Origin: Kiloniellaceae bacterium
GTDB lineage: Bacteria > Pseudomonadota > Alphaproteobacteria > Kiloniellales > J153
Direction of reading: 5' to 3'
Assembly: GCA_021776115.1 (NCBI GenBank)
Contig: JAJFGN010000070.1
Coordinates: 1 to 64,000, forward strand
Length of the DNA: 64,000 bases
Part shown: positions 1-64,000 of the stretch, piece after piece
How positions within the stretch are numbered: position 1 is the stretch's first letter
How the letters are laid out: every line of letters starts with the position of its first letter
Translations under genes and position numbers: made by a program
Notes under the pieces: generated by a model
Told to the model about the DNA's origin: nothing
What the model saw: the letters and a program-made list of their open reading frames with translations, nothing else
Databases searched by the model: none

Positions 1-1
1 C

Positions 2-514
2 TTAGCCCTGCCCCGGCCTTGCGTGCAGGTGGACGTCGGCGGCGCCGTGGCGGGTTAGGATGTCGCGCGCCTTGGCTTGGCGCTCCGCGTCCACGGCCCG
101 CACCCAGAGCAGAAGCGCGCCCGACTCCAGTGCCCGGGCAAAGCCTTCGGTATGCGGGGTCGCCCGAATCGTGGTCAGGAGTTCGGCCAGGGCCGCGCCG
201 GTGAAACCGGCGGCGACGGCGGCGGAGATGGCGGCTCCGACCGGGCCGGTGGCGATGCCGATCAGGCCGGCGGCCGTGATCGGTCCGACATAATTGACCT
301 CGCCCGCGAGGCCCGCCAGCGCCTCTTGCCAGGCCTCGCCCGGCGATCCGGCGGCGCTGATCGATTCGTGGGTGTCCAAGACCGAAAGGTCGGTATGCTC
401 GAATCCGGCGGCCAGCAGCTCCTTGACCGCCGCCATGAAGGGGTCGCGCGCGGCGAAGCGCCCCACTATTTCGCTGACCGTGGCGCTGTTGATCGAGTCC
501 CGATCCTGGCTCAA
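2..514 (-). CDS. Small glycine-rich protein of unknown function
   Basis: Function not recognised. The product is about 170 residues. An N-terminal part (residues about 10-45, with DPFMAAVKELLAAGFEHTDL) resembles the start of short stress-related proteins that read as a flavodoxin-like beta-alpha unit. A glycine/alanine-rich hydrophobic stretch follows (about residues 75-115, with ITAAGLIGIATGPVGAAISA), typical of a glycine-zipper membrane segment, and then a second alpha/beta part ending near the stop. I chose the TTG at 514 because GGAGGT lies six bases before it. The in-frame ATG at 529 contains that Shine-Dalgarno sequence within its own first codons and has no good site upstream. It is divergent from mutS. 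The YflT/DUF1269-like resemblance is by eye only. Confidence 0.6.
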   Translation of the reverse strand: MSQDRDSINSATVSEIVGRFAARDPFMAAVKELLAAGFEHTDLSVLDTHESISAAGSPGEAWQEALAGLAGEVNYVGPITAAGLIGIATGPVGAAISAAVAAGFTGAALAELLTTIRATPHTEGFARALESGALLLWVRAVDAERQAKARDILTRHGAADVHLHARPGQG

Positions 515-520
515 TGCCGT

Positions 521-526
521 ACCTCC
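521..526 (-). promoter_or_regulatory. Ribosome binding site that decides a TTG start
   Basis: GGAGGT on the minus strand, six bases before TTG at 514-512. It lies just inside the alternative ATG start at 529-527, so it argues for the TTG. Confidence 0.55.
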
Positions 527-651
527 CATTCGTGCCGCCGCGCTGACGGTTGCGCGGCCTCCATTGTGCCCCGTCTTGCCGGTCTTGCCTAGCCTGGCGC
601 GCGCCGTGCTACCTTGGCTGCAACGCGCCCGCAACCCCGAGACATCGCCCC

Positions 652-3387
652 TTGTCCGATCCCACGATTCTGTCGACAGACGCGAAAAGCCCGGCCGAAC
701 CGCCGAAGGCTTCGCCGGCTTCCGCGCCGCCGCCAGCGGTGGGCGACCCTACGCCGATGATGGCGCAGTATTTGGAGATCAAGCGCGCCCACGCCGAATA
801 CCTGTTGTTCTATCGCATGGGCGATTTTTACGAGATGTTCTTCGAGGATGCGAAGAACGCCGCCGCCGCGCTCGACATCGCGCTGACCAAGCGTGGCCAG
901 CACAAGGGCGAGGACATCCCCATGTGCGGCGTGCCGGTTCATGCCGCCGACGGTTATCTCTCGCGCCTCATCCGCAAGGGCTTCAAGGTAGCCATCTGCG
1001 AGCAGATGGAGGACCCGGCGGCGGCCAAGAAGCGGGGCGGCAAGGCGGTTGTGCGGCGCGACGTCGTGCGCGTGGTGACGCCGGGCACGATCACCGAGGA
1101 CGAGTTGCTGGATGCCCGCGCGCATAATTACCTGGCTGCGCTGGCCGAGGCCGGCGGCGCGCTCGCGCTGGCCTGGCTCGATGTCTCTACCGGTGAGTTT
1201 TTGACCCAGCCGGTCGCCGCCGGCGGTCTCGGCGCCGCGCTGGCGCGTCTCAATCCGGGCGAAGTTCTGTTACCCGAACGCCTCCTGCAAAAGGCCGAGC
1301 TCTTCGAGGTCTTCGGTGAGTGGAAAGCGGTGCTCGCGCCCCTGCCCTCCGCGCGCTTCGACAGCGACAACGCGCGCGCACGCCTGGAGACGGTTTACCG
1401 GATCAAGGCGCTGGATGCCTTCGGCGAATTCTCGCGCGCCGAATTGTCGGCCGCTGGAACCCTGCTGGATTACGTCGAGCTCACCCAGAAGGGCCGCCTG
1501 CCGCGCCTAGCGGTTCCGCGCCGCCTGGCCTTGGGTGCGGTGATGGAAATCGATTCCGCGACCCGGCGTAACTTGGAGCTGACCGCCGCCCTGACCGGCG
1601 GACGGCAAGGCAGTCTGCTTGCAACCATAGACCGCAGCGTGACCGGCGCCGGCGCCCGCCTGCTGGCCGCGCGCCTGGCCGCGCCCTTGACCGATCCGGG
1701 TGCGATCGCGGCCCGTCAGGATTTGCTCGCCTTTTTCGTGGCTGAGGCCCGCCTGCGCGACGATCTGCGTACGGCGCTGCGCCGTTGTCCCGATGTCGAG
1801 CGCGCGCTGTCGCGCCTCACGCTCGGGCGCGGCGGTCCGCGCGACTTGGCCGCGGTGCGCGACGCCTTGAACCAGGCATCGGCCGTGCAGAGTCTCCTCG
1901 GCGCCGACGCCGCGGCCGCGCCGCCGGCGCGCTTGAGCGCCGCGGTGCGCGATCTGGGAGAGCACTCCACGCTGGTCGATCGTCTGGGCCGCGCGCTCGC
2001 GCCCGACTTGCCGCTGCTTGCGCGCGACGGCGGCTTTATTGCGCCTGAATATGCCCCGCAACTCGATGAGTTGAGACTCTTGCGCGATGAAAGCCGGCGT
2101 TTGATCGCGGGCCTTCAAGGCGGCTATGCGAAACGAACCGGCGTGTCCTCGCTCAAGATCAAGCACAACAACGTTCTTGGATATTTTATCGAAGTCACGC
2201 CGACCCATGCCGACAAGGTGCCGAGTGGCGCCGAGGCGCCCTTTATTCACCGGCAGACCCTGGCCAGCGCGGTGCGGTTCTCGACCGTCGAGTTGGGCGA
2301 GCTTGAGCGCAAGATTTCCGGCGCCGCGGAGAAGGCCCTGGGGGTCGAGCTTCAGCTGTTCGAGGATCTGGTCGGCGAGGTTATCGGCCGGGCCGAAGAA
2401 ATCGCTCGGGCCGCCCGCGCCCTGGCCGAATTGGATGTCGCGGCCGCCCTGGCCGAGCTTGCGGCCGTCGCACGTTGGTGCCGGCCCAAGGTCGACGACT
2501 CGACCGCGTTCGTCGTGACGGGCGGACGGCACCCCGTGGTCGAAGCGGCGCTCGCGGGCGCTCAATCCGGCGGTTTCATCGCCAATGCGTGCGACTTGGG
2601 GCCGGACAATCGCCTTTGGTTGGTCACCGGACCCAACATGGCGGGCAAGAGCACCTTCCTGCGCCAGAATGCGCTCATTGCCGTGCTCGCCCAGATCGGT
2701 GCTTACGTGCCGGCCGATACCGCCCACCTCGGCGTCGTCGATCGCTTGTTCAGCCGCGTGGGCGCAGCCGACGACCTGGCGCGTGGCCGCTCCACCTTCA
2801 TGGTCGAGATGGTCGAGGCGGCGGTCATCTTGAACCAGGCGACCCCGCGTTCCCTGGTTATCCTGGACGAGATCGGGCGCGGCACGGCGACCTTCGACGG
2901 CCTTTCCATCGCCTGGGCCTGCGTCGAGCACCTGCACGAGGTGAACCGTTGCCGGGCGCTTTTCGCCACCCACTTTCACGAGCTGACCAGTCTCGCGGGC
3001 AAACTCTCCGCGCTCGCCTGCCACACCATGCGGGTCAAGGAATGGAAAGGCGATGTCGTTTTCCTGCACGAGGTGGCGGCCGGCGCGGCCGACCGCTCCT
3101 ACGGCATCCATGTCGCCCGCTTGGCCGGATTGCCGGCCGCCGCCGTCGCCCGCGCCCAGGAAGTCCTGGAAATCCTGGAGCGCGGCGAACAGGCGGGTGT
3201 CCTGGCCCGCCTGGCGGACGATTTGCCCCTGTTCTCGGCCGCGCGGCCGAGGTCCACGGCCGCTCCCGAGGCGAAACAATCGGCCGCCGAGGCGCACTTG
3301 GCCGAGATCAATCCCGACGATTTGACGCCCAAGGCCGCGCTGGAGCTGCTTTATGAGCTCAAGCGGCTGGCGAAGTCCGAGACGTAG
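652..3387 (+). CDS. mutS: DNA mismatch repair protein MutS
   Basis: MutS recognises mismatches and small loops and starts repair with MutL. The product is about 911 residues, normal for the family. The mismatch-binding domain begins at [12 protein letters not shown] and carries the Phe-x-Glu mismatch contact in [11 protein letters not shown]. The C-terminal ABC-type ATPase has Walker [10 protein letters not shown] near residue 660, Walker [17 protein letters not shown] near 736 and the signature histidine in ATHFHEL. The start is uncertain. TTG at 652 gives an N-terminus of MSDPTILST type with a 35-residue Pro/Ala-rich lead; the next ATG is the MM of the domain itself, and a longer reading from 550 would overlap the divergent gene's promoter. 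The element at 3427-3564 follows its stop. Confidence 0.95.
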
Positions 3388-3388
3388 C

Positions 3389-3411
3389 TAGTGACGTGGA
3401 ACAGAAGTTCG
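3389..3411 (+). repeat. Short dispersed repeat after the mutS stop
   Basis: A block containing CTAGTG and GTGGAACAGAA starts directly after the mutS stop. Nearly the same block sits at the hemerythrin stop (45457-45479). The two agree at about 19 of 23 positions by eye. It adjoins the palindromic element at 3427-3564. Confidence 0.45.
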
Positions 3412-3426
3412 CACGCTGATTCATTG

Positions 3427-3564
3427 CCGTCATCCCGGACTTGATCCGGGATCCATGGTTCCGCCTGTCCGACTGGATCCCGGATCGCTGACTTTCCTTA
3501 CCAAATCAGACCCTCGCTTTCGCGAGGGCATGGATTTGGAGGAAAGTCGCGTCCGGGATGACGG
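3427..3564. repeat. Three-way-junction palindromic element C (138 bp)
   Basis: Closing arms CCGTCATCCCGGAC (3427-3440) and its exact complement GTCCGGGATGACGG (3551-3564) enclose two hairpins. Hairpin 1 pairs GATCCGGGATCCA (3443-3455) with 3474-3486, 13 of 13. Hairpin 2 is interrupted: GACTTTCC (3490-3497) with 3541-3548, CCAAATC (3501-3507) with 3533-3539, and CCCTCG (3511-3516) with 3523-3528. The right half is coding: it provides the end of the convergent molybdopterin oxidoreductase gene. The GTCATCCCGG core recurs at 56271 and 63610. Confidence 0.85.
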
Positions 3565-5795
3565 GGGAACTTGATGCCATCAATAATCCCAACGGGCGTC
3601 CCGTCACGCGGCACGACGTCGCACAGAAGCGTCTTGAATACCGGGAATCCGGAGAGCGGGTCGCTATTGTCAGGATCGGTCAATTCATTGACGTTGGCCC
3701 GCTGCCATGCCGGATCGCCGAGCGGTCCGCCGCCGCCCATGTTGACCTCGACCGCGCCCGCGACAATGTCGCTCGTCACCGAGGCCCGGAACGGAACGCG
3801 TCCGCGCGCCGAGATCACCCAAACCGGATCGCCGTCTTCGATGCCACGCGCCTGGGCGTCCTGCGAGTGGAGTTGCACCAGCGGCAGCGGGTGCTTTTCG
3901 GCCAACGAGGGAATGTTCAAGTGTTGGCTCCGGAACGCGAATTGAGTTCGGGCGCCGGAATTGAAGACAAGCGGAAAGCGCTTGGCCAGACCCGGCGATC
4001 CGATCGGTCCCTCGCGCGGTTCGGTGTAAACCGGCAGGGGATCGTAACCGTGCGACACTAACCACTGCGACGCGATCTCCAGCTTACCGCTGGGCGTTTC
4101 GAAACCGGGTTGGCCGTCGGCGCGCAGATCGCCGGTCGCGTATTTGCGGTACCGCATTTCAGGTTCGGGGACCGGCAGTCCTTCCGGATGGGCGCGCAGG
4201 TCTTCGAGCGCGATCCCCGTGCCCTCCAGCATCCGGCGCACCAGCGCCTCCTCGCTTTGCGGCCAGAGGTGGCCGTAGCCAAGCCGCCGGGCGAGCTCGG
4301 CGAAGATCAGGTAATCGTTGCGCGCTTCGCCCCGGGGCGCGATGACCCGGCGGCGATGCTGCAGATAGCCGTCGTGGGCCATGTAGGATTCGATCTCGAA
4401 CAGGGTCGTCGCCGGCAGCACGAGGTCGGCATAGGCCATGTCGGCAGTTGGAAAGCGATTTATCGCGACGAGGAAATCCAAGCCGGCCAGGGTCCGCCGC
4501 CAAAGTGCCGGATCTGGCCACGCCGTGATGATCGAAGCGCCGCTGACAATCAGCAGCCGCACCGGATAGGGCTCGTTCTCCAGCACCGCCCTTGGAAGGG
4601 CGGCGGCGTGAGCCTCGTGGCGCATCTCATGGTGAAGCGGGTAGCGAGCCGCGCCGATCGGCGGCCGGGCCCCGGCGGGTGGCGGCGTCGTAATGCGCCC
4701 CGTCCGCGTGCGTGTGGGCATTTTGAACAGCTTACCGCCGGGTGAGTCGAGGTGGCCGGCGATGGCCTGAAGCGTCCAGACCGCGCGCAGCGCTTGGACG
4801 CCGGTATTGGAGTACTCGAGCCCGGTATAGCTCAGGACGCTACATCCCTTGGCCGCGGCAATGGCGTGGGCGAGCGCGCGTATCGTCTCGGCCGGGACGC
4901 CGGTAATCGCCTCCACGGCTGTGGGTGTGAAGGGCTCGACGTAGTCGGCAAAAGACTCGAAACCAAGGGTCCAGCGCGCGACGAATTCCTGGTCGTGCAG
5001 GCCCTCCGCGATCAGCACCCGCGCGAGCCCAAGTGCGAGCGCGCCGTCCGTACCCGGGCGAATACCGACCCACTGCGCCCGGGTTGCTTTCGCGGTCTCG
5101 GTACGGCGATGGTCGATGACGATCACGCGGGCACCGCGCTTGGCCGCACGTTTTACTTGGCGCAGTTTTACCGGCGGCGAGTCGGTGGCTGGATTGGCGC
5201 CCCACACCAGGATCAGGTCGGCGTTGTCGAGATCCTCCTTAATGTTTCGCATCCCCTCGCCGAACAAGGTTTGAGGCGCGATCATGCCGTAGGCGGCGTA
5301 GCACAGAGAGCCGACACCGGTCGCGTTCGGCGAGCCAAAGGGAAAAAGGATGCTATTGGCCGAGGATTCGATTGTCCCGGCCGGACCGAAGGCCTCGTTT
5401 AAGCCAAACTCGAAATTGCCGCGTCCGGTATAGATGCAGGCCGCCTCGGGCCCGTGGCGATCGGCAACATCGTGGAGTGCCCGGACCCACAGATCGTAGG
5501 CCTCGTCCCACGAGATACGTGTGAACTTGCCGCCGCCCCGCGCGCCGATCCGCTTTTGCGGATACAAAATACGGTCCGGGGAGTAGACGATCTCGCTGGC
5601 CCGGGCGCCGCGTGGACATACGATGCCGAAGGGGTGACCCTTGCAGGGTGTCAGGCGTTCGATCCTCCCACCGCGAAGGTGAATATCGACGCCGCATCCC
5701 CCTGGGCATACACCGCAAATCCCGGCAAGGGTTTCGCGGCCGCTTGCCTCAAGAGACGCAAAAGAGGCCACATTTCCATCCATGCCGACGAGCAC
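3498..5795 (-). CDS. Molybdopterin-dependent oxidoreductase, DMSO reductase family
   Basis: A catalytic subunit of the Mo-bis-MGD family (765 residues; substrate unknown). The N-terminal 4Fe-4S site is Cys27, Cys30, Cys34 and Cys60 (C-x2-C-x3-C-x25-C, ending in CPRG). Cys165 in GVGSLCYAAYG is at the usual Mo-ligand position, as in the polysulfide/thiosulfate reductase and formate dehydrogenase branches. The motif LILVWGANPATDSPP binds MGD, and a molydopterin-dinucleotide-binding domain closes the protein (from about residue 630). No twin-arginine signal is visible, which suggests a cytoplasmic enzyme, and no iron-sulfur or membrane-anchor subunit lies beside it. The last 22 residues, after GIIDGIKF, are encoded inside repeat element C and are unlikely to be ancestral. 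An alternative start is Met5. Confidence 0.85.
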   Translation of the reverse strand: MLVGMDGNVASFASLEASGRETLAGICGVCPGGCGVDIHLRGGRIERLTPCKGHPFGIVCPRGARASEIVYSPDRILYPQKRIGARGGGKFTRISWDEAYDLWVRALHDVADRHGPEAACIYTGRGNFEFGLNEAFGPAGTIESSANSILFPFGSPNATGVGSLCYAAYGMIAPQTLFGEGMRNIKEDLDNADLILVWGANPATDSPPVKLRQVKRAAKRGARVIVIDHRRTETAKATRAQWVGIRPGTDGALALGLARVLIAEGLHDQEFVARWTLGFESFADYVEPFTPTAVEAITGVPAETIRALAHAIAAAKGCSVLSYTGLEYSNTGVQALRAVWTLQAIAGHLDSPGGKLFKMPTRTRTGRITTPPPAGARPPIGAARYPLHHEMRHEAHAAALPRAVLENEPYPVRLLIVSGASIITAWPDPALWRRTLAGLDFLVAINRFPTADMAYADLVLPATTLFEIESYMAHDGYLQHRRRVIAPRGEARNDYLIFAELARRLGYGHLWPQSEEALVRRMLEGTGIALEDLRAHPEGLPVPEPEMRYRKYATGDLRADGQPGFETPSGKLEIASQWLVSHGYDPLPVYTEPREGPIGSPGLAKRFPLVFNSGARTQFAFRSQHLNIPSLAEKHPLPLVQLHSQDAQARGIEDGDPVWVISARGRVPFRASVTSDIVAGAVEVNMGGGGPLGDPAWQRANVNELTDPDNSDPLSGFPVFKTLLCDVVPRDGTPVGIIDGIKFPRHPGRDFPPNPCPRESEGLIW

Positions 5796-5988
5796 TCCAG
5801 GCTGAATTCACCTGAACAAGCTACCATCGCGGGATAGGTGTGGATACGATACAATGATAGTCAAATATGCGCGTATACAGCAAAAAGTTCTCAGATAGAC
5901 ATCTTATCAATGATGGTGCGTTTTGTCACCGAAACATCGGCTCGTCGGCTTGAAATTCGGGGCCAATGGGGGGCCGATGGGGGTCGGA

Positions 5989-6501
5989 TCAAGGGCCGGC
6001 GATCGGAAAGCCGAGCGTCCGCTTCTCGCCGTCGATCTCGGTGAAGCCGACCTCCACGCGCCAGCGCTGAGACGTGGCACGGTAGGCCGCCGGGTCCGGG
6101 ATCGGCACCTGCGCTTCGATGCGCCGGCTGGTCCGGTCGGACCCCGAACGCATTATGTTCCAGCCGATGCCGAGCGAGGGCTGGAAGCCGCTGGAGGATC
6201 CGCCCCTGGCGCTGAGCCCAAAGACCGGCCTGGCGGTGGTGCTGCCCTCGGCGACGGAAACCGGTACGAGAGACTTGGCAGGATGGCGCGCGCCTGTCGC
6301 GTCGATGAGGGTCAATTGCTCAATCTGCCGTCCGGGCGGCACATTCGCGACGACGACCCTGACCGCCTCGGCCGGCGGGGCCGCGAGGCGCGCCGCGACG
6401 CTCATGACGCCCTCAGGCGGCGACTTGACTTCGGTGTCGGCGCAGGCTGACAGGGCGAAGACGGCGGCAAGAACACAGCCGTGCCAAGACTTAAGGCGCA
6501 T
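5989..6501 (-). CDS. Putative lipoprotein of unknown function
   Basis: 170 residues. The N-terminus MRLKSWHGCVLAAVFALSAC is a lipoprotein signal with lipobox LSAC and Cys20 as the acylated residue. The mature part (VRVVVANVPPGRQIEQLTLIDA and a C-terminal RWRVEVGFTEIDGEKRTLGF) looks like a small all-beta domain. The final residues are polar with no second membrane segment. I do not recognise the family. It is divergent from glnD, with about 100 bp between the starts. Confidence 0.7.
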   Translation of the reverse strand: MRLKSWHGCVLAAVFALSACADTEVKSPPEGVMSVAARLAAPPAEAVRVVVANVPPGRQIEQLTLIDATGARHPAKSLVPVSVAEGSTTARPVFGLSARGGSSSGFQPSLGIGWNIMRSGSDRTSRRIEAQVPIPDPAAYRATSQRWRVEVGFTEIDGEKRTLGFPIAGP

Positions 6502-6600
6502 GCCGGATTATCGCATCCGCCGTGCCTTTCCTGCACGCGGAAATCGGGACCGGAGACGAAAGGTCTTGCCAGCCCACCTGCTTGGGGCAATCTGCAGAAT

Positions 6601-9492
6601 ATGGACACGGCCAAAGTCACAAATGCCGGTATTTCCGCCGCGAAGTCCGGCGGCTCGGCGGCGCCGCCGGGGTGCGGCGGCCTGGACATCGCCCTTGAGA
6701 CCATCTTGGCCGCTGGTTTAAGCGCGGACGACGCGCGCGCGAGATTGCTGGATGCCGGCAAGCAGGTCTTGGCGGCGCGGCGGGGCGAAATCCGCGCGCG
6801 TTTCGAAGAAACCCAGTCCGGGCGCGCCGCCGCATTGGAGATCTGCGCCCTGGTCGATGAGGTTGTGCGCATTGTGTATGACTTCGCGAGCAATCATCTC
6901 TATCCCCTGGCCAATCCCTCGACCGGCGAGGTTCTGACCCTGGTCGCCGTCGGCGGTTACGGGCGCGGCGAGTTGGCGCCGCAATCGGATATCGATCTCT
7001 TGTTCCTGCTGCCCTACAAGCTGATGTCGCGCAGCGAGCAGGTCATCGAAGCGGTGCTCTATTTCCTCTGGGACCTTGGCTTCAAGGTCGGCCACGCGAC
7101 GCGCTCACTGGACGACTGCATGCGCCTGGCGCGCGCCGATCTGACGATCTGCACCAGCCTTCTCGAATCGCGCTGGATCCAAGGCGACGAGGATCTATTC
7201 CATGAGTTCAAGCGCCGCTTCCAAAGCGAGGTCGTGCGGCCCAAGGGTGCGGCGCGTTTCGTTGAGGCTAAGTTGCGCGAGCGCGCCCAAAGGCACGAAC
7301 GTCACGGCGGTTCGCGCTACTCGCTCGAGCCGAACATCAAGGAGGGCAAGGGCGGCCAACGCGATCTGCATACGCTCTATTGGATCGCGAAGTATCTCTA
7401 TCAGGTCGACGACATTTCCAAACTGATCGAACGCGGTGTCTTCACCCGGCAGGAGGTGCGGCGATTCGACAAGGCGCAGGATTATCTTTGGACCCTGCGG
7501 TGCCACCTCCACTACCTCAGTGGCCGGCCCGACGAACGCTTGACCTTCGATCTGCAGGCGGCGTTGGCCCCGCGCATGGGATATACCCGGCACGCCGGCA
7601 CGCAGGCGGTCGAGCGCTTCATGAAGCACTATTTCCTGATTGCCAAGGACGTCGGCAACTTGACCCGCATCTTTTGCGCCGCGCTGGAGGCGAAGCATGA
7701 CCGCCGTTCACGCTTTCGCCTGCCGATCCTGACCCGGCGGCGGTCCATTGAGGGTTTCCGCGTCGAGGGCGATCGCCTCAGCATCAAGGGGCCGGAGGTT
7801 CTGGCCGAGAAGCCGATTTCCATGCTGCGCCTGTTCCATATCGCGCAAAAACATGAAATGGACATTCACCCGGAGGCGCTGCGCTGGATCTCGCAGAATC
7901 TCAAATACATCGACAAAGACCTGCGCGCGGTGCCGGAGGCGAACCGCCTGTTTCTGGACATGATGATCTCGCCCAAGGATCCGGAAACGACCCTGCGCCG
8001 TCTGAACGAGGCCGGTATCTTCGGCCGCTTCATACCGGACTTCGGACGTGTCGTCGCGCAGATGCAATTCAACATGTATCATCACTACACGGTCGACGAG
8101 CACACCATCTTCGCGATCGGGATCGCGCATAAGATCGAGCAAGGCGTGCTCAAGGACGAGGTGCCGATCGCCAGCGAGGTCGTGCACAAGGTCCTGTCGC
8201 GGCGGGTTCTCTACCTCGCGATCCTTCTGCACGACATTGCCAAGGGGCGTGGCGGCAACCACTCCGAGGTTGGACAACGCATCGCCAACAAGCTGTGCCC
8301 GCGTCTGGGCCTATCGGCCGAGGAGACCGAGACCGTCGCGTGGCTGGTCCTGCATCACCTGGCAATGTCGGAGACCGCTTTTAAGCGTGACCTCGCCGAT
8401 CCCCAGACCGTTAACGATTTTGCGCAGCTTGTGCAGTCGCCCGAACGCCTGCGCCTGCTCCTGGTCTTGACCGTGGCCGATATCCGAGCGGTCGGTCCGG
8501 GTGTTTGGAGCGCGTGGAAGGCGGCCTTGTTGCGCGATCTTTACTGGCGCACGGAGGAGGTACTCTCGGGCGCCGTCGCCGAGGAAAGCCGCAAGGCGCG
8601 CGTTCAAGATGCCAAGATGCGCCTCAGTGAGGCGCTTGCCGACTGGTCCAAAAAGGATCTGAAAGCGCATCTTTCGCGCGGCTACGATCCCTATTGGCTT
8701 TCGGTCGATCGCGAGACGCAGGTGCGCCACGCCCGCCTGGTGCGCGAGGCGGAGCGTACCAAGGCGCCGCTGATCGTCGATACCCGGATCGACCGTTACC
8801 GCGAGATCACCGAGGTTACGGTTTATAGCGCCGACCATGCGGGCCTGTTCAGCCGAATTGCCGGGGCCATGGCGGTCGCCGGCGCCAGCATCGATGCCGC
8901 GCGTATCTTTACCCTGGCCAACGGTATGGCGCTCGATACTTTCTTTGTCCGCGGCGCCCATGGCGGGGCCTTCGACCGGCCGGATCAGCGCGCGCGCCTG
9001 TCGGCCGCGATCGAAAAGACTCTGTCCGGACGCATGCGCCCCGACCACGAGCTTGCCCAGCGCAAATCGGCGATTCCCAGCCGGCTGCGCGTCTTCAAGG
9101 TGACGCCCCGGGTCCTGATCGACAACAAAGCGAGCGCGCGGGCGACGGTGATCGAGGTGAATGGCCGCGACCGGCCGGGCCTGCTCTATGAGTTGACGCT
9201 CGCGCTCACACGCCTGCACCTCATGATCCACGGCGCGCGCATCACCACCTTCGGCGAGCGCGCGGTCGATGTGTTCTACGTCCGCGATGCGCTCGGCGAT
9301 AAGATCGAGAATCCAGCCCGCTTGGCGAAGATCCAAAAGCGCCTGCTCGAGGCCTTGGGGCAGCCGCCAGGCGCGCCGGCCAAGCCCGAGAAAAAACAGG
9401 ATAAGAAGGCCGCGAAGAAGGCGGTGGCCAAGACGAAAAAAAAGGTCGCCCCCAAGGCGGCGTCCCGTCCTCGACGCCCGGCGGCGAAGTAA
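6601..9492 (+). CDS. glnD: Bifunctional uridylyltransferase/uridylyl-removing enzyme GlnD
   Basis: GlnD senses glutamine and uridylylates or de-uridylylates PII proteins, controlling nitrogen metabolism. From ATG 6601 the product is 963 residues. The nucleotidyltransferase site is GGYGRGELAPQSDIDLLF near residue 117. The HD-type hydrolase site is LHDIAKGRGGNHSE near 542. Two ACT domains bind glutamine, starting near residues 738 (EVTVYSADHAGLFSRIAGAM) and 849 (VIEVNGRDRPGLLYELTLAL). A Lys/Ala/Pro-rich tail of about 45 residues follows, longer than in most homologues. The reading frame is open 40 codons further upstream, but that part overlaps the divergent lipoprotein start and lacks family similarity. 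Confidence 0.95.
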   Translation: MDTAKVTNAGISAAKSGGSAAPPGCGGLDIALETILAAGLSADDARARLLDAGKQVLAARRGEIRARFEETQSGRAAALEICALVDEVVRIVYDFASNHLYPLANPSTGEVLTLVAVGGYGRGELAPQSDIDLLFLLPYKLMSRSEQVIEAVLYFLWDLGFKVGHATRSLDDCMRLARADLTICTSLLESRWIQGDEDLFHEFKRRFQSEVVRPKGAARFVEAKLRERAQRHERHGGSRYSLEPNIKEGKGGQRDLHTLYWIAKYLYQVDDISKLIERGVFTRQEVRRFDKAQDYLWTLRCHLHYLSGRPDERLTFDLQAALAPRMGYTRHAGTQAVERFMKHYFLIAKDVGNLTRIFCAALEAKHDRRSRFRLPILTRRRSIEGFRVEGDRLSIKGPEVLAEKPISMLRLFHIAQKHEMDIHPEALRWISQNLKYIDKDLRAVPEANRLFLDMMISPKDPETTLRRLNEAGIFGRFIPDFGRVVAQMQFNMYHHYTVDEHTIFAIGIAHKIEQGVLKDEVPIASEVVHKVLSRRVLYLAILLHDIAKGRGGNHSEVGQRIANKLCPRLGLSAEETETVAWLVLHHLAMSETAFKRDLADPQTVNDFAQLVQSPERLRLLLVLTVADIRAVGPGVWSAWKAALLRDLYWRTEEVLSGAVAEESRKARVQDAKMRLSEALADWSKKDLKAHLSRGYDPYWLSVDRETQVRHARLVREAERTKAPLIVDTRIDRYREITEVTVYSADHAGLFSRIAGAMAVAGASIDAARIFTLANGMALDTFFVRGAHGGAFDRPDQRARLSAAIEKTLSGRMRPDHELAQRKSAIPSRLRVFKVTPRVLIDNKASARATVIEVNGRDRPGLLYELTLALTRLHLMIHGARITTFGERAVDVFYVRDALGDKIENPARLAKIQKRLLEALGQPPGAPAKPEKKQDKKAAKKAVAKTKKKVAPKAASRPRRPAAK

Positions 9493-9554
9493 AGGACTTT
9501 GAACCCGCTGACAACACAGAATGGAGTTCTATCGAAACGATACCGCGCCTCAAC

Positions 9555-9884
9555 CTAAACCGGGACGAAAGGCACAAAGGGCACGCGCTCTCGGCTTGCG
9601 GCCCGCGGCAAGAGTTCTTTGATAGCTTCTTTGAAATGCTCGGTTGCTTGGTGCGCGCCCCACGCTTTCTCATCGAGGTACAACTCAAAGACAAAAAACA
9701 ACGAGGAATTTGTTGGGGAGCGGTAGGGGAGGAATAGCTTTACGCCGGGTTCGGCCATAGTGGGCGCCACTAGGTCGCGCAAGATGGCGGCAACCGTCTC
9801 GGACTCGCCCTCTTTCGCCTCGATGGTTATGGCCACGACAAATCCACTATTTAAGGCTTCAGGTGTGAGCCAAGCGTTTTCCAT
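9555..9884 (-). CDS. ABM-domain monooxygenase-like protein
   Basis: 109 residues with the antibiotic-biosynthesis-monooxygenase fold: FVVAITIEAKEGESETVAAILRDL, a central strand SSLFFVFELYLDEKAWGAHQ, and the typical helix TEHFKEAIKEL. Proteins of this group (YgiN-type quinol monooxygenases and relatives) are small dimeric oxygenases or have no known substrate. The start ATG at 9884 is preceded by GGGA. It is convergent with glnD and not in an operon. The C-terminal repeat VPFVPFVPV is unusual but short. Confidence 0.8.
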   Translation of the reverse strand: MENAWLTPEALNSGFVVAITIEAKEGESETVAAILRDLVAPTMAEPGVKLFLPYRSPTNSSLFFVFELYLDEKAWGAHQATEHFKEAIKELLPRAASRERVPFVPFVPV

Positions 9885-10121
9885 CTTTGCGTCCCTTTCC
9901 TAATGACCACTTCCTAAATCGTACTACGCGGTGAATGCCAGATGCTTCGGCGGCGGTCGAAGTATGTCGGCCAGCGTTGGACTCACATCGGAGCAAGCCG
10001 GTTATCTGCGCCGCTTCCTTGTTCCGCCACATTCCGCTAGTAGAGGCCTGTTAGACCCTAATCCGATTCGGTTCCGGTCGCCGGCTGGACCCGGCGCCCA
10101 CCAATATGGCCCCTTAGCTTC
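9885..10121. other. Intergenic region before murJ
   Basis: 237 bp between two divergent genes. I see a short palindrome CGCCGG/CCGGCG near 10080-10097 without a T-run and no convincing ORF or promoter. Confidence 0.5.
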
Positions 10122-11681
10122 ATGGCCCTCGTCCGCTCTCTCGCCACCGTTGGCGGCTATACCGGGATTAGCCGCATTCTGGGATTCCTGCGCGATATTC
10201 TGATCGCGGCGGCGGTCGGTACCGGACCGGTGGCCGATGCCTTCTTCGTTGCCTTCCGCCTGCCCAATCTGTTCCGGCGCCTGTTCGCGGAGGGGGCTTT
10301 CAATGCGGCCTTCGTGCCGCTTTTCGCACGCCGCTTGGAGGAGGGCGGACAGGCCGCCGCACGCGCCTTCGCCGAACACAGCCTGGCGGTCCTGCTGACG
10401 ATCGTGCTCGCAATTACCGCGCTGGCCATGGCTTTCATGCCCTGGCTCATGGTCGTGCTGGCCCCGGGTTTCGCGGCCGAGCCCGAAAAATACGATCTCG
10501 CGGTTCAGCTCAGCCGCATCACCTTTCCCTACCTTTTGTTCATGGCCCTGGTCGCGCTTTTGGGCGGGGTACTCAACTCGCTCTATAAGTTCGCCGCCGC
10601 CGCCGCCGCGCCGATCCTGCTCAACGTCGTCTTTATCGGCGCCCTGCTCTTTGTCCTGCCGCTGACCGGCAGGCCCGGCCACGTCCTGGCGTGGAGCGTG
10701 GCCGCCGCCGGGATCGGACAGTTCCTGCTGCTGGCGGTCGCCGCCCACCGCGCGGGCATGGCCCTGCGTCTAGCGCGCCCGCGCCTGACGCCGGGGGTCA
10801 AGCGGCTCCTGAAACTCATGGCGCCGGGGATCGCCTCGGCGGGCGCGATGCAGATCAACCTCATGGTCGGCACCATCATCGCGTCCTTGCAGGCCGGCGC
10901 GGTCTCCTACCTCTATTACGCGGATCGGGTCTATCAGCTCCCGCTGGGTCTGATCGGCGTCGCCTTCGGGGTCGTTCTCTTGCCGGAGCTATCGCGCAAG
11001 CTGCGGGCCGGGGCCGAGGGCGAGGCCATGGCCAGCCTCAACCGGGGCCTCGAGTTCGCGCTCCTGCTCACGCTTCCCGCGACCGTTGCCTTGCTGGTTA
11101 TTCCCTGGCCCATCGTGATCGTCCTGTTCGAGCGCGGCGCTTTCGGGCGCGCCGCCTCGGACGCGACCGCCTGGGCCCTCGCCGCCTACGCCGGCGGATT
11201 GCCGGCCTTTATCCTGATCAAGCTGCTCAATCCCGCCTTTTTCGCGCGCGAAGACACCATGACCCCGCTCAAGCTGGCCTTGGCCGGGGTCGTCGCCAAC
11301 ATCGTGCTTAGCCTGGCTTTGTATTGGCTGCTGGCGCCGCGCGGCTTTGGCCATGTCGGCTTGGCCTTGGCGACTGCCTTATCGGCTTGGTTGAATGTCT
11401 TGTTGCTCGCCTGGACCCTGCGTGGCCTGGGCTTCCTGCGGCTCGACGGGCGTCTCATGCGCCGCCTGCCGCGGATCGGCGCGGCAAGTCTGGCTATGGG
11501 GGCGGTGCTTTGGGCCGCGCAAGCCGGCCTCATGCCCTGGTTCGGCGGCGCGACCGCGATGCGCGTGCTGGGCCTTGTCCTTCTCGTCTCCGCCGGGCTG
11601 ATCGTCTACGCGGGTCTTGCGTTTGCCCTGGGCGCGCTCGACCGGGCTGAGCTGGCCGGCCTGCTGCGGCGCAAGGCCTGA
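10122..11681 (+). CDS. murJ: Lipid II flippase MurJ (MviN)
   Basis: MurJ flips lipid II to the periplasm for peptidoglycan synthesis. The product is 519 residues with about 14 hydrophobic segments, as usual. Family marks are the N-terminal GGYTGISRILGFLRDILIAA, the DAFFVAFRLPNLFRRLFAEG block and FNAAFVPLFAR in the first 70 residues, and YYADRVYQLPLGLIGVAFG in TM7/8. The ATG at 10122 puts the conserved SLATVGGYTGISR directly at the N-terminus. It is followed 60 bp later by trpS; the glnD-murJ-trpS order is common in Alphaproteobacteria. Confidence 0.95.
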   Translation: MALVRSLATVGGYTGISRILGFLRDILIAAAVGTGPVADAFFVAFRLPNLFRRLFAEGAFNAAFVPLFARRLEEGGQAAARAFAEHSLAVLLTIVLAITALAMAFMPWLMVVLAPGFAAEPEKYDLAVQLSRITFPYLLFMALVALLGGVLNSLYKFAAAAAAPILLNVVFIGALLFVLPLTGRPGHVLAWSVAAAGIGQFLLLAVAAHRAGMALRLARPRLTPGVKRLLKLMAPGIASAGAMQINLMVGTIIASLQAGAVSYLYYADRVYQLPLGLIGVAFGVVLLPELSRKLRAGAEGEAMASLNRGLEFALLLTLPATVALLVIPWPIVIVLFERGAFGRAASDATAWALAAYAGGLPAFILIKLLNPAFFAREDTMTPLKLALAGVVANIVLSLALYWLLAPRGFGHVGLALATALSAWLNVLLLAWTLRGLGFLRLDGRLMRRLPRIGAASLAMGAVLWAAQAGLMPWFGGATAMRVLGLVLLVSAGLIVYAGLAFALGALDRAELAGLLRRKA

Positions 11682-11688
11682 GCCCCCC

Positions 11689-11717
11689 TTGACCATCCAA
11701 GGGCGAGCGGCGATAAA
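11689..11717 (+). promoter_or_regulatory. Candidate sigma-70 promoter of trpS
   Basis: TTGACC at 11689-11694, a 17 bp spacer and GATAAA at 11712-11717. It lies between murJ and trpS, 25 bp before the ATG. A Shine-Dalgarno GGAGAT precedes the start. Transcription start not known. Confidence 0.4.
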
Positions 11718-11741
11718 CCGCCGCTTCGGGAGATCTCCATC

Positions 11742-12770
11742 ATGAAACGGATATTTTCGGGCGTGCAGCCCACCGGTAACCTGCACCTCGGCAATTACCT
11801 GGGGGCGATCAAGAACTTCGTCGCCCTGCAGGACGACTACGACTGCATCTACTGCGTCGTCGACATGCACGCCATCACCGTTTGGCAGGATCCGGCGGAG
11901 TTGAAGGCGCACACCCGCGAGGTCGCGGCGGCCTACCTGGCGGCCGGAATCGATCCCAGGCGCTGCATCATTTTCAATCAAAGCCAGGTGAGCGCTCACG
12001 CGCAGCTGGCCTGGATCTTCAACTGCGTGGCGCGGCTGGGGTGGCTCAACCGCATGACCCAGTTTAAGGACAAGGCCGGAAAGAATCGCGAGAACGCCAG
12101 CGTCGGCCTCTATGCCTATCCTAACCTCATGGCCGCCGACATCCTGGCCTACAAGGCGACCCATGTGCCGGTCGGCGAAGATCAAAAACAGCACCTGGAG
12201 CTGGCCCGCGATATCGCGCAGAAGTTCAACAACGATTTCGGGGTCGAGTTGTTCCCGATCCTCGAGCCGCTGATCCTCGGCCCGGCCGCGCGCGTGATGT
12301 CCCTGCGCGATGGATCCAAGAAGATGAGCAAGTCGGAGCCCTCGGACATGAGCCGGATCAACATGACCGATGAGGCCGACGACATTGCCAAGAAGATCCG
12401 CAAGGCGACCAGCGATCCAGACCTGCTGCCCGGCCCGGAGGCGCTGGACGAAAAGGGCGCCGTGCCGGAAGAGACCCGCCAGGCCAGGCCGGAGGCATAC
12501 AATCTTCTGGGCATTTATGCCGCGTTAGCCGACAAGCCGGCGGGCGAGGTGATGGCCGAGTTCGCCGGCACTCAGTTCTCGCACTTCAAGGCGGTCTTGA
12601 CCGACCTCGCCGTCGCCACTTTGGGACCCGTGGGGCACGAGATGAAGCGCCTGAGCGCGGACCCGGCCAGCGTCGACGCGGTGTTACAGGATGGGGCGGA
12701 GCGGGCCCGCGCAATCGCCGAGCCGATTCTGCGCGAGGTTTACGAAGCGGTCGGCTTCCTCCACCCTTAG
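11742..12770 (+). CDS. trpS: Tryptophanyl-tRNA synthetase
   Basis: A class I aminoacyl-tRNA synthetase that charges tRNA-Trp, in the cytoplasm. 342 residues, the standard bacterial length. The HIGH-type motif is PTGNLHLGN (residues 10-18) and the KMSKS motif is in [11 protein letters not shown] (about residues 192-202). [14 protein letters not shown] and [29 protein letters not shown] are family signatures for the tryptophan pocket and dimer interface. The ATG has GGAGAT upstream. The reading frame is complete and shows nothing odd. Confidence 0.97.
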
Positions 12771-12983
12771 TTTGGCGTTCATGCCCCTGACCCGACAAGC
12801 GGGGCCGTAAATTGACGGGACGGCGAATACTTTTTCGTGATTTAGCCGAAATGACGCCGGTAAAGCATTGGCGCAGTGGCGATTTGCCGCTAATGTTTTG
12901 TTTCTAGTGACCAAGCCGCCAAGACTATTGTAGTCCTCGCACCTTGCCGCGAAGCCGCGCCATGCACCCTGCGTCCGTTGTCT
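12771..12983. other. Intergenic region after trpS
   Basis: Somewhat AT-richer than its surroundings. I see no ORF, clear terminator or promoter here; the 262 bp palindromic element begins at 12984. Confidence 0.5.
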
Positions 12984-13245
12984 AATACCAAGTCTCGATG
13001 ATAATGACCCATTTGACCGTGTCCTTTTCCCCCCTGGTTAGGCGCGCTTCGGGCCGTGGTGCGGGCACCACAAGCGGAGCGCAACGCGGCCAGGGGGGAA
13101 AAGAACGCGGCCTTCGGTGGCGATCCACGGCCGCCTGGGGGCGTTGCGGCGCTTGCCCGATGCCCCGCATCGCGCCGCGCGCCGCGCCTGCCCAGGCGGC
13201 CTTGGATCGCCATCAAATGGGTCATTATCATCGAGATTTGGTATT
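12984..13245. repeat. Three-way-junction palindromic element A (262 bp)
   Basis: Terminal arms of 33 bp (12984-13016 and 13213-13245) are inverted copies with one mismatch; the outer end reads AATACCAA. Inside are two hairpins. Hairpin 1 pairs CTTTTCCCCCCTGG (13024-13037) with 13090-13103, 14 of 14, around a central GTGGTGC-GG-GCACCAC. Hairpin 2 pairs 13119-13139 with 13191-13211, 20 of 21. No ORF of quality lies inside, so this is not an autonomous IS. It ends 19 bp before the TauE-family start codon, so it forms part of that gene's leader. Confidence 0.85.
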
Positions 13246-13264
13246 GGAAGCCTGATCCCCGGCG

Positions 13265-14179
13265 ATGCAAATCTACCTGCCCATCGCCGAGATGTCGGTC
13301 AACGTCTTTTTACTTCTCGGCATGGGCGGGGCAATCGGGTTCCTCTCCGGATTATTCGGGGTCGGCGGCGGGTTCTTGATGACGCCGCTCTTGATCTTTA
13401 TCGGTGTGCCGCCCGCCGTTGCCGTCGCCACCGAAGCGAACCAGATCGTTGCGTCTTCGGTCTCCGGCGTTCTCGCGCACTGGCGGCGCGGCAACGTCGA
13501 TTTCAAGATGGGCCTGATCCTCTTGATCGGCGGTATCGCCGGATCGACCTTCGGCGTCGGGCTGTTTTCCGTGCTTCGCGGTTTGGGCCAGATCGACCTG
13601 GTCATCTCGCTGTCTTACGTCGTCTTCCTGGGCATCATCGGGACGCTGATGCTGGTGGAAAGCCTACGCTCGATGCGCCAACGCAAGGTGTCGGCGGGGC
13701 AGCCGCGCAAGCTGCATCAGCACACCTGGATTCACGGCTTACCGCTAAAGACGCGTTTTCGCCGCTCCAAGCTCTATATCTCGGCGCTCTTGCCTTTCGC
13801 GATCGGTTTCCTGGTTGGCGTCCTGGCCGCGATCATGGGTGTCGGCGGCGGTTTCATCATGGTACCGGCGATGATCTACCTGCTCGGCATGCCGACCTCG
13901 GTGGTGATCGGCACGTCGTTGTTCCAGATCATCTTCGTGACCGCCAACGTCACTTTCTTGCAGGCCTATGCCAATCAAACCGTCGACGTGGTTCTGGCGC
14001 TTCTGCTCCTGACCGGGGCGGTGATCGGGGCCCAGTTCGGCGCCCGTGCCGGGGCGCGGCTGCATGGCGAGCAATTGCGCGGCCTGCTCGCGGCCATGGT
14101 TTTACTGGTGTGCAGCAAGCTGTTTTACGATCTGCTGGTCACCCCGGCCGATTTGTACTCTCTGGGGGTGGCGCTCTGA
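13265..14179 (+). CDS. TauE/SafE (TSUP) family membrane permease
   Basis: 304 residues, about eight hydrophobic segments, with the family's internal duplication visible as GLFGVGGGFLMTPLL (residues about 29-43) and AIMGVGGGFIMVPAM near 197-211. TSUP proteins export or import sulfite, sulfonates or other organosulfur anions; the substrate here is not shown by the sequence. A long cytoplasmic loop (about residues 135-170, with RKLHQHTWIHGLPLKTRFRR) separates the halves. The start codon of the following TIGR02186 protein overlaps its stop (TGATG), so the two are translationally coupled. Its leader contains palindromic element A. Confidence 0.88.
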   Translation: MQIYLPIAEMSVNVFLLLGMGGAIGFLSGLFGVGGGFLMTPLLIFIGVPPAVAVATEANQIVASSVSGVLAHWRRGNVDFKMGLILLIGGIAGSTFGVGLFSVLRGLGQIDLVISLSYVVFLGIIGTLMLVESLRSMRQRKVSAGQPRKLHQHTWIHGLPLKTRFRRSKLYISALLPFAIGFLVGVLAAIMGVGGGFIMVPAMIYLLGMPTSVVIGTSLFQIIFVTANVTFLQAYANQTVDVVLALLLLTGAVIGAQFGARAGARLHGEQLRGLLAAMVLLVCSKLFYDLLVTPADLYSLGVAL

Positions 14180-14943
14180 TGTCGGCTGGGACCCGGTGTG
14201 CGAGCAGACTTGCTTGCGCCGCCGCTTTCTTGGTGCTTTCCGGGGCCGCGAACGCGGCACAGGCCCAATCCCTGGTTGCCGATCTGTCGAAGCGCTTGGT
14301 CGCGATCACCACCGGTTTCGTGGGCACGGACGTCCTGTTGTTCGGCGCGGTCGAGGGTGAGGGCGATATTGTCATCGTGGTGCGCGGACCGGACCGGCCC
14401 GTGACCATGTATCGAAAGAGCCGGGTTTTGGGTATCTGGGCCAATACGGCGCAAATGACTTTCGAACGCGCCCCCAGCTTCTATGCCATCGCAACCTCGA
14501 AGCCGATCCGGGAAATCGCCCCGGACGTCGTACGAGCGCGCCACGAGATGGGGGTCGACGCGCTGCGCCTGGATCTTCCCGCGGCCAAGGCCTCGCGCAA
14601 TGTCGCTCGCGACTGGCGTCAGGGCCTGATTCGCAATTTTCAAAAGAGCGGTCTCTACGGCCACGAAGTCGGTTCGGTCACATTTCTGGGCAACCAGTTG
14701 TTTCGGGTGGAGCTGCACTTGCCGGCCAATGTGCCGACGGGCGCCTATCAGGTGATCACGTATTTGCTCAAGGACGGTCATGTCGCTTCGGCGCAAACCA
14801 TGCCTTTGTTTGTCAGCAAAATCGGCGCTGAAGCCGCCATTTTCGATTTTGCGACCCGGTATTCCGCCTATTACGGCTTGATTGCGATTGTCATCGCATT
14901 GATGGCAGGATGGCTTGCCCATCTGGCATTCCGTAAGGGCTGA
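14179..14943 (+). CDS. TIGR02186 / Alph_Pro_TM family membrane protein
   Basis: 254 residues. A signal peptide (cleavage likely after ANAAQAQ) leads into a periplasmic domain beginning LVADLSKRLVAITTGFVGTDVLLFGAVEGEGDIVIVVRGP, the hallmark of this alphaproteobacterial family. One C-terminal membrane helix (GLIAIVIALMAGWLAHLAF) ends the protein. The family is known to sit beside TauE/SafE permeases, as here with overlapping stop and start, which suggests an accessory subunit. The biochemical role is not known. The ATG at 14179 is the only start that gives a signal peptide. Confidence 0.85.
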   Translation: MSAGTRCASRLACAAAFLVLSGAANAAQAQSLVADLSKRLVAITTGFVGTDVLLFGAVEGEGDIVIVVRGPDRPVTMYRKSRVLGIWANTAQMTFERAPSFYAIATSKPIREIAPDVVRARHEMGVDALRLDLPAAKASRNVARDWRQGLIRNFQKSGLYGHEVGSVTFLGNQLFRVELHLPANVPTGAYQVITYLLKDGHVASAQTMPLFVSKIGAEAAIFDFATRYSAYYGLIAIVIALMAGWLAHLAFRKG

Positions 14944-14957
14944 ACAGGTTTTGCGCC

Positions 14958-15464
14958 ATGAGTGATGAGGCTACCGGTCCGGGCGACGAGCAGACACGGC
15001 CCGCCGACCGCATTTTCCTTGTCGTGGTCGACGAGACCGAGGAAATGCGCGTCGCCTTGCGTTTCGCGTGCCGCCGGGCACGGAACACGGGCGGCCGGGT
15101 CGCCCTGCTTTATGTGATCGAACCGGCCGATTTCCAGCATTGGCAGGCGGTCGGCGATTTGATGCGCGAGGAAGCGCGCAGCGAGGGCGAACAGTTACTG
15201 CAAAAGCTAGCCGCACAGGTCAACGAGTTGGTTGGCAATATTCCGGTTCTCTTTGTGCGCGAGGGCAAGGTAAACGACGAACTCTTTAAGTTGCTCGAAG
15301 AGGAACCCAGCATTTCGATTCTAGTTCTGGGCGCCAACACGGGGACGCGTGGCCCCGGGCCCTTGGTAACCGCCTTGACTGGAAAAATGGTTGGCAAGCT
15401 TCGTGTGCCGATGACCATCGTGCCGGGAAATCTCAGCGACGAAGCCGTGGACTCCATTTCTTAG
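14958..15464 (+). CDS. Universal stress protein (UspA family)
   Basis: 168 residues with the Usp alpha/beta fold: IFLVVVDETEEMRVALRFACRRARNTGGRVALLYVIEP at the N-terminus and the C-terminal ISILVLGANTGTRGPGPLVTALTGKMVGKLRVPMTIVPG. The G-x2-G-x9-G-type ATP loop is only partly kept (GANTGTRGPGPLVTAL), so nucleotide binding is uncertain. It starts 14 bp after the Alph_Pro_TM gene and is probably cotranscribed with it and the permease. It is convergent with ubiB. Confidence 0.85.
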   Translation: MSDEATGPGDEQTRPADRIFLVVVDETEEMRVALRFACRRARNTGGRVALLYVIEPADFQHWQAVGDLMREEARSEGEQLLQKLAAQVNELVGNIPVLFVREGKVNDELFKLLEEEPSISILVLGANTGTRGPGPLVTALTGKMVGKLRVPMTIVPGNLSDEAVDSIS

Positions 15465-15484
15465 CGCGTGTCTTCGAGCCAGCC

Positions 15485-17065
15485 TCACATGGCCACGAAA
15501 AGCCCCAGCCCCAGCCCCAGAACCGCGACCGCCAGCCACAGCGCGCGAATATGCCAGGACTGACCGTTAGCCGGCCGGTGCAGGACCTCCAACGAATCAG
15601 GGTGTAATCGCAGGCCGTGGGCGCTCAGGGTTTCGGCAGCCGCCTCGACCTTACCGACCAAGCCCGGCAGACGTTCCAGGGCGCTCGTCAGTTCCTCGGC
15701 CGCGCGCCGTACCCGCGCCTCGGGGCCGCGGGTCGCCCGCATCCAATCTTCGATCAAGGGTTCGGCCAGGGTCCATATGTTGAGCGTGGAATCCAGGCGC
15801 CGGCTGACCCCCTCGGCCATCATCATGTTCTTCTGCAGAAGCAGAAGCTGCGGTTGTACCGGCATGTTGAAGGCCTCGCTCAAGCGTAACAGGCGCGCGA
15901 GCAGGCGGGCGAAGGAAATCTCCTCCAATGGCCGGTCGAAGATTGGCTCCGAGACGGATCGAAGCGCCTGCGCGAAGACGTCCAGAGACTCACCCGGCGG
16001 CAAATATCCGGCTTCCACATGGACTTCCGCCAAGCGTTTGTAGTCGCGCGCCAGTTGGGCGAGCAGCATGTCGGCAAGAAACGTGCGGGTTTGCCGGTCC
16101 AGGCGGCCCATGATGCCGAAATCGACCGCGACGATGTTGCCGTGCGAATCGACAAACATGTTGCCGGGGTGCTGATCGCCATGGAAAAAGCCATCCCGGA
16201 ACACTTGGTTGAAAAAAATCGCCGCCGCCTTTTTAAGCACCTCGGTCAGGTCTAGTCCGGCGGCCGACAGGGCCACGCGGTCGTCGATACGGATACCGCT
16301 AATCCGGTCCATGGTTAGAACCCGGCGCGACGTGCGCCGCCAATCGATGGGCGGCGTGCGGTAGGTCGGGTCGCCCTCGAAATTGTCGGCGAGTTCCGAT
16401 GCCGCGGCTGCCTCCATCGCCAGATCCATCTCGATACCGGCGATTTCCTCGAATTCCTGCACGACGGCGAGGGGCTTGAAGCGGCGCAGGCGCGGTTGCG
16501 TGCGCTCGGCCATCTGGGCCAGCCAGTAAAATACGGCGAGGTCGCGCTCGAAGGCGCGTTCGATGCCGGGGCGCAGGATCTTGACCGCGACTTCACGGCC
16601 CGCCGCGCTATCGGCGTCGTCGTCTTCCTCCTTTGTGACCGCGAAATGCACCTGGGATATGGAGGCCGCCGAAATTGGGGCCGCTTCGAAGCTGGCGAAC
16701 AGAGCCTCCACGGTTTGGCCGAGCTCCGCCTCGACGGTGGCGCGGGCCTCGGCGCCCGCGAATGGCGGCAGGCGATCCTGAAGCTCGGCCAGATCGGCGG
16801 CCATCTGCTCGCCCAGGAGGTCGGCACGGGTCGACAGAAACTGGCCCAGCTTTATGAAGACCGGACCCAATTCGATCAGTGCGCGGGCCAGCTTCTGCCC
16901 AGGCCGGCCTTCGACCTGGCGGCGGGCGGGCCAACGGACCAGCCACGTCAGGCTTGGCGCCAGGCGCAACTCCTCGATAACCGCCAAGGCGTCGTGGCGG
17001 GCCAGGGTACGCCCGATCGCGATCAGCCGGAGTACAATACGAAAGGTGCGGATCATATTCGCCAA
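15485..17065 (-). CDS. ubiB: Ubiquinone biosynthesis ATPase/kinase-like UbiB
   Basis: UbiB is an atypical protein-kinase-like ATPase needed for coenzyme Q synthesis at the inner membrane. 526 residues. The diagnostic KxGQ motif is in ELGPVFIKLGQFLSTRADLL; the catalytic loop is FRDGFFHGDQHPGNMFVD and the metal loop AVDFGIMGRLD. A short acidic insertion (KEEDDDADSAAGRE) interrupts the beta-strand before the AVKILRPG lysine motif. The C-terminal end is one hydrophobic helix (LWLAVAVLGLGLGLFVAM). Its start overlaps the end of ubiE by 13 bp, an operon arrangement that fits one pathway. Confidence 0.93.
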   Translation of the reverse strand: MANMIRTFRIVLRLIAIGRTLARHDALAVIEELRLAPSLTWLVRWPARRQVEGRPGQKLARALIELGPVFIKLGQFLSTRADLLGEQMAADLAELQDRLPPFAGAEARATVEAELGQTVEALFASFEAAPISAASISQVHFAVTKEEDDDADSAAGREVAVKILRPGIERAFERDLAVFYWLAQMAERTQPRLRRFKPLAVVQEFEEIAGIEMDLAMEAAAASELADNFEGDPTYRTPPIDWRRTSRRVLTMDRISGIRIDDRVALSAAGLDLTEVLKKAAAIFFNQVFRDGFFHGDQHPGNMFVDSHGNIVAVDFGIMGRLDRQTRTFLADMLLAQLARDYKRLAEVHVEAGYLPPGESLDVFAQALRSVSEPIFDRPLEEISFARLLARLLRLSEAFNMPVQPQLLLLQKNMMMAEGVSRRLDSTLNIWTLAEPLIEDWMRATRGPEARVRRAAEELTSALERLPGLVGKVEAAAETLSAHGLRLHPDSLEVLHRPANGQSWHIRALWLAVAVLGLGLGLFVAM

Positions 17066-17877
17066 GCGGAATGCAGGGCCGCGATTCCGCCACTCAAATT
17101 ACGGTAACGCACCTGGTCGAGGCCGGCTTCACGAATTAATGCGGCCAGGTCTTCCTGCGCCGGAAAGCGGCGGATGCTTTCGGCAAGATATTGATAAGCG
17201 GCCGCGTCACCGGCCACTCGGGCGCCCAGGCCGGGCAGCACCTTGAAGGAATAAAGGTCGTAGAGCCGCGAAAGGGTGGGCAGGACCACATGGCTGAATT
17301 CCAGGCAAAGGAAGCGGCCGCCGGGCTTGAGAACGCGCCGCGCCTCGCTCAAGGCTTTCTCGATGCGGGTCACGTTGCGCAAGCCGAAGGCGATCGTGTA
17401 GGCATCGACCGCGCGGTCCGGTAACGGCAAGTCTTGCGCATCGCCGCACACCCAGTACAGCCCGTTCGGGCAGGCCGTCCCCAACAAGCCCCGGTCATGC
17501 GCCCGCACCCGGCCGACTTCCAGCATGTCGGGTGTAAGATCGCAAACGACGATGGGTCCGGCCTGGGCGGCGCCGACCCGCTCCAGGACGCGCAGCGGGA
17601 TATCTCCGGTGCCGCCTGCCACGTCTAGGAGGCGCAAGCCCGGGCGTGGATCGAGCCAATCGATCAAGGCCCGTTTCCATAAGCGATGGATGCCGCCGGA
17701 CATCAGATCGTTCATCAGGTCGTAGCGTGTCGCGACGCTTTCGAACACGCCGCGCACCCTGGGCGCTTTCTCGGATTCCGCGATTTCCTCGAAGCCGAAG
17801 TGCGTGGTCGCAGCGGCGGCACTTTGGGGCTTTGAGGCGCGTTCGGTATGGCGGTTCTGCGGCATGCGCTGGACCAT
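17053..17877 (-). CDS. ubiE: Demethylmenaquinone/2-methoxy-benzoquinol methyltransferase UbiE
   Basis: An S-adenosylmethionine-dependent C-methyltransferase of ubiquinone (and menaquinone) synthesis. 274 residues. Family marks: FESVATRYDLMNDLMSGGIHRLWK, SAM-binding LLDVAGGTGDIPLRVL, AFGLRNVTRIEKALSEARRVLKPGG and a C-terminal SGGIAALHSAWRI. About 25 residues before HFGFEEI are low in complexity and variable, so the start could also be Met5. It is divergent from mutM with about 38 bp between the start codons, and overlaps ubiB downstream. Confidence 0.95.
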   Translation of the reverse strand: MVQRMPQNRHTERASKPQSAAAATTHFGFEEIAESEKAPRVRGVFESVATRYDLMNDLMSGGIHRLWKRALIDWLDPRPGLRLLDVAGGTGDIPLRVLERVGAAQAGPIVVCDLTPDMLEVGRVRAHDRGLLGTACPNGLYWVCGDAQDLPLPDRAVDAYTIAFGLRNVTRIEKALSEARRVLKPGGRFLCLEFSHVVLPTLSRLYDLYSFKVLPGLGARVAGDAAAYQYLAESIRRFPAQEDLAALIREAGLDQVRYRNLSGGIAALHSAWRI

Positions 17878-17915
17878 AGCGTGCCGTCCGGCTTCGCGCT
17901 ACTCTCCGTCCCGAT

Positions 17916-18770
17916 ATGCCGGAGCTTCCTGAAGTTGAAACCGTGATTCGCGGCCTGCGCCCGCGATTGGAGGGAGTGCGCCTGTCGCGGGTGGTGCAGC
18001 GCCGGGCCGATCTGCGTTTGCCCTTGCCGGAGAATTTTGCCGCCCGGTTGGAAGGGCGCCGCGTCACGCGCTTGGCGCGGCGTGCGAAGTACATCCTGAT
18101 TCATCTCGACGATCGTCAAGTCCTCCTCTGTCACCTCGGCATGTCGGGGCGTATGACGGTTTCCGGGGCCGAGGCGGGGGCAGAGCGCGAGCCGCCCGGT
18201 CCGCATGACCATGTGATCTTGACCACGGAGCGCGGCGACGAGATCCGCTTCAATGACGCGCGCCGCTTCGGTGTCATGGATTTGGTCGATGCTGAGCGCC
18301 TGGAACAACACCGCCTTCTCGCGGGTCTTGGGCCCGAACCCTTGGGCAATGAATTCTCCGGTCCCGAGCTGGCGCGCCGCCTGGCCGGCAAGCGCTCACC
18401 GATCAAAGCCGCACTCCTCGATCAGCGCGTGGTCGCGGGGCTCGGCAACATTTACGTCTCCGAGAGTCTTTTTTTTGCCGGTATCTCCCCGCGCCGCGCC
18501 GCGCGCAGTGTGCAAGGGGACCGGGCCGAGCGCCTGGCGGCTGCCATCCGTGACGTTCTCACACGCGCGATTCAGGCTGGCGGATCGTCCCTGCGCGACT
18601 ATGTGCAGGCCTCGGGCGAGCTTGGCTACTTTCAGCATGAATGGGCGGTTTATGGGCGCGAGGGGCAGGCCTGCCCAGGCTGCACCTGTGGTCTCAAGGG
18701 CCCCGGCGGTATCCGGCGCATCGTTCAATCCAACCGCGCGACTTTTTATTGTGGCACCCGCCAAAGGTAA
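17916..18770 (+). CDS. mutM: Formamidopyrimidine-DNA glycosylase MutM (Fpg)
   Basis: A bifunctional glycosylase/AP lyase that removes 8-oxoguanine and formamidopyrimidines. 284 residues. The N-terminal MPELPEVET supplies the catalytic Pro2 and Glu3; Lys in RRAKYILI and the helix-two-turn-helix [20 protein letters not shown] are intact. The C-terminal zinc finger is atypical: [10 protein letters not shown] has three Cys in a row, but the last pair reads FYCGTRQR instead of FYC-x2-CQR, so the fourth usual ligand is Arg. The extra Cys in CPGCTC might replace it (inference). Palindromic element B starts 4 bp after the stop. Confidence 0.93.
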
Positions 18771-18774
18771 GTAG

Positions 18775-19035
18775 TGGATAGAATCCAACATATGACGCCC
18801 CTACGATCCCATATCCCGGTTTCTCGGCAGGAGAAGGCCCGCGGGCGATGCCGAAGCATCGTCGAGGGTCTTCGGCGCACCGAGAAACCGGGATATGGGA
18901 CCCGAAGGGCGGCTTCGCGCGCTCACCGGCCACGTTGCGCGACACTTGTGATGGCTGGCATCACGGCGTATCGCGCGCCTTGCCGGGTGAACTCGCGAAG
19001 CCGTCGTAGGGGCGTCATATGTTGGATTCTATCCA
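18775..19035. repeat. Three-way-junction palindromic element B (261 bp)
   Basis: Perfect 32 bp terminal inverted repeat at 18775-18806 and 19004-19035, with outer end TGGATAGAATCCA, itself a small palindrome. Inside are two hairpins that abut the arms. Hairpin 1: 18807-18827 with 18880-18900, 21 of 21. Hairpin 2: CGGCTTCGCG (18910-18919) with 18994-19003, 10 of 10, with further partial pairing inward. No credible ORF. It separates mutM from the secreted-protein gene, whose start codon is 14 bp beyond the right end. Confidence 0.88.
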
Positions 19036-19049
19036 TCAACACAGCCGCG

Positions 19050-19433
19050 ATGATCCGATGGCTCCCGTTCGTCGCCTGCCTGTCAGCCCTGAGTCTGACC
19101 ACGGCTGGGCTGTTTGGCCCGCCCGCCGCCCGCGCGGGCGAAACGATCGCCTATGTCGCGGGTATCGACGACCTGCCGCTTATGTCCGGATTGACGTCCG
19201 TGCCCGGTGCGGGCGTGGTCTTCGACAAGCCTTCGGGGCGGATTGTCGAAGCTTACGCCGAGGGGGAAGTGGGCCGTGCGCAGGTCGCCGCCTTTTATAC
19301 TCAGACCTTGCCGCAACTGGGCTGGCGCGCGCGCCAAAGCAACGTCTTTATACGCGAGAATGAACGGCTCAGCCTCATTTTTTTGGGCGGCGACGGTGAC
19401 CTGATCGTGCGCTTCACGCTCGAACCGGACTGA
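19050..19433 (+). CDS. Small secreted protein of unknown function
   Basis: 127 residues. The N-terminus MIRWLPFVACLSALSLTTAG is a signal peptide, with likely cleavage near AARA|GE. The mature domain of about 95 residues (YVAGIDDLPLMSGLTSV, DKPSGRIVEAYAEGEV, VAAFYTQTLPQLGWRA, LSLIFLGGDGDLIVRFTLEP) has the look of a small alpha/beta domain; AAFYTQTLPQLGW recalls motifs in proteins that follow amphiphilic helices of lipid-binding domains, but I cannot name the family. The frame is open further upstream only through element B, so ATG 19050 is the likely start. The enoyl-CoA hydratase follows after 72 bp. Confidence 0.7.
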   Translation: MIRWLPFVACLSALSLTTAGLFGPPAARAGETIAYVAGIDDLPLMSGLTSVPGAGVVFDKPSGRIVEAYAEGEVGRAQVAAFYTQTLPQLGWRARQSNVFIRENERLSLIFLGGDGDLIVRFTLEPD

Positions 19434-19505
19434 AGCCCCGCACGCTGTTCAAGCCCCCGAATCCAAGCCCCGAATGCGAACCCGATCTTCGAAGGAACCC
19501 AAGTC

Positions 19506-20282
19506 ATGGCTTATGAAAATATTCTTGTCGAGACGCGCGACAACGTCGGTCTTATTACCCTCCACCGGCCCAAAGCGCTTAACGCGCTGTGTGCGGCGCT
19601 TATCGAGGAACTCGCTCAGGCACTCGATTCTTTCGAGGCCGATGATGCGATCGGCTGCATCGTGCTAACGGGATCGGACAAGGCTTTTGCCGCGGGCGCC
19701 GACATCAAGGAGATGATGGATAAGACTTATATGGACGCGTATCGCGAAGACTTCATCACCCAAGGCTGGGAGCGCTTGGCGCAAACCCGCAAGCCGACCA
19801 TCGCGGCGGTCGCTGGTTTCGCCCTGGGCGGCGGGTGCGAGATCGCCATGATGTGCGACATGATTATCGCCGCGGATACCGCGAAGTTCGGCCAGCCGGA
19901 GATCACCCTGGGCACCATTCCCGGCTCCGGCGGGACCCAGCGCCTGACCCGCTTTATCGGCAAATCGAAGGCCATGGATCTCTGTCTGACCGGGCGCATG
20001 ATGGAGGCTGAGGAGGCGGAACGCTGTGGCTTGGTCGCGCGTCTGGTGCCGGCCGATAAGCTGCTCGGCGAGGCTCTGGCGGCGGCGGAGAAGATCGCGT
20101 CCCTGTCGCGGCCTGTGGCCATGATGGCCAAGGAGGCGGTGAACCGGGCCTATGAGACGACCCTCGCCGAAGGTATCAAATTCGAGCGCCGGGTGTTCCA
20201 TGCGACCTTCGCGACCGAAGACCAGAAGGAAGGCATGAGGGCCTTTGCCGAGAAGCGCAAGGCCGAGTGGAAACATCGTTAA
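19506..20282 (+). CDS. Enoyl-CoA hydratase/isomerase family protein
   Basis: A crotonase-fold hydratase of fatty-acid or amino-acid beta-oxidation; 258 residues, full length. Oxyanion-hole residues lie in [11 protein letters not shown] and [16 protein letters not shown]. The two catalytic glutamates of true hydratases are both present: Glu in GGGCEIAMM and Glu in [20 protein letters not shown]. So hydratase activity, not only isomerase, is expected; short-chain substrates are likely by similarity to mitochondrial ECHS1-type enzymes. It precedes rpsT but that gene has its own promoter. Confidence 0.92.
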
Positions 20283-20352
20283 CGAGGGGGGTGCCCTGGC
20301 CGGGCTTCTTGCGGTGCCGCGGGAGCCTCAGGCGCGCCAGGCCAAGCTCGGC

Positions 20353-20381
20353 TTGACGCCTAGAGGCCGGGCGGCTATAAG
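20353..20381 (+). promoter_or_regulatory. Sigma-70-type promoter of rpsT
   Basis: TTGACG at 20353-20358, exactly 17 bp, then TATAAG at 20376-20381. The -10 lies in the loop of a perfect 8 bp palindrome GGCCGGGC/GCCCGGCC (20365-20372 and 20381-20388). The leader to the rpsT ATG would be roughly 95 nt. Confidence 0.6.
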
Positions 20382-20483
20382 CCCGGCCTTGCACGTGGCC
20401 CATCGTCCGCCAAGGCTGCCTAAGGGCGTCTTCGTGGGTAAGCGATGGAATACCGCCCGGAAATATCAACGACAGGTCCGAAC

Positions 20484-20747
20484 ATGGCCAATCATGCTTC
20501 CGCCAAGCAGCGGATCCGACGCAACGAACGCCGCACCGTGATCAACGGTGCGCGCGTCGGGCGGATCCGCACTTTCGTCAAGAAAATCGAAATCGCTATC
20601 GCCAGTGGCGACAAGACCGGGGCGCGGGACGCGCTCAAAGCCGCGCAGCCTGAAATGCATCGCGGCGTTAGCGCCGGCATTATGCACCGCAACACGGTCG
20701 CGAGAAGGCTTTCGCGTCTTAACGCACGCGTCAAAGCGATGGCCTGA
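20484..20747 (+). CDS. rpsT: 30S ribosomal protein S20
   Basis: 87 residues, the usual S20 length, binding the 5' domain of 16S rRNA. The N-terminus [21 protein letters not shown] is diagnostic, and the C-terminus is [20 protein letters not shown]. The frame is open 13 codons upstream, but MANHASAKQ is the universal start. It has its own promoter at 20353-20381 and a strong terminator at 20792-20823. rpsT directly before dnaA is common in Alphaproteobacteria. Confidence 0.97.
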
Positions 20748-20791
20748 GGAGGCGTCGCGCGAGCGCGCACCCCAACATTCTATCGCGATAG

Positions 20792-20823
20792 TCGCGCCGA
20801 GCATATCCGGCGCGATTTTTTTT
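20792..20823 (+). terminator. Rho-independent terminator of rpsT
   Basis: Stem TCGCGCCG (20792-20799), loop AGCATATC, complementary stem CGGCGCGA (20808-20815), then eight T (20816-20823). A second T-run follows a few bases later. Confidence 0.92.
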
Positions 20824-21498
20824 CGATTTTTTTTGCTGCATTCGCGACGCAAGACGCTCCACCAAGCATCACGATTCGCGAAGAGTTTTTTTCGAGATGT
20901 CGCAATTGCTGCGATTGGTTTGAGAGAATCTTATCTCGTTCCCTTTTCGGTCTTCTTGCTTCCCGGAAGTGTGAAAGCTAGATTACACATCTCGCGCAGG
21001 TGAGCGTCGAACCGAGAAAACACTGAAACGGCGGAAGAAGTTTCGCCCGAAGATCAGAGGCCAAGAGCGTCTTTGATTTCGGGAAAGGGCTAGTGCGCTC
21101 CAAGCGCACTTGGACAAAAAAGCGAAAATGTGTCCGGGGGGAGCGGCGTTGAATAAATGTTGGAGAGTGGTTAACCGTCCGCGCATCGAGAGCGCAGTGT
21201 ACGCCCGTCCAAGATGCGTATTAAGGGAAAGTTTCAGGCTGTCGCGATCCGGTTTCAAAGTTGGTGCAAGTGCCAATTCGAGAGTAAATTCCAGAATATC
21301 GGCGGCGTTTTTCAGCGCACGGCCGTCGTCGTGTGAGCGAACGTCTTGTATGTTCGTTAGGATTTAAAGACGGTGCGTTTGATGGCGCAGAGTCTGGATC
21401 ACGAATTAAGAGACTGAACAATTTTGCCTGGCGCCGGCCCTCTCACAATGGGGCCCAGACGTTGGGATGGACGATGACACCTGAGAGGGGGCTCCGAG
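20824..21498. other. 675 bp non-coding region upstream of dnaA
   Basis: Clearly AT-richer than the flanking genes and without a credible ORF. It has a 7 bp hairpin GTGCGCT-CCA-AGCGCAC (21093-21109) and an inverted pair GGACA/TGTCC around 21112-21135. I find no exact DnaA box (TTATCCACA) or clustered near-matches by eye. It likely holds the dnaA promoter and a long leader; whether it has origin function is open, since many Alphaproteobacteria keep oriC elsewhere. Confidence 0.5.
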
Positions 21499-22971
21499 GT
21501 GACGCAATCAGAAGATGTAAGTGAATATCGACCGCAGGAATCCTATACCGATGCATGGGCGCGCGTTCGTGGGCGCCTGCGCGCGGACGCTGGCGAGGCC
21601 GCCTATAGCAGTTGGCTCAAACCGCTTACCCTGGTCAGCATAAAGGGCGGCGTCGCGCGGATGGCAGTGCCGACCCGCTTTATGCGCGACTGGGTGGTCG
21701 GGAATTACAAAAAGGTTATCCTTGCGCTTTGGCGCGATGAAGACGACGCGATCCTGAATGTCGAGATCGTCGTTCAACCTCCCCGGCCTAAGGAAATCTC
21801 AAAATCGCACCCATCCCCACAGCCGCCGCGCGGTGAACGGACACCGCGTGAGCCCGCGGCCAAAGAACCGGCGCAAGCACAGGTTTCGCCCGCATCCGCA
21901 CCGGCCGGCGACACCTCTCGCGGCAACCCGGAAACGACACCTCCCGGCGTCAGCGCCCCGCTCGATTCGCGCCGGACCTTCGATAACTTCGTTGTCGGCA
22001 AACCGAACGAGTTTGCTTACGCTGCCGCGCGGCGGGTCGCCGAAGCCCCCAACGTTCCCTTCAATCCCCTGTTCCTCTATGGCCCCAGCGGCCTGGGTAA
22101 GACCCACCTCATGCATGCTATCGCTTGGGAGATCAGGGCGCGGGATCCGAAGCGGCGCGTGATCTACCTCTCGGCCGAGAAGTTCATGTACGAGTTCGTG
22201 CGCGCGGTGCGGACCAAAGACACCATGTCGTTCAAGGATCAGTTCCGCTCCGTCGACGTGCTCATGATCGACGACCTGCATTGCATCGCGGGCCGGGAGA
22301 TGACGCAGGAGGAATTCTTTCATACCTTCAACGCCCTGGTGGATCAGAACCGGCAGGTCGTGATCTCGGCCGACAAGAGCCCCTCGGATCTGGACGGCGT
22401 GGAGGAGCGTATGCGCTCCCGCCTGGGTTGGGGCCTGGTCGCCGATATCCATCCAACTACCTACGAGCTTCGCCTCGGCATCCTGCAGGCCAGGGCGGAG
22501 CGCGCCTCGGTCGAGATGCCCCCCAAGGTTCTCGAGTTCCTCGCCCACAAGATCACCTCCAACGTCCGCGAGTTGGAAGGCGCGCTGATTCGCATTGTCG
22601 CTCACGCCGAACTCGTTGGCCGCTCGATCACGCTGGAGACAACACAGGATGTCCTCCAAGACCTCCTGCGCTCACACGATCGGAAGGTTACGATTGACGA
22701 GATCCAAAAACGGGTTGCGGAGCACTTCAATGTCCGGTTGACGGACATGCACTCGGCCCGGCGCGCCCGAGCGGTGGCCCGCCCGCGCCAGGTCGCCATG
22801 TACCTGGCCAAGCAGTTGACCAGCCGGTCCCTGCCCGAAATCGGGCGCAAGTTCGGAGGCCGCGATCACACCACGGTCATGCACGCGGTGCGCAAGATCG
22901 ACGAGTTGAAGCTCGGCGATCCGAGTTTCGCCGAGGATGTGGAATTGCTGCGCCGTATGCTGGAGAACTGA
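21499..22971 (+). CDS. dnaA: Chromosomal replication initiator DnaA
   Basis: DnaA binds origin boxes and unwinds oriC with ATP. 490 residues. Domain I begins at WARVRGRLRADAGEAAYSSWLKPL; a Pro/Ser-rich linker (about residues 95-155) is domain II; domain III carries Walker A GPSGLGKTHL and Walker B VLMIDDLHCIAG; domain IV has the box-binding helix with signature GGRDHTTVMHAVRKIDEL. The start is GTG 21499, preceded by GAGAGGGGG. The neighbours are dnaN and recF downstream, in ancestral order. Confidence 0.97.
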   Translation: MTQSEDVSEYRPQESYTDAWARVRGRLRADAGEAAYSSWLKPLTLVSIKGGVARMAVPTRFMRDWVVGNYKKVILALWRDEDDAILNVEIVVQPPRPKEISKSHPSPQPPRGERTPREPAAKEPAQAQVSPASAPAGDTSRGNPETTPPGVSAPLDSRRTFDNFVVGKPNEFAYAAARRVAEAPNVPFNPLFLYGPSGLGKTHLMHAIAWEIRARDPKRRVIYLSAEKFMYEFVRAVRTKDTMSFKDQFRSVDVLMIDDLHCIAGREMTQEEFFHTFNALVDQNRQVVISADKSPSDLDGVEERMRSRLGWGLVADIHPTTYELRLGILQARAERASVEMPPKVLEFLAHKITSNVRELEGALIRIVAHAELVGRSITLETTQDVLQDLLRSHDRKVTIDEIQKRVAEHFNVRLTDMHSARRARAVARPRQVAMYLAKQLTSRSLPEIGRKFGGRDHTTVMHAVRKIDELKLGDPSFAEDVELLRRMLEN

Positions 22972-23273
22972 TCGGGCGTCTTTGGGCCCCAAGGGCGCCG
23001 GAACCAGGCTCAGGCACCCGCGCTCGGCGGGTCCCCGGGCGTGCTTGGGTCAGGTCCGAAAGGGTCTCCCCACCCTTTCCAAAGGCTTGGGAAAAGCTTA
23101 TCTTTGTGGTGGCCGTACGCTATACTGCGGCTCGATATTCCACGGCGGTCTCTCGTGGTCCCCAAAACTCGGCGGATATGGCCTCTAGGCCTTGGTCCGG
23201 GCGACTCCGGGCGGTGCCGAGTTCGGGAAATATCTAGGTTCTTGCGACAGCTGAAACAACGCCAAGATGCATC
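22972..23273. other. dnaA-dnaN intergenic region
   Basis: 302 bp. No ORF and no obvious DnaA boxes. A TATACT hexamer near 23121 could be a -10 element for dnaN but lacks a well-spaced -35. Confidence 0.4.
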
Positions 23274-24392
23274 ATGAAGCTGACTATCGAACGCAGTGCG
23301 CTCCTCAAGACCTTGGCCCATGTCCAAAGCGTGGTCGAGCGCCGCAATACGATTCCCATCCTCTCGAACGTGCTGGTTGACGTGGCCGACGGGCGTCTGT
23401 CGCTAACCGCGACCGACATGGATCTAACCATTGTCGATTCGGTCGCCGCCGAGGTCACGGAACCCGGCGCGACCACGACCCCAGCCCATACCCTCTACGA
23501 CATCGTGCGTAAGTTGCCCGATGGCGCGCAGGTGGAAATTTCCACGACCGGCGACAATAATCACATCACGCTGCGCGCCGGGCGCTCGGTCTTTACGCTG
23601 GCGACCCTGCCGCGCGAGGACTTTCCGGCTGGCGGCGACGGCGATCTGCCGCATCGTTTCTCTGTGCAGCCCAAGGACTTGCGGAACCTGATCGACCGCA
23701 CGCGCTTTGCGATCTCCACCGAGGAGACGCGCTATTACCTGAACGGCATCTACTTGCACGCGAGCGAGAGTGGGACAGCACAGGTATTGCGCGCGGTCGC
23801 GACCGACGGCCACCGTTTGGCCCGCTTCGAGATGCCCTTGCCCAAGGGGGCGGAGGGCGTGCCCGGCATCATCGTGCCACGTAAGGCCGTGGGCGAGGTG
23901 CGCAAGCTGATCGATGAAGCGGAAGAGCCGGTCGAGATTGCTTTGTCCGACACGCGGGTCAGGCTTAGCTTCGATTCGACGGTGCTGACCTCTAAGCTGA
24001 TCGACGGCACCTTTCCGGATTACGAAAGGGTCATCCCGTCGGGCAACGACAAGGTGGTCGAGGTCGATTGCCAGAGCTTCAAGGCCGCGGTCGATCGGGT
24101 ATCCACGATCTCGAGCGAGAAAAGCCGGGCGGTGAAGCTCATGATCGAGAACGGCGCGATCACATTGTCCGCCAACAGCCCTGAAAACGGTACCGCGACC
24201 GAAGAGGTGCCGGTTAGCTACAGTGGGCCTGGGATCGAGATTGGCTTCAATTCACGCTATCTGTTGGACATCGCCCAGCAGATCGAGGGCGATGAGGCTG
24301 AAATCAGCTTGGCGGATTCGGCGTCGCCGACCATCGTACGCGACAAGTCGGATGCCAGCGCGCTGTACGTTCTGATGCCAATGCGGGTGTGA
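23274..24392 (+). CDS. dnaN: DNA polymerase III beta sliding clamp
   Basis: The ring-shaped processivity clamp; 372 residues, the standard alphaproteobacterial length, made of three structurally similar domains. MKLTIERSALLKTLAHVQSVVERRNTIPILSNVLV opens domain I, ATDGHRLARFEMPLP lies in domain II, and the C-terminus ASALYVLMPMRV matches the family's conserved MPMR(V/L) end that forms the partner-binding cleft. It is followed by recF after about 55 bp. Confidence 0.97.
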   Translation: MKLTIERSALLKTLAHVQSVVERRNTIPILSNVLVDVADGRLSLTATDMDLTIVDSVAAEVTEPGATTTPAHTLYDIVRKLPDGAQVEISTTGDNNHITLRAGRSVFTLATLPREDFPAGGDGDLPHRFSVQPKDLRNLIDRTRFAISTEETRYYLNGIYLHASESGTAQVLRAVATDGHRLARFEMPLPKGAEGVPGIIVPRKAVGEVRKLIDEAEEPVEIALSDTRVRLSFDSTVLTSKLIDGTFPDYERVIPSGNDKVVEVDCQSFKAAVDRVSTISSEKSRAVKLMIENGAITLSANSPENGTATEEVPVSYSGPGIEIGFNSRYLLDIAQQIEGDEAEISLADSASPTIVRDKSDASALYVLMPMRV

Positions 24393-24448
24393 TCGGCGGG
24401 CACAACGACCGCGCGGTCGCCCGCTGACGATTGGTTGGCAGGATTTTG

Positions 24449-28206
<3,758 letters not shown>

Positions 28207-28213
28207 GGCGCTC

Positions 28214-30238
28214 ATGCCCGAAAAGACCAAGGACCGTAGGAAATCCGCCGCCCGGCGCGGAGCCAGGGGTCAACCCAAGGCCCAACGCGCCCGTGTGAGG
28301 CGCAGTTGGCCCATGCGGTTGATCGTCTGGGGCGGGAGTCTCATGATCTGGGCGGCGATCGCCTTTACCGCGGTCATCGCCTGGTACGCTTACGATCTGC
28401 CGGCGGTCGCCGACCTGGGCGCGGTCGAGAGACGGCCCTCGGTCACCCTGATCGCAGCCGACGGCACCCTGCTGGCCTCCTACGGCGATGTTTACGGCGA
28501 CGTGGTTGCCGTGCGCGATCTGCCGCCGCACCTGCCGCAGGCCGTGCTCGCGGTCGAGGACCGGCGCTTTTATTCTCATTTTGGGCTCGATCCCATTGGA
28601 TTGGCGCGCGCCATGCGGGCCAATTTTCGCGCCGGGCGCATTGTCGCAGGCGGCTCGACCGTGACCCAGCAATTGGCCAAGAACCTGTTCCTCTCGCCCG
28701 AACGCACCATCAAGCGCAAGATGCAGGAGATGCTGCTCGCCTTCTGGTTAGAGTACCAGTTCACCAAGGATCAGATCCTCGGTCTCTATCTCAACCGGGT
28801 TTACCTGGGTGCGGGGACCTATGGCGTGGACGCCGCGGCGCGGCGCTACTTCGGCAAACCGGCGCGCGCGGTCAATCTTTACGAAGCCGCCCTTCTCGCC
28901 GGCTTACTCAAGGCGCCCTCGCGCTATAGCCCGGCCAGCGACACGGCGCGCTCCGACGAACGCACGGCCCTGGTCCTGCGCTCCATGACCGAAGCCGGAT
29001 TTGTGAGCCCGGAGGAAGCGGGCGAGGCCCTAGCCAAGAAAACCCGCGGCCGCGCGGCCGCCGGCAATCAAGCGCGCTATTTCACCGACTGGGTAATGGG
29101 GCAAGTCGCCGATTTCGTTGGCACCGTGGACCGCGACTTGACCGTCATCACGACACTCAACCCTTTTTACCAGCGTGTCGCGGAACAGGAGCTCGCGGTG
29201 ACCTTGGCGAAACAGGGCGCAAAGCGGAAGGTGAGCCAAGGCGCCATCGTACTCATGCAGCCGGACGGCGCGGTTCGCGCCCTGGTCGGCGGGCGCGATT
29301 ACGATGCCAGCCAGTTCAACCGCGCGACGCAGGCGTTGCGCCAACCCGGGTCCGCATTCAAGGCCTTCGTCTATCTCGCCGCCCTGGAAGACGGCCGCTC
29401 TCCCGACGAGCGCATGACCGATGCGCCGGTTCGCATCGGCAAGTGGCAGCCCAGCAACTACGGAGACAAATACTATGGCGAGGTGACGCTGCGCGAAGCC
29501 TTCGCCCGATCGCTCAACTCGGTCGCCGTGCGCCTCAATGAAGCGGTTGGCGTGGCGCAGACCGCGGCGGTCGCCCGGCGCCTCGGTATTACCGCCGATC
29601 TGACGTTGCATCCCAGTCTTGCGCTCGGCGCCTCCGAGGTGACTCTTCTGGAGTTGACCGGCGCTTACGGGACCTTCGCCAATAAGGGCAAGGGAATCCT
29701 GCCCTACGCGATAGAGGAAATCCGCGGCCCCGACGGCAAGCTCCTGTACCGGCGAAAGGGCGGCGGCCCCGGTCAGGTCGTCCAACCCGCGCAGGTCGAT
29801 CAGATGACTAATCTCATGACCGCGACGGTCGCTTGGGGCAGCGGCAAGGCGGCCGATCCCGGCCGGCCGGCGGCGGGTAAGACCGGTACCAGCCAAGAGT
29901 TCCGCGATGCCTGGTTCGTCGGCTTCACGGCCGATTTCGTTGCCGGGGTGTGGCTCGGGAATGACGATGGCACACCGACCAAGGGCGTGACCGGCGGTTC
30001 GCTGCCCGCCCGCCTTTGGCGGCGGGTTATGGTCCGTGCCCAAGAGGGTGTGCCGCCCAGCGAACTGCCGGGCGGCGAGACCGAGCTCATTGAAACCGCG
30101 TCCGGTTTGCGCGATCGGGCCGGCGGTTTCATTGCGCGCATCCTGCGTACCTTGGGCGCCGCCACCAACGAGTCGGGCGATGCCGCCGCCAAGCCGGCCC
30201 AAAATCCTGCGCCCACCGGACGCAAGCACGATCCCTAG
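28214..30238 (+). CDS. Class A penicillin-binding protein (PBP1A family)
   Basis: A bifunctional peptidoglycan synthase at the inner membrane. About 674 residues. A basic cytoplasmic tail precedes one membrane anchor (IVWGGSLMIWAAIAFTAVIAW). The GT51 glycosyltransferase has the catalytic Glu in AVEDRRFYSHFG near residue 115 and GGSTVTQQLAKNL. The transpeptidase has the active-site Ser in PGSAFK near 380, SLN near 433 and KTGTS near 555. It is shorter than E. coli PBP1A (no large OB insertion seen). ATG 28214 begins 7 bp after gyrB, so the two may be cotranscribed. Confidence 0.93.
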   Translation: MPEKTKDRRKSAARRGARGQPKAQRARVRRSWPMRLIVWGGSLMIWAAIAFTAVIAWYAYDLPAVADLGAVERRPSVTLIAADGTLLASYGDVYGDVVAVRDLPPHLPQAVLAVEDRRFYSHFGLDPIGLARAMRANFRAGRIVAGGSTVTQQLAKNLFLSPERTIKRKMQEMLLAFWLEYQFTKDQILGLYLNRVYLGAGTYGVDAAARRYFGKPARAVNLYEAALLAGLLKAPSRYSPASDTARSDERTALVLRSMTEAGFVSPEEAGEALAKKTRGRAAAGNQARYFTDWVMGQVADFVGTVDRDLTVITTLNPFYQRVAEQELAVTLAKQGAKRKVSQGAIVLMQPDGAVRALVGGRDYDASQFNRATQALRQPGSAFKAFVYLAALEDGRSPDERMTDAPVRIGKWQPSNYGDKYYGEVTLREAFARSLNSVAVRLNEAVGVAQTAAVARRLGITADLTLHPSLALGASEVTLLELTGAYGTFANKGKGILPYAIEEIRGPDGKLLYRRKGGGPGQVVQPAQVDQMTNLMTATVAWGSGKAADPGRPAAGKTGTSQEFRDAWFVGFTADFVAGVWLGNDDGTPTKGVTGGSLPARLWRRVMVRAQEGVPPSELPGGETELIETASGLRDRAGGFIARILRTLGAATNESGDAAAKPAQNPAPTGRKHDP

Positions 30239-30382
30239 GGCGCGATCCTCCCAGATGGGAGATGCTGCACCGGATCTGTGCGGCCACGATTTTCTTACCG
30301 GGGCTCGCGCCGACTCGAGGCGGTCGTGTAAGGTCACGCGCTCGGCCGTGCCGCCTCGCCTCACTCGAAACGGCTTCAGGAA

Positions 30383-31672
30383 TTGGAATTTCTTCGCCGT
30401 CTGACCGAACCCGCGGCCGCAAAGGCGGCCCGCGAGCGCACCCGTGCGCTGGTCGAAGCCGCGATGGCGACCGCCGCTCTGGTCGCCAGCGCCGATGGTC
30501 CGGCCGGCCTGGCCCAGCGTCTCCTGCTCGACCAGATTTTGGATAGCGTGGAGAGCCTGCGGGGAAACGATCCTCACGTGGCGGTTGAAATTTTCAACGG
30601 ATTCGCGCGGGCGATATCCGAGAGCGCCGAAGTTGGCCGGGCCCGCGCGTCGACCGCGATATCGGAATTCGCCGGCGCACCGGATACCCCGCGCCTGCTG
30701 CTTCATATCGCCAATGCCATGGCCACCGCACAAGGCGGCACGAGCGCAAACGCGACGGCGGAGATTGCGCGGGTATCTAAGGCTCTTGGACTCCCTGAAG
30801 AGGAAACGCCGATCCTGGAACCGGACGCCGAGGCCGGCCCCTGCACCGTAATTGTGCTGGGCAACGAGAAAGGCGGCACCGGTAAATCGACGACGGCGCT
30901 GCACTTGGCGGTGTGTCTTATGGCGCGCGGCCACAAGGTTGGGACGATCGACCTTGACGGTCACCAGGGCACGTTGTCGCGCTATATCGCTAATCGGGTC
31001 AAACTCGTTGAGCGTGGTGGGCAGGCGCTGCCGGTTCCTCAGCATCGCCGGATCGTCCCGTCAAATCTGCGCGACCGGGTCGCCGCCCATGCCGATGAGC
31101 GCGCGGAATTGCAAAGCGCGTTCAAGCTTTTGCGCGGCTGCCGCTTCGTCCTTGTCGATACGCCGGGAAGCCACACCCATCTATCGCGCCTGGGATTGGA
31201 GTTCGCCGATACCCTGATCACCCCGCTAAACGACAGCTTTCTAGACATCGACGTGCTGGCGCGGATCGATCACGGCCGGCGCGAGATCGTGGAGCCGAGC
31301 GCTTACGGCCGCATGGTGCTCGACGAGAACGATCGCCGCCGGGCCGCCGGTGGCGAGGCCCTCGACTGGATCGTCATGCGCAATCGCCTGGCGCACATCG
31401 ACGCCCGCAACACCCGTGAAATGGATAGGCTGTTGCGTCAACTAGGGGACCGCATGGGATTTCGCTTGCGTCCGGGCTTGAGCGAACGTGTCGTCTTCCG
31501 CGAGTTATTTTACAAGGGTTTAACGTTGTTCGATCCCCCGGCGGGGGGTGACGATACTGGGACCGGCGCGGCCCGTGCTTTGGCTGGACATTGCCGCGCC
31601 CGGCGCGAAGTGGAAGACTTGACCGCCGCTTTAGGTCAGGACAGCGTTGAGGCTGGACAAGCGCCGGTTTAA
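30383..31672 (+). CDS. mipZ: TerB-like domain fused to a MipZ division-site ATPase
   Basis: 429 residues in two parts. Residues about 15-140 look like a TerB/DjlA-type helical domain (LVEAAMATAALVASADGPAGLAQRLLLDQIL, then LLLHIANAMATAQGGTSANATAEIARVSKALGLPEEE). From about 154 it is MipZ, a ParA-type ATPase that forms polar gradients and keeps FtsZ at mid-cell: VIVLGNEKGGTGKSTTALHL (deviant Walker A), GTIDLDGHQGTLSRYIANR, LVDTPGSHTHLSRLG, TPLNDSFLDIDVLARID, LDWIVMRNRLAHIDARN and FRLRPGLSERVVFRELFYKGLTLFD. TTG 30383 is the start used; it has AGG two bases before. An ATG at 30464 would truncate the TerB-like part. Plain MipZ is about 270-300 residues, so the fusion is notable. Confidence 0.88.
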   Translation: MEFLRRLTEPAAAKAARERTRALVEAAMATAALVASADGPAGLAQRLLLDQILDSVESLRGNDPHVAVEIFNGFARAISESAEVGRARASTAISEFAGAPDTPRLLLHIANAMATAQGGTSANATAEIARVSKALGLPEEETPILEPDAEAGPCTVIVLGNEKGGTGKSTTALHLAVCLMARGHKVGTIDLDGHQGTLSRYIANRVKLVERGGQALPVPQHRRIVPSNLRDRVAAHADERAELQSAFKLLRGCRFVLVDTPGSHTHLSRLGLEFADTLITPLNDSFLDIDVLARIDHGRREIVEPSAYGRMVLDENDRRRAAGGEALDWIVMRNRLAHIDARNTREMDRLLRQLGDRMGFRLRPGLSERVVFRELFYKGLTLFDPPAGGDDTGTGAARALAGHCRARREVEDLTAALGQDSVEAGQAPV

Positions 31673-31706
31673 GCGGCCGGACAAGATGTAGCGCCAGGAG
31701 CTCCAG

Positions 31707-32144
31707 ATGACGGCACCCGGTAAGGATCCCTGGATGACGGCCCCGGAATACGGCCGGTCGCTGCGCGGATTCGGGATAAACCTGCTGGTCCGCGATGTCG
31801 CGCGCTCCAGCGCCTTCTTGATTGACATCCTGGGCCTAGAAAAGGTCTACGCAAACCCCGATTTCGCGGTCCTGCGCCACGCCGGGCACGACATCATCCT
31901 GCATGCCGACCACACCTACGGCGACCACCCGTTGCTGGCGCTGACCGGCGACGGCGCGATTCGCGGCGCCGGGGCGGAGTTTCGCCTCTACGGGCTCGAT
32001 CCCGATGCGGCCGAGGCGCGGGCGCGGGCGAGCGGCGAAACCGTGCTGGCCGAAAGCCGGGATAAGCCACACGGCTTGCGCGAATGCTATCTCGCCGATC
32101 CCGACGGTTATGTCTGGGTGCCAAGCGCGGCGTTGGCGGGATAG
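31707..32144 (+). CDS. VOC superfamily (glyoxalase/bleomycin-resistance fold) protein
   Basis: 145 residues: one VOC module beginning FGINLLVRDVARSSAFLIDILGLEKVY, with metal-ligand-like positions His in HDIILHADHT and Glu in GAEFRLYGLD, and the family ending GLRECYLADPDGYVWVPS. VOC proteins include glyoxalases, dioxygenases and resistance proteins; I cannot tell which. Met10 is an alternative start. It follows mipZ by about 35 bp. Confidence 0.82.
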   Translation: MTAPGKDPWMTAPEYGRSLRGFGINLLVRDVARSSAFLIDILGLEKVYANPDFAVLRHAGHDIILHADHTYGDHPLLALTGDGAIRGAGAEFRLYGLDPDAAEARARASGETVLAESRDKPHGLRECYLADPDGYVWVPSAALAG

Positions 32145-32178
32145 TCAGATCCCTAGAACCAACTCAGCTTAGACGGTC

Positions 32179-32886
32179 CTATCCGTACCTCAGCACCCGG
32201 TCGCCGTGTTGGCGCAGCCAGGCGCGGGCGTCCGAGGCGTTCGCGGTGAGACGCGCCGTTAGTTCCCAAAAGCGCGGGCCGTGGTTCATATGCTTCAGGT
32301 GCGCGATCTCGTGCGCGACCACGTAATCCAGCACCTCTTCCGGTGTCAGGATCAGGCGCCAGCAGAAATTCAGGCTGCCGTCGCTGCCGCAACTGCCCCA
32401 ACGTGTCCTGGTCTCCCGGACCGACACCCGGCGCACCGTCTCCTGTATCTTCTCTGCTTTGGATCGCGCCCGAGTGCCGAGCTCGCGCCGCGCCTCGGCC
32501 TTCAAGAAATCCGCGATGCGGCGCGGTAGATGCTCGACGTGCCCGCTGGCCCAGATAACGCCCTTGGCCCGCCAGACGCCCCGGCGCCCCTCGGGATCGT
32601 GCCGGATCACGTGATTCTGGCCCAGGATCGGCACCACGGCGCCGTCCCGGAATGGGATTCGCGCCGGTAGGGCGTCGAGTTGATCGAGCAGCCAAGCCGA
32701 TTTGTGTTCGGCGAATTCGAGGCCTTCGCGCAAGGCGGTGCGGCGCGGCAGGATCAGGCGCACCGCCCTGGCGGCGCCGTCCACGCGCAGCGAAATATGC
32801 CGTGCTTGCGCGTGCCGGGCCACCTTCAACGGGATCTCCCGGCCTGCCAATCGCAGCATTCTGGGGGGTCGGTGCGAATCTGCCAT
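32179..32886 (-). CDS. YgjP-like (DUF45/WLM-type) metallopeptidase
   Basis: About 235 residues. The zinc site VVAHEIAHLKHMNHGPRFWEL (HExxH with a third His) is characteristic of the YgjP-type DUF45 family, together with RRTRTRWGSCGSDGSLNFCWRLILTP-type sequence (here RETRTRWGSCGSDGSLNFCW) and an N-terminal beta domain HISLRVDGAARAVRLILPRR. Such proteins are probably proteases, with unknown substrate. I chose ATG 32886; the frame stays open to a TTG at 32922, just 3 bp from the ada-like stop, so translation may be coupled. Confidence 0.85.
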   Translation of the reverse strand: MADSHRPPRMLRLAGREIPLKVARHAQARHISLRVDGAARAVRLILPRRTALREGLEFAEHKSAWLLDQLDALPARIPFRDGAVVPILGQNHVIRHDPEGRRGVWRAKGVIWASGHVEHLPRRIADFLKAEARRELGTRARSKAEKIQETVRRVSVRETRTRWGSCGSDGSLNFCWRLILTPEEVLDYVVAHEIAHLKHMNHGPRFWELTARLTANASDARAWLRQHGDRVLRYG

Positions 32887-32925
32887 ATATGTCGTATAGC
32901 GCGCGTCGTCGCGCCGGGACAAGAA

Positions 32926-33807
32926 TCAGCTTTTGCGGCGCCGGGCCTCGTGCGCCAGGAGGGCGCGTTTGCGCTCGACCCCCCAACGGTAACCCGCCAG
33001 CGCGCCATCCTGACGTAACGCCCGGTGGCAGGGAATCAAGATCGAGACCGGGTTGGTGGCGCAAGCCCGGCCGACCGCGCGCTGCCCCTTTGGCACTCCC
33101 AGGCGTTCCGCGATCTGGGAGTAAGACCGGGTCTCACCGTAAGGGATAGCCAACAATTCCTGCCAGACCCGGCGTTGAAACGCGGTCGCGCGCACGTCGA
33201 GCGGCAAGCTGGGATGTGGGGCTTCGCCCGCCAAGTGGCGTAACAAGACTTCGAGGGCCGGCGCGATTGCCTGCTCGTCACGGGCGATTTCTTCGGCCTG
33301 GGGGAACTCGGCCCGCAATTTCTGCGCCAAACCGGCGTCGTCGCCACCCAGCGCCAGAAAACAAACGCCCTTCGCGGTCGCCGCGACCAGCAGGCGGCCG
33401 AGGGGCGACTCGACGACGGCGTAAGCGATGCGCGCGCCCTTACCGCCCTTGGCATAGGACGCCGGGGTCATGCCCAATTGCGAGTGGGAATCCTCGTAGA
33501 CGCGGCTGGAGGAGCCATATCCGGCAACATAGGTCGCGCCGGCAACCGACTCACCGCGTTTGAGCTCGGCCCTGAAACGGCGCGCGCGCCGGGCGTCGGC
33601 ATAGTCACGCGGGGTGACGCCCATGGCCCGCTTAAACAGGCGCTGCAGGTGCCAAGGGCTCAAGCCTACTTCGCTCGATAGCTCGGCCAGGGTGACGCTC
33701 TGCCCGTCCATTCGCTCGATATAGGCGCAGGCCGCGCGCACTTGGGCGAGGTGGTGCGCCGACAATTCCCTGGCCGTTGGCGCTTGTTTCGCGGACGCTG
33801 CCGTCAT
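32926..33807 (-). CDS. Ada-type methyltransferase lacking the N-terminal metal domain
   Basis: 293 residues: an AraC-type helix-turn-helix (residues about 25-120, SLSPWHLQRLFKRAMGVTPRDYADARR region) followed by an O6-methylguanine-DNA methyltransferase domain with active-site Cys in SILIPCHRALRQDG. The protein repairs O6-alkylguanine suicidally. The N-terminal Ada domain that senses methylphosphotriesters through four Cys is absent, so this is not a classical Ada activator; whether the AraC-like part still regulates is open. It is adjacent to the YgjP-like gene and likely cotranscribed with it. Confidence 0.9.
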   Translation of the reverse strand: MTAASAKQAPTARELSAHHLAQVRAACAYIERMDGQSVTLAELSSEVGLSPWHLQRLFKRAMGVTPRDYADARRARRFRAELKRGESVAGATYVAGYGSSSRVYEDSHSQLGMTPASYAKGGKGARIAYAVVESPLGRLLVAATAKGVCFLALGGDDAGLAQKLRAEFPQAEEIARDEQAIAPALEVLLRHLAGEAPHPSLPLDVRATAFQRRVWQELLAIPYGETRSYSQIAERLGVPKGQRAVGRACATNPVSILIPCHRALRQDGALAGYRWGVERKRALLAHEARRRKS

Positions 33808-33911
33808 CGCTTGGACTCCTTAGTGATCGTACCCGAGCCCCGCTTTTAGCAGGATGCGCGGCACCGCTCTATCCGAAGCTTGCGCAGGTTAAGGCCTTGA
33901 TTATAGGTCCT

Positions 33912-34832
33912 TTAGCTGGCACGGCGCACCACTGTCGCTGGGCTCATAAGGTATGGCTTCATGCTTTCGCGGAACATGCCCACGAACTCCGACAGGATCA
34001 GCGAACGCGGTCGGTGCGCGGGGTAAAGAATCCCCAACCCAAAGGTTAGGGTTGGTTCGAACCGGCGGATCTCCAGGCCCAGGCCGAGATATTCGTCGGC
34101 GTCAATGGGGCTGACGATGGACACGCCGGCGCCCTCGCTGACCATGATGCAGGCGGTGGCGAACTGGCGTGTCTCGACCCGCACATCGAAGCGCGCGCCA
34201 GCTTGATCGAAGGTTTGGCGCACCGCGTGGAAATGTGGGTGGTCGCGGTTCATCGAGATGATGGGAGTCCCGTCCAAATCGTTTGGAGTCAAGACCTTGC
34301 GCGTGGCCAGGGGGTGCCCCTTGGGCAGAATGCAGACGCAACGCACGTGCAGGCTCTCGAATTCGATGGCCGGGTGGTCGATCGGAATCTCGGAAAATCC
34401 GACGTCATACTGTTGCGCCATGATCCATTCCTGGACCCGCTGATTGTGCCGCGGCTGAAGGGATATGGTCACGTCCGGACGTTGCAATAGGAATTTAGCC
34501 ACGATACGGGGTAAAAAGCTGGTCGCGAAGCCTGGAAGGCACGCAATGCGCAGGTGCCCCGTCCGCCGGTTGCGGATGTCCTCCGCGATTTGGCCGATGT
34601 GATCGAGGTTGGAAATCGCGCGCTCCACCTCGCCCAGCAGAAAGGTCGCCTCCGGCGTCGGTTGCAGCCGGCCGCGTTGGCGGCTGAAAAGCGGAAAACC
34701 TAAGTCTTGCTCGAGACCGGCAATGAGGCGGCTGACTGCAGGCTGGGAAATTCGCAGCATTTCCGCCGCCTGCGTCACGCTAGCCGCATGCATGACGGCG
34801 CGGAAAGCCTCCAGTTGACGGAGTCTGATCAT
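33912..34832 (-). CDS. LysR-family transcriptional regulator
   Basis: 306 residues: winged helix-turn-helix LRQLEAFRAVMHAASVTQAAEMLRISQPAVSRLIAGLEQDLGFPLF at the N-terminus and a periplasmic-binding-protein-like effector domain (from about residue 92, GHLRIACLPGFATSFLPRIVAKF). The effector is unknown. It is divergent from ugpB, with 379 bp between the starts, so control of ugpBAEC is a reasonable guess from position alone. The ATG at 34832 is well placed for the HTH. Confidence 0.88.
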   Translation of the reverse strand: MIRLRQLEAFRAVMHAASVTQAAEMLRISQPAVSRLIAGLEQDLGFPLFSRQRGRLQPTPEATFLLGEVERAISNLDHIGQIAEDIRNRRTGHLRIACLPGFATSFLPRIVAKFLLQRPDVTISLQPRHNQRVQEWIMAQQYDVGFSEIPIDHPAIEFESLHVRCVCILPKGHPLATRKVLTPNDLDGTPIISMNRDHPHFHAVRQTFDQAGARFDVRVETRQFATACIMVSEGAGVSIVSPIDADEYLGLGLEIRRFEPTLTFGLGILYPAHRPRSLILSEFVGMFRESMKPYLMSPATVVRRAS

Positions 34833-35211
34833 AGTGCCCTGTCCTTTACCTCAAGCGTCACTTCGCGCTTGTTTCCCTGCGGTGCGGGTCAGCGCCCGGC
34901 CGCTCCCATTTTGCCATCTTGCACATTCTATAACGTAAAGACATGGATTTGTTCAGTTTAGCTATTTGACATTATGGCGGCGGATGCTCAGGGTCGAAAT
35001 AACGCAGGAGCCTGGAGCGCTTGCCCGAAAAAGACGGCGGGGAATCCGGGCTCGCGATCAGGGAACCGTGGCGGTAGAGTGGTGCAACCGAAAAAGCTTG
35101 TTCCGGTTGTCATGCCACGGTCACGGTTGGCCATCATGAAGACGGGACCATCGCGGCCCGGTTAGCGGTCCGCGAAAGTCTCGCCGATTTTGCTCGACAG
35201 GGAGGTTTAGG
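34833..35211. other. Control region between the lysR gene and ugpB
   Basis: 379 bp, no credible ORF. The lysR-proximal part is AT-rich (34920-34975, with TTGACA at 34967-34972). The ugp-proximal part holds the PHO-like box at 35107-35124. A strong ribosome site GGGAGG lies just before the ugpB ATG. Confidence 0.6.
35107..35124 (+). promoter_or_regulatory. Candidate PHO box of ugpB
   Basis: TTGTCAT-GCCA-CGGTCAC: two 7 bp direct repeats four bases apart, each matching the CTGTCA(T/C) half-site at six of seven. GGTT and a weak third repeat follow. It is 87 bp before the ugpB ATG. Confidence 0.55.
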
Positions 35212-36534
35212 ATGCATTTGCGCAGAACGATTACCGCCGTAGCCACGATGCTTGCCGTGGCAACCGGCGCCGGCGCCGCCATGGCGGCAACCGAAATACA
35301 GTGGTGGCACGCGATGGGTGGCGTCAATGGCGAACGCGTTAACAAAATCGCCAATGACTTCAACGCCACCCAATCCGACTACAAAGTCGTGCCCGTCTTC
35401 AAGGGCAATTACACCGAGACCATGACCGCCGCTATTGCGGCGTTCCGGGCCAAACAACAACCCCACATCGTGCAAGTCTTCGAGGTCGGCACCGCCACCA
35501 TGATGGCAGCCAAGGGTGCGATTTATCCGATCGAGGATCTGATGAAGGCGTCCGGAATACCCTTCGACAAGTCGATCTATCTGCCAGCCGTGATTTCCTA
35601 TTACCAGCGCCCAAACGGCGATCTTTTGTCGATGCCGTTCAATTCCTCCACACCGGTGCTCTGGTACAACAGGGATGCGCTCAAAAAAGCCGGCGTTTCG
35701 GCGCCGCCGAAAACCTGGGACGAGATGAAGAGCGCTTCGCAAAAACTGGTCGCGGCCGGTTATAAATGCGGTTTTTCGTTCGGTTGGCAATCTTGGGTAA
35801 TGGTCGAAAATTACAGTTCCTGGCACAACCTTGCGCTCGGCACTAAGGAAAATGGTTTCGCCGGTCTTGACACCGAGTTCACCTTCAACAACGACGCGGT
35901 TAAATCCCGCCTCGCCACCATCGCCGACTGGTCCAAGGACAAACTGTTTACCTACGGCGGGCGCCGCGGCGACAGCCTTTCGATGTTCACCAACGGTGAA
36001 TGCGGCATGTGGATGAATTCATCGGCCTACTACGGCAGTATCAAGAAGCAGGCCAAGTTCGACTTCGGTCAGTCCATGCTGCCGCTCGACACCAGTGTCG
36101 CCAACGAGCCGCAAAACTCGATCATCGGCGGCGCCACCTTGTGGGTGCTCAGAGGGCATGACAAGGGCGATTACAAGGGTGTCGGCCTTTTCATGAACTA
36201 CTTGTCGTCGCCCGAGGTTCAGGCCTGGTGGCATCAGGAAACGGGCTATGTGCCGATCACCACGCCAGCCTACGAGCTTTCCAAAAAGCAAGGGTTCTAT
36301 GACAAGAACCCGGGGACCGATACGGCAATCAAACAGCTCAGCCTAAACACGCCGACACCGAATTCGCGTGGCTTGCGGTTCGGCAGCTTCGTGCAGATCA
36401 GGGACATCATCAACGAAGAGATGGAAGCGATCTGGAACGGTTCGAAGACGGCTGACAAAGCCCTCGACGAGGCCGCGGCACGGGGCAACAAACTGCTCAG
36501 AAAGTTCGAAAAAGCCAATACACCAAGCCAGTAA
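35212..36534 (+). CDS. ugpB: sn-Glycerol-3-phosphate ABC transporter, binding protein UgpB
   Basis: The periplasmic binding protein of the Ugp importer, taking up glycerol-3-phosphate and glycerophosphodiesters when phosphate is short. 440 residues with a signal peptide (cleavage near AMA|AT, about residue 25). Family marks: TEIQWWHAMGGVNGERVNKIANDFN, NSSTPVLWYNRDALKKAG and SIIGGATLWVLRGH. The start has GGGAGG upstream. It heads ugpBAEC; the ATPase gene comes last, as usual. A PHO-like box lies upstream. Confidence 0.95.
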   Translation: MHLRRTITAVATMLAVATGAGAAMAATEIQWWHAMGGVNGERVNKIANDFNATQSDYKVVPVFKGNYTETMTAAIAAFRAKQQPHIVQVFEVGTATMMAAKGAIYPIEDLMKASGIPFDKSIYLPAVISYYQRPNGDLLSMPFNSSTPVLWYNRDALKKAGVSAPPKTWDEMKSASQKLVAAGYKCGFSFGWQSWVMVENYSSWHNLALGTKENGFAGLDTEFTFNNDAVKSRLATIADWSKDKLFTYGGRRGDSLSMFTNGECGMWMNSSAYYGSIKKQAKFDFGQSMLPLDTSVANEPQNSIIGGATLWVLRGHDKGDYKGVGLFMNYLSSPEVQAWWHQETGYVPITTPAYELSKKQGFYDKNPGTDTAIKQLSLNTPTPNSRGLRFGSFVQIRDIINEEMEAIWNGSKTADKALDEAAARGNKLLRKFEKANTPSQ

Positions 36535-36618
36535 GCGAAACCTCCCTAGGTTGGCGTTTCCCGTCTTCGGCCTTGCAGCTGGAGTCGGGGACGCTTACCA
36601 ACGTAGAAGCTTTCTGAC

Positions 36619-37500
36619 ATGCTGAAACGCGTCCATTTCGGACCCTCATGGCTGCCGTTTGCGCTTGTCGCGCCGCAGATTATCATCACCGTGGTGTTCT
36701 TCATCTGGCCGGCAAGCCAGGCGCTCTATCAGTCGCTTCTGGTCGAGGACCCCTTCGGACTGAAGACGGAATTCGTCTGGTTCGATAATTTCATTGAACT
36801 GTTCGGCGACGAGCATTACCTGGGCGCCTTCCAGCGCACGATTTTTTTCTCATTCTCCGTCGCCTTTTTGTCGATGACTTTCGCCTTGACCCTGGCGGCG
36901 ATGGCTGACCGGGTGATCAAGGGCGCAACGACCTACCGGACATTTCTGATATGGCCCTATGCCGTGGCGCCCGTGGTTTCCGGCGCGCTGTGGGTGTTCA
37001 TGTTCGATCCGACCTTAGGCATCTTCACCTACACTCTGGGCGCCCTGGGATACGAGTGGAACCACAAGCTGAACGGCGGCGAAGCGATGTTCCTGGTGAT
37101 CATCGCCTCGGCCTGGAAGCAGGTCGCCTACAATTTCCTTTTCTTCCTCGCCGCCATGCAATCAATCCCCAAATCGCTGATCGAGGCGGCGGCTATCGAC
37201 GGCGCCGGGCCGACGCGGCGCTTCTTCTCGATTATTCTCCCACTGATTTCTCCGACCACCTTCTTTCTGATGGTGATAAACGTCGTTTTCGCCTTTTTCG
37301 AGACCTTCGGCATCGTTCATGCCGTCACCGCGGGGGGCCCCGCCAAGGCTACCGAAATACTGGTCTACAAGGTCTTTAACGATGGCTTCATCGGTCTCGA
37401 CCTGGGCGGTTCGGCGGCGCAGTCGGTGATTCTCATGCTGATTGTTATTTCGTTGACCGTCATTCAGTTCCGCTACGTGGAAAAGAGGGTCGAGTACTGA
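36619..37500 (+). CDS. ugpA: sn-Glycerol-3-phosphate ABC transporter permease UgpA
   Basis: An inner-membrane permease of the MalF type with six hydrophobic segments; 293 residues. The EAA loop [22 protein letters not shown] contacts the UgpC ATPase. [24 protein letters not shown] at the N-terminus is typical of UgpA. Its stop overlaps the ATG of ugpE by one base (TGATG), so translation is coupled. Confidence 0.95.
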
Positions 37501-38348
37501 TGGTTGAACACCGACCCATCGTGACGTTCGTCTCTCACCTCGTACTGATCTTCGGCGTGGCGATTATCGCCTTTCCGATTTGGATTACCTTCGTCGCCTC
37601 GACCCACGAAGCCGCGCGCATGGTGCAAATTCCGTTGCCGCTGCTTCCCGGCGATCAGTTCTTCAAGAATCTCGAATTGACGCTGTTCAAAGGGCTCGAA
37701 GGCGCGGGCGCGCCGCCGGTCGGTTTCATGATGGTCAATAGCCTGGTCATGGCCTTGATGATCGCCGTTGGCAAGATCGCCATTTCCTTGATCTCGGCTT
37801 TCGCCATCGTCTATTTCAAATTTCCCTTCCGCATGGGCTTCTTCTGGATGATTTTCATCACCTTGATGCTACCGGTCGAGGTGCGCATTCTACCGACTTT
37901 CGAAGTGGTGGCCAATCTTGGCATGCTTAATACCTACTGGGGTTTGAGCATCCCGCTAATCGCCTCGGCGACGGCGACCTTCATGTTTCGTCAGGTGTTT
38001 CTGACCATACCCGACGAGTTGTTGGAGGCGGCGCGTATAGACGGCGCCGGGCCGATGCGGTTCTTTGTCGATATCTTGATTCCCTTGTCGCGCACCAATA
38101 TTGCCGCCCTGTTCGTCATCCTCTTCATCTATGGCTGGAACCAATACCTGTGGCCGCTGCTGGTGACCACCGATCAGAGCATGTACACCGTCGTCATGGG
38201 TATCAAGCAGATGCTGGAGGCCGCCGAACAATCTCCCGACTGGCATCAGATCATGATGACGTCGCTGCTGGCCATGCTACCGCCGGTGTTCGTTGTCGTA
38301 TTCATGCAACGACTGTTCGTCAGGGGTTTGACGGAAACCGAAAAATGA
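37500..38348 (+). CDS. ugpE: sn-Glycerol-3-phosphate ABC transporter permease UgpE
   Basis: The second permease (MalG type); 282 residues, six hydrophobic segments. The EAA loop LLEAARIDGAGPMRFFVDILIPL is intact. VASTHEAARMVQIPLPLLPGDQFFKNLE is the UgpE-specific periplasmic loop. The C-terminus QRLFVRGLTETEK is typical. It forms the membrane channel with UgpA; ugpC follows after 21 bp. Confidence 0.95.
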   Translation: MVEHRPIVTFVSHLVLIFGVAIIAFPIWITFVASTHEAARMVQIPLPLLPGDQFFKNLELTLFKGLEGAGAPPVGFMMVNSLVMALMIAVGKIAISLISAFAIVYFKFPFRMGFFWMIFITLMLPVEVRILPTFEVVANLGMLNTYWGLSIPLIASATATFMFRQVFLTIPDELLEAARIDGAGPMRFFVDILIPLSRTNIAALFVILFIYGWNQYLWPLLVTTDQSMYTVVMGIKQMLEAAEQSPDWHQIMMTSLLAMLPPVFVVVFMQRLFVRGLTETEK

Positions 38349-38369
38349 ATCGAAATCAGGTTACCTAGT

Positions 38370-39449
38370 ATGGCGGAAATACACCTAAACAAAGTTCATA
38401 AATCCTATGGCGCGGATGAAGTTCTCCACGGCGTCGACTGGCATATCCGGGACGGCGAATTCGTCGTCATCGTCGGTCCCAGCGGTTGTGGAAAGTCGAC
38501 GCTGCTGCGCATGATCGCGGGCCTGGAAGGAATCAGCCAGGGCGAAATCTCCATTGGCGAGCGCGTCGTCAACGATCTCGAACCGGCCGAGCGCGATATC
38601 GCCATGGTGTTCCAGAACTATGCCCTCTATCCCCATATGTCGGTTTACAACAACATGGCGTACGGGTTGAAAATCAAGGGCATCGCCAAGGACGAAATCG
38701 AAAAAAGGGTCAATCGGACAGCCGAAATTCTAGAGATCCGTGACTACCTGAAGCGCTCGCCGCGGCAACTCAGCGGCGGCCAGCGGCAACGGGTGGCCAT
38801 GGGCCGCGCGATCGTCCGCGAACCCAGCGTCTTTTTGTTCGACGAGCCGCTCTCCAATTTGGATGCCAAGCTGCGCGTTCAGATGCGCCTGGAAATCAAG
38901 AAACTTCAGGAACGACTCGGTATTACAAGCGTCTATGTCACGCATGACCAGGTCGAGGCGATGACCTTGGGGCACCGGCTGATGGTCCTCAACGGCGGAT
39001 ACGTAGAGCAACTGGGGACGCCGATAGAGCTTTACGAACGCCCGGCGACGGCATTCGTGGCGGGCTTCATCGGTTCTCCTTCCATGAATTTCCTGGACGC
39101 TAAAATAAGCGAAGATGGAAAAAAAGCCGTGTTTCCGGGCGGGGACGCCCTAGATCTCCCGGGAGACCTCGCCAAGCATGCGAACCATCGGGTTACCGTC
39201 GGCATGCGGCCCGAACACCTTCAAGTGGATGAAGGTAAATCCGAAACGACATCGCAAACGGTACAGGTGGTCGAGCATCTGGGGGCCGACACGCTGGTAC
39301 ATGGGACGTTCGGTAGTGGCAACTCCGACCTGATCGTTCGCCTTAAGGGCATCAGGACCATCGGCAAAGGCGAGGTCTTGCCGCTCGCAATCGATCCAAG
39401 AAATATTCACGTCTTCGATCCCGATAGTGGAAAGCGTTTGGATTCTTAA
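38370..39449 (+). CDS. ugpC: sn-Glycerol-3-phosphate ABC transporter ATPase UgpC
   Basis: The cytoplasmic ATPase of the Ugp importer, MalK-like; 359 residues. Walker [10 protein letters not shown], signature [16 protein letters not shown], Walker [17 protein letters not shown], switch His in [12 protein letters not shown]-terminal regulatory TOBE-like domain runs from about residue 240 ([16 protein letters not shown]). It is at the end of the ugp set; a metallophosphoesterase starts 68 bp on. Confidence 0.95.
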
Positions 39450-39517
39450 GCTAGCCGCTGGCCCTCTTCCTTCTGCCGGCTCAATATGAGCCCCCATCCT
39501 TCGATAGAGCCTGTGCC

Positions 39518-40321
39518 GTGAAGCTAATCCAAGTATCCGATCTGCATTTCGTACCCCCGGGCACGCGCCTCTTTGGGATCGACCCGCGTGCGCGCCTCGC
39601 CGCGGCGGTCCAGGACATCAATGCCAGGCACGCGGACGCGGAGCTTTGCCTTTTCACCGGCGATCTCACGGATCAAGGCGCGCCGGAGTCCTACCGCGCT
39701 TTACGCGAGGTTCTCTCGGAGTTGCGCCTGCCCTACAGGCTGCTCGTGGGCAATCACGACGACCGGGGCAATTTCGCCGCCGTCTTTCCGGAAGCGCCGC
39801 GCGACGAAAACGGGTACGTGCAGTCGATCGTTCCGACCTCCGCGGGCGATCTCATATTGCTCGACACACATGAGCCGGGCTCGGAAGCCGGCTTTTACTG
39901 CGCCCCGCGTCAGGCTTGGCTGCGCGAGCGCCTAGGCGATTCCTCGGGCCGTCCGGTCTATCTTTTCATGCACCACCCACCCTTCGATATCGGTATTCCC
40001 AGCCTGGACCGAATCCGCCTGCTCGAGCCGGAAGGCCTAAGCGCGGCGATAGAGGGCGCGGACGTGCGCCATATCTTCTTCGGCCATGTCCACCGGCCGG
40101 TCAGTGGAAGCTGGCGCGGTATCCCCTATTCGGCCCTGCGTTCGACCGTGCACCAGGTGCCGCTCGACTTCGGCGACAAGCGCTCCATGCCGTATAGTTT
40201 CGAGCCGCCGGCCTATAACGTGATCCTGATCTGCGACGACCTCACCGTCGTGCATCACCACGACTACATGAACCGCGAGATCGTCACGCCCGGCACGGAA
40301 CGCTACAGCGCGGCGGAATAG
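39518..40321 (+). CDS. GpdQ-like metallophosphoesterase (class III phosphodiesterase)
   Basis: 267 residues with all motifs of the dimetal phosphoesterase site: SDLHF, TGDLTDQGAPESY, LLVGNHDDR, FMHHPPFDIGIP and FFGHVHRPVSGSW. The motif set and length match CpdA/GpdQ-type class III cyclic-nucleotide or glycerophosphodiesterases. Placed directly after ugpBAEC, hydrolysis of imported glycerophosphodiesters is the likely role (inference). The start is GTG 39518 and puts the conserved MKLIQVSDLHF at the N-terminus. Confidence 0.85.
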   Translation: MKLIQVSDLHFVPPGTRLFGIDPRARLAAAVQDINARHADAELCLFTGDLTDQGAPESYRALREVLSELRLPYRLLVGNHDDRGNFAAVFPEAPRDENGYVQSIVPTSAGDLILLDTHEPGSEAGFYCAPRQAWLRERLGDSSGRPVYLFMHHPPFDIGIPSLDRIRLLEPEGLSAAIEGADVRHIFFGHVHRPVSGSWRGIPYSALRSTVHQVPLDFGDKRSMPYSFEPPAYNVILICDDLTVVHHHDYMNREIVTPGTERYSAAE

Positions 40322-40390
40322 ACGCCCGCGCGGCTCACCTTTGGCCGCCAAGCCGATTGACGCCGCCCCCCTGGGGTTACAGGATCGCGC

Positions 40391-41341
40391 ATGTCCTGGA
40401 CCGCACCGCCAGGCGCCTGGGGGGCTGCCGATCCGCTATTCCTGCTTTTGATCGCCCTCGGCGTCGAGGGCTATCTCGGCGGCCGCGCGTTGCGCTTCGC
40501 TTGGACCGGGAATCCGCGCCGGGCCCTGGCGGCCTTGTGCCTGGACCTCGCACGCCGTCTCAATCGTCGCGAGCGGCCGCCGGCCGCCCGCCGGCGCCGC
40601 GGCGCCCTGGTTGCCGGGAGTCTTGCCTTCGGCGCGCTCGCGCTGGGATGGACGGTCGGCCTGGTCACGCGCCATTACCCTTTCGCCTGGGCATTGGAAT
40701 TGTTTGTACTCGTCCTCCTGATAGACCAGCGCGCGACTTGGCGTCAGGGCGAGGCGGTGCAGGGCGCCCTGGCCAGCGGCAGTCTGGTGCGCGCGCGCGA
40801 GGTTCTGCGCCCCCTGGCGATCGAGGCAGCGGCGCCGGCGGACATCGAAAGGCTGGACAGCGGGGGGATCGTCGGCGCGGCGCTAGAGGCGCTCGGCCGC
40901 CGCTTTGCCGGGCGCTTGATGGCGCCGGTCCTGTGGTATGTCGTGCTCGGTCTGCCGGGGCTATTCTTACAACAAACCGCCTATGTCATGGCCGCCACTT
41001 TGAGCGTGCAGGATATCGGCGGCGGGAAAGGGGCCGGACCCGGCGCGGGCCCTTATGGCGATGCTGCCCGGTCGCTGGCCCGCGCGGTTGCTTTGCTGCC
41101 GGATGTTCTGGGCGCCATCCTTCTGTCGTCCGCCGCCGCCTTTGTGCCTGGCGGGCGCGGCGCGGCCGGATTAAGACGCGCGTTTAAGGGCAACGGCGCC
41201 GCAGCTGCCGCGCTTTCGGCCACGCTGGCGGATGTTGGCGCGCCCTTGCGCCTCAACCGCGCGCTGGTCGTCTTCGCGGTCGCCTGTCTCATAAACGCCG
41301 GATTGATCGGCGCGCTGGCCTTGCTCCGCCTCGGCTTTTAG
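40391..41341 (+). CDS. Divergent CobD/CbiB-like membrane protein
   Basis: 316 residues, several hydrophobic segments, start ATG 40391. It resembles adenosylcobinamide-phosphate synthase (CobD/CbiB) in layout: ALGVEGYLGG, then IERLDSGGIVGAALEALGRRFAGRLMAPVLWYVVLGLPGLFLQQTAYVMAATL, where usual CbiB has an ESLAEN-type block and APxFWxxxxGLPG with a VNTxDSMIG block. The acidic and Asn residues of those blocks are not kept, so activity is doubtful. The nearby cobS, cobT and CobC-like genes support the cobalamin link. Its stop overlaps the convergent SYLF gene by four bases. Confidence 0.6.
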   Translation: MSWTAPPGAWGAADPLFLLLIALGVEGYLGGRALRFAWTGNPRRALAALCLDLARRLNRRERPPAARRRRGALVAGSLAFGALALGWTVGLVTRHYPFAWALELFVLVLLIDQRATWRQGEAVQGALASGSLVRAREVLRPLAIEAAAPADIERLDSGGIVGAALEALGRRFAGRLMAPVLWYVVLGLPGLFLQQTAYVMAATLSVQDIGGGKGAGPGAGPYGDAARSLARAVALLPDVLGAILLSSAAAFVPGGRGAAGLRRAFKGNGAAAAALSATLADVGAPLRLNRALVVFAVACLINAGLIGALALLRLGF

Positions 41342-42066
41342 TTAGTTCCTTGCGGCAAGGCGGTGCGCAGCTTGTCGGCCTGCGGATTAAAGAACTTGCG
41401 CTCGATCACCACCGCACGGGCCGGGGCCGGCGCGCCGTAGTACTCGTCGTTCCATTTCTCGCGGCTAAATATCTTCGCGCCTTCCAATGCCCCACCGCCG
41501 AACAAGCCGACCGCGCGCGAATAGGCATAGATGTCGGCGCCGACATTGGTCGTGGTTGAGGCCTCGATGCCCGCGCCCAGCGGACCCATGGCGACACTGG
41601 CGTCCGCGCCCAGCTTCATCTCGTTGTTCAGAAGGGCTTCGACCGCGCTATCGGTCATGATCGTGAAGACGACTTCGGAGAGTTGCGCGCCAATCTGCAG
41701 GCCGATGCTGCCGGCGGCCAGTGTATAGAAAGCCGGCGCGCTCCAGGTCCCATCGGCGCCGCGCACCAGAAGGACACCCGAACCGCCCTCGGCACCGACA
41801 ATGAAACCGCCCTTGATCAGTTCCGGAAAGATCAGGACGCCGCGCGCCTTGGACAAGGACTTATGGAACTCCGGCATGCCGGGATCGGTCATCAAGCGTT
41901 CCAGGGAAAAGCGCGACTCTTCAACCAGTTCGTTGCCTTTGGTTTCTGCCTCGGCTGGCCGTGGTGTGGCGCTTAACGCCATAATCAGCGTGAGCGACGC
42001 GAGAATTAAAGTGGCGTGGCGGGCCAGGTTCTGGGCGGCGCGCGCCTTCCATTGGATGCGCTTCAT
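41338..42066 (-). CDS. SYLF (Ysc84) domain lipid-binding protein, secreted
   Basis: 242 residues. The N-terminus has a signal-like segment (TLILASLTLIMALSATPRPAEA). The SYLF domain covers the rest: LSKARGVLIFPELIKGGFIVGAEGGSGVLLVRG, GSIGLQIGAQLSEVVFTIMTD and ADASVAMGPLGAGIEAS, then AYSRAVGLFGGGALEGAKIFSREKWNDEYYG. SYLF domains bind phosphoinositides or other lipids in known proteins; the bacterial role is unclear. Convergent with the CobD-like gene; stops overlap. Confidence 0.88.
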   Translation of the reverse strand: MKRIQWKARAAQNLARHATLILASLTLIMALSATPRPAEAETKGNELVEESRFSLERLMTDPGMPEFHKSLSKARGVLIFPELIKGGFIVGAEGGSGVLLVRGADGTWSAPAFYTLAAGSIGLQIGAQLSEVVFTIMTDSAVEALLNNEMKLGADASVAMGPLGAGIEASTTTNVGADIYAYSRAVGLFGGGALEGAKIFSREKWNDEYYGAPAPARAVVIERKFFNPQADKLRTALPQGTN

Positions 42067-42182
42067 GGTATCAAATCGCTTCCGTTTCTCGAGTTATCGG
42101 GTGGGGCCGAATCGGCCTCGGCTAGCACGATTCTAACAGTTTCGCCCCAGAACGGAATCCCCTTCGCGCCGATGACTCAAAG

Positions 42183-42860
42183 TTAGCTGCGGCTCCAATC
42201 CAGGGTGCGGGGTGCGGCGTTGACCAGGCGTACCCGCCATACGCCATGGTCGTCCGGGGCGTGACTGCCCGCGGTCCCATGAATGTGGTCGAGGCAGGTC
42301 AGTGCGCAATTGTCGATCGCAAAGGATAAGGCGCGCTCCGGCTCCAGGCCCAGAGCGAGCGACAGGGCAGAGCGGATCGTGCCACCGTGCGTGACGGCAA
42401 CGATATCGCGCCCAGCGTGGGCGTGCGACAGGCGTTCGACCGTCTCGACGACACGATTCGTGAGATCGACGAAGCTCTCGCCGTTCGGCGGAGCCTCGTG
42501 TGCCGGCGCCAGCCAGAACCGGTGCCAGGTGCCGTCGCGGCTATTATTCAATTCTTCGGCACTCAATCCCTGCCAGTCACCCATGTGCTGTTCCGCCAAG
42601 GACGCTTCGATCAGGCGTTCCGGCGGTGCTTCGTCGAAGAGGTGTTCCAGGATAGAATCGGCCGTGCGGTGGGTGCGCTTGAGGTGGCTGGTCACCCAAA
42701 TCGCTCCGCGCGGCAGAATGCCGGCTAGGCGTCGAAAGGTTTCGACATCCGAACAGTCGCAATCGTGATCGTCCTGGCCATAAATGGCGCCGCCGTGACC
42801 CACGACCGGGGCGTGGCGAATCCACCACCAGCGGGTTGTGGTCGTTTCGGGCGCGCTCAT
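42183..42860 (-). CDS. Histidine phosphatase, probable alpha-ribazole phosphatase (CobC-like)
   Basis: 225 residues of the phosphoglycerate-mutase-like histidine phosphatase family. The catalytic His is in WWWIRHAPVVGHGG (usual RHG, here RHA), and the second site is VAVTHGGTIRSAL. Family-wide acid/base Glu in AEQHMGDWQGLSAEEL. It starts four bases inside cobS (ATGA overlap), so coupling with cobS and a role in removing the phosphate of alpha-ribazole-phosphate (or adenosylcobalamin-5'-phosphate) are likely, not proven. Confidence 0.75.
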   Translation of the reverse strand: MSAPETTTTRWWWIRHAPVVGHGGAIYGQDDHDCDCSDVETFRRLAGILPRGAIWVTSHLKRTHRTADSILEHLFDEAPPERLIEASLAEQHMGDWQGLSAEELNNSRDGTWHRFWLAPAHEAPPNGESFVDLTNRVVETVERLSHAHAGRDIVAVTHGGTIRSALSLALGLEPERALSFAIDNCALTCLDHIHGTAGSHAPDDHGVWRVRLVNAAPRTLDWSRS

Positions 42861-43627
42861 GCCAGCGCCACCACGACGAGCAGCACCGCCGTTTGCGCGG
42901 CCTGCTCCGCCGCACCCAGGACATCCCCGGTGTAGCCGCCGATTTGCGCGCGGGCCAAGAGGGCGATCGTGGCCGCGGCTGCGCCGGCCGCGAAAATGGC
43001 GACAAGTCCGGCGCCGGGCCCGAGCGTAAGCAGAGCCATGACCGCGCCCAGGCCGGCCGCCGTGGCTGCGTGCCCGGTCTCGGGGCGGCCAACGCGGGCG
43101 GCCAGGCCATCGCCGCGCGCAAGCGGTAGGGCCGCCATGATCGCCGGCAGGACCGCGCGCGAGAGGGCGTGCGCGCCGATCAGGGCCAGGAGGACGGTTC
43201 CGGCCGCTCCAATCTCGGCCAGGGCACCGGCGCGCAAAGCGACCGACAGAACCACGGCGAGCACGCCGTAAGTCCCGATATGGCTGTCGTGCATGATCTC
43301 CAGCTTGCGGGCGCGCTCCGCGCCGCCGCCGAAACCGTCGGCGACATCGGCCAGACCGTCCTCGTGCAACGCCCCGGTTAGCAGGATGGACGCACTCAAG
43401 GCGACCAGGGCGCCGGTAAGCGGCGGCAGGCCCAGCCCCTGGGCCAGCCAGAAGGCGAAGGCGCCCCCCAGGGCGACCCCGACGCCGACAAGCGGCAGGA
43501 CGCGGGTGGCGCGCGCCATCTCGCCGGTTTCCGGAATCCGGCTCCTGCCCAACGGTAGGCGGGTCAGCAACCCGGTGGCGAGCATGAAGTCGCGCCACCA
43601 GAGCGACAGGGGTAAAGAGTGACTCAT
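42857..43627 (-). CDS. cobS: Adenosylcobinamide-GDP ribazoletransferase CobS
   Basis: Cobalamin synthase: joins adenosylcobinamide-GDP to alpha-ribazole in the inner membrane. About 256 residues (start ATG 43627; the frame is open 7 codons further). The Asp-rich motif LLTGALHEDGLADVADGFGGG is diagnostic; HDSHIGTYGVLAVVLSVALR and the membrane segments at the C-terminus follow. It is divergent from cobT by about 170 bp and overlaps the CobC-like gene downstream. Confidence 0.93.
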   Translation of the reverse strand: MSHSLPLSLWWRDFMLATGLLTRLPLGRSRIPETGEMARATRVLPLVGVGVALGGAFAFWLAQGLGLPPLTGALVALSASILLTGALHEDGLADVADGFGGGAERARKLEIMHDSHIGTYGVLAVVLSVALRAGALAEIGAAGTVLLALIGAHALSRAVLPAIMAALPLARGDGLAARVGRPETGHAATAAGLGAVMALLTLGPGAGLVAIFAAGAAAATIALLARAQIGGYTGDVLGAAEQAAQTAVLLVVVALA

Positions 43628-43796
43628 TGCGGCGATTCTGGCGGTCATTCCCAGGAAATTCCGGTGATTCTACCCCGGTGGTTATAGGGCCGCCACACGT
43701 CCTGGCAAGGCGGGGCTGCGGCAGCATGTTATCGCCCTTGCGCCCGGTCGCCGGGCGCGGCATGTCTTGCCCCGCTTGAGAAGAGAGGACTCCGAT

Positions 43797-44819
43797 ATGA
43801 GCGAGACGGCGCCCACTACTTTCGCGGAGATTCGTGCCCTTTTGGACCAACTGCCGGGGCCCGACCTCGCGGCCGGCCGGGCCGCCGCCGCGCGCGAGGC
43901 GCAGCTCACCAAACCGGCCGGCGCGCTTGGCCGGCTTGAAGACTTGGCGCAATGGCTGGCGACCTGGCAAGGCCGGCATCCGCCGCGCATCGAGCGGCCC
44001 TACGCGGCGGTTTTCGCCGGGAACCACGGGGTTGCGGCGCGCGGCGTTTCCGCCTACCCGGCGGAAGTGACGAAGCAGATGGTGCGGAATTTTATTGACG
44101 GCGGGGCAGCGGTGAATCAGCTCTGCGTCTTGGTCGACGCCGACCTGCGCGTTTACGAGCTGGCCCTGGACGAGCCAACCCACGATTTCACCGAACGGCC
44201 GGCGATGGAAGAGGAAGACTGCGCCCGCGCCATCGCCTACGGCATGATAGCGGTCGAGGAGGGAATCGATCTTCTGTGTCTGGGCGAGATGGGTATCGGC
44301 AACACGACCAGCGCGGCCGCGCTTTGCCATGCCCTGTTCGGGGGCGCGGCGGCCGATTGGGCGGGGCGCGGCACCGGTATCGACGACGCGCGCCTGATCC
44401 ACAAGACGGCCTTGATCGAAACCGCGGTTGCTAAGCACCGGCTGGCCATGACCGATCCGCTGGAGATCCTGCGCTACCTTGGTGGTTTTGAGCTCGCGGC
44501 CATCCTGGGCGCCATCATGGCCGCACGTTTGGCGCGTACACCGGTTGTGCTCGACGGATACGCTTGCACCGCGGCGGCGGCGGTGCTGCACGCTCTGGAT
44601 GGACACGCCCTGGATCACTGCGTCGTCGCGCATATGTCGGTCGAGCCGGGCCACGCCCGCCTGCTGGAGCGGATCGGGCAGCGGCCAATTCTGGATCTAG
44701 GTATGCGTTTGGGCGAGGCTTCGGGGGCCGTGCTCGCGGTGCCGCTGCTCAAGGCCGCCTGCGCTTGTCACAGCGGTATGGCGAGCTTTGCCGACGCGGG
44801 TGTCAGCGGTCCGGGTTGA
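43797..44819 (+). CDS. cobT: Nicotinate-nucleotide-dimethylbenzimidazole phosphoribosyltransferase CobT
   Basis: Makes alpha-ribazole phosphate for the lower ligand of B12. 340 residues, full length. Motifs: KPAGALGRLEDLAQWLATWQG, FAGNHGVAARGVSAYPAEVTKQMV, LGEMGIGNTTSAAAL, and the catalytic Glu in LGMRLGEASGAVLAVPLLKAA. The start ATG 43797 has GAGAGGAC upstream; the frame is open 10 codons earlier without a better site. No B12 riboswitch pattern is visible in the 170 bp before it. Confidence 0.95.
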   Translation: MSETAPTTFAEIRALLDQLPGPDLAAGRAAAAREAQLTKPAGALGRLEDLAQWLATWQGRHPPRIERPYAAVFAGNHGVAARGVSAYPAEVTKQMVRNFIDGGAAVNQLCVLVDADLRVYELALDEPTHDFTERPAMEEEDCARAIAYGMIAVEEGIDLLCLGEMGIGNTTSAAALCHALFGGAAADWAGRGTGIDDARLIHKTALIETAVAKHRLAMTDPLEILRYLGGFELAAILGAIMAARLARTPVVLDGYACTAAAAVLHALDGHALDHCVVAHMSVEPGHARLLERIGQRPILDLGMRLGEASGAVLAVPLLKAACACHSGMASFADAGVSGPG

Positions 44820-44883
44820 GCGCGCGGCCGGCGTCTTGACCTAAATCAATGCCGCCGTGCGCGATGCCGCGCAACCTTAAGCC

Positions 44884-45459
44884 ATGACAGACGCGGTGCA
44901 GAGGGGCAGGACCGCGCCCGAGGCAATCCAGATTCTTTGGCGTGAGCACGCCAATATCTCTCGCGTCCTGACCTGCCTGGAAGATCTGGTGAGCGATGCC
45001 GCCGCACCGCTCGAGATGGATCGGCTGCGCGCGATTTTCGATTACATGGAAGGTTTCGCCGATACCCTCCATCACCCGAAGGAAGAGCATTATCTTTTGC
45101 CCGCTCTCGTCCGGCGGAAGCCGGATCTTGCGCTCCTCGTCCAGAAAATCCAAGAGGAGCACGACGAGAGCGCGGCTGTGATGACCGATCTTCGGCGCAG
45201 TTTCGAAGCCTGCCGGCGCGACCCTGGCGCCGCGCCTCATTTTCGCGCCCTGGCCAAGGACTATGTCGATTTTCAGCGCCGCCACATGATGCGCGAGGAT
45301 CAAGGTCTCTTGCCGGTGGCGCTGGAGGTATTGACCGATGCGGACATGGACGCCCTCAACCAGGCTTTTACCCGCGCCGAGGACCCCTTGATCGGGGCGG
45401 AGCACCAGGGCGAGTTTCAGCGCCTTTTCGACGCCATCGTCTCGGACTCGCCGCCCTAG
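44884..45459 (+). CDS. Hemerythrin HHE-domain protein
   Basis: 191 residues, a four-helix hemerythrin-type protein. Candidate di-iron ligands: His22 in WREHANIS, His63/His64 and Glu67 or Glu68 in TLHHPKEEHYLLP, His69, the EEHDESA motif in helix 3 and HMMREDQGLLPVA in helix 4. Roles in this family include oxygen binding, sensing and iron-sulfur repair; which applies here is not clear. A repeat block begins at its stop, and the ABC-exporter genes are convergent. Confidence 0.85.
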   Translation: MTDAVQRGRTAPEAIQILWREHANISRVLTCLEDLVSDAAAPLEMDRLRAIFDYMEGFADTLHHPKEEHYLLPALVRRKPDLALLVQKIQEEHDESAAVMTDLRRSFEACRRDPGAAPHFRALAKDYVDFQRRHMMREDQGLLPVALEVLTDADMDALNQAFTRAEDPLIGAEHQGEFQRLFDAIVSDSPP

Positions 45460-45479
45460 TGTGGTGGAACAGAAATGCG
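45457..45479 (+). repeat. Short dispersed repeat at the hemerythrin stop
   Basis: CTAGTG then GTGGAACAGAA; matches the block after the mutS stop (3389-3411) at about 19 of 23 positions. It covers most of the 25 bp between the two convergent stop codons. Confidence 0.45.
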
Positions 45480-45484
45480 TGTTT

Positions 45485-46330
45485 CTACTCGCCGACCTGC
45501 AGCAAGAGGCCGCGCCGCCGCGCGACGTGAAAGGCGTAGAGGAATAAGCCGGCCCCGATAGCCAAGTAGACCAGGACAAGTCCAAAACCATGGGCCAAGA
45601 GGTCGAAGCGTATCGTGCCGTCTATGAGAATGGCGCGCATGCCCTCGAACACCGGGGCGCTGGGCAAGGTCCAAGCCACGATCTGAAGCCACTCCGGCAA
45701 AACCGAAACCGGGTAGTAAATAGCGCTAACCGGCGCGATCAGAAAGATCGCCAGCCAGGCCACGCTTTCCGCGCCTTGGCCTACCCGCAAAATCAAGGCG
45801 CACACCATCATCCCGATCGCCCAACCGAATATCAAAAGAATGGCGAAGAAGCCGATTAACGGCAAGCCGAGGTCGAAAAGGTTCGCTTTATAGAACACGA
45901 TTGCTAGGCCGGCCGCCGGCAACACGCCGATCAAGGTCCGCAGCAAGCTCATGGCCATCAGCGACAACAGGAATTCGCTTGGACGCAGGGGGCTGACCGA
46001 TAGGTTGCCCAGGTTGCGCGACCAGACTTCCTCCAGGAACGATAGGCTGAAGCCGAGTTGGCCCCGGAACAAAACATCCCACAACAGAACCGCGGAAATC
46101 AGCAATCCCGCGGCCTGCGCGATGTAAGAGCTGTTGGTCAGCAGGAAGCGTGTGATGAAACCCCAGAGGATCATCTGAATGGTCGGCCAATACATCAGCT
46201 CGAAAATACGCGGCCACGAGGTACGCATCAGATAAACGTGACGAAGGACCATCGCGGCGATCCGCGATAGTGCGCGGCTAACGGCACCCGGCGTCGCGGG
46301 CGCTGCGATGTTTGCGGTGTTGTCGCTCAT
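45485..46330 (-). CDS. ABC-2 type transporter permease
   Basis: 281 residues, about six hydrophobic segments, of the ABC-2 family used to export polysaccharides, lipids or drugs. Its start ATG 46330 overlaps the preceding ATPase stop by four bases, so the two form one exporter. A polar N-terminus is followed by LRHVYLMRTSWPRIFELMYWPTIQMILWGF, LSFLEEVWSRNLGNLSVSPLRPSEFLLSL and VSAIYYPVSVLPEWLQ, which are typical of the NodJ/ABC-2 branch. The substrate is not evident. Confidence 0.88.
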   Translation of the reverse strand: MSDNTANIAAPATPGAVSRALSRIAAMVLRHVYLMRTSWPRIFELMYWPTIQMILWGFITRFLLTNSSYIAQAAGLLISAVLLWDVLFRGQLGFSLSFLEEVWSRNLGNLSVSPLRPSEFLLSLMAMSLLRTLIGVLPAAGLAIVFYKANLFDLGLPLIGFFAILLIFGWAIGMMVCALILRVGQGAESVAWLAIFLIAPVSAIYYPVSVLPEWLQIVAWTLPSAPVFEGMRAILIDGTIRFDLLAHGFGLVLVYLAIGAGLFLYAFHVARRRGLLLQVGE

Positions 46331-47112
46331 CGTGCCGCGACCTCCCGCAAGCTTTGCGCCTCCGGTACGGGACCTCGCGGCCGTTCCGCGCCGCGCGCGA
46401 TATCGAGGAAGACTTCCTCCATGTTGTTGCGGTCGTAGCGTTCGATTAACTCGCTCGGCGCGCCCCGGTCGACGATCCGGCCTTGGCGCATCATGAGCAC
46501 CTGGTCGGCCAGGCGTTCGACTTCCGCCATGTTGTGCGACGCGAGCAATATGGCGCAACCGCTACGCGCCCGATAGGCTTTGAGGTAGCCGCGCATCCAA
46601 TCTGCGGTGTCCGGATCGAGCGAGGCCGTGGGCTCGTCCAGCAACAACAATTCAGGTTTGTTGATAAGAGCTTTGGCCAGCGACACGCGAGTTTTCTGTC
46701 CGGCCGAGAGTTGGCCGCCGGGTTTCTTGAGAAGATCTTTCAGATCCAGATCGTGGGCCAGCTCGGCCAGGCGAGCTCTGGGGGCTCCGACGCCATAGAG
46801 CCGGCCAAAGAAAAGCAGGTTCTGCTCAACCGTCAGCCGCCGTGGCAGATCGACATAGGGCGAGGAAAAATTGATTCGATGCAGGACACGATAGCGATGG
46901 CGCACCATGTCGTGACCCAGTATGCGGATATGTCCAGCGCTTGGTAAGACCAAACCCAGCAGCATGGAGATGGTCGTGGTCTTACCCGCGCCGTTCGCGC
47001 CTAGCAACGCCACGGTTTCGCCGTGTGCGACGCTAAAGGACGCGTCCTGCACGGCCGGTACGCCGTTGAACGATTTAGCTAGATGCGAGACTTCGACAAC
47101 GGAATTGGACAT
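46327..47112 (-). CDS. ABC transporter ATP-binding protein (exporter)
   Basis: About 261 residues from ATG 47112 (the frame is open 14 codons further). Walker A LLGANGAGKTTTISMLLGL, signature QLSAGQKTRVSLAKALI, Walker B LLLLDEPTASLDPDT, switch His in LLASHNMAEVE. The signature SAGQK replaces the common SGGQ. Neighbouring permease and layout are of the NodI/ABC-2 or drug-exporter type. The C-terminus after ELIERYDRNNMEEVFLDIARG is typical of these ATPases. Confidence 0.9.
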   Translation of the reverse strand: MSNSVVEVSHLAKSFNGVPAVQDASFSVAHGETVALLGANGAGKTTTISMLLGLVLPSAGHIRILGHDMVRHRYRVLHRINFSSPYVDLPRRLTVEQNLLFFGRLYGVGAPRARLAELAHDLDLKDLLKKPGGQLSAGQKTRVSLAKALINKPELLLLDEPTASLDPDTADWMRGYLKAYRARSGCAILLASHNMAEVERLADQVLMMRQGRIVDRGAPSELIERYDRNNMEEVFLDIARGAERPRGPVPEAQSLREVAAR

Positions 47113-47186
47113 GCCTTCGATATGGCATCCTTTGGCGCCTGGGACCAGTGGCAACGCGAATTTACGAGCCGCCGCGCGGGTCTTTG

Positions 47187-48413
47187 CTATGCGGACCGCT
47201 TCGCCTGGCCCGGTTTGAGCAGGTCGTCAATCAAATAGCCTTGATAAAGAGATATGCCCAGGGCCTTGCCGGTTTCGAAGGCCAGCTCATCGTCGCATCG
47301 GATCAAGATGACGCGCTTTGGATCGATTGCCTTCACGGCCTCGCGAATTTCACTGTCCTCGCGCATCGCGCTTTCGTGGAGCTCCGGGCTCCATATGAGT
47401 TTCGCCAGGTCGACGCCCAAGCGTTCGGTGTTTATCAAAGGCAAGGATTGGTAGGTTAGCCCGTCCAGGCAAAACCGATAGCGACGTTCGCGTAAGAAAC
47501 CCCGGTAAAACAAAAACGCGTCGAGATCGGCCAGGATGTCGATCAACTGCAACTCGATGACGACCGTCTGGCGTGCGTCGGCGCTCAATTCCCGGTCGAA
47601 GATCAGAAACTCCGGCGAGGCCAAGCTTGCGACATTGAGGTTGACGCTAAAGGCTTTGCTGAGCGACGAATCGTCTTTGTGACCAAGGAAGTTGATTACC
47701 CGGCGATCAAGATGGGCGGTCAAGTCTTGAAACAACCAGCGATTCCCATGGATGTCGATGTCCGGGGTCAGGATCTCCCGCAGTGCCGCCATCGAGGTGA
47801 AGACTTCCGAGAAGACGGGTTGGGGCGCTTTTCCCGGTGCGACGGCGCAGACCTGTTGCCGGCGAATCATGTTGGTCAGGTCGGCCTGCGCGATGGCGGT
47901 TTGGATGTTGCTAAGGGCCTTGGGATCTAGTGTCCGCTCAGCCGGTTCCGATGGGCTTTGCGGTGCTCCCACCGTGTCGCTCGAGGTTATCCTACGGGCG
48001 GTTTCTTGTGCCGCGCGCGCGAAATCCAGGAGCGTACCGTACGACTTCGCCAAGTCGAACCGCCGGCAGAAACCTTTGAGATCTTCCCCCGTGTCTCTAA
48101 CGATCGGATCGGCGGCGTACAAATTCTTTAGATAAGAAAGCGCGCGATTGATGATCTCAGGGCCCGCATCCTTGCAAACAACAACGAAATCGTCGTTGCT
48201 CAGTCGAAACAGGGCGCCATCGAACCCGCTTACTAGCGGCTCGAACGCAAGGGCGGCGATGTGAAGGCGTTGGATCTGTCGGCTCTGTGGTCGCAGCGCC
48301 GACATACGCAAATGCAACGCGTGCCGGCCTGCCGTGTGCTTTTCTAGCCGCTGAACGTAGTCGGTTAGGGCAGCCTCTTGCTGGCCCGGTAGCACCCGTT
48401 TGCCGGCGATCAT
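47187..48413 (-). CDS. Protein with degenerate GGDEF- and EAL-like domains
   Basis: 408 residues. A short N-terminal region has ALFRLSNDDFVVVCKDAG, where an active diguanylate cyclase would have GGDEF. The C-terminal 170 residues read like a worn EAL domain: IELQLIDILADLDAFLFYRGFLRERRYRFCLDGLTYQSLPLINTERLGVDLAKLIW in place of the EAL-x-R and DDFGTG-type metal sites, ending ALGISLYQGYLIDDLL (usual GxxxxQGYxF). Catalytic residues are missing, so c-di-GMP turnover is unlikely; a receptor or scaffold role is possible (inference). Divergent from the phosphatase gene. Confidence 0.7.
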   Translation of the reverse strand: MIAGKRVLPGQQEAALTDYVQRLEKHTAGRHALHLRMSALRPQSRQIQRLHIAALAFEPLVSGFDGALFRLSNDDFVVVCKDAGPEIINRALSYLKNLYAADPIVRDTGEDLKGFCRRFDLAKSYGTLLDFARAAQETARRITSSDTVGAPQSPSEPAERTLDPKALSNIQTAIAQADLTNMIRRQQVCAVAPGKAPQPVFSEVFTSMAALREILTPDIDIHGNRWLFQDLTAHLDRRVINFLGHKDDSSLSKAFSVNLNVASLASPEFLIFDRELSADARQTVVIELQLIDILADLDAFLFYRGFLRERRYRFCLDGLTYQSLPLINTERLGVDLAKLIWSPELHESAMREDSEIREAVKAIDPKRVILIRCDDELAFETGKALGISLYQGYLIDDLLKPGQAKRSA

Positions 48414-48552
48414 AGGCTTTGTTTTCCGGTTGAGAGTTAGGCATTAGGAAACCATGATCTTGCTCAGGCGGCATTGAGATTTTGTTAATGTCGCTGCGTT
48501 CAAGACATGAAATGCAACTTAAAATGGCAATCTAGATGTTCCAGATTTTCCC

Positions 48553-49314
48553 GTGGCGACATCGCAAAAAAGTGAGATGACCGGGTCGGCGCCATGCGTC
48601 CCAACCGGAACACGGGTTTATGCCATTGGCGACAGCCACGGCTGCAGCGCGCAGTTGCGCGCGTTGCACGCGGCGATTCTAAATGATTGCCAATCCGCCC
48701 AAGAATCCGGATCGCGGGCGGAACGCTTGGTGGTTGTCTATTTGGGCGACTACATCGACCGCGGCCCCGACTCTCGAGGCGTGTTGGATATGTTGATTGA
48801 CCAAGCCTTGCCGGCGTTCGAGCCTGTATTCTTGATGGGCAACCACGACATTATGCTTTTGCGCCTAATCGACGGCGGTCCGGCACCCTATTCTTGGCGC
48901 TTGAACGGTGCGGAAGCGACTTTAGCTAGTTACGGCGTTGACCCTGGTCTTTGGTCGGACGATCTTACGGCCCTGCGCGACGCCGTTCGGGCCCGCTTGC
49001 CCGCATCGCACGAGAGGTTTTTGCGGTCCTTGCGATACAGCCACGTTGAAGGCGACTACTTCTTCGCCCATGCCGGGATTCGCCCGGGCGTCCCGCTCCA
49101 CGCCCAAGACGAAGAGGATCTCCTGTGGATTCGTGAGCCGTTCCTGGACTCAACGGCTGACCACGGCAAGGTCGTTGTGCATGGGCACACGCCGGTCGAG
49201 ATGCCGGAGAACCGGGTAACCCGAATCGGAATCGATACTGGCGCGGTCTATGGCGGCGTTCTGACGGCCCTGGTTCTTGAAGGCCACGAGCGGCGGTTTC
49301 TTTACGCCGGCTGA
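48553..49314 (+). CDS. PPP-family metallophosphatase (serine/threonine or Ap4A type)
   Basis: 253 residues with all metal motifs: AIGDSHGCSAQL, YLGDYIDRGPDSRG, LMGNHDIMLLRL, FAHAGIRPG and VVHGHTPVEMP. The family splits dinucleoside polyphosphates or phosphoproteins; the substrate cannot be assigned. Starts: GTG 48553 as used, or ATG 48577. The gene is convergent with speE and stands alone. Confidence 0.87.
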   Translation: MATSQKSEMTGSAPCVPTGTRVYAIGDSHGCSAQLRALHAAILNDCQSAQESGSRAERLVVVYLGDYIDRGPDSRGVLDMLIDQALPAFEPVFLMGNHDIMLLRLIDGGPAPYSWRLNGAEATLASYGVDPGLWSDDLTALRDAVRARLPASHERFLRSLRYSHVEGDYFFAHAGIRPGVPLHAQDEEDLLWIREPFLDSTADHGKVVVHGHTPVEMPENRVTRIGIDTGAVYGGVLTALVLEGHERRFLYAG

Positions 49315-49353
49315 CATTCTTCGTTTAGACGGTGCCGGCAAAGGGAGAACGCT

Positions 49354-50211
49354 CTAGGCGGGCTCCGTTATCAAATCGGCGATATATCCGGGCAGGGCGA
49401 AGGCGCCTTGATGCACCTGTGGATTGTAGTAACGCGTGGCGATTCGAGCGCTCGCGTAGCGCTTCTGCAAGACGTCCAAGGGTGTGCGGCGCAGGGCGGT
49501 ATCGTCGCTCGCCCAGCCGAAGGCCATGGGACCGCCAGCGTAGGTCGGTACCGTCGCCAAATAGCACGACGCGTCGGTAAAACTTCGGCGCAAGATCCGT
49601 AACGTTCCTTGCAATTCCTCGCCTTGAAGGAACGGGACGCCGTTCTGGGTCACCAAGACGCCGCCGGGCGCAAGACGGTCTTTACACGCGGTGTAATAGC
49701 GCTCCGTGAACAAGGCTTCGCCCGGTCCGATGGGGTCCGTCGAATCCGTGATAATCAGATCGAAGCGGTCCTTGCTGGTCGCAACATAGTCGACGCCATC
49801 GGCGATCACGATCCGGGTGCGCGGATCGTCGAAGGCTTCGCCGCAAATCTTGCCAAGGTATTGCTTGCTGAATTCAATTACCTGCGGGTCGATTTCGACC
49901 AGGGTGACACTTTCGATTTCCCTATGTTTGAGGGCTTCCTCCAGCATGCCGCCGTCGCCGCCGCCGATGATCAGAACGCGGCGTACCGCGCCGTGCGCCA
50001 GGATCGGAAGATGGGTCAGCATCTCGTGATAAATGAACTCGTCGCCTTCCGTCGTCTGCACGACGCCGTCGAGCATCAAGACGCGGCCTAAGAGCGTGTT
50101 TTCGAACAAGACGATCCGCTGATGCTCGGTCTGACTATCGTAGAGCACGCGGTCCGCCTTGAGACGCTGCGCGATATCCTCGTGCAGCGTCTCGTCGAAC
50201 CAGCGGCTCAC
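49354..50211 (-). CDS. speE: Spermidine synthase SpeE
   Basis: Transfers aminopropyl from decarboxylated SAM to putrescine. 285 residues. GGGDGGMLEEALKH (SAM-type loop), the EIDPQVIEFSKQYL stretch, ITDSTDPIGPGEALFTERYY (the catalytic Asp in DSTDP) and GGPMAFGWAS are diagnostic. The ATG overlaps the speD stop by four bases, so SpeD and SpeE are coupled. Confidence 0.95.
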   Translation of the reverse strand: MSRWFDETLHEDIAQRLKADRVLYDSQTEHQRIVLFENTLLGRVLMLDGVVQTTEGDEFIYHEMLTHLPILAHGAVRRVLIIGGGDGGMLEEALKHREIESVTLVEIDPQVIEFSKQYLGKICGEAFDDPRTRIVIADGVDYVATSKDRFDLIITDSTDPIGPGEALFTERYYTACKDRLAPGGVLVTQNGVPFLQGEELQGTLRILRRSFTDASCYLATVPTYAGGPMAFGWASDDTALRRTPLDVLQKRYASARIATRYYNPQVHQGAFALPGYIADLITEPA

Positions 50212-50711
50212 GAGCCCCGGCCGCGCAGGATCTCGTCGACCGCGATCCGGCCGGGCCGAAAAGACGTCCGCAACACCTCAACACCCTCGTGCGGGCGCGC
50301 GTCGCCGCACATGAAGATGTCCAGGGCGGCGTAACCGTGTTCGGGCCAGGTGTGTATGCTGATGTGCGATTCGGCCAGGACCGCCACGCCAGAGACACCG
50401 CCGTTCGGCGTGAAGTGATGAAGGTGAATATGCAGCAAGGTCGCCCCGGCCGCTTCCACACATTCCCTCAGCGTCGCATCGACGTGGGACAGATCGTCCA
50501 AGCCCTCGGCATCCCAAAGATCGACGATCAGATGCGTGCCAGCGTAGCGCACGCCATCCCGTTCGATAAAATAATCCTTGCGGGCGTCGTTGGCTGCTTT
50601 CGCCTCCAAAACCGAGGAGTCGAACACGGCGGGCGTCAGGCTCTCATGGGCGGTGCTTGAACGTCGATCCAAGTCCATCCCCAATTGAGAGAGGGCGGCA
50701 AGTTTCGTCAT
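50208..50711 (-). CDS. speD: S-adenosylmethionine decarboxylase SpeD
   Basis: Makes the aminopropyl donor for SpeE. 167 residues as a proenzyme; cleavage would be at Glu114|Ser115 in AESHISIHTWPEHGYA, giving the pyruvoyl group on Ser115. A variable N-terminal region of about 45 residues precedes DYFIERDGVRYAGTHLIVDLWDA. ATG 50711 has GGGGAGGAG in front. The frame is open 54 codons upstream, but that section spans a hairpin and is not family-like. Confidence 0.93.
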   Translation of the reverse strand: MTKLAALSQLGMDLDRRSSTAHESLTPAVFDSSVLEAKAANDARKDYFIERDGVRYAGTHLIVDLWDAEGLDDLSHVDATLRECVEAAGATLLHIHLHHFTPNGGVSGVAVLAESHISIHTWPEHGYAALDIFMCGDARPHEGVEVLRTSFRPGRIAVDEILRGRGS

Positions 50712-50742
50712 GGGTGCTCCTCCCCAACCAGAAGATGACAAA

Positions 50743-50763
50743 GGGCATGCCTGGAGCATGCCC
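50743..50763 (-). promoter_or_regulatory. Hairpin in the speD leader
   Basis: Perfect 8 bp stem GGGCATGC/GCATGCCC with a 5-base loop, 32 bp before the speD start codon on the minus strand. No T-run follows, so it is not a standard terminator. It could shape speD translation (inference). Confidence 0.4.
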
Positions 50764-51041
50764 ATTACGTATCCTCGCATATAGGACGCGAGGCGCGTGA
50801 TATGAAGAACTTGGGCCCGCTTTTCAAGAGAATTCTTCAAGGGTCCACTAACCTTATCCGCGCCGGCATCCACAGGGTCTCGCTTGTGCCGCCGCAGCCT
50901 TCGGATTAACCAAAAGGGCCAGGGAAACAGCGCGGCGGCAAAGGATGGCGGCGCGAGACTTGAGCGAGTTCTTCGATGCTGAATTCGCGGAACTGGCGGA
51001 ACTGGTGGAGGTTTTCGCGCGGCCAGGCCGACCCGTCCGGT
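50764..51041. other. Intergenic region between speD and mmcB
   Basis: About 280 bp. A 78-codon frame on the plus strand from 50945 opens with a plausible-looking MAARDLSEFFDAEFAEL but runs into the antisense of mmcB, and its end has no protein-like character; not called. Nothing else is seen. Confidence 0.4.
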
Positions 51042-51578
51042 CTAGAAGAGACGGGTCTCGGCGCTCATTCTTTGACCCTGGGGTTGGCACGAGATCGGGT
51101 CGGGATCGGCGAAGCGGGTCAGGCGTTGCGCGGCGGTGCGGGCGAAACGCAAGGTCTGAGTGCGCCGGCGCGTGGCGTTGAGCCTAAGCCTGGGGGCTTC
51201 GCGGACAATGGCTGCTCCATAGGGATCGGCGATAAGAAGGCCGCAGTCTTCCGGCAAGACCTCACGCGGGAACTCCTCCGCGACCGCGAAAAAGAAATAG
51301 TCGCAAAAATCCAGGTACTCCCGCCACTTTCGATCGGCCCGGAAATCTTCGACGCTCGATTTGACCTCGGCGATCAGAATGACGCCGCCGGCGTCCACAC
51401 CGATGACATCGACCCGCCGTCGCGAGGCGAGCTTGAATTCGGTTAGGCAGGTATAGCCGAAGTGATACAGGCCCCGGCATACGCCGCGCGCTAAGCCGGG
51501 TCCGCTCGGTGCTTGGATCGCACCGTCTTCGCCGGTCCCGCCGGTTTGCCTTGTGGACCCATTTTGCCCGGACCGCAT
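51042..51578 (-). CDS. mmcB: MmcB-family DNA repair nuclease
   Basis: 178 residues. The core RGVCRGLYHFGYTCLTEFKLASRRRVDVIGVDAGGVILIAEVKSSVEDFRADRKWREYLDFCDYFFFAV matches the MmcB family (PF06319), with a PD-(D/E)xK-type site Asp-x-x-Gly...Glu-Val-Lys. MmcB is a putative endonuclease tied to the DNA-damage response in Caulobacter. The N-terminus is Gly/Ser-rich and likely disordered; the C-terminus from LRLNATRRRTQTLRFARTAAQ is typical. Confidence 0.9.
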   Translation of the reverse strand: MRSGQNGSTRQTGGTGEDGAIQAPSGPGLARGVCRGLYHFGYTCLTEFKLASRRRVDVIGVDAGGVILIAEVKSSVEDFRADRKWREYLDFCDYFFFAVAEEFPREVLPEDCGLLIADPYGAAIVREAPRLRLNATRRRTQTLRFARTAAQRLTRFADPDPISCQPQGQRMSAETRLF

Positions 51579-51644
51579 GACGCGATGATAGCCGAACCTG
51601 GCGCGGCTTGTCAGCCCGACGTCCAGGCCTCGATCGAATAAGGT

Positions 51645-52070
51645 TTAAAGTCCCAGCGCCAGGATCACGCCCAAGGCGGTCGCGCCCAGCAGGCCCGCTA
51701 GGCAAATATAGACCAAGAGATTAAAGGGCCGGGACGCCGCACCTTCGCTCCGTAAGCGGTGCAGCGACCTTTGCTCCTTGCCCATTAAGAGCACGATGTA
51801 CAAACGCCACTTAGCGAAGGGAAGAGAATGACGAATTTCGACCGCATGTTTGGTCATGCCGCGGGCGCCCAGAATGGACTTGATGGCGTCTCGCTGCGGT
51901 TCGGTAAAGCTAGCCGCGATCTCCGGGTCTATGCGCTTCAGGTAATGTTGCAGTACATCGTCGGAGGAAGGCGAACGCCGGGGGCGGAGATTGTGCGCTT
52001 GGTCGGTTGCAGGGGCGAATCTCGGTGCAGGTTTAGGTTGTTCGATTGCGGTATTGGTTGTGTACGACAA
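51645..52070 (-). CDS. Conserved small membrane protein of unknown function
   Basis: 141 residues. A polar N-terminus is followed by DVLQHYLKRIDPEIAASFTEPQRDAIKSILGARGMTKHAVEIRHSLPF, which looks like a helical domain, and one C-terminal membrane helix (LLVYICLAGLLGATALGVILALGL). I do not recognise a family with a known role. Probably tail-anchored in the inner membrane. Its 5' end is about 140 bp from the end of the secreted-protein gene upstream on the same strand. Confidence 0.65.
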   Translation of the reverse strand: MSYTTNTAIEQPKPAPRFAPATDQAHNLRPRRSPSSDDVLQHYLKRIDPEIAASFTEPQRDAIKSILGARGMTKHAVEIRHSLPFAKWRLYIVLLMGKEQRSLHRLRSEGAASRPFNLLVYICLAGLLGATALGVILALGL

Positions 52071-52212
52071 GTCGATGTCTCCCTGACTTCCTAAGCTTTT
52101 CTTCGCCTCCCCTCTATATTTAGCGCCACAAGTTTTCCAAAGCCTTAAGCAGCGCCTCTTTGAGTGACGGATAGGGCACTGAAATTACACGGCATTCGCG
52201 GCATTTTTTGGT

Positions 52213-53967
52213 TTAAGGGCGGCAGGTGATTTCCTTGAAGCCATCGCAATCGGCCTGGGCGCAGACTTCCCGGTTGCCGAGAATCACGGTTGGGAAATTT
52301 GCCCCGATGTTCTCGTCTACAGTCCAATCCAGAGCCTCCGAATAACCCCTTGCGCGGCACCAGGCGGTCGCGGCCGGTTGGCCGCAGTCGCGTTGCCAAT
52401 ACAAGCAGTGGTTGAGTCTGTAGAGGTCGTGCACTGGAAAGGCGAAGGTCTTTGGCAGGGTGGGCAGGGCCGCGGTTTGAGCGCCTTGCGGGGCCATTCT
52501 AGGGCTAAGTTTGGGAATAGTGCGCGCTGTGGGCGTGGCCGCAGGGGGTTGAGGGGCCGTGGTGTCCGTGACCGGCTCCCCAACAGGGACGGTGCTAGCG
52601 GTCTTGGCCGGCGCTTCTGCGGCGGGTTGCGCCATGGCCGGCGCCTGAACAACAGGCTTTGCCAGGGCTTGCCTGGTGGGGACAGAAGGCGCCGCACTAG
52701 GTTTCGGGGCAGAAGCGGGTACTTCCGCGCTCTGGGCTGGCGCTGTTGCGGCGGCACCGGGAGGCGCGGGACTTGGCGGCGGCATGGGCGCTGCCTGCGC
52801 AGGCGGTTCTACGGGGGCCACGCTCAGGGTCTCGGGAGCTGCCTGGGCCGCGATGTCCGATCCCGTCATTTGCACCGGCGGCGCATTCGCCAGGCTTTCC
52901 GCAAGGGCCAAAATTGGCTCGGGCGCGGCCATCGGCTCGCTTGAGGGCGCCGTTCGGCCGACCGCCGGGTCTTCGATCGGTTGGGCGGCCAGGGCTTGGC
53001 CCTCTTGGCTCGGGCCCGTGTCTGGCGCTTTCATGGCCGTTTCCGGCGCCGGCGCGGGCGCCTCGCGGCGAACCAGGAAGGCATCGGCATTGCCATAATC
53101 GTAACTCACCCGAATCGAACGTGTCCGGTCGCGAAATTCCATTTGCGCTAGGCGGACATCACGGCCTAAGCGGGCCCGGCTGTCCAGCGTCGCCGAACGT
53201 CCAGTGCAAGACAAACCGTCGTAAAGGGTGACCGTATAATCGTGGCGAATCCGTGTGTAACGCTCGGATAAATCGCCCGGCATCATCAAGACCAAGCGAT
53301 CGCTCTTAACGAAATCGAGTTGAAACGGTTTATGGGTTCCGGGGTAGTTGCCGACCAGATCAAAGCAGCGTTCGGTCTCAGGCGCTTCGGCCACGGGTAC
53401 GAAGATACGGTTGTAGACCGTTTTGTGAACCGGGTTGGCGCACTGCAGGCCCAAGGTTATGCGGCGACTCAAGAATAAGGCGCCGGGTGGCGGCCCCAGG
53501 TCGGTGCGATACACGATCAGGGAACCATAGCCGTCTTTCGCCGCATCCGGCGGTGGCATGTCCGACTGGCCCACAGGCGTAGGCGCGAAGCGTGCCGTCG
53601 CGCCGAGCCACGCCAGGCGTGGCTGCTGGGGGGTGCCGAGCGCCGGCTGGCAGCCTTGGTCGCTGGATGTGAAATAAGGGCCCTTGAACAAGGCGACGCC
53701 CACCTCCGGTCCCGTTTCGACCGTTGCGATCTTGCCGTTCAAGGCCGCCGGGATCGTAGGTATATAGAGGTATGGCTTGTCCGGCGGCAGGGCCCAGACC
53801 TGTGAAGGGCCGCTGCGGTCCGCGTTGGCGTAGCCTATGATCTGACCGGGTGCGGCGGGCTCGGCGTGCGCCGAGCCGATGGCGGCCACGGAACTGGCGA
53901 GACCAAGGCCGACAAGGTACAGGATAGCCAAGATGGAATTTTCGAAACTGCGCGGTGCAAACGGCAT
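52213..53967 (-). CDS. Secreted multidomain protein with crystallin-like and Cys-rich parts
   Basis: 584 residues, function unknown. A signal peptide ends near AHA|EP (residue about 35). The N-terminal third has YNRIFVPVAEAPETERCFDLVGNY and VTLYDGLSCTGRSATLDSRA with FRDRTRSIRVSYD, which read like beta/gamma-crystallin Greek-key motifs. A 200-residue Pro/Ala/Gln-rich linker (about 305-510) follows. The last 75 residues form a Cys-rich domain (NHCLYWQRDCG, TAWCRARGYSEALDW, REVCAQADCDGFKEITC) with seven Cys. An envelope or extracellular role is likely; the crystallin resemblance is by eye. Confidence 0.7.
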   Translation of the reverse strand: MPFAPRSFENSILAILYLVGLGLASSVAAIGSAHAEPAAPGQIIGYANADRSGPSQVWALPPDKPYLYIPTIPAALNGKIATVETGPEVGVALFKGPYFTSSDQGCQPALGTPQQPRLAWLGATARFAPTPVGQSDMPPPDAAKDGYGSLIVYRTDLGPPPGALFLSRRITLGLQCANPVHKTVYNRIFVPVAEAPETERCFDLVGNYPGTHKPFQLDFVKSDRLVLMMPGDLSERYTRIRHDYTVTLYDGLSCTGRSATLDSRARLGRDVRLAQMEFRDRTRSIRVSYDYGNADAFLVRREAPAPAPETAMKAPDTGPSQEGQALAAQPIEDPAVGRTAPSSEPMAAPEPILALAESLANAPPVQMTGSDIAAQAAPETLSVAPVEPPAQAAPMPPPSPAPPGAAATAPAQSAEVPASAPKPSAAPSVPTRQALAKPVVQAPAMAQPAAEAPAKTASTVPVGEPVTDTTAPQPPAATPTARTIPKLSPRMAPQGAQTAALPTLPKTFAFPVHDLYRLNHCLYWQRDCGQPAATAWCRARGYSEALDWTVDENIGANFPTVILGNREVCAQADCDGFKEITCRP

Positions 53968-54112
53968 GGCAAGACCCTAGGAAGCTATTTGTCAAACGTT
54001 GGCGTACCATAACAAGACATTCCCGCGCCGCCCAAGAGCGACTTGGATGCGCGTGTCCGCCGGGTTATCTTGCGGGCCCCAAAATTCACCCGGATCTTCA
54101 GTTTCAGTTCAC

Positions 54113-54694
54113 ATGACCCAGCGCCGATCTCCAGTCTGGCTTAAACCAAGCGTCGAATATGGGCCGCTTGTGGCCTTTTTTGTCGCCTACATGGTCTATG
54201 GCTTAATGCCCGCGACCGGGGTCTTGCTGGGCGCGACGGCGCTGGCGCTAGGCCTATCCTTGTTTTTCGCGCGGCGTCTGCCTTGGATGCCGCTTATCAC
54301 CGCGGCTGTTGTTGGCGTGTTCGGCGGTTTAACTCTGTGGTTCAACGACGACACCTTCATCAAGATGAAGCCGACGGTCGTGCAGGCGCTTTTTTCTATC
54401 GTGCTCTTGGGTGGCCTGGCCTTGGGCCGCCCGTTGCTGAGGCTGGTGCTGGGAGCCGCTTGGCCTATGGACGACCGGGGTTGGCGTCGCCTCACCCTGC
54501 GCTACGGCCTGTTCTTCGCCGCCATGGCCGGCCTTAACGAGTTGGTCTGGCGCACCCAATCCACAGATTTTTGGGTCGCCTTCAAGGTTTTCGGGCTAAT
54601 GGGCTTGACGTTGCTATTCGCGTTGTCGCAAGCGCCGCTGATGTCACGCCACCATGTTCCGGAAGAGACCCCGGTGGAGCCGCACGGCGACTAG
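54113..54694 (+). CDS. yciB: Inner membrane septation protein YciB (IspZ family)
   Basis: 193 residues, about five hydrophobic segments. Family marks: SVEYGPLVAFFVAYMVYGL, RRLPWMPLITAAVVGVFGGLTLWFNDDTFIKMKPTVVQALFSIVLLGGLALGRPLLR, and WRRLTLRYGLFFAAMAGLNELVWRTQSTDFWVAFKVFGL. YciB affects cell-envelope upkeep and septation in other bacteria. The start ATG 54113 puts the conserved membrane part in frame; the frame continues 38 codons upstream without family similarity. Confidence 0.93.
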   Translation: MTQRRSPVWLKPSVEYGPLVAFFVAYMVYGLMPATGVLLGATALALGLSLFFARRLPWMPLITAAVVGVFGGLTLWFNDDTFIKMKPTVVQALFSIVLLGGLALGRPLLRLVLGAAWPMDDRGWRRLTLRYGLFFAAMAGLNELVWRTQSTDFWVAFKVFGLMGLTLLFALSQAPLMSRHHVPEETPVEPHGD

Positions 54695-54718
54695 CCGCTC
54701 TTCGCGCGCGCAGGCGGT

Positions 54719-54877
54719 TTAGCGGGCGAAGGTCGTGACTTTCGGGGCGCGTTCCTGGGGCTGGACGCCCCGATCGCGGGTGCGCACGAACAATCCACTT
54801 AACGCCAAGCCGAAGTCGACCAGCAGCGGGAAGGGATATCTGACATATGTCTCTTCAAAGGACTTCTTGTCGTTCAT
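54719..54877 (-). CDS. Short ORF of 52 residues, hypothetical
   Basis: MNDKKSFEETYVRYPFPLLV opens a 52-residue frame rich in charged residues at both ends and with a hydrophobic middle (LLVDFGLALSGLFV). The ATG is preceded at about 10 bases by GGAG, and third positions look GC-rich like the neighbouring genes. It is convergent with yciB, 25 bp away. No family known to me; it could be a small membrane-associated protein. Confidence 0.5.
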   Translation of the reverse strand: MNDKKSFEETYVRYPFPLLVDFGLALSGLFVRTRDRGVQPQERAPKVTTFAR

Positions 54878-55206
54878 GTGACCTGCACTCCATATTGGAC
54901 CGCCACTCGGTTTGCACAGATATTGTGCGCCGCAACATTTAATATAGCCCCTATTTTCATTAATTTCAGGTCAATAATATTGCAGTGCAGCTATGTTGAG
55001 GCCGCATGATATGCCCGGAATCGGCCCAAAGGCGCGCTCCGGCAAGCCCGGCGGCTTTCGCTGTCATAAAACCTTCATCAAAGTGACATTTTGGTGTTGC
55101 AGAGGCCCGCTAGCGTCACGGCGGAACATGTTCGTCCGCTGGCCGGGGAGCGCCTTCACAGGCCGGCGCCGTGCATGGGATCCATCAGACACCGGAGGGG
55201 TAACTC
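54878..55206. other. Control region of the pst operon
   Basis: 329 bp with no gene. An AT-rich part (54900-55000) and the PHO box at 55061-55089. A Shine-Dalgarno GGAGGGG lies just before the GTG of pstS. Confidence 0.6.
55061..55089 (+). promoter_or_regulatory. PHO box of pstS
   Basis: CTGTCAT-AAAA-CCTTCAT-CAAA-GTGACAT: three 7 bp direct repeats separated by four bases, the first a perfect half-site. This is the classical PhoB binding pattern, about 118 bp before the pstS start. Confidence 0.85.
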
Positions 55207-56247
55207 GTGAGAAAACACCGATTAGCATTCGCCGCGCTTGCCCTTGCCGGCGCCGTCATTCTGAGCGCTGGCGCCGCGCATGCCCGCGACCAAATTCGTA
55301 TTGTCGGCTCGTCGACCGTCTATCCATTCTCGACCACGGTTGCCGAACAGTTCGGCAAGAGCACCAAGTTCCCGACGCCGGTCGTGGAAAGCACCGGCTC
55401 GGGCGGCGGCATGAAGCTGTTCTGCGCGGGGGTCGGCGAACAGTACCCGGACATCACCAACGCCTCACGCCGGATCAAAAAGTCCGAGTTTGAGAAATGC
55501 ACCAAGAACGGCGTCGCGATCACCGAGGTTAAGATCGGTTTCGACGGTATCGTGCTGGGCATCGCGAAATCGGGCCCGGACCTGGTTCTTTCCAAGAAGC
55601 AAATCTTCCTCGCACTGGCGAAGCAGATTCCCGATGCGGCCGGAAACCTGATCGACAATCCCTATTCGACTTGGGATCAGATCGATCCCTCGCTGCCGAA
55701 AATGAAGATTGAAGTGCTGGGCCCGCCCCCGACCAGCGGCACGCGCGACGCCTTTGTCGAGTTGGCCATGGAAGGTGGCGCCAAGAAGTTCGAAACGCTC
55801 AAGGCCCTGCGCAAGTCGGACAAGAAAGCGTTTAAGGCGGTCGCCCACGCGATTCGGGAGGACGGCGCCTATATCGAAGCTGGCGAGAACGACAACCTGA
55901 TCATTCAGAAGTTGCAGGCTAACCCCAAGGCCGTCGGTATCTTCGGTTTCAGCTTCCTTGACCAGAACGCCGACAAAATCAAAGGCGCCAAGGTAGAGGG
56001 CGCGGATCCGACCTTCGAGAACATCGCCTCAGGCGACTACGGCGTTTCCCGCTCGCTGTATTTCTACGTAAAGCGGCAGCATGTCGGCACGATTCCAGGT
56101 ATCGAAGAGTTCGTCGCCGAGTTCACGGCCGATCGTGCCTGGGGCGACGAAGGTTATCTCGTCGACAAGGGCTTGATTCCGCTGCCGGCTGTGGACCGCA
56201 AGGCGATGCGGACCCAGGCTACCGGTCTGGCGCCGCTGTCGATGTAA
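55207..56247 (+). CDS. pstS: Phosphate ABC transporter, phosphate-binding protein PstS
   Basis: The periplasmic phosphate receptor. 346 residues with a signal peptide (cleavage near AHA|RD, residue 26). Phosphate-pocket motifs: IVGSSTVYPFSTTVAEQFG, STGSGGGMKLFC, DITNASRRI and PPPTSGTRDAFVELAM. The start is GTG 55207 with GGAGGGG seven bases before. It is the first gene of pstSCAB-phoUB; a PHO box lies upstream. Confidence 0.96.
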   Translation: MRKHRLAFAALALAGAVILSAGAAHARDQIRIVGSSTVYPFSTTVAEQFGKSTKFPTPVVESTGSGGGMKLFCAGVGEQYPDITNASRRIKKSEFEKCTKNGVAITEVKIGFDGIVLGIAKSGPDLVLSKKQIFLALAKQIPDAAGNLIDNPYSTWDQIDPSLPKMKIEVLGPPPTSGTRDAFVELAMEGGAKKFETLKALRKSDKKAFKAVAHAIREDGAYIEAGENDNLIIQKLQANPKAVGIFGFSFLDQNADKIKGAKVEGADPTFENIASGDYGVSRSLYFYVKRQHVGTIPGIEEFVAEFTADRAWGDEGYLVDKGLIPLPAVDRKAMRTQATGLAPLSM

Positions 56248-56312
56248 GCGCGATTGCTGATGGGTCGGCGGTCATCCCGGCCGCCGATCCGTCGTTAGCA
56301 AGTTCCCTGCCC

Positions 56313-56343
56313 CAGGCCGTGCTCCTTTCGGAGACGCGGCCTG
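56313..56343 (+). terminator. Stem-loop between pstS and pstC
   Basis: CAGGCCG (56313-56319) pairs with CGGCCTG (56337-56343); the inner TCC/GGA pairs continue the stem. No T-run. Likely a processing or stabilising stem that keeps PstS in excess over the permeases (inference), not a full terminator. Confidence 0.45.
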
Positions 56344-56371
56344 GGTGCTAAGAGACAAAGCCGTCACGGGT

Positions 56372-57754
56372 ATGCAACTCACTCTCATCATTGCCGCGCT
56401 GCTGATCCTGTCTTCGATCGGTTATGCCATGGGCAGACGCCGGGCCGTTGCGGCGGGGCGGGGCGGGGCGCTCCGACTCCATTCCCGGCCTTCCTATCAC
56501 GGCGCTTACGTTGCCTTGTGGTGCGCCCTGCCCAGCTTGCTGTTGCTCGTTCTGTGGTCGATCGCCGAACCGCGATTGGCAGAGTGGTTGTTGATCGCTC
56601 GTCTGCCGGATTCAATCCGGGCGCTGGACCCCGACCGCCTGGGCCTCCTGGTCCTAGATGTGAAGAATCTGGCCGTCGGCAACATCGTTAGCCGGGAGAT
56701 CGATCCCGCATTGCAGGCCGCGGCCGAGGGTTACAACCGCTTTCTCACGCTCAGCACCGCGGCCATGGTGGTGGTGGCGATTTCGATTGGGGTTGTCGGC
56801 GCGGCGCGGGCGATCCGCGGTGTCAGCCCGGCCTTTCGGGCGCGTAATCAGGTCGAAAAAGTTGCGCGTAATATCATGCTCGCCGCCTCGATTATCGCGG
56901 TTTTGACCACTGTTGGGATCGTGTTGTCGCTTCTCTTCGAGGCCTTGCGGTTTTTCGACCAGGTTCCGTTCTTCGATTTCTTGTTTGGCACGCGGTGGAG
57001 TCCGCAGACGGCTCTGCGCGCCGATCAGGTTGGCGCCTCGGGCGAATTCGGGGCCGTACCCCTGTTTGCGGGAACGCTCCTCATCACGGTGATCGCCATG
57101 TGCGTGGCAACGCCGGTCGGTTTGTTCTCTGCGATATACATGTCGGAGTACGCCGGGCCGCGCTTTCGTGCGACCGCGAAGCCTATGCTGGAAATTCTGG
57201 CCGGCGTACCGACGGTGGTCTATGGGTTCTTCGCCGCCTTGACGGTCGCGCCCTTCGTGCGCGGCGTCGGAGAATCGATCGGTCTGAGCGTTGCTTCCGA
57301 ATCGGCGCTTGCCGCTGGCGGGGTCATGGGCATCATGATCATTCCTTTCATATCCTCGCTCTCCGACGATGTCATGAACGCCGTGCCGCAGTCCCTGCGC
57401 GACGGTGCCTACGCCTTGGGCGCGACCAAGTCGGAAACCATCAGGCAAGTCATTTTCCCCGCCGCCCTGCCAGGTATTGTCGGTGGCATGTTGCTGGCCG
57501 TCAGCCGGGCGATTGGCGAAACCATGATTGTGGTCATGGCCGCCGGCCTGGCCGCGAACTTGACGGCCAACCCGCTTGAGGCCGTGACCACCGTCACCGT
57601 GCAGATCGTCACCCTTCTGGTCGGCGATCAGGAGTTCGATAGCGCCAAGACCTTGGCCGCTTTCGCGCTTGGTCTCGTACTCTTTACCGCGACACTGGCG
57701 CTCAATGTCGTAGCCCTTTATGTCGTGCGCAAATACCGGGAAAAATATGACTGA
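56372..57754 (+). CDS. pstC: Phosphate ABC transporter permease PstC
   Basis: 460 residues from ATG 56372 (GTG 56345 also in frame). After an N-terminal membrane helix (LTLIIAALLILSSIGYAMG), a region of about 120 residues resembles the DUF3708-type N-terminal extension of alphaproteobacterial PstC. The permease core has FGAVPLFAGTLLITVIAMCVATPVGLFSAIYMSEYA, EILAGVPTVVYGFFAALTVAPF, and the EAA loop region LRDGAYALGATKSETIRQVIFPAALPGIVGG. It overlaps pstA by 8 bp. Confidence 0.94.
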   Translation: MQLTLIIAALLILSSIGYAMGRRRAVAAGRGGALRLHSRPSYHGAYVALWCALPSLLLLVLWSIAEPRLAEWLLIARLPDSIRALDPDRLGLLVLDVKNLAVGNIVSREIDPALQAAAEGYNRFLTLSTAAMVVVAISIGVVGAARAIRGVSPAFRARNQVEKVARNIMLAASIIAVLTTVGIVLSLLFEALRFFDQVPFFDFLFGTRWSPQTALRADQVGASGEFGAVPLFAGTLLITVIAMCVATPVGLFSAIYMSEYAGPRFRATAKPMLEILAGVPTVVYGFFAALTVAPFVRGVGESIGLSVASESALAAGGVMGIMIIPFISSLSDDVMNAVPQSLRDGAYALGATKSETIRQVIFPAALPGIVGGMLLAVSRAIGETMIVVMAAGLAANLTANPLEAVTTVTVQIVTLLVGDQEFDSAKTLAAFALGLVLFTATLALNVVALYVVRKYREKYD

Positions 57755-59051
57755 CGCGAGCAACGTCATAGGGCCGGAGCGCCGCCCGGATTTGTCCGGC
57801 GCGCGGCTGTCTCGCCGCTATGCGGCCGAGCGGCGCTTCCGCTTATATGGCCTAGCGGCCGTCATGACCGGTGCAGCCATTCTGCTTGTGCTTATCGGAA
57901 CGATTGTCGCGAACGGCTACACCGCCTTCTTTCAGACCGAGATCGCTCTGGAGATAGACTTCGATCCGGAGACGATCGATCCGGATGCCACGCGCGATCC
58001 GGAGGTCCTGCGTGCAGCCAATTATCAAGTCTTGATCCGGCGGGCCATGCAGGCGCGCTTCCCGCAGGTGACGGACCGGCGCGAAAAAAGGACCCTTTCC
58101 CGCATGGTCAGCTCGGGTGCCTCCCTGAAGCTGCAAGACATGATCATGGTCGATCCAGATCTTATCGGCACGTCCAGAAGAGTCTGGGTCAAATCGTCCG
58201 ACGACATCGATAGCTTCGCCAAGGGTAAGATACGCCGCGACGTTCCCGACGCCGACCGCCGTGTGAAGGACCGGGAAATCGCGTGGTTCGACACTCTCGA
58301 CTCGCAAGATGCGATTAGATCCAAGTTCAATACCACTTTCTTCACGGCCGGTGACTCGCGCGAACCGGAGCAGGCCGGTATCTGGGGCGCGGTGATAGGG
58401 TCATTTCTGACCTTGTTGGTTACCCTGATGCTCAGTTTTCCCACCGGGGTTCTGGCCGCCGTCTACCTGGAAGAATTTGCGCCCAAGAACCGTTGGACCG
58501 ATCTGATCGAGGTCAACATCAATAACTTGGCGGCCGTGCCCTCCATCGTCTTCGGCTTGCTCGGTCTTGCGGTGTTCCTGAACTTCTTCGGGCTGCCGCG
58601 CTCAGCGCCGTTGGTCGGCGGCATGGTGCTCGCGCTTATGACCTTGCCGACGATTATCATTGCCGGCCGCGCGGCACTGAAAGCGGTGCCGCCATCGGTT
58701 CGAGAGGCGGCGCTCGGCATCGGCGCGTCACACCTGCAGGCCGTCATGCACCATGTCTTTCCGCTCGCCATGCCGGGTATGTTGACAGGCACAATCATCG
58801 GAATGGCCCAGGCCTTGGGCGAATCCGCGCCGCTCCTGATGATCGGGATGGTTGCTTTCATCGTCGATGTGCCGGGCGGATTCACCGATCCCGCGACCGT
58901 CTTACCGGTGCAGATTTACCTTTGGGCAGACAGTCCGGAACGGGCGTTTGTGGCCAAGACGAGCGCGGCCATCATGGTGCTTCTGGCCTTTCTGATTGTC
59001 ATGAACGCCATGGCCGTAGTTTTGCGAAAACGTTTTGAGCGGCGCTGGTAG
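57747..59051 (+). CDS. pstA: Phosphate ABC transporter permease PstA
   Basis: 434 residues. A membrane helix near residue 40 is followed by a periplasmic insertion of about 160 residues ([27 protein letters not shown] to [14 protein letters not shown]) of the DUF3333 type found in alphaproteobacterial PstA. The permease core shows [44 protein letters not shown] and the EAA loop [27 protein letters not shown]. It starts inside the last codons of pstC and ends 11 bp before the start used for pstB. Confidence 0.94.
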
Positions 59052-59062
59052 AGGAGATGGGG

Positions 59063-59896
59063 ATGCAAACGGCCACTTTGACCGACGTCACGGTAAACGC
59101 GGGCCATCTAGGTGGGGTGGTCAAGCTTCGCGGCGCGTCGGCGGCGAAGATGACCGCGCGAGACGTGAACGTCTATTATGGCGAGGCGCAGGCGCTGAGG
59201 CAGGTGGATCTGGATATCGGCGAGAAACGGATCACCGCGCTCATTGGACCTTCGGGATGTGGAAAGTCAACCTTCCTGCGGTGCTTAAATCGCATGAACG
59301 ACGTGATAGAGGGATGCCGTGTCACCGGTCGGATCGAAATGGATGGCGAGGATATCTACGACACCGCGCTCGACGTGGTGCGGTTGCGCGCGCGCGTCGG
59401 GATGGTGTTTCAGAAACCGAACCCCTTTCCCAAATCGATCTTCGACAACATCGCCTATGGCCCGCGCATTCACGGCTTCGCAAACCACAAGAACGACCTC
59501 GACGAAATCGTGCAAACCAGCTTGGAACGCGCCGGCCTATGGCTCGAAGTCAAGGACCGCCTGGCGGCGCCGGGCACCGGCCTGTCGGGCGGACAGCAAC
59601 AGCGCTTGTGCATCGCGCGTGCGATCGCCGTCGATCCGGACGTCATTCTCATGGACGAGCCTTGTTCCGCGCTCGACCCCATCGCAACCGCCAAGATCGA
59701 AGAGTTGATGGACGAATTGCGCACAAGCCTCACGATCGTGATCGTGACTCATTCCATGCAACAGGCGGCGCGTGTTTCTCAACATACGGCGTTTTTCCAC
59801 TTGGGGAGCTTGATCGAATGCGGCGATACCGACGAGATCTTTACTAATCCCCAGGACGAGCGCACCCAGGGTTATATTACCGGCCGCTTTGGTTAG
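59063..59896 (+). CDS. pstB: Phosphate ABC transporter ATPase PstB
   Basis: 277 residues. Walker [21 protein letters not shown], signature [15 protein letters not shown], Walker [15 protein letters not shown], switch His in [10 protein letters not shown]. The core begins at [23 protein letters not shown], so the first 30 residues are an N-terminal lead. Start: ATG 59063 has GAGGAG seven bases before; ATG 59057 is too close to it. The stop overlaps a 16 bp block also seen at element B. Confidence 0.95.
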
Positions 59897-59909
59897 TGGA
59901 TAGAATCCA
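59894..59909 (+). repeat. Solo copy of the element B end
   Basis: TAGTGGATAGAATCCA, 16 bp, identical to 18772-18787, where it starts element B after the mutM stop. Here it starts at the pstB stop codon, and no second arm or hairpin follows. Confidence 0.6.
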
Positions 59910-59930
59910 CTGGGTAAGGAGACGTACGCA

Positions 59931-60665
59931 ATGACCAACCCGCCACAACATATCGTCAGGTCGTTCGACGAGCAGCTGCACGGTCTCGGCGAAATCGTGA
60001 TTCGCATGGGCGGCATGGCCGAGTCGCAGTTGGCCACCGCGATTCAAGCCTTGACGAAACGCGACAGCGACCTGGCCGCGCGCGTGGTCCAGCAAGATGC
60101 CGCGATCGATGCCCTGGAAGAGCGTCTCAATCAGGATGCGGTCCGGCTGCTGGCTCTGCGTCAACCTATGGCCGATGACCTGCGCGAGGTTTTGGCCGCG
60201 CTTAAGATATCCAGCGACCTTGAACGTATTGGCGACTACGCGAAGAACGTTGCCAAGCGGGTTATCGCGATCAATCAGGCCGCGCCTATCGAGCCGGTGA
60301 GCGCGATTCCCCGCATGGGCCGCCTGGTTCAGTCGATCATCAAGGACACGCTCGACGCTTATGTCGCCCGCGATGCCGAACGGGCCATCGACGTTTGGCG
60401 CCGCGACGAGGAAGTCGATGAGATGTACACCGGCCTGTTCCGGGAAATCTTGACCTACATGATGGAAGACCCACGCAACATCTCCGCCGGCACGCACTTG
60501 ATATTCATCGCCAAGAATATCGAGCGCATGGGCGATCACGCGACCAACGTGGCGGAGACGATTTATTTCTTGGCGACCGGCCGGCGGATGGAAGGCGGAC
60601 GCCCCAAGGGCGACACCTCCAGCTTCGCTATCGTCGAGCCGCCTGAATCGACCGAGGAAAGCTAG
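59931..60665 (+). CDS. phoU: Phosphate signalling regulator PhoU
   Basis: 244 residues of two PhoU-type three-helix bundles. Metal-binding motifs: EERLNQDAVRLLALRQPMADDLREV with KISSDLERIGDYAKNVAKR in the first bundle and IFIAKNIERMGDHATNVAET in the second. PhoU links PstSCAB to the PhoR sensor and represses the Pho regulon at high phosphate. It follows pstB by 34 bp. Confidence 0.95.
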   Translation: MTNPPQHIVRSFDEQLHGLGEIVIRMGGMAESQLATAIQALTKRDSDLAARVVQQDAAIDALEERLNQDAVRLLALRQPMADDLREVLAALKISSDLERIGDYAKNVAKRVIAINQAAPIEPVSAIPRMGRLVQSIIKDTLDAYVARDAERAIDVWRRDEEVDEMYTGLFREILTYMMEDPRNISAGTHLIFIAKNIERMGDHATNVAETIYFLATGRRMEGGRPKGDTSSFAIVEPPESTEES

Positions 60666-60688
60666 AACCGGAACACGGCGAGAGAACC

Positions 60689-61384
60689 ATGACCCCACGA
60701 ATACTGATTGTCGAAGACGAAGCCGCGCTCGTCACTCTGCTGCGCTACAACCTTGAGCGAGAGGGATTCGAGGTCAGCGAGGCCATGGATGGGGAGGAAG
60801 CTTTGCTGCGCGCCCAGGAGGACAAGCCTGACCTGGTCGTGCTGGACTGGATGCTGCCTCTTATGTCGGGTATCGAGGTTTGCCGGAGGCTGCGTCGCAT
60901 GCCGGAATTGCGCAGCGTGCCGATCGTCATACTGACCGCGCGCGGCGAGGAGGCCGACAAGGTGCGTGGCTTGGAAGGCGGCGCGGACGACTATATTACC
61001 AAGCCCTTTTCCCCGGTCGAGTTGATCGCGCGCATCCGCGCGCTCCTGCGTCGGGCGCAGCCCGACTTGACCTCGGAGACGCTGATTTTCGCGGACCTGA
61101 GCATGGACCTGGCGGCCCACAAGGTGCGCCGCGACGGTCGCGCCGTTCATCTGGGCCCGACCGAATTCCGCCTGTTGCACTATCTGCTGCGCCATCCCGG
61201 CCGGGTCTTCAGCCGCGAGCAACTCTTGGACGCCGTTTGGGGGCGCGACGTCTATGTCGAGGCGCGCACGGTCGACGTCCACATCCGGCGCTTGCGCAAG
61301 GCGATCAATGGCGAGGGTGAGGCCGACCTGATCCGCACCGTGCGTGCCGCCGGCTACGCCCTGGATCGACCCAGCGCGGCCTAA
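60689..61384 (+). CDS. phoB: Phosphate regulon response regulator PhoB
   Basis: 231 residues: receiver domain with acidic pocket (IVEDEAA) and phospho-acceptor Asp53 in VVLDWMLPLMSG, then Lys in ITKPFSP; a winged-helix OmpR-type DNA-binding domain begins near residue 130 (LAAHKVRRDGRAVHLGPTEFRLLHYLLRHPGRVFSREQLLDAVWG) and ends RTVRAAGYALD. PhoB activates genes with PHO boxes, such as those at 55061 and 35107. No phoR is seen in the window. Confidence 0.94.
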   Translation: MTPRILIVEDEAALVTLLRYNLEREGFEVSEAMDGEEALLRAQEDKPDLVVLDWMLPLMSGIEVCRRLRRMPELRSVPIVILTARGEEADKVRGLEGGADDYITKPFSPVELIARIRALLRRAQPDLTSETLIFADLSMDLAAHKVRRDGRAVHLGPTEFRLLHYLLRHPGRVFSREQLLDAVWGRDVYVEARTVDVHIRRLRKAINGEGEADLIRTVRAAGYALDRPSAA

Positions 61385-61390
61385 CCATTC

Positions 61391-62302
61391 TCAAGCCGCG
61401 CGCGCGGCGAAGACCAAAATTGTCACGATTATCGGGCTAAGCGCGGTCGACACCGCGACCATGGCCGAGGCGCTGCGCGCATGCGTGCCATACTCGGCGC
61501 AAAAGATCGGCAGCAAGATGCCGACCGGAAGTCCGGCGCCAACCAGCAAGAGATCGTTCAAACCTTCGGGCAGGCCAAGCGCGAGTAGCACGGCCCAGGT
61601 GACCAGGGGACCCACGATTAAACGCAAGGCGACGCCCAACGCGACCGGCGCGCGGGCCATGGCCCAGGTCCCGGCGCCGAGCTGCGCGCCCAGCGCGATA
61701 AGCGCGACCGGGGTGTTGGCGCCGGCAACCAACTCCAAGGGATAGGCCACGATGCGGGGCAGGGCGACGTCCAGAGCATTCAGGCCCAGGCCCAAAACGA
61801 TTGCGGGAATCACGGGTGTCCGCAGGGCGCCCAGGAGCGACGCGCGCCAGCCCTTGCCGCTTGCCAGGATGAAGGGGCTGAGGCCCAGGATCAGCACACT
61901 TAGAACGGTGGTGATGATCGCCTGATGCGGCACGTAGGTCGCGCCGAAGGCGAGCTCGATGACTGGAATGCCGTAGTTGCCGGTGTTCGCGAAGGGCGCG
62001 GCCAAGGCGACCACGGGCCGGAAGCTGGGATCGAGGCGGAGCAGCACCGCGGCGCCCCAACCCAGGGCCATAAGAACAAAGAACTGTCCAATCGTGAAAA
62101 GTACTGTCGCCTGAATCTCGGCCGCCGGCAGGTCCGCGCGCGCCAGACTTATGATTAGGAGGGCGGGCAAGGTAGCGTAAACGACCAGCCGACCGAGCGT
62201 GGTTACATCGAAGCCGACCCGGGTTTGAAGCACGAAGCCCAAGCCGATCAGCAGCACCAGGGGAATCGTGATGCCGGTGACGACATCGAGGAACAGGCTC
62301 AT
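61391..62302 (-). CDS. AEC family transporter (auxin efflux carrier type)
   Basis: 303 residues with about ten hydrophobic segments in the AEC layout: PLVLLIGLGFVLQTRVGF at the N-terminus, FVLMALGWGAAVLLRLDP, PFANTGNYGIPVIELAFG (the conserved N-x-GNxGxP loop), and a C-terminal LVGAGLPVGILLPIFCAEYG. AEC carriers move organic acids or other anions; the substrate is unknown. It is convergent with phoB and sits 10 bp after the ampG stop, perhaps in one transcript. Confidence 0.88.
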   Translation of the reverse strand: MSLFLDVVTGITIPLVLLIGLGFVLQTRVGFDVTTLGRLVVYATLPALLIISLARADLPAAEIQATVLFTIGQFFVLMALGWGAAVLLRLDPSFRPVVALAAPFANTGNYGIPVIELAFGATYVPHQAIITTVLSVLILGLSPFILASGKGWRASLLGALRTPVIPAIVLGLGLNALDVALPRIVAYPLELVAGANTPVALIALGAQLGAGTWAMARAPVALGVALRLIVGPLVTWAVLLALGLPEGLNDLLLVGAGLPVGILLPIFCAEYGTHARSASAMVAVSTALSPIIVTILVFAARAA

Positions 62303-62312
62303 GACTGGGCCG

Positions 62313-63614
62313 TCATCGCACGCCTTCCCTGACCGGCCGCAAACCCGCCAGGCGCATGAGCCAGAACAACAACAGCAAGCCCGGCACCGCGAGGCCGGTG
62401 GTCAGCACGAAGAACGTCACCCAATCCATCTGGTCGGCCAGCCAGCCGCCGCCGGAGGAAAGCACGGTGCGGCCGAAGGCCATGAAGGAGGTTAGCAGGG
62501 CATACTGCGTTCCGGTGAAGGCGACATTGCACAGGCTGGAAAGATAAGCGACGAAGGCGGCCGACCCCAGGCCGCCGGTGAAGTTGTCGGCCCCGATGGT
62601 CAGCGCCAGGAAGGCGATGTCGGGACCGATTGCCGCCTGCGCCGCGAACAAGAGATTGCTCGCAGCCTGCAGAATACCGCCGGCCAACAAGGCGCGAAAG
62701 ACGCCATAGCGGGCGACTAGAACGCCCCCGGCGAAGACTCCAAGCAGAGTCGCGATCATGCCGAAGACCTTGGTCACACTGGCGATCTCCACACCGGAAA
62801 ATCCCAGCTCGACATAAAAGGGATTGGCCATGACGCCGCCAATCGCGTCGCCGAATTTATAGAGCAGAACGAAACCCAGAATCGCGAGCCAGCCGGGCCG
62901 GTGCAGGAGATCGGCGAGCGGCGCGACCACCGCCCTCTCGAACCAGTCGACACGCCCTCTTGGCCGCTCGGGCGCGTCGCGCGCGGGTTCGATCCCAGGG
63001 TGGGGCGCTAGGATCACGACGATCATGCTGAGAAGCACAAGACCCGCGAGGGCCGCGAAAACCATAGGCCAGCCAACGAAATCGGACAGGGCGATGGCGC
63101 CCGCCCCGGCCGTTAGCAAGCCTACACGGTAACCCGTTTGGGTCGCGGCGGCGCCGGCGCCTTGCTCCGGCTCGGTCAGAATTTCGATCCGGTAGGCGTC
63201 GATCACGATGTCTTGACTGGCGGAGAAGAAAGCCACGGCGAAGGCGGCGGCGGCGGTTGACCAGGGGGCGGTGGCCGGATCGGTGCCGCCCAGCGCTAGG
63301 ACTGCGATGGCCAAGGCGGCCTGAAGCACCAGAGCCCAGGCACGCCGCCGCCCCAGGCGTGCCGACAGCCAAGGTATCCGCATGTGATCCAGGAATGGTG
63401 CCCAGAGGAACTTAATGCTGTAAGGCAGACCGACCAGAGCGAAGAGGCCGATAGCGGTCTTGTCGACCCCGACGCTGGCGAGCCAATACGATAGCGTCGA
63501 TAGCGTCAGCAGCAGCGGGAGGCCGCTGGCGAAACCCATAAAAAGAATGAAGAGCATCCGCCGGTCTTTGTAGACCAGCAGGGCGTCGCGCCAGCGATCC
63601 GGGCGCGTCGTCAT
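62313..63614 (-). CDS. ampG: Muropeptide permease AmpG (MFS)
   Basis: Imports anhydro-muropeptides for cell-wall recycling. About 433 residues from ATG 63614, 12 hydrophobic segments. Family marks: RRMLFILFMGFASGLPLLLTLSTLSYWLASVGVDKTAIGLFALVGLPYSIKFLWAPFLDHMRIPWL, SQDIVIDAYRIEILTEPEQGAGAA and NPFYVELGFSGVEIASVTKVFG. The start codon lies inside the left arm of a GTCATCCCGG hairpin (63610-63650), which would fold in the mRNA; a TTG at 63632 is in the loop. Confidence 0.88.
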   Translation of the reverse strand: MTTRPDRWRDALLVYKDRRMLFILFMGFASGLPLLLTLSTLSYWLASVGVDKTAIGLFALVGLPYSIKFLWAPFLDHMRIPWLSARLGRRRAWALVLQAALAIAVLALGGTDPATAPWSTAAAAFAVAFFSASQDIVIDAYRIEILTEPEQGAGAAATQTGYRVGLLTAGAGAIALSDFVGWPMVFAALAGLVLLSMIVVILAPHPGIEPARDAPERPRGRVDWFERAVVAPLADLLHRPGWLAILGFVLLYKFGDAIGGVMANPFYVELGFSGVEIASVTKVFGMIATLLGVFAGGVLVARYGVFRALLAGGILQAASNLLFAAQAAIGPDIAFLALTIGADNFTGGLGSAAFVAYLSSLCNVAFTGTQYALLTSFMAFGRTVLSSGGGWLADQMDWVTFFVLTTGLAVPGLLLLFWLMRLAGLRPVREGVR

Positions 63615-63650
63615 CCCGGAAAGAGCTGGCAAGCGCTTATCCGGGATGAC
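63610..63650. repeat. GTCATCCCGG hairpin before ampG
   Basis: GTCATCCCGGA (63610-63620) and its exact complement TCCGGGATGAC (63640-63650) around a 19-base loop. Same core as the closing arms of element C (3427-3564). The ampG start codon (minus strand 63614-63612) lies in the left arm. Confidence 0.8.
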
Positions 63651-63668
63651 CGGAAAAGTTCGTCGATC

Positions 63669-64000
63669 TTATCCCGCATCCTTCAGGCGGCTTTGCTTCT
63701 TGCGCTCGTGCGGGTCGAGTTCGGCCTTACGCAAGCGGATCGACTTGGGCGTGACCTCGACCAGTTCGTCATCGGCGATATAGGCGATGGCTTGCTCCAG
63801 GGTCATGATCCTTGGCGTGGTCAGGCGCACCGCCTCGTCCTTGCCCGAGGCGCGCATATTGGTCAGTTGCTTGGCCTTCAAGGGGTTGACCTCAAGGTCG
63901 TTACCGCGGCTGTGTTCGCCGATGATCATGCCCTGGTAGATGGGGGTTCCCGCGCCGATGAACATGAAGCCGCGCTCTTCCAAATTCCACAACGCATAAG
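63669..64000 (-). CDS. typA: TypA/BipA ribosome-associated GTPase, C-terminal end
   Basis: Only the last 110 or so residues are inside the window; the gene continues past position 64000. [96 protein letters not shown] is the diagnostic C-terminal domain of TypA, which binds the ribosome under stress. The stop is followed by a GTCATCCCGG hairpin and ampG. The GTPase domain is not visible here. Confidence 0.93.

Follow-up and report, generated by a model that had tools for sequence, protein, structure and literature searches.

The window, that is, the whole 64,000-nt stretch of contig JAJFGN010000070.1 that was analysed, contains two elements, A and B, which head its list of inverted repeats (arms of at least 18 nt, spacing of up to 600 nt). 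The arms of A (12981-13016 and 13213-13248) are 94% complementary and 196 nt apart, and those of B (18775-18806 and 19004-19035) are 100% complementary, with a spacing of 197 nt. Each element folds into a closing stem with two large hairpins, with RNA fold z-scores of -16.8 for A and -17.0 for B (0 of 200 shuffles equally good). The arms, the folds and the z-scores confirm the plan proposed for them in an earlier note: near-equal length, a long closing inverted repeat and two hairpins. The features of both elements, together with a third one (C), are the following:

3388..3562, + strand: element C, a CGTC-tagged REP composite together with a decayed CTAGTGTGGTGGAAC-type end; not of the same kind as A and B
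12983..12985: left target duplication of A (TAA), placed by the empty site and the TNA rule of A's end type; the right copy, TTG at 13244-13246, has drifted
12986..13016, + strand: left terminal inverted repeat of A, TACCAAGTCTCGATGATAATGACCCATTTGA
13017..13110, + strand: hairpin 1 of A, core motif on the + strand (80.2 bits, training sequence of the model)
13118..13212, - strand: hairpin 2 of A, core motif on the - strand (76.5 bits, training sequence of the model)
13213..13243, - strand: right terminal inverted repeat of A
18772..18773: target of B, left TA, placed by the empty site in genome G003; the right copy, CA at 19037-19038, has drifted
18774..18806, + strand: left terminal inverted repeat of B, GTGGATAGAATCCAACATATGACGCCCCTACGA
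18807..18900, + strand: hairpin 1 of B, core motif on the + strand (56.1 bits, training sequence of the model)
18910..19003, - strand: hairpin 2 of B, core motif on the - strand (65.4 bits, training sequence of the model)
19004..19036, - strand: right terminal inverted repeat of B; its final base, 19036, mismatches the left end

The two elements had been regarded as unrelated and completely different in sequence. Their inner hairpins are, however, inverted copies of one 95-nt unit common to both, and the alignment reveals a conserved core in all four hairpins. Element C (3427-3564), which had been counted as a third case of the same plan, does form two hairpins on a closing stem (z-score of -10.5), but it lacks the A/B core and falls outside the family. 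C is a CGTC-REP element whose sole link to the hairpin family is an end type found in part of it: a decayed CTAGTGTGGTGGAAC-type end adjoins it at position 3388, with two mismatches, and it fits the CGTC-tagged REPs as they are described in PMC3733652.

A and B are members of one widespread family of non-autonomous, MITE-like transposable elements of ~265 bp, in which terminal inverted repeats of ~33 bp surround two inverted copies of the 95-nt hairpin unit. A covariance model was built from 29 units, including all four A/B hairpins and excluding unit L016_h1, which has an internal deletion. The model matches the four hairpins with E values from 1e-12 to 4e-19, which is so by construction; because they belong to the training set, the evidence for the kinship of A and B comes from the alignment and from the matches elsewhere. 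The further elements that the earlier note had proposed to look for are indeed present in the same genome (4.3 Mb), where the model finds at least 64 copies of the unit, counted by hand as 27 inverted pairs and 10 single units, a minimum obtained by scoring the best 150 first-pass candidates. Searches of several genomes, in which the best 72 or the best 10 candidates per genome were scored, also give minima: the family is present in at least 33 of 57 relatives and, with the best 10 candidates, in at least 46 of 386 genomes of the class, the own genome being included in both counts. Cultured hosts of the family include, going by the record titles, Nitratireductor soli ZZ-1 and Mesorhizobium xinjiangense lm94. 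Solitary copies of the core hairpin are also found in Oscillospiraceae assemblies.

The length of the elements is 260-274 bp in 49 of 51 closed elements, the other two being of 220 and 235 bp. This set derives from 60 pairs, nine of which lacked a usable closing stem (eight at contig ends and one decayed), and the weakest three of 136 matches were left out when the pairs were entered. Of 28 loci that belong for the most part to other families of the class, 24 closed at 261-289 bp; the loci from relatives were picked by hand from match lists and are not a random sample. Pairs were defined as a motif-forward followed by a motif-reverse unit, a rule that same-strand pairs fall outside. One element of this kind, in genome G018, was seen in the class-wide match list and then checked, and the head-to-head arrangement is therefore not strict. 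The two units of an element lie only 7-11 nt apart in 79 of 80 cases (they overlap in the remaining one), so that there is no room for a transposase gene, as the earlier note had observed for its three elements. The 80 elements comprise the 60 pairs and 21 typed pairs minus one duplicate, leaving out the duplicates L094 and L095, a partial pair in L203 and the second pair in L183. In 73 of the 80 the linker can form a 3-bp mini-hairpin, about half of which would be expected by chance according to a rough estimate.

Searches of plasmids and phages with A, of plasmids with one element of another end type, and of viral contigs with one exact pattern yielded no matches. Against Rfam, the window gave no match at the gathering score, and in A alone and 13 member loci the elements had no match above it, the one hit being a tRNA elsewhere in L292. 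An earlier description of the family was not found in the literature searched.

The family is dispersed and mobile, and depending on the end type it duplicates TNA or sits at TA within YTAR. Three congeneric genomes (G001, G002 and G003) lack A and B at the orthologous positions; the empty site of A reads CTTAG in G002, and that of B reads AAGCTAGACACGG in G003. In A's end type, the one that can best be tested, TNA duplications flank 14 of 24 elements, compared to 1 of 24 in the control, while the own duplications of A and B have drifted and their copies are not identical. One element is nested inside another at CTAG (contig C44, L034). The dispersed copies, the empty sites and the duplications support the proposal that these are non-autonomous mobile elements, but not that their transposase recognises shape, as the ends have the properties of normal terminal inverted repeats, with duplications of 2-3 bp. 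Two mini elements, holding little beyond the terminal repeats, were seen by eye to carry matching triplets at both ends, and they may be later deletions.

As for the enzymes, locus L235 holds an 858-bp insertion sequence (IS) encoding a transposase of 250 amino acids (PF13340 and PF01609), which scores 275 bits against NF033580 (cut-off of 110). The right end of this IS is identical to the first 19 bases of the hairpin elements L323 and L291, two of the six compared, and the other four differ from it at one or two positions within those 19 bases. The IS and the elements matching it over 19 bases reside in different hosts, similarity drops beyond this stretch (23 of 33), and the two ends of the IS themselves differ at 3 of 19 positions. 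Other IS5 elements in family-bearing genomes begin with CTAGG and lie at CTAG sites. Because 19 terminal bases are common to elements from another host and an intact IS of the IS5 family, transposases of the IS5 type are, judging from these sequences, the likely movers. Exact copies of CTAGTGTGGTGGNNC in nine genomes, and A's end with up to three mismatches in its own genome, never formed a facing pair 1-3 kb apart; a terminal-pattern search did not find an autonomous IS with CTAGTGTGGTGG ends. None of the fetched IS5 and IS630 loci had A or B ends, the pattern searches having covered A's end and CTAGTGTGGTGG. The search for an autonomous partner of the IS630 type (DDE_3) gave two partial matches in G003 and nothing useful, and that for an IS5-type partner (PF13340) yielded only the 19-base match across hosts.

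Selection acts on the inner hairpins in their single-stranded, folded form, and on the strand with the core motif: as a rule the top one in hairpin 1 and the bottom one in hairpin 2. Stem covariation, an excess of G.T pairs and a coupled non-Watson-Crick pair all sustain the suggestion of the earlier note that structure is under selection, and the compensatory changes that it had proposed to look for among copies are present: 19 of 22 consensus pairs show double-sided changes in the 29 units. Since the RNAalifold structure spanned only part of the outer stem, the stems were re-counted on an alignment of 153 units (seven short ones of 160 were dropped). On the motif strand, 206 G.T pairs are found versus 36 A.C pairs in 19 column pairs picked from the covariation list, with 135 versus 7 in the inner stems and similar ratios in hairpin 1 (101:19) and hairpin 2 (105:17). 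The wobbles are unevenly distributed, as three inner columns account for 94 of the 206 G.T pairs and columns 20/102 follow the opposite trend (2 G.T versus 11 A.C). An earlier count of the outer stems in 143 units, skipping 17 of 160 for their length or for fewer than 14 of 20 paired positions, gave 200 G.T versus 47 A.C, and the closing stem shows only 65 versus 43 (5 of 73 elements were dropped for short flanks or weak arms).

The coupled pair lies at columns 36/84, where all 153 units hold either A.G (71) or C.A (82), next to a mostly conserved G.A. A further 32 units outside this alignment, chosen for not matching a pattern that fixes C/A and including several sister copies, add 25 C.A and 7 A.G. 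In alignment A2 these columns could not be scored in 4 of 136 units (three truncated and one weak match on the wrong strand). The best tree implies nine switches between the two states, only one of them on well-supported branches. The unpaired letters of the core are retained while the stems change.

Taken as a whole, these data are probably best explained by a MITE-like family mobilised in trans by transposases of the IS5 type, whose interior is kept as a folded strand, with an RNA role favoured. IS5-family DDE transposases of IS427- and IS1031-like groups would move the elements by reading their terminal repeats only, and different lineages would have exchanged or evolved their ends to match one transposase or another, the interior being retained. 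The motif-bearing hairpin would normally be met first from either side, so that whichever strand is transcribed or exposed would show the correctly folded hairpin first. Most likely it would act in read-through transcripts, where the RNA hairpin would be bound by a putative host factor, and this binding would make insertions tolerable or keep copies of the element alive. RNA is favoured over single-stranded DNA as the selected molecule. More tentatively, the 95-nt hairpin could be an undescribed RNA motif, a stem whose internal loop is a coupled G.A plus A.G/C.A, that functions in either direction of transcription. Different ends may have carried it through Alphaproteobacteria repeatedly, and its core, found alone in Clostridia, would point to a widely conserved binding partner.

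A rather doubtful alternative is that the hairpins function at the DNA level, single-stranded or as extruded cruciforms, and that protein binding to the motif-bearing hairpin of each strand promotes transposition or the synapsis of the ends. The binder could then be the transposase itself, another enzyme or a replication factor, by analogy with the HUH enzymes that bind REP hairpins and read their strand-specific folds. The two-fold symmetry of the elements, with hairpin 1 on the top strand and hairpin 2 on the bottom one, would suit a DNA complex, and the tightly kept length fits as well. However, duplications of TNA and TA suggest a DDE enzyme, for which no hairpin would be required; moreover, the G.T excess of the inner stems would exceed what DNA stability alone leads one to expect.

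It is unlikely that the elements are host genes, coding for structured RNAs or serving as bidirectional terminators, that were multiplied and whose mobility is incidental. Strong RNA-like covariation and the solitary core hairpins of Oscillospiraceae are what such genes could show, but the distribution in the class is patchy, A and B (the only two elements examined in this respect) have no positional conservation at orthologous sites, target duplications occur, and Rfam holds no matching family. Neither is there a bias toward the 3' ends of genes: according to crude gene calls, the neighbours of 64 elements are co-directional in 40 cases, divergent in 13 and convergent in 11, and because this resembles the background of the window (24:8:8), a role as 3'-UTR or terminator is unsupported. 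Least probable of all is that no selection acts on the structure, the two arms of a long palindrome changing together through template switching at replication and the interior being just passed on: such correction of quasipalindromes is known to occur, and partly deleted copies and mini elements are expected of unstable palindromes, but template switching alone would yield Watson-Crick pairs and equal numbers of G.T and A.C, and is already contradicted by the coupled pair (185 of 185 units), the kept core letters and the G.T excess.

The folded, mobile interior invites comparison with known systems. The family resembles REP/BIME elements with their RAYT transposases in its inverted hairpin pairs and strand-specific structure, but its units are of ~95 nt, compared to palindromes of 20-40 bp, and lie inside terminal repeats with target duplications. 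A constant GTAG tag is absent from the units (column counts make it possible in at most 47 of 153), and the unit alignments show no constant CGTC at either unit end. Integron attC sites, whose paired boxes are RYYYAAC and GTTRRRY, were discarded, as GTT is not conserved across columns 29-36 in the alignment of 153 units. With the IS5 family, the hairpin elements share the terminal bases of one end type and the kind of site that is targeted (TA in CTAG, or three-base sites), but they encode no transposase. IS427-group ISs of Paracoccus are described as 832-865 bp long, with 2-bp duplications in all but one (4) (PMC3281130), and the IS1031 group as having a three-nucleotide site (PMC2516522).

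Bacterial MITEs are described as short, non-coding, dispersed elements with terminal inverted repeats, short target duplications and potentially strongly folding transcripts (PMC10969869; a list is given in PMC3733652). Like RUP, Correia/NEMIS, ERIC, Nezha and QMITE, the hairpin family shows these traits: its elements are short (below roughly 300 bp) and non-coding, with terminal repeats, dispersed copies, duplications and empty sites. It differs from them in the many unrelated terminal repeats around one conserved two-unit interior, and in a strand-specific fold with a coupled non-Watson-Crick pair, in a family that spans a class. It thus offers a clear natural case of a parasitic DNA element that keeps its fold, not its sequence, with ends apparently exchanged between transposase types, and the evidence lies in wobble pairs that are strand-specific and in a base pair that is both non-standard and coupled. 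Why so many bacterial MITEs fold strongly becomes a question that can be put to a direct test, since mutations can be made in the interior without touching the ends. The family may also expose a putative hairpin-binding factor. The family also probably accounts for many contig breaks in the assemblies of these bacteria.

The architecture described in the earlier note holds for both A and B, in each of which a closing stem encloses two large hairpins (z-scores near -17); they are the top entries among the inverted repeats of the window, where Rfam has no family at gathering score. The elements concerned are the following:

12984-13245, element A: closing inverted repeat, core motif on the + strand in hairpin 1 and on the - strand in hairpin 2
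18775-19035, element B: same plan and strands as A
3427-3564, element C: smaller, previously grouped with A and B

The view that A and B are unrelated was not borne out. Blast with A as query finds 46 matches in its own genome (self and opposite-strand ones counted), and the terminal sequence of A (up to 3 mismatches) occurs 16 times, with 0 occurrences of the reversed control; elements at these places have the length and plan of A. Hairpins extracted from 15 elements, the second one reverse-complemented before alignment, align on a common core, so that each of these elements carries two inverted copies of one unit, which is common to A and B. The consensus of this core, with exceptions at most positions, has GG-Y-A-G-G-(A/C)-G as its 5' part and (G/A)-A-C-G as its 3' part, with a short stem-loop between the two. 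A covariance model built from 29 units, all four A and B hairpins among them, recovered these four training sequences in the window and nothing else better than E 0.04, these E-values being rough.

No earlier description of this hairpin family was found in searches of the literature on MITEs, on Rhodospirillales, Azospirillum and Magnetospirillum and on alphaproteobacterial palindromic or structured repeats, nor in the portions consulted of PMC10969869, PMC5082802 and PMC2267715. Bacterial MITEs are the known kind to which it belongs; to judge from these searches, its novelty lies in how the elements are built, how widely they occur, the apparent exchange of their ends and a coupled non-standard pair. 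At least 64 units occur in the own genome, where 27 inverted pairs and 10 unpaired units were counted. In draft genomes, the unit was detected in at least 34 of 58 genomes of relatives (13 of 26 genera), at least 46 of 386 across the class (own genome included in both) and at least 21 of 397 in a phylum-wide sample, 9 of them lying beyond the class, none with an E-value better than 1e-8; these counts are minima because few candidates were scored per genome. The family is probably under-counted in short-read assemblies, since own-genome contigs (C6, C22, C26, C28, C52, C54, C56, C61, C62 and C68) end in or just beside hairpins.

Under a pairing rule that requires a motif-forward unit followed by a motif-reverse one, 80 elements were assembled; their units are 7-11 nt apart in 79 and overlap in the remaining one. 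In another element (L331:1041-1316, genome G018) both units lie on the same strand: the first hairpin keeps its outer stem in place but is inverted within, as though its interior had been turned round. The closing stem is readable in 51 of 60 pairs from the own and related genomes, 49 of these being 260-274 bp long; elements at 24 of another 28 places, most of them from other families within the class, also close, measure 261-289 bp and differ widely in terminal sequence.

Regarding mobility, A and B are absent, with both flanks present, from three congeneric genomes. The break is exact for A in G002 and within a few bases for B in G002 and G003; about 65 bases are unaligned at B in G001, and about 10 in the remaining cases. 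The empty site of A is CTTAG (G002) versus C-TAA-[TACC...GGTA]-TTG-G when filled, and that of B is CTAG (G003). Elements with TACCAA ends carry identical TNA triplets on both sides in 14 of 24 cases, against 1 of 24 for agreement between the triplets one step further out. Among 36 elements with other ends, C or T precedes TA in 33 and G or A follows in all 36. Contig C44 shows one element, bounded by CTAGTGTGGTGG ends, inserted at CTAG within a hairpin of another, partly deleted element. Mini elements with little beyond the terminal repeats, probably deletions across the hairpins, occur at G000:C63:3843 (L019) and G000:C74:526 (L025) in the own genome, with TAA/TAA and TTA/TTA ends read by eye, and at G009:C3:188971 (L156), with CTAG at both ends. 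A solitary CTAGTGTGGTGGAACAGAAAT.CGTG end lies at 45456-45490 of the window, its partner absent; exact CTAGTGTGGTGGNNC ends number 20 in the own genome, two pairs of them being hairpin elements.

In the own and related genomes, IS5-family insertion sequences with a DUF4096 domain often have CTAGG-starting ends at CTAG sites, and hairpin elements of a Hyphomicrobiales assembly start with CTAGGGCCTGTGGACATTC or similar. An 858-bp insertion sequence of genome G013 encodes an IS5-family transposase of 250 aa, and its right end shares all 19 bases with two of six hairpin elements compared (L323 and L291, which are not from its genome); the other four show one or two mismatches over these positions, and its own left end differs from the right at three of 19. 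The consulted part of PMC3281130 gives 832-865 bp for IS427-group elements of Paracoccus, with 2-bp duplications in all but one, and that of PMC2516522 lists the use of a three-nucleotide site among the traits of IS1031-group elements. The shared 19-base end, the CTAG sites and these duplications and sites suggest, as the best reading, that IS5-type enzymes move the hairpin elements in trans. No insertion sequence bearing the ends of A or B turned up, either in a search of the own genome with the end of A (up to 3 mismatches) or among the IS5 and IS630 loci inspected.

Element C does not belong with A and B; it is a CGTC-tagged REP composite with an unrelated interior. It contains CGTCATCCCGGACTTGATCCGGGATCCA, with a CGTC tag and a CCA tail, and in both features it matches the CGTC REPs as described in the consulted part of PMC3733652. 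Before it, at 3388, stands a decayed CTAGTGTGGTGGAAC-type end (2 mismatches). Ends of this type flank a CGTC-REP interior on both sides in locus L178, and CTAGTGTGGTGG-type ends lie beside or around such composites in L178 (both ends), L170, L166, L160 and the window (3388-3562). One end type thus carries two unrelated interiors, the hairpin pair and the CGTC REP, which fits ends and interiors that may be exchangeable.

The earlier suggestion that structure is kept under selection gained support from compensatory changes, both sides having changed in 19 of 22 predicted pairs (29 units). On the motif strand of 153 units, 19 stem column pairs selected from the covariation list of the alignment show 206 G.T/T.G versus 36 A.C/C.A; binomial p-values for this excess ignore relatedness, which inflates the cell counts, and removal of units more than 80% alike leaves 81 versus 11. 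Inner stems alone give 135 versus 7, and an independent count of outer stems in 143 units gives 200 versus 47, with T on the 5' side in 184. The excess is spread unevenly: 94 of the 206 come from columns 41/81, 42/80 and 43/79, and columns 20/102 are reversed (2 G.T, 11 A.C). Mutational strand bias cannot explain it, because hairpins 1 (101:19) and 2 (105:17) are alike on opposite strands. The closing stem, with 65 G.T versus 43 A.C, comes closer to the expectation for DNA ends read by an enzyme.

Columns 36/84 pair A with G in 71 units and C with A in 82, with no other combination, and 32 additional, unused units obey the same rule (25 C.A, 7 A.G). The best tree contains 9 switches of this pair, each changing both letters, but only 1 of them on well-supported branches. 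Together with the adjoining G.A, the pair may form a tandem of sheared-type pairs. A coupled non-standard pair of this kind cannot arise by template switching, a process that makes palindromes perfect.

From either side, the hairpin encountered first is normally the one that bears the motif, so a read-through transcript of either strand would display a correctly folded hairpin before the other one. The same would be true of either strand as single-stranded DNA; given the size of the G.T excess, RNA would be the fairly likely form of the two. A role as terminators is spoken against by gene orientation, which around 64 elements, with crude gene calls, shows no bias versus the background of the window.

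Single hairpins were also observed. At a contig start in genome G238 (L205:1-140), one long core-bearing hairpin lacks a second, and its arms run into the flanks. In Oscillospiraceae assemblies the same core recurs in a lone hairpin of about 105 bp (L290, L303, L307, L308, L309, L321, L325, L326 and L329). In L326 this hairpin comes after direct repeats that are spaced 51-52 bp apart and contain TGTCCGAC.ATGC, and several other Oscillospiraceae loci have comparable TGTCCGA tracts ahead of it; the genes around L326 and L303 resemble ordinary chromosomal genes.
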